IMG/VR virus record: IMGVR_UViG_3300036768_000624
Coordinates: 1 to 25,819 of that record
Reading direction: 5' to 3' (one strand)
From: a virus
DNA length: 25,819 nt
Each line of letters starts with the position of its first letter. Position 1 is the first letter of the stretch. Shown one piece after another: positions 1-25,819 of this stretch. The translations under genes were made by a program, and so were the position numbers. Under the pieces are notes generated by a model. It did not search any database, was not told the DNA's origin, and saw only the letters and a list, made by a program, of their open reading frames with translations.

Positions 1-1628
1 GTAGTTAATACAATAGGATATTTTTCATTTATCTTTAACATCTGCTCTGCTATTACGCAGCGAGCTAAGGCTTGTACGATGTTCTCTGTCAACAGACCAG
101 AGTAGATTTTAGAAATCCCGGATCGAGTATGGTAAGTATATTCCTCGCCATTAAATTTAAGCCCGTCGTAATACAAAACCAGTTTGTTAGGAAGGACTAT
201 GTGCTTAGGGCCGAACTCCAAGCATTTAAATTTCCCTCGTGCTCCTACTATGATGGCTTGGAGAATATCATCCATGTAATGCCAGAGCATAACAATCTTG
301 CCGTTTTGTGTTCGATACACCTGAACAACACGGAAGCATTCTTCTTCCGAAAGAAAGATCCCCTGCTGTTCTAGGAAAGTCCTGAACTTCGTCGCCCCCA
401 TCCCATAACCCAAGCCCAGGACAGCAATCTTCCCGACTTGCCGTTGCTCCTTGGTTACCTCCTCCACTGGCACGTTATAAATCTTAGAAGCCATGCGCTT
501 ATAGACATCCTGTCCAGTAGCGAAGGCATGGAGCAAGTCTTCCTGATCTGCGAGCCAGGCTAAAATGCGGGCTTCGATCTGAGCAGAATCGGCTATTACC
601 AGCTTGTATCCCTCAGGAGCCAGGAGTGATTTACGTAGCTCTGAGCCACGAGGGAGATTCTGAAGATTCATCTTATCCCCACCACTCCAGCGGTGCGTAT
701 GAGCCCCGGAGTACTGAAGATAGACCGGGAGAGGATCGGCTGTTTCTAAAAGCCGCTTGGCCCGTGTCTCGTGGATGGTTGACTTAACCAGGAGCCGGGC
801 TTTAATTAAGTTCCTCACCTGCTCGTCGTCGTGGTTGAGAAGGCGGATAAACTCAGAATCTGTCTTGGCAAAGGCGTAAGTCAGTTCTCCTTTGGGGTTG
901 CATTTCTTAGGCGGCTCTACTCCTCGCTTCCGGAGAACTTCAGCAAAGCGGTTGTTGCTCATCAAGTCCTCGACCTCCACCCCTGCCATCTGGATAGCCT
1001 GCTGCTTGGTCATCTGCAAACTCTCCAGATAGTTCCTCAACCGTTCACGATCTATGCGAAGCTTGGGATAACAGAACATCCGAAGCGTCATATCGATAAG
1101 CTTGAGCTCATCGTCGGAGATATAGTTCACTAGCTTGTGAAAAACCTCGTAGCACTGCTCTACGTCGTTGATACAGTACTCTGCTAATTCCTGGGTGTTG
1201 ACCTTCTTTTTTCCGACACTGGCGTGCAGAGCCTCTACTCCCTTCTTGCCATGCAGACCTAGGGCCGTAGCAACGTCGTGCAGAGAGTGCGAGCGGTGAT
1301 GCCCCAAAGTTGCTCTGGCCATAGAGAGCGTGTCGTAGAGGAAAGCTAGAGGAATGGAGGAGAAATGCGTCGTAAAAATAAATCCATCGAACGCAGTGTT
1401 ATGGGCTAAAAGAGCTGTAGTGGAGAGATCCAGAGTTTGCAAAAACTCTCTGAACTCCTCCTCCGTCATCCACCTTGTAGCCTGGTCGTTCAGCTTCACT
1501 CCTACTCCGTGGATAGAAAACCGCGGATCACGGATATATTCGACAAGGGTCATGTTGGTAAGAGAGTATTCCCTGTCGTAATAGGTTTCAAAGTCTATCG
1601 TCAATAAGTTCCAATTGTTTGACAGCAT
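1..1628 (-). CDS. Family A DNA polymerase with 3'-5' exonuclease domain (3' end cut by window)
   Basis: Template-directed DNA synthesis, presumably the phage replicase. The frame is open from an ATG at 1628 to the left edge (542 residues visible). A DnaQ-like exonuclease domain comes first: IDFETYY (D12, E14), HNTAFD (N77-D81) and YCIND (Y151-D155) match Exo I, II and III. The Pol I-like domain follows: NLQNLPRG near 321, motif A DSAQIEAR (347-354, like DYSQIELR of Pol I), and a motif B-like stretch RQVGKIAVLGLGYG (396-409). Motif C (HDE) would lie just past the left edge, so completeness of the active site cannot be judged. The start lies inside the end of the helicase gene (41-nt overlap) with little Shine-Dalgarno sequence, which suggests coupled translation. 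A TTG at residue 9 is an alternative start. Last visible gene of the leftward operon. Confidence 0.93.
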   Translation of the reverse strand, partial: MLSNNWNLLTIDFETYYDREYSLTNMTLVEYIRDPRFSIHGVGVKLNDQATRWMTEEEFREFLQTLDLSTTALLAHNTAFDGFIFTTHFSSIPLAFLYDTLSMARATLGHHRSHSLHDVATALGLHGKKGVEALHASVGKKKVNTQELAEYCINDVEQCYEVFHKLVNYISDDELKLIDMTLRMFCYPKLRIDRERLRNYLESLQMTKQQAIQMAGVEVEDLMSNNRFAEVLRKRGVEPPKKCNPKGELTYAFAKTDSEFIRLLNHDDEQVRNLIKARLLVKSTIHETRAKRLLETADPLPVYLQYSGAHTHRWSGGDKMNLQNLPRGSELRKSLLAPEGYKLVIADSAQIEARILAWLADQEDLLHAFATGQDVYKRMASKIYNVPVEEVTKEQRQVGKIAVLGLGYGMGATKFRTFLEQQGIFLSEEECFRVVQVYRTQNGKIVMLWHYMDDILQAIIVGARGKFKCLEFGPKHIVLPNKLVLYYDGLKFNGEEYTYHTRSGISKIYSGLLTENIVQALARCVIAEQMLKINEKYPIVLT

Positions 1629-2949
1629 CTTGCAAAATAGATAGTAGGTTAGTTTGAGTCTTATCTTTTACTAACAACCTGTCATATACTAATTCTTCAA
1701 TAGTGTTCTTAGCAACTATCATTATGATCTCAGTCTTCTGTGTCTGAGAGATACGGACGATGCGACGATTGCCTTGAAGGAAATGCTCGAGGTTGTAAGT
1801 GGGTCCTGTCCAGATGGCCGTTGTGGCTTTGGTCAACGTTAACCCGTGCGCTGCCGATTGTGGATGGAGGAGCAGGACTCTTAGGAAGCCCTTCTGAAAT
1901 AGCTCCACCGCAGCGATTGCCTCTTTGGCAGAAGTTTCCCCGTCTATGATCCGGAAGGGAATGTCGGCTTCGAGAAGCCGCTTACTCAGTTCATCGCGCT
2001 GATGCCGCCAGTGGAAGAAGACGATGGAGTGCTTACGCTCCTCGATGAGCTCGAGAATAAGATCGTAGCGCTCAGTAGCGATAAGCCTAGCCACTCCCTC
2101 GCTATCGTACACTGCACCTGAAGCAATCTGCAGGAGCTTAGTCACCACTGCTGCAGCGTTGATGGCAGACACCTGCGCCTCGTCTTGAAGGAAGGCCAGA
2201 TGATCGCGACTTAGGTCTCTATACACCTTGTACTGCTTGGGGGTCAGATAGAATGGTTTGACATACAGGTGCGTAGGGGGAAGGTCTACGCATTCCTCCA
2301 GCTTGTGGCGCATGGTGATATCTTTGATGCGCTCAGCGACTTTGAGCTCTGCGTCTGCCTTGTCTACCCAGCGGGTGAAACCCGGGCCTGGAATGGGGGT
2401 GCAGACCTGGGAGCGATAGAAGTAATACGACTTCCCTAGCCGCTGGCCGTCGTCTACTAGATAAACCAGGTGCCAAAGGTCTAGAACCGTATTGGCACAA
2501 GGTGTCCCGGTCAGGATGTAGCGGTATTCAAAGAACACCCGCAATTTAGCCAGGGCTTTTGATCGTTGAGCTGTTGGGTGCTTGAAGGCAGAGGCCTCAT
2601 CTACGATCAGGGTTTTGAACGGCTTCCAGAAAGTAGCAGGAAGAGACAGGAGAAACTTAACCGCGTCGTGGTTAGTAATGTAGACATCCGCTTCTTTCTG
2701 AAATGCCGCTTGGCGATTGGCTGCTGTGGCGACAGAGAAGGTCAGCTCGGGAGCGAACTTAGAAATATCTTCCGCCCAGGTCGAATAGAGGATGGACTTG
2801 GGAGCTAAGATAAGCGCCTTTCGGCGACTAGGGTCTTTGAGAAGCTCGATCTGAACCCGGGTTTTTCCCGTGCCGGGATCAGAGAAGTCGCAAGCTTTAG
2901 GGGTGGACTTAAAAAAGTTTACGGATGTTTTTTGGTGTTGGTACAGCAT
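1588..2949 (-). CDS. SNF2/DEAD-type superfamily 2 helicase
   Basis: ATP-dependent DNA translocase or helicase of 453 aa. Both RecA-like lobes are visible. Walker A is DPGTGKT (24-30), LILAPKSIL is motif Ia-like, VDEAS (116-120) is the Walker B/DExx box, and LTGTP is motif III. The second lobe has IVFFHWRHQ, a GLTLTKATTAIW motif V region, and QGNRRIVRISQ (392-402), which matches the SNF2 motif VI pattern Q-x-x-R-x-x-R-x-x-Q. The N-terminal LYQHQ is Q-motif-like. The length fits the compact SNF2-like helicases found in phage replication clusters. It overlaps the nuclease gene upstream and the polymerase gene downstream by 41 nt each, so the three are probably translated together and act in replication or recombination. 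The exact substrate cannot be read from the sequence. Confidence 0.9.
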   Translation of the reverse strand: MLYQHQKTSVNFFKSTPKACDFSDPGTGKTRVQIELLKDPSRRKALILAPKSILYSTWAEDISKFAPELTFSVATAANRQAAFQKEADVYITNHDAVKFLLSLPATFWKPFKTLIVDEASAFKHPTAQRSKALAKLRVFFEYRYILTGTPCANTVLDLWHLVYLVDDGQRLGKSYYFYRSQVCTPIPGPGFTRWVDKADAELKVAERIKDITMRHKLEECVDLPPTHLYVKPFYLTPKQYKVYRDLSRDHLAFLQDEAQVSAINAAAVVTKLLQIASGAVYDSEGVARLIATERYDLILELIEERKHSIVFFHWRHQRDELSKRLLEADIPFRIIDGETSAKEAIAAVELFQKGFLRVLLLHPQSAAHGLTLTKATTAIWTGPTYNLEHFLQGNRRIVRISQTQKTEIIMIVAKNTIEELVYDRLLVKDKTQTNLLSILQDAVKQLELIDDRL

Positions 2950-3646
2950 ATATGCAAACCTCTTTTACCGGACATTTAGAACAAGTGAATATATTAGGAT
3001 TAGGTTTGAAGTTATATGTGTTTGTGTATATTGTAGCTTGTCGATTGAAATAGTCTATATATGCTAGTCCTTGGTCTCTGGTGTAATAGGCTTTGTACTT
3101 GTCCTTAGTCTTAAGATACCAGAATTCCGTCGTAATCTCCTGAACTTCTGGGTATTTCAGGAATACTATCAACTGGTAAAGCCGTTCCTGCTCTACATGT
3201 TTGATCCCCAACCTCCCTCCGGTCTTAAAGTCGATCACGGTGGCAAAGGGCGGATCGAGAACAAGACAATCCACCTTCGCCCTTAGCCACACCGTGTCTG
3301 AGTCCCAAGCACAGGGGTTCCAGGAAGAGTCGAAAGCGAAGGGTTCTTCGGGTTTAGCACCTTGAGCTTTGAGCTTCTCCAACTCCTCCTGCCAGGGCTT
3401 GAGAACGGGCTCATCGGGAAACAGGACATCAGGAGTTGAGAGATATGTTTCGATGAGCTTATGAATCTCCTGCCCTTTCACCCCCTTCACGTAGTAGGGA
3501 TTAGGCGTCTGGTTCTGTGGTTTTACTTTATCGACATACAAGAGCTTGGCCCGATGCTGACAAACAGCGAAGTCTGCTAGTTTGCTATGGGACCAAGTAG
3601 GATCGTGTCGCCAAATGGAATCTCGTTCTGTTGTGTCAGTATCCAT
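2909..3646 (-). CDS. Cas4/RecB-like PD-(D/E)XK nuclease with probable Fe-S cluster
   Basis: DNA exonuclease of the RecB/Cas4 group, 245 aa from the ATG at 3646. Visible elements: C29 in FAVCQHRAK, H62 in GQEIHKL, D126 in the LRAKVD strand, D139-F-K141 in IDFKTG (the PD-(D/E)XK core), QLIVFLKY near 158 (motif III position), and C-x2-C-x5-C at C222, C225 and C231. One early cysteine plus three late ones is the 4Fe-4S arrangement of Cas4 and AddB-type nucleases. No cas genes or CRISPR array are present, so this is a phage recombination or replication nuclease rather than part of an adaptation module. The frame is open upstream to 3742, but the longer N-terminus lies within the VWA gene and looks non-native. 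The chosen start still overlaps that gene by 70 nt. Confidence 0.87.
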   Translation of the reverse strand: MDTDTTERDSIWRHDPTWSHSKLADFAVCQHRAKLLYVDKVKPQNQTPNPYYVKGVKGQEIHKLIETYLSTPDVLFPDEPVLKPWQEELEKLKAQGAKPEEPFAFDSSWNPCAWDSDTVWLRAKVDCLVLDPPFATVIDFKTGGRLGIKHVEQERLYQLIVFLKYPEVQEITTEFWYLKTKDKYKAYYTRDQGLAYIDYFNRQATIYTNTYNFKPNPNIFTCSKCPVKEVCIYAVPTPKNIRKLF

Positions 3647-4689
3647 AGCACCGGATAAAAGGGTTGTTCTGAAGGAAAGGCTCCGAATCCATCGGTAAAG
3701 TAAATCAGAACATCGGGTTGAAGTCCCTGCTCTTTTACCCACTCGAATGGAGGAACAAAGTCAGTTCCGCCTCCGCCAACTGGGTGGAAAATCACTGGAG
3801 TGTACTCATCGAAATAGTCTACCCTAGCTATCTTCGCGTCGCAATAGAGGACATAAGTATTCTCTGCTCCAATCTCTTCCTTGATAGCGTTAATCTCTGC
3901 AGCGAAGACTCTGAGCTGCTCGTTAGAGATAGAGGCAGAGGTATCGATGACGAGTATCTGCGTAGAGAGTTTCGGAACCTTTGTCTTTCCCGGCAGATAG
4001 AGGGACCGAGCGATGAATCGACGATTCGGTCTTGTCCAACTCAGGTCCGGAGAAGGAGTTAGAGAAGAGAAGTATCTCCGTAGCTGCTCCCTCCAGGGGA
4101 TTTTAGGAGTGATGAGTTCCTCCACCAGCCGGGCGATGCCTGCAGGTAGCTTCCCTGCCTGTTCTGCGACCTGCTTGGCCTGCACGAGTTTTTGCTTCAT
4201 CCGTGCTTCGGCTTCTGGACTAGAGACAGGAGATTCCTGAAGATCCTCCATACACAGGTTTAAACTCTGCTCCTTGGCCTTGTTGTAGAGCAAAGCATAA
4301 ATCTCCTCAGCTGTCTTGTCTTCAAAAGCTGGCTCGTACAGCGCGCCTTTTGGTAGCTTGAATCCAGACTTCAAGAGAAGCGGGTTGATAGCAAAATCGC
4401 AAGCAGCGTTCCACAGGAACCGATCCCGATCCTTTAACCGGGTGCAATGGAGAAGAGCTGCGTGCAGAACCTCATGGCATAGAGTACCTTGGAGTTCCTC
4501 GTCCGTGAGGGACTTAACGAAAGCGGGGTTATAAAGAATTATCTCTCCGTTCGTCGCTACTGTTGGTACTTGCTCACTCTCTTTTATAGGCATCTGAAGA
4601 AGCAAGCAACCGAAGAACGGCTGCTGCATAACAAGTCGTAGCTTGGCTTTGGTAATACGGGAACTTTGAGCTTTGCGGGCTTTGCTCAT
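3577..4689 (-). CDS. DUF2201-like protein: HExxH metallopeptidase-like domain plus VWA domain
   Basis: A 370-aa protein with two recognisable parts. The N-terminal half has HEVLHAALLH (72-81), a zinc-type HExxH followed by a further histidine, as in the putative metallopeptidase domain of DUF2201 proteins. The C-terminal half is a von Willebrand A-like domain with an intact MIDAS: DTSAS (249-253), GGGGTD (305-310, T309) and FTDG (D333). Cellular relatives usually sit beside a MoxR AAA+ ATPase, and one is present in this operon at 8583-9548. Whether it cleaves protein is not known. The start at 4689 is chosen because its ATG forms an ATGA overlap with the preceding stop and has an AGAGGAAAG ribosome site 7 nt upstream. 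The frame is open further to 4752. Confidence 0.88.
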   Translation of the reverse strand: MSKARKAQSSRITKAKLRLVMQQPFFGCLLLQMPIKESEQVPTVATNGEIILYNPAFVKSLTDEELQGTLCHEVLHAALLHCTRLKDRDRFLWNAACDFAINPLLLKSGFKLPKGALYEPAFEDKTAEEIYALLYNKAKEQSLNLCMEDLQESPVSSPEAEARMKQKLVQAKQVAEQAGKLPAGIARLVEELITPKIPWREQLRRYFSSLTPSPDLSWTRPNRRFIARSLYLPGKTKVPKLSTQILVIDTSASISNEQLRVFAAEINAIKEEIGAENTYVLYCDAKIARVDYFDEYTPVIFHPVGGGGTDFVPPFEWVKEQGLQPDVLIYFTDGFGAFPSEQPFYPVLWILTQQNEIPFGDTILLGPIAN

Positions 4690-5366
4690 GGATTGACTTT
4701 CCTCTGGATGATGGTTAGTGCGCCGAGGTCTTTGTATAGTTCCAGTCTCCATCCCGTAGGGTTAAGGTTCACGATGTTCGGGTCTGCGAAAGCTTCCTTG
4801 CCATGCTTCAAGTAGGAATCGTAGAGCTTAAGTAAATCTTCGTAGATCATTCCTCTTAGAATGGTACCTTTCGGAATGAGCTGTTTATAAAACTCCTGTG
4901 CTTGCTGTAAGTCTTTCAAGAACTTATTTACTTCGCGCTTAGCTGAGTAATCCCATATTCCCTCTTTGATGATAGGCTCTTGCCCGTGCAGATAATAGTT
5001 TCGTGTCTTCTCGTCGTATCGATATTCCTGTCCTTGTATTAAAGGATATTCCTTTCCTTCCAGGTAATACCGGTGATTTTTACGGGTTATGCCCTTGCCT
5101 AGAATAGATTTTAAATAAACGATGTATGGAAAATACAACGAATCGAGGCGTACGATAAACCCTTCCTCCATGATGGAGTGTATGGTCACCGTGATAGCAC
5201 GGAACAAAGTAGCATAGCAACTATAAAGTTGATACCCATTTTTCCCGATCCGAATCATCCGGAAATCTTTCAGGCTTCGAGGCCCTTCGGGAAAATCTGG
5301 AAAGAGCCTTTTATCTTTTATAAGACCTTTATCGAGAAGGCTATCTAGAAAGCGTTCTCTATCCAT
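4686..5366 (-). CDS. Hypothetical protein, 226 aa
   Basis: Not recognised. It is soluble, mixed charged and tyrosine-rich (the middle holds several Tyr-rich strands such as HRYYLEGKEY and RNYYLHGQEP), with no transmembrane segment, signal peptide or cysteine cluster. The two short strands just named resemble each other and may be a small internal repeat. The start at 5366 has a GGAG site 7 nt upstream and lies 22 nt inside the previous gene; the stop overlaps the VWA gene start as ATGA. It therefore belongs to the same translational unit as the three-paralogue block upstream and the VWA protein downstream, and may act with one of them. It does not show the shared motifs of the three paralogues. 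Confidence 0.75.
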   Translation of the reverse strand: MDRERFLDSLLDKGLIKDKRLFPDFPEGPRSLKDFRMIRIGKNGYQLYSCYATLFRAITVTIHSIMEEGFIVRLDSLYFPYIVYLKSILGKGITRKNHRYYLEGKEYPLIQGQEYRYDEKTRNYYLHGQEPIIKEGIWDYSAKREVNKFLKDLQQAQEFYKQLIPKGTILRGMIYEDLLKLYDSYLKHGKEAFADPNIVNLNPTGWRLELYKDLGALTIIQRKVNP

Positions 5367-5938
5367 AGCAATCTCCGTATGAAGTTGGCTTCGTGCTCAG
5401 TCAACAAAGAGTCCTGAGCGGATGTTTCAGGTATCCACTCCTCTGGAATGGAACCTCGGAGTAACGGGATAAGTTCAGGCATTTGGGCTAAAATGTCTTT
5501 GGGATGAGAGTCTATTAGTTTATCGTACTTATAAAGGATGTTTCTTTCTCCTATAAGAGATAAGTTACAAATGTCTTTGCACATAGCTATCAGGCTATCG
5601 AACTTAGAGAACGAGCGTATTTTGGTGTAAGGAACATGTATATAATGAAGAAGAACAGGAAAAGTTTGTATTGTGTATGGGTATCTAATTTCTATATAGC
5701 TATCTGGGTCCAAGTAAATTAGTAAATATGGTCCCAATTTTCCTCCGATAGAGAGCAAGTGCTCTCTAAATCCCGGGGGAGCAACTTTCAAGTAAGATGT
5801 GTAGGGATCAAAGACAAAGCTAAAAAACTCTTCTTCGTTGTCATGTATGAGCTTAGCGATGGTGTTAGTTAGAATAACCTTAGCCCTATTAAACTTCTTC
5901 GTTATTTCGTCACGTAGTGCGAGGCAAGCGGTATTCAT
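5345..5938 (-). CDS. Hypothetical protein, tandem family member A (197 aa)
   Basis: Unrecognised family; third in transcription order of three adjacent paralogues. Shared landmarks are HDNEEEFFSFVFDPYTSYL near residue 32-50, LSIGG, a DSYIEIRYP strand, an aromatic block PYTKIRSFSKFDSLIAMC near 104-120, and a short helical C-terminus rich in L and I. There is no signal peptide or membrane segment; the composition (Tyr, Phe, Leu with many charges) suggests a soluble alpha/beta protein. The ATG overlaps the stop of member B as ATGA, so translation is probably coupled. Function cannot be inferred from the sequence alone; its place between the MoxR ATPase and the VWA protein makes it a candidate client or partner of that pair. 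Confidence 0.78.
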   Translation of the reverse strand: MNTACLALRDEITKKFNRAKVILTNTIAKLIHDNEEEFFSFVFDPYTSYLKVAPPGFREHLLSIGGKLGPYLLIYLDPDSYIEIRYPYTIQTFPVLLHYIHVPYTKIRSFSKFDSLIAMCKDICNLSLIGERNILYKYDKLIDSHPKDILAQMPELIPLLRGSIPEEWIPETSAQDSLLTEHEANFIRRLLWIENAF

Positions 5939-6525
5939 GGCATCATATTCAACTGGTTTAAGAACGTCAGAATATGCGGAGGAGTTAGTTGCTTTCCCGG
6001 CTTTGGGAGACTAGCTTTGTAATGGGATTTGATATAAGGAACAAAGCACATGTTGTGTCTAAGGAATTGACGAAATACAGGGTATTTGTATTTGGTGTCC
6101 GTTATATAGTTATGAACATGCCTGCCTCCTTCCGTCAGGATAAAGTGGAGTAGGCAATCGTTCCTTAGTTCGGGGAAGAACGATAATTGTTTTAGCTTGT
6201 GATAGGGATATATTAGAGAGGATCCCTGGAAGGGATGAGGTTTATGGATGGTTACAGAGGCATAGATCTTATGCTGTGGGTCTTCATCGAAATATAAATG
6301 ATATAAATCGTACTGACCATTATAGTTCCTGGTCTGGACTATCTCGTCTATGAAGTCTTGAGAAAAGTCGGGTAGAACGTAAGGTTCATAGAGCTTAGCC
6401 AGGAATTCCTTCTCGTTTTGTCTAATGAGACGGATTATGCGAGCATCGCAAGCTTCAAGTGTAGAATCTATGCGTTTGTATAGATTATCTTTGAGTATAC
6501 GGTAATAGTCTTCTGATGTATACAT
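5935..6525 (-). CDS. Hypothetical protein, tandem family member B (196 aa)
   Basis: Second and most diverged of the three adjacent paralogues. The family pattern is still visible: RQNEKEFLAKLYEPYV near residue 34-49, FIDEI, a strand at YASVTIHKP, the aromatic block YPYHKLKQLSFFPELRNDCL, and a C-terminal helix HILTFLNQLNMM. It is richer in histidine than its neighbours (for example RHVHNY). No membrane segment or catalytic motif is recognised. The ATG at 6525 has a strong GGAGG site 6 nt upstream (CCGGAGGATACA), and a 21-nt gap separates it from member C. The stop overlaps the start of member A. Confidence 0.78.
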   Translation of the reverse strand: MYTSEDYYRILKDNLYKRIDSTLEACDARIIRLIRQNEKEFLAKLYEPYVLPDFSQDFIDEIVQTRNYNGQYDLYHLYFDEDPQHKIYASVTIHKPHPFQGSSLIYPYHKLKQLSFFPELRNDCLLHFILTEGGRHVHNYITDTKYKYPVFRQFLRHNMCFVPYIKSHYKASLPKPGKQLTPPHILTFLNQLNMMP

Positions 6526-6546
6526 TGTATCCTCCGGTTTGGTTGT

Positions 6547-7140
6547 TTATAGTTGAGACATGAATTCGACTTTCCTTATATACTCAGACAAGTTCTCAGG
6601 AAGCATCCGTGCTCCTCTGCGCAAAGGACGAGTTTTGAAATAGAAGTATTTGTTTACATGGCGATAGAGTTCTGGGTAGGTTCGCAATAATTGCAAAAGA
6701 GAATAGTTTTTCTCTGTACACTCTGTAGCGATGAAATCTTTTAATTCTTGTAGACGGTTTTCAAAGTACTTTATGGTAATGCATTGAACATAAACGGCTG
6801 TGAATTTAGGGAATTTGCTGAGGCGGTCGTGTTTAATTAGAATAGTAGAGAGCGGCATAGAAAAGTTTTTAGGAGGGTACGTAATAGAGAGGTAATCGTT
6901 AGGTGTATACCCAAGATGTATAGTGAAGTTTGTACCTCCGGTAATGGAGTAATAAGATATTTCTTGAAAGAAAGGAAGGATTTTGGTATATGGTTCTCGA
7001 TATTCACCTAATACAGCGTTAAAGAATTCCTCCTCATGATCATTAAGAAACAGAATTAGTTTTATCTTGAGTTTTTTAACCGCTTCCGAATTGCGTTGTT
7101 CGAGGTACCAGTTTAACTGGTCTAAAACACGACGATCCAT
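6547..7140 (-). CDS. Hypothetical protein, tandem family member C (197 aa)
   Basis: First in transcription order of the three paralogues. Landmarks aligned with member A: NDHEEEFFNAVL against HDNEEEFFSFVF, EPYTKIL against DPYTSYL, SITGG against SIGG, NDYLSITYP against DSYIEIRYP, and LSKFPKFTAVYVQC against IRSFSKFDSLIAMC. The three lengths (197, 196, 197 aa) are almost identical, as expected from tandem duplication. The start has an AGGAGGGA ribosome site 4-5 nt upstream. No motif for a known enzyme is seen. The gene follows the fused membrane/zinc gene by 19 nt. Confidence 0.78.
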   Translation of the reverse strand: MDRRVLDQLNWYLEQRNSEAVKKLKIKLILFLNDHEEEFFNAVLGEYREPYTKILPFFQEISYYSITGGTNFTIHLGYTPNDYLSITYPPKNFSMPLSTILIKHDRLSKFPKFTAVYVQCITIKYFENRLQELKDFIATECTEKNYSLLQLLRTYPELYRHVNKYFYFKTRPLRRGARMLPENLSEYIRKVEFMSQL

Positions 7141-7159
7141 AATTCCCTCCTCATTTGAG

Positions 7160-7723
7160 TTAGTTTACTTCGTAGTAATCCGCTTCATTATGTACAAGAA
7201 CCTCCCACTCCAGAGTATTAGCTAACTCCAGGTCGTGGGTGGTTTGCCATTGCTTCCATGCCTCATCGGTTAATTCCCATTCCGACCCGTCCATGTGGGG
7301 GCAAGCGGGAATGATTAGGGGAGCCAGGTACCATTTATTCCCGTCTGGGGCGTTCTTGTGGAAATGTGCTTCGAGTAGGTAGGTTGAAGTGGCTTGGCAG
7401 AATGGACACTTGATTTCTCCGTTCGAAGCATAAGTGAGTTTGCTAGCCATTGGTTTCTCCTTTTTTGGCTTTTTATCTTCTTGATTTAATTTATTCGTCA
7501 TTCCTTCGCCTAATTCTTTTAGAGATAATGTATTTCCTTCTCTTTGGATATACCTATTTCTGATCTTATATAATCTCCTTGTGTTTATGGTTTTTCTTTT
7601 ATTTTCTTTAAATTCTCGTAGAGTACAAATTAAAAATAAAAAGCTAGTAATGATATTAAGGATATAGATCAAGGTAGCTATCGCATCTGAATTCATAATA
7701 GCAATTATTGTATTAAAGTTCAT
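7160..7723 (-). CDS. Fusion of small membrane protein and zinc-binding protein, with internal start (187 aa / 96 aa)
   Basis: The full frame encodes one transmembrane segment (about residues 14-34), a basic stretch, then a second part starting at M92 with CPFC (a CxxC) and PACPHMDG as possible zinc ligands. Both ATGs have good ribosome sites: AAAGGAGG before 7723 and AAAAAAGGAG before 7450. It can thus make a 187-aa membrane form and a 96-aa soluble form, or the second start may be the only one used. Residues 51-75 (LYKIRNRYIQREGNTLSLKE and following) closely resemble the C-terminal half of the separate 56-aa membrane protein at 8115-8285, so the first half looks like a duplicate of that gene that lost its stop codon. 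Function unknown. Confidence 0.72.
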   Translation of the reverse strand: MNFNTIIAIMNSDAIATLIYILNIITSFLFLICTLREFKENKRKTINTRRLYKIRNRYIQREGNTLSLKELGEGMTNKLNQEDKKPKKEKPMASKLTYASNGEIKCPFCQATSTYLLEAHFHKNAPDGNKWYLAPLIIPACPHMDGSEWELTDEAWKQWQTTHDLELANTLEWEVLVHNEADYYEVN

Positions 7724-7735
7724 ATTCCGCCTCCT

Positions 7736-7945
7736 TTACTCTTCTCTACAAGTACAAACCCCGTCTTCAAATGCCGGACGATCTCCGATCCAGGTTTTAT
7801 GGACCGGACATTTATAAAAACAGGCCCCGCAGATTTTACACTGATAATAAGCGTATAGTTTTTCTGGACGATAATCGTCATAGTAGATTTGAGTTGTAAT
7901 TCGTTTGCATACTTTACATTTTACAAATTTTTTGGTATAGGCCAT
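7736..7945 (-). CDS. Small zinc-ribbon protein, 69 aa
   Basis: A tiny cysteine-rich protein: C10-x2-C13, then C36-x2-C39-x2-C42-x3-C46 and C64-x-C66. Two or more CxxC knuckles suggest binding of one or two zinc ions. There is no helix-turn-helix or enzyme motif. The start at 7945 has an AGGAG site 8 nt upstream, lying at the end of the preceding 54-aa gene. It is one of several small zinc proteins in a row in this operon; phage proteins of this size are often host-interaction or nucleic-acid-binding proteins, but nothing here shows the target. Confidence 0.75.
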   Translation of the reverse strand: MAYTKKFVKCKVCKRITTQIYYDDYRPEKLYAYYQCKICGACFYKCPVHKTWIGDRPAFEDGVCTCREE

Positions 7946-7947
7946 TA

Positions 7948-8112
7948 TTATTTCTCCTGAAATAGCTTTCTAAAACAGGAAAACGAGCATACCCATTTCT
8001 CCCATTTATTTTTTGGAATCTTATAATCTTCCGCCCAAGAGCCGTCGATATAACGACCATGGGAAGGAAATAATTTAGTTGTTTTGCAAACGACGCATTT
8101 AATCTTTTTCAT
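7948..8112 (-). CDS. Small cysteine-pair protein, 54 aa
   Basis: An ATG at 8112 with a GAGGAG site upstream opens a 54-codon frame ending in TAA at 7948. The product has C6-x2-C9 near the N-terminus (KCVVCK) and C42-x3-C46 near the C-terminus (CSFSC), a plausible four-cysteine zinc site, with a Trp- and Lys-rich middle. The tight spacing to its neighbours (2 nt on each side) and the strong ribosome site support it as a real gene. It follows the 56-aa membrane protein gene just as the zinc part follows the membrane part in the fused gene at 7160-7723. Function unknown. Confidence 0.68.
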   Translation of the reverse strand: MKKIKCVVCKTTKLFPSHGRYIDGSWAEDYKIPKNKWEKWVCSFSCFRKLFQEK

Positions 8113-8114
8113 CT

Positions 8115-8285
8115 TTATCTCCTCGACTTAATCTCCTCGTCTAGCTCTTCTGGGGATAGAGTCTTCCCTCCCCGTCGAATATAACAATTTCTGAGTTTAT
8201 GCAGCTTTGCAATCGTTAACCAAGCGTAAACTATAAAGGCGAGATAAGCGGTTATTAGAAACGAGATAATTGTTGTTACCCTCAT
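8115..8285 (-). CDS. Small single-pass membrane protein, 56 aa
   Basis: The frame from ATG 8285 to TAA 8115 encodes a hydrophobic N-terminal segment (about residues 4-27, rich in I, L, A, F) followed by a basic and then acidic cytoplasmic-like tail containing LHKLRNCYIRRGGKTLSPEE. That tail is clearly related to residues 51-70 of the fused protein at 7160-7723. The start lies 12 nt after the previous gene. Small proteins of this kind in phage early operons can act at the host membrane, but no specific role is visible. Confidence 0.7.
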   Translation of the reverse strand: MRVTTIISFLITAYLAFIVYAWLTIAKLHKLRNCYIRRGGKTLSPEELDEEIKSRR

Positions 8286-8297
8286 AACATCCCTCTG

Positions 8298-8570
8298 TTA
8301 TTTTCTAGGAGTATAGAGTTCAGACACATAAAGTAAAGCGTGGCCTATTAGGAGTTCTGTTGCCAGAGTAAAATCCGGGTGCTTACTTAGTTGACCAGGG
8401 AGCAGAGCCCTAAGACTCTGCTTGGCTTGGAGATGATTAATCTTCCCCTGATACAATTCAAAGAAGAGCTCATTGATCGAACGGGCTATACGGACGAGCT
8501 CCTTAGCGAAGTCGTCGCTTAGGTTAAAGCCCTGAGCTAGTCTTCTCGCAAGTTTTGCATAAGAAGCCAT
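8298..8570 (-). CDS. Hypothetical protein, 90 aa, helical
   Basis: Not recognised. Predicted mostly helical from its regular Leu/Ala spacing (for example KLARRLAQGFNLSDDFAKEL), basic at both ends, with no cysteines and no clear membrane segment. The start at 8570 has a strong AAGGAGG site 7 nt upstream. It sits directly after the MoxR ATPase gene (12-nt gap), so a role as a cofactor of that ATPase is possible but is only suggested by position. Confidence 0.72.
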   Translation of the reverse strand: MASYAKLARRLAQGFNLSDDFAKELVRIARSINELFFELYQGKINHLQAKQSLRALLPGQLSKHPDFTLATELLIGHALLYVSELYTPRK

Positions 8571-8582
8571 GATGTACCTCCT

Positions 8583-9548
8583 TTAAAACAACATCTCTGC
8601 ATTGTTCTTCGACCACTCCGTAAACTCCGGAGTCATGAGGAGTTCCGGGTTCTTCTTTACGGCATCCTTGAAGAACGCCGTTTGAAACTCCACTGGCAAG
8701 CGAAGGAGGAAACGATAGACCTTGGGAAAGTCCTCCCTCTTTATCCGGTATGCCAGCATGGTCGTGATAGCATAGAGCGTTGCCAGCTCGGTGGGAGGAG
8801 TCCGGTCTGGGTTCTCCACGATCTCCTCGTACGTGAGGAGGTCTTTGTAGATAGCAAGATAGGCCGTGAACTCCGTCGCCACTGCCTCCCCGACGGTGGA
8901 TACAACTAAGGGGTATGGAGAGGCATGGGGGCTTGTGGTTAAGAGTCGAGAGAGGAAAGTCCAGCTTCGTGGAGTAGCGAATGAGGACACCTCCCTCTTG
9001 GTCGGGTCGAACGTATTGAGTAACTCAGGCCTAAACTTTAAGAACGCCACGATTGCCTCATGTATGTCATGCCGCATCGCCCACTCGACCCAGTCCTCCA
9101 GTGTGGTCTCCACCTCTATGTGAGCCATCCTGTTCTTGAGAGCTGAAGAGAGCGGATTGGCTAGAGCTGCGTCGGAAAGGCGATTCCCGGCTGCGAGGAT
9201 AGTCCAGCCAGGTGGGAGCTTATAGTTCCCGACCTTACGGTCTAGGATAAGTTGATACGCTGCGGCTTGAACCGAGCGGTCAGCCTGGTTGAGCTCATCG
9301 AGAAAGAGGATTCCCTCTCCAGTTGTAGGTAAAAAATCCGGTGGACACCAGGTAGTCTGCCCGTTCTCGACTCTAGGCAGACCTCGGAGATCGACTGCGT
9401 CGAGCTGAGAGAGACGCAAGTCTATCACAAGCAGGCCCATGGAGTGGACGAGATCGGATTTCCCGACCCCTGGTGGGCCCCAGAGCATGACAGGGATCTT
9501 AGCAGCTATGTATGCAGGTAAGATGGTTTTGACTTCGGATATACGCAT
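8583..9548 (-). CDS. MoxR-type AAA+ ATPase
   Basis: A 321-aa AAA+ ATPase. Walker A is GPPGVGKS (24-31), Walker B is ILFLDEL (80-86, D84/E85), sensor 1 is AAGN (119-122), and NRM at 139-141 is in the place of the arginine finger. The insert-containing layout with LNQADRSVQAAAYQLILDR after Walker B is typical of MoxR proteins. In bacteria MoxR ATPases pair with VWA-domain proteins and work as chaperones that mature or remodel metal-containing or multi-subunit complexes. Here a VWA protein with a metallopeptidase-like domain lies ~3.9 kb downstream in the same operon. The ribosome site is AAAGGAGG. The phage target is unknown. Confidence 0.92.
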   Translation of the reverse strand: MRISEVKTILPAYIAAKIPVMLWGPPGVGKSDLVHSMGLLVIDLRLSQLDAVDLRGLPRVENGQTTWCPPDFLPTTGEGILFLDELNQADRSVQAAAYQLILDRKVGNYKLPPGWTILAAGNRLSDAALANPLSSALKNRMAHIEVETTLEDWVEWAMRHDIHEAIVAFLKFRPELLNTFDPTKREVSSFATPRSWTFLSRLLTTSPHASPYPLVVSTVGEAVATEFTAYLAIYKDLLTYEEIVENPDRTPPTELATLYAITTMLAYRIKREDFPKVYRFLLRLPVEFQTAFFKDAVKKNPELLMTPEFTEWSKNNAEMLF

Positions 9549-9570
9549 ATTAGCCTCCTTTGGTTAGTGG

Positions 9571-9738
9571 TTAATTCAGAATCCAGCCTTGACTGCTGGC
9601 GACAATATGCTCATATGTAACGATCCTGTCTTGTAGGTCTCTTATATACTCTCGCAGTTGTTCTACCTCCTTTGGGTATTGTTCAGACAGCTTGTCTAGG
9701 ATAGCTTCGATGTAATCGTAACTAGGGATGTCGTTCAT
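9571..9738 (-). CDS. Small coiled-coil protein, 55 aa
   Basis: The frame from ATG 9738 to TAA 9571 overlaps the stop of the preceding gene as ATGA and has a GAGGGGGA ribosome site 6 nt upstream. The product is acidic and helical; hydrophobic residues recur every 3-4 positions over the middle (VEQLREYIRDLQDRIVTYEH), which suggests a short coiled coil. No known family recognised. A GGAGG within the frame (at AAGGAGGTAGAA) does not precede a start codon. Confidence 0.68.
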   Translation of the reverse strand: MNDIPSYDYIEAILDKLSEQYPKEVEQLREYIRDLQDRIVTYEHIVASSQGWILN

Positions 9739-10715
9739 AGATGTTCCCCCTCTTTTTCCCGTTTCCAGCCATGAAAGACCATGGGTTTAAAGACGTCTTG
9801 GTGAGCGTGGTATATACGCTCCAAGGCTTTGGCTGAGATGTACACTCTGTCGTCTAGGACATACTCCCCTTCCAACCCCTCTGGGGGTTTCTTTAGTGGC
9901 GCTTCTATAACTTTCTTTCTTCTGTGTTCTGTTGCTCGCAATGCAAAAGCTACGTACTCTGGATACTTGCGCCCAGGATCAGCTCTCATAAAAGCGTTCA
10001 CAACTTCTATAAACCTATCTAACTGATCGAACTTTATGTAGGTTTTGGCTATATAGGGAACAGAGATGAACAACTTCTTTTTAAAGTCTGCGATTCTGCA
10101 GTATTCTGCGGGAACGATTGAAGTCAATGTCGGAAGCAGATCAAGTAAGTGTTTTGCTAGAGTTGGGTAAAGAGGAGGTTTTTCTTCCTCCGGTATTTCC
10201 AGCATGGACATATAGAAATCGTAGGACCATTTGTTTACTCGTAGATATACGTTCAGTGGAAGGAAGATTAGACTAGGATTGTTCTCAGGTTTTGTGTCTT
10301 TCCTTGATGGTGGACGGTCCTGGGCTTTGAGGAAGAAATGTCTACGGATACTTATAAACTTGGTTACTCCCTCATGGATATATTCCTGGATTCGGGTGGA
10401 AGTCAGGAATAAAGAGCTGATAGGGAGTCCGAATGTTTTTACAAGAGCATCGGTTTGGATGTAAAGAGTCCCGTCTTTGGAGATCAGCTTTGGGTCGTGA
10501 GAGTGTTCGAATCTATACAGCAATGTACTAAGAGCTCTGCTTATGTACCTGTCTTTGTATTCCCCGGATAGGAACTTTCGGATTACAGTTATCGACGTTG
10601 GATGATCGTCCTGATCCCATTTAGGGATGGTGGTTTTTGCGAAGTCGCCAAGCAAAGTAAGCGGAAAGCCATAGTCTAATAAACGAGATAATTCGTGTGC
10701 TTTTTTGTAAGCCAT
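9735..10715 (-). CDS. Hypothetical protein, 326 aa, first gene of leftward operon
   Basis: Not recognised. It is basic and soluble, with no membrane segment or nucleotide-binding motif. Two short stretches resemble each other: DGTLYIQTDALVKTFGLP near residue 81 and DDRVYISAKALERIYHAH near 288. Both fit D-x-x-(L/V)-Y-I-x-x-x-A-L, which may be a repeated small domain, for example a winged-helix-like DNA-binding unit, but this is weak. The start at 10715 follows the putative promoter at 10741-10769 closely, with only a weak AGAAGT ribosome site. As first gene of the operon it may be made early. Confidence 0.78.
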   Translation of the reverse strand: MAYKKAHELSRLLDYGFPLTLLGDFAKTTIPKWDQDDHPTSITVIRKFLSGEYKDRYISRALSTLLYRFEHSHDPKLISKDGTLYIQTDALVKTFGLPISSLFLTSTRIQEYIHEGVTKFISIRRHFFLKAQDRPPSRKDTKPENNPSLIFLPLNVYLRVNKWSYDFYMSMLEIPEEEKPPLYPTLAKHLLDLLPTLTSIVPAEYCRIADFKKKLFISVPYIAKTYIKFDQLDRFIEVVNAFMRADPGRKYPEYVAFALRATEHRRKKVIEAPLKKPPEGLEGEYVLDDRVYISAKALERIYHAHQDVFKPMVFHGWKREKEGEHL

Positions 10716-10740
10716 AATTACTTCTATTACGTACTCTATA

Positions 10741-10769
10741 TTTTTACTTTATCTTTTTGTTCAAGTCAA
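10741..10769 (-). promoter_or_regulatory. Putative sigma70-type promoter for the leftward operon
   Basis: Reading the minus strand, TTGACT (10769-10764) is followed after 17 bp by TAAAAA (10746-10741). The -35 matches consensus 5 of 6 and the -10 matches 4 of 6. Transcription would start near 10734, about 20 nt before the first gene. It lies in an AT-rich stretch. Confidence 0.5.
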
Positions 10770-11067
10770 TTCTCATAAACATTTTTCTTGAGTTGCTAAA
10801 GAGAAATCTATCTCTTAGGCAATTGTCACATTTTTCTTTTTTTGACCAATTTTTATCCACATAAAGTGTGGGGAAATGTTGGAGGAAACGGCTCGAAAAA
10901 AATTACTGTATAATAGTTTAACTAAAAATGTAACGGCCTTCAAGTAAATCATAGGGCAACTTTACTATCTAAATGTCATAGTGAATTATTTTTTGCTAGT
11001 GGTTTTCAAAAACGGGGGTCTGACGGGCTTTTTTTGTTTAACATAAGGACTTGCTGATATGCAAGTA

Positions 11068-11265
11068 TTTACGTAGAGTTGAGGGCCATTGTCTGAGCTG
11101 GTCAATTTTTAGCCACTTGAAAAAATGTACTAAGATCAATGAGTTACGATGACCTTTCATCGTTGACCCCTATATTCGCACATCGGGTTGAAGACTTGTT
11201 TGTCAGATATTCTTAAGGGTTCGGAAAAAACGGCCTTTTTCCCAACCCCCTCAATTCTACGTAAA
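11068..11265. repeat. Long-range 18-bp inverted repeat
   Basis: TTTACGTAGAGTTGAGGG (11068-11085) and CCCTCAATTCTACGTAAA (11248-11265) are reverse complements with one mismatch (17 of 18), separated by 162 bp. The second inverted repeat AAGGGTTCG/CGAACCCTT interleaves with it (one arm inside, one outside), which as RNA would give a pseudoknot-like topology. Confidence 0.75.
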
Positions 11266-11344
11266 AATGTAGTACGAACCCTTCTAAGACCCCTCTGGTT
11301 TAATTTATATCTACCTCCGCATATGTCGGATTTTCTACTTAAAA

Positions 11345-11397
11345 ATTTAGTAGTTGTACGAGTGTGCTAAAAGTTAAACCCTCTACAACTACTAAAT
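11345..11397. repeat. Perfect 14-bp inverted repeat with 25-nt loop
   Basis: ATTTAGTAGTTGTA (11345-11358) pairs exactly with TACAACTACTAAAT (11384-11397). The loop is 25 nt and contains no start codon with ribosome site. There is no T-run after it, so it is not a standard terminator; an operator or structured RNA is more likely. Confidence 0.75.
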
Positions 11398-11445
11398 ACC
11401 CTAAGTTGGTATACTTCTTGCTTACTAAATCCCTAACCCGCCCGG

Positions 11446-11720
11446 CTACCGCCCAAAAAACCGGACTCCCCAATAGCCGCGCGGCAATGAACAAGGCGGC
11501 AAAGTAACGAAGTCGCATGGCCCATAGTCTGCAAGGCAACAAGGTGACAAAGGGCAAGGTAACAAGGTGACAAAGAGCGAAGCCGCATAGGACGAGGCGG
11601 CACGGCCCATAGCCCTTCGCTCCAGGGATGGGGAGTAAAGCAGCAAGGGGCAAAGAGCGAAGCCGCCTGGCTCATAGCTTCTAAGGGCTAAGCTGACCAA
11701 GCCGACAAAGCCCGACTCAG
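11446..11720. repeat. Degenerate dispersed-repeat region without a supported gene
   Basis: The stretch is built from recurring words: CAAAGAGCGAAGCCGC twice (near 11571 and 11649), variants of AACAAGGTGACAAAG, and TGGCCCATAG-like words near 11517, 11603 and 11672, which return as GCCTGGCCCAT near 12052 and 12091. Minus-strand frames across it are low-complexity, lack ribosome sites and look spurious. The following ~220 bases to 11940 hold nothing recognised apart from more such words. Confidence 0.55.
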
Positions 11721-11940
11721 ACAGGGACTTTAATCTCCCAATCGCTAGACCGCTAGTCTCCATGCCCCTTAGCTCCATTGAACCCTCATTTCCTACGCTC
11801 TGAGAAGTCCGTAGAGCGTCGAAAATACACAGGGCAATAGGGTGATATTGCTTTGGCTTCATGTGGTCTAAGCAAATCAAAGACTTAAGGGTATTTTTTG
11901 TCTAGCTCCTGGCTAAAAAGTAGCCAAGAGCAGAGGGCGA

Positions 11941-12045
11941 AGAGGCTGAGTGGTTAGAGGCTGAGTGGCTAGGGACTGAGTGGCTATGGGCTGAGTGGCT
12001 AGGGGCTGAGCGGCTAGGGGCTGAGCGGCTAGGGGCTGAGCGGCT
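11941..12045. repeat. Tandem array, 15-bp unit, seven copies
   Basis: Seven consecutive 15-bp units with consensus AGGGGCTGAGYGGCT. The last three (12001-12045) are identical, while the first four carry one to three changes, and a decayed eighth follows. The gradient from varied to identical copies suggests recent expansion at the right end. It lies downstream of the minus-strand gene terminator, outside any supported gene. Confidence 0.85.
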
Positions 12046-12120
12046 GAGTCTGCCTGGCCCATAACCCGGGAGCTTTAATTCTTTCGTCCGCCTGGCCCAT
12101 GTCTTTCAGGCCTAGGGCAT

Positions 12121-12156
12121 AAAAAGAAAAGGCCCGTCGAAAGACGGGCCTTTTTT
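12121..12156 (-). terminator. Intrinsic terminator (usable in both directions)
   Basis: GGCCCGTC (12131-12138), a 4-nt loop, and GACGGGCC (12143-12150), flanked by A-rich sequence on the left and TTTTTT on the right. Read on the minus strand, the stem is followed by TTTTCTTTTT, ending transcripts of the three small minus-strand genes; the plus-strand T-run would stop rightward transcripts from the repeat region. Confidence 0.88.
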
Positions 12157-12162
12157 GGGTGT

Positions 12163-12184
12163 CCCCAGCTCTTTCGAGCTGGGG
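12163..12184 (-). repeat. GAAA-capped hairpin after the 57-aa gene (copy 2)
   Basis: On the minus strand: CCCCAGCTC-GAAA-GAGCTGGGG, a 9-bp stem with a GNRA loop, followed by GACAC. It lies between the 57-aa gene and the terminator at 12121-12156 and has no T-run. The same stem form recurs at 12408-12425 on the other side of the gene. Confidence 0.8.
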
Positions 12185-12189
12185 TCCTT

Positions 12190-12214
12190 ATGACTGGGCT
12201 TATCGCCCAGTCAT
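12190..12214 (-). repeat. Hairpin enclosing the stop codon of the 57-aa gene
   Basis: ATGACTGGGC (12190-12199) pairs with GCCCAGTCAT (12205-12214), a perfect 10-bp stem with a 5-nt loop. The TAA stop codon of the gene at 12200-12373 starts in the loop, so one arm is coding. It is the first of three consecutive hairpins, the last being the terminator. Confidence 0.78.
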
Positions 12215-12373
12215 CCAGCTTAGGAATTCTTGCCAGCCTATTGTCGGAACATCCTTTTCTGTTTTCATAAGAGCTTGCATCCCTTCCCATGCTAGCAGTA
12301 TGTCTTCTGGTGTAGTGAACACTGGAATTTCTTGCTCTTTTTCGTTGTCGTATACGTTGTATACTTCGTTCAT
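12200..12373 (-). CDS. Hypothetical acidic protein, 57 aa
   Basis: A short acidic protein with no recognised domain; it is mixed and amphipathic, with several Trp and Glu (EDILLAWEGMQALM looks like an amphipathic helix). The ATG at 12373 is preferred over the in-frame ATG at 12388 because GGAGGAAACAAAG gives a ribosome site at proper spacing. It stands alone between two near-identical GAAA-loop hairpins and is followed by a strong terminator, so it may be processed into or expressed as its own small mRNA. Acidic proteins of this size in phage early regions often bind host proteins, but that is only a possibility here. Confidence 0.65.
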   Translation of the reverse strand: MNEVYNVYDNEKEQEIPVFTTPEDILLAWEGMQALMKTEKDVPTIGWQEFLSWMTGR

Positions 12374-12407
12374 CTTTGTTTCCTCCATCGTTGTATACTT
12401 TGTGTCT

Positions 12408-12425
12408 CCAGCCCTTTCGGGCTGG
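12408..12425 (-). repeat. GAAA-capped hairpin before the 57-aa gene (copy 1)
   Basis: On the minus strand: CCAGCCC-GAAA-GGGCTGG, preceded by CCC and followed by AGACAC. Together with the copy at 12163-12184 it fits CCCCAGCYC-GAAA-GRGCTGGRGACAC. It sits between the stop of the 143-aa gene (12441) and the start of the 57-aa gene. On the plus strand the same stem is followed by GGGTTTTGG, a poor terminator tail. Confidence 0.8.
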
Positions 12426-12440
12426 GGGTTTTGGTTTGTC

Positions 12441-12872
12441 TTATTGTTTGAGTAGGGTTAATAGCTCAATCCCTGCTAGTCCCCCTCGTACTGCCATCCT
12501 TAGTCCTGTTTTCCTCAATGCCTCTCGGCTGCTTTCGGACAGCCGTTCGAGGGCTTCTTTTATTTCCATTGTTTCTTTTTCTTTTACCTCTTCCCATATG
12601 CGCAGGAAGTTAGCGTGCAGGGCTTTCTCTTCCTCTATCAGATCGTTTACTTCCTCTTCTGTGAGCCCTCCTATTTGCTTTAATTCTTCTTTATTGATTT
12701 CTGGAAGGTTTAGTCCTCTGACATAGGCTTTGTTTTCTATAGCGTTCCATGCTTTCTTTGCTGTTTTTATGATTTCTAGGTTCTCTTCTCCTCTTCGTAA
12801 GGCGTTCTTTGCTTCGCTGATTAGTTGGTTTGCTACGCGGGTTAAGATGATTTCTGTTACGATGCTGTTCAT
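12441..12872 (-). CDS. Hypothetical helical protein, 143 aa
   Basis: Unrecognised, almost entirely helical and charged, with many Glu, Lys and Leu at heptad-like spacing and a hydrophobic C-terminus (GGLAGIELLTLL). The ATG at 12872 has a strong GGAGG site 5-6 nt upstream, so it is preferred over the longer frame to 12941. Residues around NKEELKQIGGLTEEEVND resemble SPELLKEIGVSAEEYKTA of the 217-aa protein upstream, suggesting a diverged paralogue. It lies just downstream of the 10-bp tandem array, which would form part of its 5' region. Confidence 0.72.
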   Translation of the reverse strand: MNSIVTEIILTRVANQLISEAKNALRRGEENLEIIKTAKKAWNAIENKAYVRGLNLPEINKEELKQIGGLTEEEVNDLIEEEKALHANFLRIWEEVKEKETMEIKEALERLSESSREALRKTGLRMAVRGGLAGIELLTLLKQ

Positions 12873-12930
12873 ATGTACCTCCGTAATTAAGTAGTTGTTG
12901 TACCTTAGTGACCTTCTTGGTTTCCTTGCC

Positions 12931-13030
12931 GTCTCTTTCAATCCCTTTCAATCCCTTTCAATCCCTTTCAATCCCTTTCAATCCCTTTCAATCCCTTTCA
13001 ATCCCTTTCAATCCCTTTCAATCCCTTTTA
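12931..13030. repeat. Tandem array, 10-bp unit, eight perfect copies
   Basis: ATCCCTTTCA is repeated eight times without change (12941-13020), with decayed copies GTCTCTTTCA before and ATCCCTTTTA after. On the minus strand the unit is TGAAAGGGAT. The period is close to one helical turn, so each AAA tract lies on the same face of the DNA. It lies in the upstream region of the 143-aa gene. The flank to 13130 is strongly pyrimidine-rich on the plus strand. Confidence 0.92.
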
Positions 13031-13137
13031 GTCCTTGTACAATTTCTCTTAACTTTTTCCGCCTCTTTTTATTTTCTTTGTTTTTTGCTCGTATCCTTTT
13101 TGCCCATATCTTTTTTATTTTTTGTTTTTTAAAAACG

Positions 13138-13216
13138 GCGAGCGGAGCGAGCTTTTAGCGAGCGAAGCGAGCGTCTTTGTTGCGAGCGAAGCGAGCCTTT
13201 AGCGAGCGAAGCGAGC
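13138..13216. repeat. Four copies of the 15-bp repeat GCGAGCGAAGCGAGC
   Basis: Copies begin at 13138 (one change: GCGGAGC core), 13158, 13182 and 13202, separated by 5 to 9 bp of T-rich sequence. A further compound copy lies at 14102-14134 and a partial one near 14029. The spacing is far too short for CRISPR spacers. Each perfect copy contains GCGAAGC, known as an unusually stable DNA mini-hairpin. Confidence 0.85.
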
Positions 13217-13243
13217 ATAGGCGTTCGGGTTTGTAGTCGAGCA

Positions 13244-13283
13244 GACAAAAAGAAAGGGAGCACATCCTTGTGCTCCCTTTTTC
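13244..13283 (-). terminator. Intrinsic terminator of the 217-aa gene (both directions)
   Basis: A perfect 12-bp stem, AAAGGGAGCACA (13253-13264) with TGTGCTCCCTTT (13269-13280), and a 4-nt loop. On the minus strand it is followed by CTTTTTGTC, seven bases after the gene's stop codon. The plus-strand side also has a T-run, so it can work both ways. Confidence 0.88.
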
Positions 13284-13289
13284 TTACTC

Positions 13290-13943
13290 TTATAGAAGGT
13301 CGTCGTCCCTTCCTCCTTCGTCTTTCCAGGCTTTGAACAATCTCTTTTCATATTCCTTGAGAAGTGCTAGCTCTCCAAGTGCATCGGACCATCCTTTCAT
13401 GAACGCTCTGAGCCTCCCTGCTCTGATCCTGTCCATCCTGGACAGGACCTTTCCCGCTACCTCTGTGGCGGCGGTTCTTAGATTCTCATCGCCGGTTTCA
13501 CTGGCGATGAGGGCTTCCCACCGGGATTCTATTTCATCCCGATGTTCTCCCAACCAAGACCGCTGTTCTTCTCGCACTGCAGCTGCAGCGGTTTTATATT
13601 CCTCTGCACTAACCCCGATTTCTTTCAATAGTTCGGGGCTTGGGGTATTAATTTCCTGCTCTTGTGTGAGCAGGAAATTAATTAATCCTTCCATGGTTTG
13701 GGGAGCGGCGTACATCCGCTCTCTCGGAGACAGTGTCTCCAGTCGCCGTTCTGCCACCACATACCAAGCGGCGGCAGATTGCGCTAGCTGAAGGGCTACC
13801 TCCTCGCCTTCCGATATTGCTGGGGATCTCAAAGCCTGGTTTAAGGCTCTGAAGCCTACGCTTAAAGCAGCATTCCCTACTGCTCTGATTCCAATGTTCG
13901 GTAAGTCTTCGATTATGCTAGTGAGGATTTCTACAGTGCTCAT
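13290..13943 (-). CDS. Hypothetical helical protein, 217 aa
   Basis: Unrecognised, Ala/Glu/Arg/Leu-rich and predicted helical throughout. There is no membrane segment, although the N-terminus is mildly hydrophobic (IGIRAVGNAALSVG). The start at 13943 has AGGAG about 9 nt upstream. It appears monocistronic, with its own operator-like promoter (13984-14018) and its own strong terminator. Similarity of the SPELLKEIGVSAEEY region to the 143-aa neighbour suggests a shared origin. The position, next to the divergent control region and transcribed in the early direction, suggests an early, accessory function. Confidence 0.75.
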   Translation of the reverse strand: MSTVEILTSIIEDLPNIGIRAVGNAALSVGFRALNQALRSPAISEGEEVALQLAQSAAAWYVVAERRLETLSPRERMYAAPQTMEGLINFLLTQEQEINTPSPELLKEIGVSAEEYKTAAAAVREEQRSWLGEHRDEIESRWEALIASETGDENLRTAATEVAGKVLSRMDRIRAGRLRAFMKGWSDALGELALLKEYEKRLFKAWKDEGGRDDDLL

Positions 13944-13983
13944 TTTGGTTTTCTCCTATTCAAGTTTGTTTATTACTAAATCC

Positions 13984-14018
13984 GGTCGGTTTATCTAACC
14001 GACCTCACTCTTTGTTAA
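13984..14018 (-). promoter_or_regulatory. Putative promoter with overlapping operator for the 217-aa gene
   Basis: The inverted repeat GGTCGGTT-TATCT-AACCGACC (13984-14004, 8-bp perfect arms) overlaps a possible minus-strand -10 GATAAA (13995-13990), placed 17 bp after a -35-like TTAACA (14018-14013). A repressor bound to the repeat would cover the -10. The arms could instead form a hairpin in the mRNA leader if transcription starts further upstream. Confidence 0.45.
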
Positions 14019-14342
14019 TCTTTTTGCTGAGCGAAGCGAGGCTTAGAGGGGCTATAAGGATGGAACGGTATAGCTAGTGGAACGGCGCTCTGGTTGGTAT
14101 TGCGAGCTGAGCGAGCGGAGCGAGCGAAGCGAGCAGAGGTAAATGGTGGCACGGCGCTCAGGGGTTCCCTTTTTGCGCCCAAGGCTGAAAAGGGGAACGG
14201 GGTACTGTCTTGGCAGGGGGCACCCCCAACCTGTCTCGGTAATTTATGGCAAAATTTCTTGGTTCTTAGCCTCTATTCCGCATAGTTCTTAATTCCGCTA
14301 TTTCTATTTTGCACCCCGCACGATTGCATGATTTTCTATCTT
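14019..14342. other. Non-coding spacer with dispersed repeats
   Basis: No supported gene. It contains a compound run of GAGCGAGCGGAGCGAGCGAA-type repeats (14102-14134), a partial copy near 14029, and two copies of the word CACGGCGCTC-like (GGAACGGCGCTC near 14080 and GGCACGGCGCTC near 14148). The short plus-strand frame across it has no ribosome site and consists of repeat translation. Confidence 0.5.
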
Positions 14343-14422
14343 GCATAGCTGCATAGCTGCATAGCTGCATAGCTGCATAGCTGCATAGTTGCATAGCTGC
14401 ATAGCTGCATAGCTGCATAGCT
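14343..14422. repeat. Tandem array, 8-bp unit, ten copies
   Basis: GCATAGCT is repeated ten times head to tail. Nine copies are perfect and one (14383-14390) is GCATAGTT; a truncated copy follows. The array ends 9 bp before the -35 of the putative late promoter. Each unit contains AGCT, and each junction TGCA, so the array is dense in short palindromes. It could be a binding array (iteron- or operator-like) or a replication-slippage product. Confidence 0.92.
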
Positions 14423-14431
14423 GCATACCCC

Positions 14432-14460
14432 TTGCACCCCAATCAACTATCTGCTATATT
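14432..14460 (+). promoter_or_regulatory. Putative extended -10 promoter of the rightward operon
   Basis: TTGCAC (14432-14437) is followed after 17 bp by TATATT (14455-14460), which is preceded by TGC, giving an extended -10 (TGnTATATT). The -35 is poor (3 of 6 matches) but the extended -10 can compensate. Transcription would start near 14467, with a leader of about 28 nt before the Cro-like gene. Confidence 0.5.
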
Positions 14461-14494
14461 AAATCCGCCTTTATAAATAACCAGGAGATTTATC

Positions 14495-14773
14495 ATGACT
14501 TTAAACGAAGCTGTATCTTACTTTGGGTCTCTACACAAACTTGCTCGTGCGCTAGGTTTAAATACCCAATCTGTAAAAACCTGGAAGGAGCAGATCCCAA
14601 TCTTGCGTCAATACCAAATCGAATTGGCCACAGACGGGAAACTAAAAGCGGATCTTCCTGCTATCGTCGACATCCGCTATGCCCCAGGTTTCGACCCCAA
14701 AACGATGGTGGCATACGTCGTTGCTAAGAAGAGAGAGGAAGGAGCGGAAGGAACTGAAGGAACGGAAGCTTAA
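14495..14773 (+). CDS. P22 Cro-like helix-turn-helix regulator
   Basis: A 92-aa DNA-binding protein. Residues 9-51 (YFGSLHKLARALGLNTQS...) follow the P22 Cro pattern: FG-x-x-x-x-(L/V)-A-(R/K)-ALG, then a recognition helix, then WKE-x-IP and a TxGxLK end. The helix-turn-helix covers roughly residues 12-31. The C-terminal tail ends in a Glu/Gly/Thr repeat (EGAEGTEGTEA) encoded by a near-tandem GGAAC/GGAAG stretch and is likely unstructured. AGGAG lies 7 nt before the ATG. It is the first gene behind the rightward promoter and 2 nt ahead of terS. In P22-type phages Cro represses early transcription; here it could tune the early/late switch or bind its own promoter, which is inference. Confidence 0.82.
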   Translation: MTLNEAVSYFGSLHKLARALGLNTQSVKTWKEQIPILRQYQIELATDGKLKADLPAIVDIRYAPGFDPKTMVAYVVAKKREEGAEGTEGTEA

Positions 14774-14775
14774 CC

Positions 14776-15342
14776 TTGTCTGTCTCCGACCAACTTAACA
14801 AGCTAGAGATCCTAGAAAAAATGCTCCTCCCATGGGAGGAGCATTTTGCTGACCTAACTCCCGAAGAGCGACGCTTTGTTCTGCTCGTCGTACGGCAACG
14901 AGTTCCTATCCGCACCGCCCTACGAGAGACGGGCGTAAAGAAACTAACAGATAAACTGATAGCCGCCTGCGAGCATGAACAAAAGATGCTGGCAAAATCG
15001 TCGGGAATCTCTCGTAAGCGGGTGCTGGAGGGGTTTCTCGAAGCTATAGAGCTTGCAAAGATTCAAGCTGATCCGTCTGCAATGATCGCAGGCTGGCGGG
15101 AAATAGGGCGGATGTGCGGGTATTATGAACCTGAAAAGAAGGAAATTTCCCTTTCGGTCGACGCTTCAAACCTCTATAATAGGCTACGTGAGCTACCAGA
15201 TGAGGTGCTATTACGCATAGTAGAAGAGTCAGACGTCCAGGAGCCCATTGATGTCATCCCCATTACCCCCTCTGCCTCCCTCCCTGAACCGGAAAACTCC
15301 GAAGCCTCCGGAGGACCACAAGGTGAAGGCGAGGAATCTTAA
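14776..15342 (+). CDS. Terminase small subunit
   Basis: A 188-aa DNA-recognition subunit of the packaging motor. Its position directly before terL and a body typical of phage small terminases support the call: a helical DNA-binding N-terminal half (TPEERRFVLLVVRQRVPIRT...), then ISRKRVLEGFLEAIELAKIQ and the characteristic MIAGWREIGRMCGYYEPEK near residues 107-125. The tail is acidic and proline-rich. The start is a TTG at 14776 with weak GGAAG upstream; the alternative ATG at 14821 lies inside a perfect palindrome. In headful-packaging phages the pac site often lies within this gene. Confidence 0.86.
   Translation: MSVSDQLNKLEILEKMLLPWEEHFADLTPEERRFVLLVVRQRVPIRTALRETGVKKLTDKLIAACEHEQKMLAKSSGISRKRVLEGFLEAIELAKIQADPSAMIAGWREIGRMCGYYEPEKKEISLSVDASNLYNRLRELPDEVLLRIVEESDVQEPIDVIPITPSASLPEPENSEASGGPQGEGEES
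14818..14847. repeat. Perfect 30-bp palindrome inside terS
   Basis: AAAATGCTCCTCCCA and its exact complement meet at a CATG centre, giving 30 bp without a mismatch. As RNA it gives a 13-bp hairpin with a 4-nt loop ending in UUUU. It lies in codons 15-24 of terS. Possible roles are a packaging (pac) recognition site, a protein-binding site or an attenuator. Confidence 0.9.
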
Positions 15343-16909
15343 AGAAATAGAGCGTGTACTTGCGCTTCGTTTGCTCTGCCGCCGAGGTCTTTTGCACTTC
15401 GTGAAGGCCTTTTTCCCTACTTACAAGGCTGGCTGGGTGCATGAGGACATAGCCCTTAGACTGCAGTGGTTCTTCTCTGAGGTCAAAGCTCAAAAATCCC
15501 CTCGTTTGATGCTCCTAATGCCTCCCAGGACAGGGAAATCTACCCTGGCCTCTGTTTACTTCCCCGCCTGGGCCTTAGGGCAGGACCCTACATTGGAGTT
15601 CATGGTAGTGGGGTATAACACCGAGCTCCCCATCTACTTTTCCCGTCGTTGCCGAGACCTCGTCCGCTCCCCAGAGTACCGGGCTATTTTCCCCCATACT
15701 GTCCTGGACGAGGAGTCTAAGGCCGTCGACCACTGGCGCGTGACCCAGGGAGGGAGCTACCGCGCCGTAGGCGTCTCGGCAGGTCAGACAGGGTTGGGAG
15801 CCCATTGTCTCATTATCGATGATCCCATCAAGAACATAGAAGAAGCGGACTCGTCTCTTATTCGCGACAAGCTGTGGGACTGGTACCAGTCTACAGCGTA
15901 CACTCGTCTCGCCCCTGGTGCCGGAGTCCTTGTCATCCAGACCCGCTGGCACTACGATGACTTGGCGGGTCGTCTGCTCGCTCCCGATGCGCACGACAAG
16001 TTCAAGGTGGTCCGGTACCCAGCCCTCGCAGAAGAGTACGAGTACTGGACGCATACGCGAGAGCTGGTGACCTCAACCGTCCCCCTGCAGGACCCCACTC
16101 TCACCCTCCTCCGTCAGCCAGGGGACCCCTTGCACCCTGAGAGGTACGGGAAAGAACAACTAGAGGCCATACGAGCTACGCTACAGCCCCGTCTCTGGGC
16201 CTCATTGTACCAGCAGCGCCCCTCTCCAGAGGAGGGAGCTATCTTTACCCGCGAGATGTTCAAGTACTGCCCCTCTGACACCCCTACCCTGTCCCCTACG
16301 ACCCCTTATCGTGTCCTGGTGACAGTGGACTTCGCTATTGGGCAGAAGCAGCAGAACGACTTCTCGGTCATCGCTGTTCTCTATCAGACGCTGGACGAGG
16401 AGGACCTGCTCTATGTAGCTGACATCAAGCGCTTCAAGGCTGCCTCGCTCGACATAATCGAGGCCATACTGGCCACATTGCGCCACTATCGTGCTCAGTC
16501 CCAACGCCGCTATGTGTTGCTAGGGGTCGAGGACGGGCAGATATGGAGGTCGATAAAACCCCTCTTCCAGAAGCGCCAGAGGGAGGAGCGTCTATATGTC
16601 CCCCTCCAGGAGCTCAAGCCCCTGACCGACAAGGTCGCTCGTGCCCGGCCTTTTCAGGGCCGTATGCAGCAGGGCAGGGTCATTTTCCCTCGCTCTGCTC
16701 CGTGGCTGGCTGAAGCACAGTCGGAGCTCTTGACATTCCCCGCAGGGGTGCATGATGATATAGTGGATGCGCTGGCCTGGGGTGCTCATCTAGCCCTTCT
16801 GTCCTCTTCTCCCTCCGCAGGCACCCGACCTCAGGCCAGCTCCTCTTCTACCCCCTCCTGGTTGCGAGGGGTCCTGCAGGGAGGGAAAGGGAGCCACATG
16901 GCAGCTTAA
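15323..16909 (+). CDS. Terminase large subunit (ATPase-nuclease)
   Basis: DNA-packaging motor, 528 aa from the GTG at 15323. ATPase: Walker A-like PPRTGKS (67-73), Walker B LIIDDP (163-168), and a coupling-like IQTRWH near 205. RNase H-like nuclease: D336 in TVDFAIG, E403-D404 in GVEDGQ, and DDIVDA (478-483) as acidic metal ligands. The GTG start is preferred because GGAGG lies 8 nt upstream within terS; an ATG at 15251 in the same frame would overlap terS by 92 nt and adds a proline-rich leader that is likely not native. The protein cuts concatemeric DNA and drives it into the prohead through the portal. Confidence 0.94.
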   Translation: MKARNLKEIERVLALRLLCRRGLLHFVKAFFPTYKAGWVHEDIALRLQWFFSEVKAQKSPRLMLLMPPRTGKSTLASVYFPAWALGQDPTLEFMVVGYNTELPIYFSRRCRDLVRSPEYRAIFPHTVLDEESKAVDHWRVTQGGSYRAVGVSAGQTGLGAHCLIIDDPIKNIEEADSSLIRDKLWDWYQSTAYTRLAPGAGVLVIQTRWHYDDLAGRLLAPDAHDKFKVVRYPALAEEYEYWTHTRELVTSTVPLQDPTLTLLRQPGDPLHPERYGKEQLEAIRATLQPRLWASLYQQRPSPEEGAIFTREMFKYCPSDTPTLSPTTPYRVLVTVDFAIGQKQQNDFSVIAVLYQTLDEEDLLYVADIKRFKAASLDIIEAILATLRHYRAQSQRRYVLLGVEDGQIWRSIKPLFQKRQREERLYVPLQELKPLTDKVARARPFQGRMQQGRVIFPRSAPWLAEAQSELLTFPAGVHDDIVDALAWGAHLALLSSSPSAGTRPQASSSSTPSWLRGVLQGGKGSHMAA

Positions 16910-16925
16910 CCCACAATCCACGCCT

Positions 16926-17342
16926 ATGATCCAAGAAGCCCTATCACTCGTCCCTGTTCTCACCAAGCTCTTAGACCGCCTCATCCCCGACCCTCAAGCA
17001 CGGGAGCAGGCGAAGCTCGCCCTTATGCAGGTGGAGAACCAGCAGCTCCTCGAAGAGCTGAAGCTCCAGCTTTCGGCTATCCTCGCCGAAGCTCAATCGC
17101 CCGATCCCTGGACCTCCAGGGCGAGGCCGATGTTTCTCTATCTCATCTACGTAATCATCCTTACAGAGGTCGTAGGGTCCATCATCGGCATCTGGTTCCC
17201 CGGTCAGGTGTTTCAGGCAGCTAAGAATTTGAAGGACTTGCTGGTGGCCATCCCCAGCGACCTATGGTGGCTGTTTGGCGCAGGCTACCTAGGTTATACT
17301 GGGGCGAGGAGTTTTGAAAAAGCACGTGGAGTTGCTAAGTGA
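16926..17342 (+). CDS. Holin of the 3TM / gene-transfer-agent type
   Basis: A 138-aa membrane protein. A charged amphipathic N-terminus (helix to about residue 56) leads into PWTSRARPMFLYLIY (61-75), the hallmark of the GTA-type 3TM holin family. Membrane segments lie at about 69-91 and 112-126. Holins permeabilise the inner membrane to release endolysin. It sits between terL and the portal gene, away from the endolysin. The start at 16926 has no clear ribosome site; the gene is probably translated by coupling 16 nt after terL. The stop overlaps the portal GTG start. Confidence 0.78.
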   Translation: MIQEALSLVPVLTKLLDRLIPDPQAREQAKLALMQVENQQLLEELKLQLSAILAEAQSPDPWTSRARPMFLYLIYVIILTEVVGSIIGIWFPGQVFQAAKNLKDLLVAIPSDLWWLFGAGYLGYTGARSFEKARGVAK

Positions 17343-19333
17343 CGCAGCAGGCTAGCGACGTCTGGAATCGGTACCGGTATATCTTTTACAACGGGCATAG
17401 AGACTTTGTAGAGAAGGCTGCTACTTGCGAGAAGTACTTTATAGGCTCGCAGTGGCAGGATAAAGATCTACAGGCCCTCAATGCCACTAGGCGGCCGGCC
17501 CTGACTATCAATAAGATCATCGCTACTCTTTCCTATATTGCTGGGGAGCAGATAAGAAATCGGACTTCTATTATGTTTGCCCCCCGCTCCTCTGATGCTA
17601 GCGACGAGGTAGCATCGGCTCTTACGAAAGTATTCATGCAGATTTCTGATAACAATCGCTTGGATTGGGTTAGAAGCGATGTTTTCTTGGATGGCCTGAT
17701 CACTTCCAGAGGCTTTTTTGATGTACGACTAGATTTCTCAGATGCCCTACGAGGGGAAGTGCGTATAACTCAGCTCAACCCTCGTATGGTTCTTATTGAC
17801 CCTGACGCTCAGGACTATGACCCTGACGGTTGGAACGACGTGATGATAACGACATGGATGTCGAAGGAGCAGATTAAGCTACTTTACGATGTCGATTATG
17901 ACTTCGCCCTCCCCACTCAACCCTACGACCTCACCCTCTACCCAGAGGGCTTTGGGCAGCAGTGGTCTACAGGCTGGGGGCCTCTCCCTCAGTCCGGACG
18001 TCTGCGGCGTATACAGGTCGTAGAGTGGCAGCACAAGGAGCTTACTAAGCAAGAGTTCTTTGTAGACACCGTCACCGGTGATATGCGCCCGGTTCCTCGT
18101 GATTGGGATAGGAACCGGATTGCTGCGTACCTGGCCATCAGCCCCAATGTCACGACGGTCAAGAAGCTGGCAGACCGCATTCGCTGGACGGTTGTGGCTG
18201 GGGATGTCCTTCTCCACGACGACTGGTCGCCGTATTCGCACTTCACTGTCGTACCCTACTTCCCCTACTTCATCCGCGGGAAGACGATAGGGGTGGTGGA
18301 GAACCTCTTAGGCCCCCAGGATCTCCTCAATAAGGTGACTTCTCAGGAGCTCCATGTAGTAAATACCTCGGCTAATAGCGGGTGGAAGATACGTGCTGGG
18401 GCTCTTCAGAACATGTCTATCGCTGAGCTAGAGCAGCGAGGGGCAGAGACTGGGTTGGTACTGGAGCTGGATGATATAAACAATGCAGAAAAGATTACAC
18501 CCAACCCTATTCCGCCCGGATTAGAGCGGCTCAGTATGAAGGCCGAGGAGTATATTAAGTCGATCTCTGGGGTATCTGATTATATGTTGGGGATACCCAG
18601 AGAAGAAGCTTCTGGTAAGAGTATTCTAGCAAACCGACAATCGGGGTTTACTCTACTCCTTAAGGTTATGGATAACCTGGTTCGTACGGACCACATACTT
18701 GCTTCTCGTGTGTTAGAGCTAGTACAAGAGTACTATACTGAGCCGCGATTGATTCGTATTACTTCTGATCGTGTGACTGGGGCGGTAGAGGAGTTTATGG
18801 TCAATGAACCTACTCCTGAAGGAAGGATACTTAGAGATTTGACCTTAGGAGAGTATTCAGTTATAGTTACTTTGCAGCCTGATAAAGATACGTTTGAATC
18901 TTCTCAATTTGAGCAAGCACTCAGGTTGCGTCTAGAAGCAGGCGTCAAGATACCGGATGAGTATCTCATAAAGACTTCTATGCTGCGTGATAAGGCTGAG
19001 CTTATACAACAACTACAGCAGGCTCAATCTGGGCCGCAGGCTGAACTTGAACTCAGAGGTATGCAGGCTGAGGTGGCCGCTAAGGAGGCCGAAGCTATGC
19101 AGAAGAGGGCGGATGCTGAGCTTCGTTACTCTAAGAGCCTCTCTCATCGGGTAGCTGCGGAGGCTAAGGCGCCTGAGGTAGAGATGGCGAAGATGAACCT
19201 GCAGCATCAGTTTGAGAAAGAGAAGGCCGCTTCGCAGCATCAATTGGACTTGGTCAAAGAAAAGGTTAAGCTGCAGCACCAATTAGACCTAGCTAGACAA
19301 AAGGCTAATCTGCAGCAACCACCGGAATTATAA
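17339..19333 (+). CDS. Portal protein, P22-like
   Basis: A 664-aa portal subunit forming the dodecameric ring through which DNA enters the head. The N-terminus (DVWNRYRYIFYNGHRDFVEK, then KYFIGSQW, RRPALTINKI and YIAGEQIRNR) follows the P22-type portal family. NPRMVLIDPDA and VSDYMLGIPREEASGKSI are further family-like segments. The last ~110 residues are a Gln/Glu/Ala/Lys-rich coiled coil with repeated LQHQ(F/L)(D/E)-like units, comparable to the long C-terminal barrel of P22 portals. The GTG start overlaps the holin stop (GTGA) and has GGAG 7-8 nt upstream. Confidence 0.9.
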   Translation: MTQQASDVWNRYRYIFYNGHRDFVEKAATCEKYFIGSQWQDKDLQALNATRRPALTINKIIATLSYIAGEQIRNRTSIMFAPRSSDASDEVASALTKVFMQISDNNRLDWVRSDVFLDGLITSRGFFDVRLDFSDALRGEVRITQLNPRMVLIDPDAQDYDPDGWNDVMITTWMSKEQIKLLYDVDYDFALPTQPYDLTLYPEGFGQQWSTGWGPLPQSGRLRRIQVVEWQHKELTKQEFFVDTVTGDMRPVPRDWDRNRIAAYLAISPNVTTVKKLADRIRWTVVAGDVLLHDDWSPYSHFTVVPYFPYFIRGKTIGVVENLLGPQDLLNKVTSQELHVVNTSANSGWKIRAGALQNMSIAELEQRGAETGLVLELDDINNAEKITPNPIPPGLERLSMKAEEYIKSISGVSDYMLGIPREEASGKSILANRQSGFTLLLKVMDNLVRTDHILASRVLELVQEYYTEPRLIRITSDRVTGAVEEFMVNEPTPEGRILRDLTLGEYSVIVTLQPDKDTFESSQFEQALRLRLEAGVKIPDEYLIKTSMLRDKAELIQQLQQAQSGPQAELELRGMQAEVAAKEAEAMQKRADAELRYSKSLSHRVAAEAKAPEVEMAKMNLQHQFEKEKAASQHQLDLVKEKVKLQHQLDLARQKANLQQPPEL

Positions 19334-19350
19334 TCTATTGAGGGTAGAAT

Positions 19351-20205
19351 ATGACCGAAGATCGCGGAGATACTTTAGAAGACTTGTTTGAGTCGCAAGA
19401 ATCTGAATCCCAAGAGCCTGAGACTCAAGAATCAGAGTCTCAAGAACCTGAAGCTCAAGAGCCAGAGTCTCAAGAACCTGAGAAAGCTCGTCAAAAAGAC
19501 AAGGATATTCGTATTCCCAAAGCCCGGTTTGACGAAGTTATCGCCAAAGCTCGGGCTCGGGAACGGGAATTACTGGAGGAGCTGGAGAGGCTTAGAGCTC
19601 AGATTCCTCAGTCCCAGCAGCCTCAGCCACAATCGTCCGTTCCTGACCCTGTAGCTCAGGAGCTTGCCGCTCTTGAAGAGCGCTACGAGCAGCTTATTTT
19701 TGACGGGGAGCAGGAAGCTGCGAAGGAAGTACGGCGTAAGATTCAGGAACTTCGGGATAAGTACGTAGAGACCCGCGTCCGTGCACAGCTGGATTCTGTG
19801 CGCAACGTCGTATTGGATGATGTTAAATTCAACGCGCTAGTGGCTCAGCTCGAAGCGCAATATCCTCAGCTGAACGCTGCTAGTCCTGAGTATGACGAAG
19901 AGCTGACGAAAGAAGTTGCGACCCTTACATTAGGTTTAACTCAGGCAGGGATGTCTCGGTATGAAGCGCTTCAAAAGGCAGTGAAATACGTGTTCAAGTC
20001 TTCTGTTGATGTGGTAGGGGAGACTAGGACTCGGCAGGCGAGGGACAAGGCGGCTAAGGCTAATAAAGCTCAGCCTCCTTCTGTTACTCGTGGACAGGCT
20101 CCGACGGATAAGGATTTTGGGATTGATATTAACAACTTGACGCCGGAAGCGTTGGCGAAGCTGGATCCTCAGACGCTTTCCAAATTAAGGGGGGATTTAC
20201 TGTAA
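19351..20205 (+). CDS. Scaffolding protein
   Basis: A 284-aa protein placed between portal and major capsid protein, as scaffold genes are. The N-terminus is an acidic run of six pentapeptide repeats of the type (S/T/A)QE(S/P)E (about residues 15-44), encoded by a 15-bp near-repeat. A long helical and charged middle (KARARERELLEELERLR..., ELAALEERYEQLIFDGEQ) suggests a coiled coil, and the C-terminus has a short LTPEALAKLDPQTLSKLRG helix, as in scaffolds that bind coat protein. It guides capsid assembly and leaves or is degraded before DNA filling. The start has GAGGG 8 nt upstream. Confidence 0.82.
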   Translation: MTEDRGDTLEDLFESQESESQEPETQESESQEPEAQEPESQEPEKARQKDKDIRIPKARFDEVIAKARARERELLEELERLRAQIPQSQQPQPQSSVPDPVAQELAALEERYEQLIFDGEQEAAKEVRRKIQELRDKYVETRVRAQLDSVRNVVLDDVKFNALVAQLEAQYPQLNAASPEYDEELTKEVATLTLGLTQAGMSRYEALQKAVKYVFKSSVDVVGETRTRQARDKAAKANKAQPPSVTRGQAPTDKDFGIDINNLTPEALAKLDPQTLSKLRGDLL

Positions 20206-20228
20206 ACTCTATAGCTAAGAGGTGCGGT

Positions 20229-20408
20229 ATGGCTAGATCAAGTGCTCATCCCGGATTTAAAGCGGTCGCGCAAAAGATCGCTCAGAAGCAAAAAATCCCT
20301 TTAGAACGGGCCAAGGCTATTTTGGCCGCTAAGACCCGTGCTGCCTCGCCAGCAGCGAAGAGGGCAAATCCTAGGCTTTTGCGTGTTAAGGGCAAGGCTA
20401 AGAAGTAA
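20229..20408 (+). CDS. Small basic protein, 59 aa
   Basis: The frame from ATG 20229 to TAA 20408 encodes a strongly basic Ala/Lys-rich protein ending in VKGKAKK. AAGAGG lies 6-7 nt upstream. It contains HPGFKAVAQKIAQKQ, a pattern seen in small basic proteins encoded just before phage capsid genes. It may bind DNA or the acidic scaffold, but this is inference. Confidence 0.75.
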   Translation: MARSSAHPGFKAVAQKIAQKQKIPLERAKAILAAKTRAASPAAKRANPRLLRVKGKAKK

Positions 20409-20525
20409 ACTTTTATATGACGTGTTTCTCGCTTCATCCGGCGATACAGGATGCAACCCCGCTATTTCCCCGCGAGAGTAGGGAAGAGGTAGTTAATGGG
20501 TTAACAACTTTTAGCGAGGTTGGCT
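20409..20525 (+). other. Leader of the major capsid gene
   Basis: A 117-nt gap, long for this operon. It holds two short inverted repeats, CATCC/GGATG (20435-20453) and TTCCC/GGGAA (20466-20485), and ends in GAGG before the capsid ATG. No clear promoter is seen. The structure may stabilise the mRNA of the highest-demand structural gene. Confidence 0.4.
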
Positions 20526-21638
20526 ATGGCACTTACTAATTTCGCTGCTCTGACGGAAAACCAGAAAACCGTTTGGGCAATGGACACCTGGCGGATGGCC
20601 AGGAATTTTAGCTTTATCGACAAATTCCTAGGTACGGGCCCTGATTCACTCATTCAACACATCACGGAGCTCAAGAAGACTGAGAAAGGGGCTCGTGCGG
20701 TAATCACTCTCGTTGCTGATCTGGAGGGTGACGGCGTTGTCGGGGATCGTACGCTGGAAGGCAACGAAGAAGCCATGAAGTCGTACGATCAGGTGATCCG
20801 TATCGACCAAATTCGGCATGCGAACCGCCACGAAGGTCGGTTGGCGGAGCAAAAATCGGTCGTAGACTTTCGATCCAATAGCCGCGATGTGTTAGCTTAC
20901 TGGCTGGCGGATCGTATGGACCAGCTGGCGTTCTTGACGCTGTCTGGTGTTAGCTATTCTCTCCGCAATAACGGGGCTCCTCGCATTGGCTCTGATTTTC
21001 CGTATTTGGAATTTGCTGCGGATGTTTCGGCTCCGACTGCTCTGCGCCGGGTACGCTGGGACAATACTGCGAAGCAAATTATTGTCGGTGGCACGACGTC
21101 GGCTGTTACGGCGACGGACACTCCTGCGTGGGAGTTGTTTGTTCAGCTTAAAGCTTTGGCGAAAGAGCAGTATATTCGCCCACTACGTGCTGGGGGTGGA
21201 AAGGAGTACTATGTTGCTTTCTTAACTCCTCAGGCGATGGCTAAGCTGAAACTGGACTCCACTTTTATGCAGAACTTGCGTCATGCTGAGGTGCGTGGGA
21301 GCGATAACCCGCTCTTTACCGGCGATCCGATTGTGATCGATGGGATCATTTTCCACGAGCACCGTCACGTATTTAATACGTCCGGGGCTGCTTCTGGTAA
21401 TAAGTGGGGATCCGCCGGTAACGTTGATGGGTGTCAAATCCTGTTCTGCGGTGCTCAGGCGCTGGCTATGGCCGACATCGGTCCGCCGACCTGGGTTGAG
21501 AAAGGGTTTGACTACGATAACTCCCAGGGTATTTCGGTTTCTAAGATCATGGGTTTCTTGAAGCCGAAGTTTACTAGCATCTACGCTAGTAACACGGTTC
21601 AGGATTTTGGGGTAATTTCAGCGTACGTAGCTCAGTGA
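20526..21638 (+). CDS. Major capsid protein, N4-gp56-like
   Basis: A 370-aa coat protein. The N-terminal part (ENQKTVWAMDTWRMARNFSF, followed by FLG and LKKTEKGARAVITLV) matches the N4-gp56/DUF4043 capsid family. It also has the expected segments IRHANRHEGRLAEQKSVVDF, KEYYVAFLTPQAMAKLK, NPLFTGDPIVIDGIIFHEHR and a C-terminal VEKGFDYDNSQGISVSK. It assembles into the icosahedral shell around the scaffold. The ATG at 20526 has GAGG 6 nt upstream; a TTG two codons earlier is in frame but lies within the leader. Codon choice is cleaner than in most neighbours, as expected of a highly expressed gene. Confidence 0.92.
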   Translation: MALTNFAALTENQKTVWAMDTWRMARNFSFIDKFLGTGPDSLIQHITELKKTEKGARAVITLVADLEGDGVVGDRTLEGNEEAMKSYDQVIRIDQIRHANRHEGRLAEQKSVVDFRSNSRDVLAYWLADRMDQLAFLTLSGVSYSLRNNGAPRIGSDFPYLEFAADVSAPTALRRVRWDNTAKQIIVGGTTSAVTATDTPAWELFVQLKALAKEQYIRPLRAGGGKEYYVAFLTPQAMAKLKLDSTFMQNLRHAEVRGSDNPLFTGDPIVIDGIIFHEHRHVFNTSGAASGNKWGSAGNVDGCQILFCGAQALAMADIGPPTWVEKGFDYDNSQGISVSKIMGFLKPKFTSIYASNTVQDFGVISAYVAQ

Positions 21639-21650
21639 TAAGGAGGGTAT

Positions 21651-22088
21651 ATGGCTAAACTTCGTCCGACTCGTGTGGCTCAGTGGCCCCTTGTCGCTGA
21701 GTTCACGTTCAATTATGATGATACGATGGTAGATACGACCGGAGCGGAAACTAACTTTGCCGCAACCGGTACTCGGTCGTATGATGTGATTAACCTTCCC
21801 GCTAACGCGGTGGTTCTGTCTGGCAGCGTCGTTACTGAGGTCGCAGTGACTGGCCCTACGGCCTATGATATTTCAGTAGGCGACTCTGTCAATCCTATTC
21901 GGTACTTGGCGGCTACGGATAAGAAAGCTGCCGGTCTTACGGCCTTAGTACCGACGGGGTACGTAGGAAGCGGAGAAAATATCCGGATTACGGTGAATCC
22001 TACAGGCTCGGCGGCTACTTCTGGCCGCGTGACTGTAAGAGTAGAGTATATCATCGTAAACCGTGCTAATGAGGTTGTTCCTGTCTAG
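21651..22088 (+). CDS. Probable head decoration or capsid-stabilising protein, 145 aa
   Basis: A Val/Thr/Ala-rich beta-strand protein with few Lys and no Cys, composition typical of phage capsid decoration proteins. It follows the capsid gene by 12 nt with a very strong AAGGAGGG site. Segments such as RSYDVINLPANAVVLSGSVV and ENIRITVNPTGSAATSG suggest a compact jelly-roll-like fold. It is followed by an intrinsic terminator, so scaffold-capsid-decoration form the highly expressed block. Attachment to the capsid is inferred from position and composition. Confidence 0.65.
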   Translation: MAKLRPTRVAQWPLVAEFTFNYDDTMVDTTGAETNFAATGTRSYDVINLPANAVVLSGSVVTEVAVTGPTAYDISVGDSVNPIRYLAATDKKAAGLTALVPTGYVGSGENIRITVNPTGSAATSGRVTVRVEYIIVNRANEVVPV

Positions 22089-22124
22089 TTCGTTCCTCCT
22101 CGTTGTTGTGTAGTGCGCGAGTTG

Positions 22125-22151
22125 GCCCCGGTACAATCCGGGGCTCTTTTT
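22125..22151 (+). terminator. Intrinsic terminator after the capsid block
   Basis: GCCCCGG (22125-22131), loop TACAAT, CCGGGGC (22138-22144), then TCTTTTT. It lies 37 nt after the decoration gene stop and 18 nt before the next start, so downstream neck and lysis genes depend on read-through or an unseen promoter. Confidence 0.88.
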
Positions 22152-22168
22152 AGCTTAAGAGGTGTCTC

Positions 22169-22570
22169 ATGGGCTATAATTTGATTCTCAATCGTAACTA
22201 TGTTCTTGCTACTACTAAGGGGCATGTTATAGAATTTAAGAAAGGAGTACCGGTGTATGTCCCGGATTCGGTGCTCTCTGAGGCTCTGGCTATCGGGGCG
22301 GTGACTAAGTCCGGGGAACCTCCTGTGTTAGAGGAGGAGAAAGCGCCATCCGGTGCTCCTTCTGGGTTAATGGATCGCTTAGCTGCGCTGGAGAAGGCAA
22401 TTGATACTCTGGTAAAGCGTAATGCTCGCGGGGATTTCACTGCTGCTGGAGCTCCTTCTTTGAATGCCTTGAAGGAGATCCTCGGTTGGGTTCCTAGCCC
22501 CCGTGAACTTCAGCAAGCGTGGCTGGCGTATGCAGAAAGGAACCTAGCTCCTACCGGCAAAAATGGATAG
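22169..22570 (+). CDS. Hypothetical virion-region protein, 133 aa
   Basis: Not firmly recognised. The N-terminal half is beta-rich (YNLILNRNYVLATTKGHVIEFKKG is split here across positions 3-26), then comes a Pro/Glu linker, then helices (LMDRLAALEKAIDTLVKR). Proteins like this commonly lie between capsid and neck genes in podovirus-like genomes. The start has AAGAGG 7 nt upstream. The last 8 nt overlap the next gene. A head-completion role is suggested by position only. Confidence 0.68.
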   Translation: MGYNLILNRNYVLATTKGHVIEFKKGVPVYVPDSVLSEALAIGAVTKSGEPPVLEEEKAPSGAPSGLMDRLAALEKAIDTLVKRNARGDFTAAGAPSLNALKEILGWVPSPRELQQAWLAYAERNLAPTGKNG

Positions 22571-23213
22571 CAGTGAACTGTATAGCCTATTTCGAGCGTC
22601 TGTTCGTGATGATGTCCAACCTTATCTTTGGTCGGACGAGGAAGTTTTTGCTTTCATGGACGACGCTCAGAAGATGTTTTGCCGTTTTTCCTACGGGATA
22701 GTTGACTCCACCTCCACACTGACCACTTGGGCTGTCCCCGCAGGGACAGCCTTTTTTTCTTATGACCCTCGTATTCTTAAGCTTGTGGGTGCGCGTCTAG
22801 AGGATGGCACAGAACTGGAGATTTTGAATTACGAGGACGGTGCTATTCGACAACGATTTAAATTAGATGATCGTCACGGAAAGATAAAATACGTTATTAC
22901 TAACATGGATTCGTCTGCGGTTAGGTTTGTTTATATACCAGATGCGGATACTACTATTCGTCTTACTATAGAGCGTTTGCCGTTAGTCCCTATTCAATTC
23001 GACAGCCAGCTTTTTGAGATAGAAGAGCAGCATCATATACATTTATTAAGCTGGATGAAGTATTTAGCTTATAGCAAACATGATGCTGAAACCTTTGATC
23101 CAGTAAAAGCGCAGGCGTTCCAACAAGAATTTATATCTTACTGTACTTTTGCTAAGAACGAAAAGGCAAGAAGACAACATAAATACCGCTCCGTCGTTTA
23201 TGGGGGATTGTAG
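22563..23213 (+). CDS. Probable head-tail adaptor (neck) protein, 216 aa
   Basis: A helical protein likely attaching below the portal. The N-terminal LYSLFRASVRDDVQPYLWSDEEVF and MDDAQKMFCRF resemble the helical bundle of phage adaptor proteins (P22 gp4 / DUF6682-like), followed by a beta-rich domain (LVGARLEDGTELEILNYEDG) and a C-terminal helix pair (HIHLLSWMKYLAYSKHDAET). The start overlaps the previous gene by 8 nt and has little ribosome site. Unusually, codons 56-65 form a perfect terminator-like hairpin followed by seven T (22730-22758). Confidence 0.72.
   Translation: MDSSELYSLFRASVRDDVQPYLWSDEEVFAFMDDAQKMFCRFSYGIVDSTSTLTTWAVPAGTAFFSYDPRILKLVGARLEDGTELEILNYEDGAIRQRFKLDDRHGKIKYVITNMDSSAVRFVYIPDADTTIRLTIERLPLVPIQFDSQLFEIEEQHHIHLLSWMKYLAYSKHDAETFDPVKAQAFQQEFISYCTFAKNEKARRQHKYRSVVYGGL
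22730..22758 (+). terminator. Terminator-like hairpin inside a coding sequence
   Basis: GGCTGTCCC (22730-22738), loop CGCA, GGGACAGCC (22743-22751), then TTTTTTT (22752-22758). This is a textbook intrinsic terminator, yet it lies within the adaptor gene and encodes WAVPAGTAFF. It would end part of the transcripts before the lysis genes or act as an attenuator coupled to translation. Confidence 0.82.
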
Positions 23214-23537
23214 ATGCCGGAAGATCGCCTAGATTTATCTGCTGTCGTTAAAGATATTCAGCATATACGTGACGAGCAAGCAGTTATTCGACAGACTTTG
23301 GACAGAGTAAGTGAAGCTATCTCTAAACTCGCCGTTATAGAAGAGCGTCAAATTTTTACTTCTAAGGCTATCGAGCGCGTGATGGAGGCGTTAGACAAGT
23401 TAGAACACAGAGTGCGGGTTCTGGAAGTTGAAGATCGGGTGCAATCTAAAACGACGGATTGGGTGGATAAGGTTATATGGGGTGTTCTTTCCGGCGTTGC
23501 AGTTTTTGTTACTTATAAGCTTGGACTTTTGAAATGA
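23214..23537 (+). CDS. Holin-like membrane protein with coiled coil, 107 aa
   Basis: The N-terminal three quarters form a charged coiled coil (IQHIRDEQAVIRQTLDRVSE... KLEHRVRVLEVEDRV), followed by one C-terminal transmembrane segment (about 86-106, IWGVLSGVAVFVTYKLGLL). This layout is like XhlA-type lysis proteins. It lies directly before the endolysin, overlapping it as ATGA, so a lysis role is likely. The GTA-type holin at 16926-17342 is a separate candidate, so this one may be a holin partner or pore regulator. The ribosome site is GGGGGA. Confidence 0.72.
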   Translation: MPEDRLDLSAVVKDIQHIRDEQAVIRQTLDRVSEAISKLAVIEERQIFTSKAIERVMEALDKLEHRVRVLEVEDRVQSKTTDWVDKVIWGVLSGVAVFVTYKLGLLK

Positions 23538-23998
23538 AAGTAAGCACAAAGTGTGTAGTTCTCGTTAAAAAATACGAAGGTTTTTCTCCTGTAGCTTATT
23601 TATGTCCTGCGGGAAAACCTACGATTGGTTATGGTACTACAACTGGGGTAACGGACGCGGATGTTCGTAATAAGAAGCAAATTACCGAACAAGAAGCAGA
23701 AAAATTACTGGCGACGGATTTAAACGAATTGGCTCTTAAAATTTCTTCTGCATGCCGAGTTGTTCCATCGCAGAATCAGTTAGATGCCATGGTTTCTTTG
23801 GCTTATAACATAGGGTTGAATAATTTCTTACATTCTACTGTGCTTGGAACGCACAATCAAAAGAATTTTATCGACGCAGCTAAAGCGTTTTTGTTATGGA
23901 CGAAAGCTACGGTAAAAGGTGAGAAGGTAGATTTACGAGGGCTGGCGTTGCGTCGTTTGGAAGAGGCTTTTTTGTATTTGTCCGATATTCCAGATTGA
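23534..23998 (+). CDS. Endolysin, GH24 lysozyme (T4/P22 type)
   Basis: Cleaves the glycan strands of host peptidoglycan at the end of infection. The 154-aa protein has the GH24 signature near the N-terminus: E15 in KYEG, then YLCPAGKPTIGYG with C24 and T30, that is E-8-C-5-T, a variant of the E-8-D-5-T catalytic set. AMVSLAYNIG (about 96-105) is the second family block and LRGLALRRLEEAFLYL the C-terminal helix. The N-terminus lacks a clear signal or SAR segment, so release through a holin is expected. The start overlaps the holin-like gene as ATGA. Confidence 0.93.
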   Translation: MKVSTKCVVLVKKYEGFSPVAYLCPAGKPTIGYGTTTGVTDADVRNKKQITEQEAEKLLATDLNELALKISSACRVVPSQNQLDAMVSLAYNIGLNNFLHSTVLGTHNQKNFIDAAKAFLLWTKATVKGEKVDLRGLALRRLEEAFLYLSDIPD

Positions 23999-24010
23999 AC
24001 GGAGGGTTTT

Positions 24011-24370
24011 ATGGTCGAGAGGTTCCAGTTTCGTTATCGTCAAGACTATTCTCAGTGGCCTCAGTGGTTAAAAGAAGCCTGGGCTAGGAAGTCCTCTTTG
24101 CCAGGAGCTTTTTATCCTGGGTGGGGAGCAGGAGATCTTCGTTTCTTTGTGACTACTTCTGAAGGCCCTCGAGAAGTTAACGATGGGGATGTTCTTGTGT
24201 ACTCTCCGGCGACGGGTGAGATTCAAGTAGAGTCTGCGCCCGCTGTTCCTTCTTCTTTACCTTCTCGTGGTCCTCATCCGCACCAAGGCCCTGCGGTTAC
24301 AGGAGCAAATGCGTCTGTCTCCGGGCCTAGGGTTATTGTAGGCTCAGGCGGGGACGTTATTCGCATGTAG
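24011..24370 (+). CDS. Hypothetical virion-region protein, 119 aa
   Basis: Not recognised. The N-terminus is aromatic and basic (FRYRQDYSQWPQWLKEAW), followed by a beta-rich middle and a Pro/Ser/Gly/His-rich C-terminal tail that is probably disordered (for example SRGPHPHQGPAV). GGAGGG lies 5-6 nt before the ATG. The location between the endolysin and a probable tail protein suggests a minor virion component, but nothing more specific is visible. Confidence 0.68.
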   Translation: MVERFQFRYRQDYSQWPQWLKEAWARKSSLPGAFYPGWGAGDLRFFVTTSEGPREVNDGDVLVYSPATGEIQVESAPAVPSSLPSRGPHPHQGPAVTGANASVSGPRVIVGSGGDVIRM

Positions 24371-24378
24371 CTGCTGAA

Positions 24379-25662
24379 ATGACCACTCCTGCCGAAGTTG
24401 TCTCTTTTCGCGGGTTTCCTCGTGGCTTAGATAATCGTCGCCACGAGACAGAGGCGCTTGAGCCTAACGAGGAAACCCTCACTTCTCTTCGGGTTGCGGA
24501 TAACGTCGATATTACCCGTACAGGGAATATCAAGCGTAGGAAAGGGTATTCCCAGGTTATTCCAGGTTACGCTCATAGCCTCTATTCTCACCGAGATTTC
24601 CCTTTTTTGCTTGCTGTAGTGAACGGGGAGCTGCGGGTTTATGATCAAGCTTTTAATGTGGTGGCTACTAGGCTTGTTAATAGCGGCGCTCCTGTGGCCT
24701 ATTCTTCTCCTCACGCTGGCGATGTTTATTGGACGAACGGAATAGAGATTGGCCGGGTTGATCGTTTCGGGCAGCATCGCCGCTGGGGGCTTCCCGTTCC
24801 TCCTTTTGTTTCCTGTTCTGTCGTTTCTGGAGGCGCATTTGCTCCAGGAAAGTACCTTTTATCCCAGCGTTATATCTCCTCTTGGGGAGAAGTCAGCGGT
24901 GCTTCGGAGCCGATAGAGGTTTCTGTTTCTTCTGCTTCTTCTTATCTGTACGTTTCTGTTCCTTCCCTCTCCGACCCTGATATTGCTGGAGTGGAGGTTT
25001 TCTGTACTACGACCAATGGAGATGTGCTTTATCACGCAGGAACTTTTCTGTTAGGAGCTACGGTTTCTCTCAACCCTTCTAACTTAGCCACTGGTTTCCC
25101 ATTAGACACCGTCAACCTTTCCTCGCCTTTACCCGGAACTCATATCTGCTCGTACCGGGGTCGAATTTATATGGCGAGGGACAACATGCTCTTCGCCACA
25201 GAGCCCCTTCATTATGGGCTGGTAAATTATTCTGAGGATATTCTGCTTTTTCCCTCTCCGATTACGATGCTGTGTGCGGTGGCGGATGGGTTGTACGTGG
25301 CGTGCGATACGGAGGGGGTATCGTTTTTATCTGGAGCGGACATAACGGATTTTGAAAAGCGCATTGTAGAGCGTTCTGAGGTGGTTTTGAGAGCGAATGC
25401 GGTGGTGCCTGGGGAGTATTTTGAACTTCCTGGAGTGGAAGTCTTGCTTTGGTGGTCAAAAATGGGGTATTTATGTCTTGGTGCTCCAGGCGGGCAAGTT
25501 AAAATCTTGACCCGTGATCGCTTGATTACTCCGCCCTATTTGACAGGAACGGTGGGTTTAGTGGAGCACGATGGTTTGTCTCAAATGTTGAGCGTTCTTA
25601 AGGACCCAGGTTCAGAGCCAGTTTTGCATGTTGTTGATCGAATAGTAGGAGGTAATCCGTGA
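24379..25662 (+). CDS. Probable neck/tail hub protein, beta-propeller-like (427 aa)
   Basis: A long beta-rich protein. The N-terminal pattern GFPRGLDNRRHE ... LRVADNVDITRTGNIKRRKGY is shared with a widespread phage structural family that includes P22 gp10-like tail-hub/DNA-stabilising proteins. The repeated strand-turn blocks (LYSHRDFPFLLAVVNGELRV, DVYWTNGIEIGRVD, HICSYRGRIYMARDNMLF, GLYVACDTEGVSFLSG) look like propeller blades. It would close the portal channel or join head and tail. The start has no strong ribosome site; the stop overlaps the next gene as GTGA. Confidence 0.72.
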   Translation: MTTPAEVVSFRGFPRGLDNRRHETEALEPNEETLTSLRVADNVDITRTGNIKRRKGYSQVIPGYAHSLYSHRDFPFLLAVVNGELRVYDQAFNVVATRLVNSGAPVAYSSPHAGDVYWTNGIEIGRVDRFGQHRRWGLPVPPFVSCSVVSGGAFAPGKYLLSQRYISSWGEVSGASEPIEVSVSSASSYLYVSVPSLSDPDIAGVEVFCTTTNGDVLYHAGTFLLGATVSLNPSNLATGFPLDTVNLSSPLPGTHICSYRGRIYMARDNMLFATEPLHYGLVNYSEDILLFPSPITMLCAVADGLYVACDTEGVSFLSGADITDFEKRIVERSEVVLRANAVVPGEYFELPGVEVLLWWSKMGYLCLGAPGGQVKILTRDRLITPPYLTGTVGLVEHDGLSQMLSVLKDPGSEPVLHVVDRIVGGNP

Positions 25663-25819
25663 AAGTATCTGTTATATCTAAAGTTTTAAGTTCTTTGGTT
25701 TCTAAACCCAAAGACGCTTTGTTTATTTCTGGTTTATACAAAGTCTATATCAACGGCCAGTTAGTAGAAACGGTTCCTAATCTCGTAGTAGATGAAGGAA
25801 AAAATTATATTTTGCATAC
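25659..25819 (+). CDS. Phage structural-region protein, 5' end only
   Basis: Opens with GTG at 25659, overlapping the previous stop (GTGA), behind a strong AGGAGG site. Only 53 codons are visible before the window ends. The visible part is beta-rich (LYKVYINGQLVETVPNLVV then DEGKNYILH), similar in style to N-termini of phage tail-associated proteins. The rest of the gene lies outside, so the function stays open. Confidence 0.7.
   Translation, partial: MKVSVISKVLSSLVSKPKDALFISGLYKVYINGQLVETVPNLVVDEGKNYILH

What the first reader, a model, noticed from the sequence alone, without database searches (positions are those of the whole stretch)
14818..14847. Perfect 30-bp palindrome inside the small terminase gene
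The sequence shows an uninterrupted 30-bp palindrome centred on CATG within codons 15-24 of terS. Such length is unlikely by chance and it also constrains the protein. Pac sites of P22-like phages lie within the small terminase gene (established), so this is a candidate packaging recognition site. As RNA it folds into a 13-bp hairpin ending in UUUU and would bury an in-frame ATG at 14821, so control of terS translation or attenuation is an alternative.
Basis: partly seen in the sequence, partly recalled or inferred. Interest (0 to 1): 0.62.

Follow-up and report, generated by a model that had tools for sequence, protein, structure and literature searches.

The report
Coding palindrome resembling a transcription terminator
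A perfect 30-letter palindrome lies inside a phage DNA-packaging gene; it is real and far from chance, but it looks more like an RNA hairpin of the terminator type, or a copying scar, than a packaging start site.

Summary
About 2e-5 such sites are expected in the window, and only 1 of 4608 synonymous codings of those ten residues is palindromic. One close relative (L001, 92% nt) carries it unchanged, but ten unchanged codons are expected 22% of the time at that distance, so this proves nothing. Of 68 distant TerS relatives, 66 lack any perfect inverted repeat with arms of 11 bp or more in the terS frame. The ten codons encode a low-confidence linker before the DNA-binding domain.

The pac-site reading gains no support: P22 pac is asymmetric, and this site is lineage-specific. 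By composition the palindrome resembles an intrinsic terminator: score 36 antisense (level with the window's intergenic terminators), 14 sense; no control coding palindrome exceeded 17. The window's strongest terminator-like hairpin is also intragenic (22730-22751) and persists in two relatives. I favour an RNA hairpin acting as a weak, translation-gated attenuator and antisense terminator (0.40), closely followed by a neutral scar of replication template switching (0.37). Interest is modest.

The parts
14818..14847 (.). perfect 30-bp palindrome (two 15-nt arms, no spacer); RNA hairpin of 13 bp with CAUG loop
14822..14849 (+). sense-strand terminator-like reading: 9-bp stem TGCTCCTCC/GGAGGAGCA, loop CATG, tail TTTTGC; score 13.9
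14816..14843 (-). antisense-strand terminator-like reading: same stem, tail TTTTTT; score 36.1
   Evidence: same in L001 (36.8)
14776..15342 (+). terS, small terminase subunit, TTG start, 188 aa; palindrome = codons 15-24
   Evidence: position beside terL; PHROG 29190; profile match to solved small terminases 21di, 4zc3, 2cmp, 3zqp
14495..14773 (+). P22_Cro-family regulator gene, ends 2 nt before terS
   Evidence: PF14549 E = 1.1e-19; PHROG 409
15248..16909 (+). terL, large terminase subunit (longest ORF; its true start may be later)
   Evidence: PHROG 38 E = 1.8e-113
22730..22758 (+). second intragenic terminator-like hairpin (GGCTGTCCC-CGCA-GGGACAGCC TTTTTTT, score 56.4) inside the head-structural gene 22563-23213
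   Evidence: kept in L118/L121 and L119/L122
13647..13682 (.). second perfect coding inverted repeat (15-bp arms, 6-nt loop) in CDS 13290-13943 (-), absent from L001; not terminator-like

Best explanation
The palindrome is an RNA hairpin element placed in a dispensable stretch of TerS coding sequence and built like a bidirectional intrinsic terminator. In the sense direction it would act as a weak, translation-gated attenuator at the entrance of the late operon (cro-terS-terL-holin-portal-capsid). terS translation starts at a weak TTG 2 nt behind the cro stop. If ribosomes follow RNA polymerase closely the hairpin cannot form and transcription continues; if they do not, the hairpin forms and some polymerases stop at the U4 tract. 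In the antisense direction the longer U6 tract makes it a better terminator, which would stop leftward transcripts before they run through cro and the divergent control region. Shown: the sequence, the hairpin energy, terminator-like composition on both strands, the linker position, persistence in one relative. Inferred: that it terminates at all, that translation gates it, and that it is selected. It may well have arisen by template switching; origin and function are separate questions.
For: Hairpin -19.8 kcal/mol, z = -5.3, and dominant in 121 nt of context. Terminator score 36.1 antisense and 13.9 sense against 29-46 for the window's two intergenic terminators, which share the layout A-tract, GC-rich stem, 4-nt loop, T-tract. 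Sixteen control coding palindromes score at most 16.6. Hits of 30 or more inside genes: 2 in 20 kb here against 2 in about 627 kb of controls, one of the latter in an unannotated ORF; synonymous shuffles give 0.117 sense and 0 antisense per window. The other intragenic hairpin of the late operon (22730-22751) persists in two relatives with changes only in the loop plus one to a G-U pair.
Against: The sense-strand tail is short (UUUUGCUG) and its score modest. No antisense promoter is predicted nearby. No transcript data. Conservation in L001 is uninformative and homologues lack such a structure. The loop CAUG is not a typical stabilised tetraloop, unlike the GAAA/TTCG of the intergenic terminator. 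The comparison is post hoc: my first scan, requiring a G-C closing pair, missed the site, and the score is not calibrated for this unknown host.
Confidence: 0.4

Rival explanations
1. Neutral scar. During replication the polymerase briefly switched template at a short imperfect inverted repeat and copied one arm from the other, leaving a perfect palindrome in a linker that tolerates almost any residues. It has no dedicated function.
For: Template switching is known to create perfect inverted repeats, also in coding DNA (PMC8604942; PMC8794818; PMC6649704). The codons lie in a variable stretch with pLDDT below 50 at residues 16-20. Gene 13290-13943 has a 15/6 repeat that L001 lacks, and L001 has 12/9 and 11/12 repeats in the same gene that the window lacks, one overlapping a 27-nt in-frame insertion. 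Coding repeats with arms of 11 bp or more: 4 in 20.5 kb here against 17 in 627 kb, P = 0.003.
Against: No relative polarises the terS event, so no ancestral quasi-palindrome is seen. Related contigs G001 and G002 show no general excess (none and one). It does not predict the terminator-like composition.
Confidence: 0.37
2. It is a DNA site bound by a symmetric protein, most naturally the Cro-type regulator encoded just upstream, acting as an operator inside terS.
For: Perfect dyad symmetry; P22_Cro-family gene ending 45 bp upstream.
Against: No second copy: other matches to an arm need 3 mismatches and are near chance. The divergent control region 13900-14520, where operators would be expected, has no inverted repeat of 10 bp or more. 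Thirty bp is longer than Cro operators (own knowledge: about 14-17 bp).
Confidence: 0.08
3. It is the packaging initiation (pac) site recognised by TerS.
For: P22 pac lies inside the small-terminase gene (PMC9611059; annotation). The TerS profile matches small terminases of pac phages SF6-type.
Against: P22 pac is asymmetric and has at best a 4-bp inverted repeat. The palindrome is lineage-specific. Whether this phage packages by headful at all is unknown.
Confidence: 0.07
4. Chance coincidence of codon choice, with no mutational or selective cause.
For: The peptide permits a palindromic coding.
Against: Expected number 2.3e-5 per window; 3.8e-4 even with the peptide given.
Confidence: 0.03

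Closest known systems
Bidirectional intrinsic (Rho-independent) terminators
   Same: A-tract, GC-rich stem of 8-9 bp, 4-nt loop, T-tract; score level with the two intergenic terminators of this window on one strand
   Different: Inside a coding sequence near its 5' end, with a short U-tract in the sense direction; termination not shown
Coding palindromes from template switching (yeast coding repeats PMC8604942; nematomorph mitochondrial genes PMC6649704)
   Same: Perfect inverted repeat within a protein-coding gene, position not shared by distant relatives
   Different: Single short case in a phage; ancestral state not seen for this site
P22 pac site in gene 3
   Same: Inside the small-terminase gene
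   Different: pac is a 22-bp asymmetric sequence; this is a 30-bp symmetric site near the 5' end

Membership tests
intrinsic terminator | stable GC-rich hairpin | tested here: met
   9-bp stem, -16.0 kcal/mol; full 13-bp hairpin -19.8
intrinsic terminator | U-tract directly after the hairpin | tested here: inconclusive
   U6 on the antisense strand, only U4 then GCUG on the sense strand
intrinsic terminator | RNA 3' ends at the U-tract | not testable with these tools
   no transcript data held
template-switch coding palindrome | perfect inverted repeat in a coding gene, beyond chance | tested here: met
template-switch coding palindrome | a relative with the imperfect ancestral repeat, one arm changed as a cluster | tested here: inconclusive
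   terS: L001 identical, others too distant; suggestive pattern only in gene 13290-13943
pac site (P22 type) | lies in the small-terminase gene | tested here: met
pac site (P22 type) | asymmetric recognition sequence | tested here: not met
   the site is perfectly symmetric; P22 pac is asymmetric
pac site (P22 type) | packaging series starts nearby | not testable with these tools
   no virion reads
Cro-type operator | further copies in the control region | tested here: not met
known RNA element (Rfam 15) | match at the gathering score | tested here: not met
   no match in the window

The most novel reading that the evidence does not exclude
The late operon of this phage group carries selected terminator hairpins inside its own coding sequences (terS codons 15-24 and head-gene codons 56-63) that abort late transcription unless a ribosome follows the polymerase, so packaging and capsid genes are transcribed only while being translated.
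Probability: 0.12. Interest if true: 0.6.

Novelty: new member of a known kind. Interest (0 to 1): 0.3.

Why it matters
If the hairpin terminates, it is a compact example of an intragenic, translation-gated terminator at the head of a phage packaging operon, testable with synonymous changes alone. If it is a template-switch scar, it is a clean case of a perfect palindrome fixed inside an essential phage gene. Either way it warns against reading a palindrome in a terminase gene as a pac site.

Tried and rejected
Exact palindrome and an 18-bp core in IMG/VR and a 22-bp core in the GTDB genome set: only L001, so not a mobile or host repeat. Rfam: nothing. Conservation of the ten codons: no power; the 62-nt identical run around the site is only seventh longest in the 4-kb alignment. 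A family-wide hairpin before the conserved domain: none, mean z = -0.56 in the others. Internal start at ATG 14821: the region upstream reads as coding and TTG 14776 is kept in L001. A Shine-Dalgarno-like GGAGG in the right arm: I read no useful open frame behind it. Assembly or amplification artefact: rejected because a 92%-identical separate contig has the same sequence. TerL relatives in GTDB genomes: none. My first terminator scan missed the site because it required a G-C closing pair; relaxing this revealed it, which makes that comparison partly post hoc. A short paper search turned up no description of terminase-gene palindromes of this kind. Structure search was not pursued because the model is weak (mean pLDDT 60).

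Full report
What is there. The window is a linear IMG/VR virus record of 25,819 bases. Rightward genes start at 14495 with a P22_Cro-family gene (PF14549, 1.1e-19), followed after 2 nt by terS (TTG 14776 to 15342), then terL (PHROG 38), holin, portal, and further on the major head protein and other structural genes. The 30-bp palindrome at 14818-14847 is perfect and uninterrupted. Folded alone as RNA it is a 13-bp hairpin with a CAUG loop, -19.8 kcal/mol, z = -5.3, and it remains the dominant structure in 121 nt of context.

Chance. From base composition, 2.3e-5 such palindromes are expected in the window with no spacer, and 3e-4 with spacers up to 12. Holding the protein fixed, 1 of 4608 synonymous codings is palindromic, with probability 3.8e-4 at the window's codon usage. 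Sixty synonymous shuffles of all genes gave on average 0.08 repeats with 11-bp arms and none with arms above 13 bp. The window has two with 15-bp arms inside genes: this one and 13647-13682.

Relatives. Only one close relative was found by TerS, TerL or palindrome searches of IMG/VR: L001, 5470 bp, 92.3% nt identity over 3967 bp, TerS 95% identical. The palindrome is identical there. At the per-codon change rates of cro, terS and terL, ten codons of this composition stay unchanged with probability 0.22, and 16% of all ten-codon windows are unchanged, so this is not evidence of selection. The 68 more distant TerS homologues (31-57% identity) show no general hairpin before the conserved domain (mean z -0.56); 66 have no perfect repeat with arms of 11 bp or more in the frame, and two (L059, L072) have one near the beginning of the stop-to-stop frame. 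KPP25, the nearest named phage group, has none with arms of 8 bp or more in its terS. The palindrome therefore belongs to a narrow lineage.

Position in the protein. The profile of TerS matches solved small terminases from about residue 28 onward (21di, 4zc3, 2cmp, 3zqp). Residues before that vary freely among homologues. AlphaFold2 gives an N-terminal helix to residue 16, pLDDT below 50 at residues 16-20, and the helical domain from 29; the model is weak overall (mean pLDDT 60). The palindrome is thus written into a linker where residues seem cheap.

Is it pac? The best-studied case, P22, has its pac inside gene 3, but as a 22-bp asymmetric sequence (PMC9611059; annotation), with no more than a 4-bp inverted repeat. 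A symmetric site is not what that precedent predicts. Packaging ends cannot be mapped without virion reads. The pac reading is therefore unsupported rather than excluded.

Is it an operator? The neighbouring gene is Cro-like, but no other copy of either arm in the window is clearly above chance, and the divergent control region has no inverted repeat of 10 bp or more.

Is it an RNA element? A d'Aubenton-Carafa-type score, written here and not calibrated for this host, was applied to both strands. The palindrome scores 36.1 on the antisense strand (tail TTTTTTCTAGG) and 13.9 on the sense strand (tail TTTTGCTG). The two intergenic terminators of the window score 29-46. Sixteen control coding palindromes score at most 16.6, so terminator character is not a general property of coding palindromes. 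In about 627 kb of control gene sequence two hits of 30 or more appeared, and one of them (phiA008) lies in an ORF that the record does not annotate. The window has two in 20 kb: this site and 22730-22751, the strongest of all (56.4), inside a head-structural gene (PHROG 399). The latter persists in L118/L121 and L119/L122 (90% and 94% nt identity of the gene): changes fall in the loop, plus one stem change to G-U, with the T7 tail unchanged. This is suggestive of RNA-level function in the operon. It is post hoc, the sense score at terS is modest, and no antisense promoter is predicted nearby.

Is it a mutational scar? Template switching is known to create perfect inverted repeats, in coding DNA too (PMC8604942, PMC8794818, PMC6649704). 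In gene 13290-13943 (-) the window has a 15/6 repeat that L001 lacks, while L001 has 12/9 and 11/12 repeats that the window lacks, one of them overlapping a 27-nt in-frame insertion. That is the pattern expected of the process. Coding repeats with arms of 11 bp or more are enriched in the window and L001 (4 in 20.5 kb against 17 in 627 kb, P = 0.003), but the related contigs G001 and G002 have none and one respectively, the one being the head-gene hairpin. For terS itself no relative polarises the event.

Verdict. The two readings left standing are an RNA hairpin of terminator type (0.40) and a neutral template-switch scar (0.37); they are compatible as function and origin. A protein operator is at 0.08 and pac at 0.07. 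The steps from sequence to termination, to gating by translation and to selection are inferred.

Noticed in passing
22730-22758 (+): The strongest terminator-like hairpin of the window lies inside a head-structural gene (22563-23213) and persists in L118/L121 and L119/L122; in L119 it is a perfect 22-bp palindrome followed by T7.
   Followed up: partly
13647-13682; L001 536-568 and 1049-1082: The leftward gene 13290-13943 carries a 15/6 perfect coding inverted repeat absent from L001, whose homologue carries two different ones, one overlapping a 27-nt in-frame insertion.
   Followed up: partly
14342-14427: An 8-bp tandem repeat (TGCATAGC, 10.8 copies, 97% matches) sits just upstream of the Cro-type gene; L001 lacks this array and has a short different one there.
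   Followed up: no
12935-13028: A 10-bp tandem repeat CTTTCAATCC, 9.4 copies, 100% matches.
   Followed up: no
13138-13216 and 14102-14138: Repeats of GCGAGCGAAGCGAGC type flank the gene 13290-13943; similar ones are in L001.
   Followed up: no
3577-4752 (-) and 8583-9548 (-): A DUF2201 metallopeptidase/VWA-like protein and an AAA_5 (MoxR-like) ATPase are both encoded in the leftward arm, a pairing more usual in cellular genomes (own knowledge).
   Followed up: no
5345-7140 (-): Neighbouring genes of about 197 aa look like diverged paralogues (30% identity over 99 residues between 5345-5938 and 6547-7140, E = 1e-7); no Pfam match for the one tested.
   Followed up: no
14495-14773: A P22_Cro-family regulator is the first gene of the rightward packaging operon, only 2 nt ahead of terS, in both the window and L001.
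   Followed up: no
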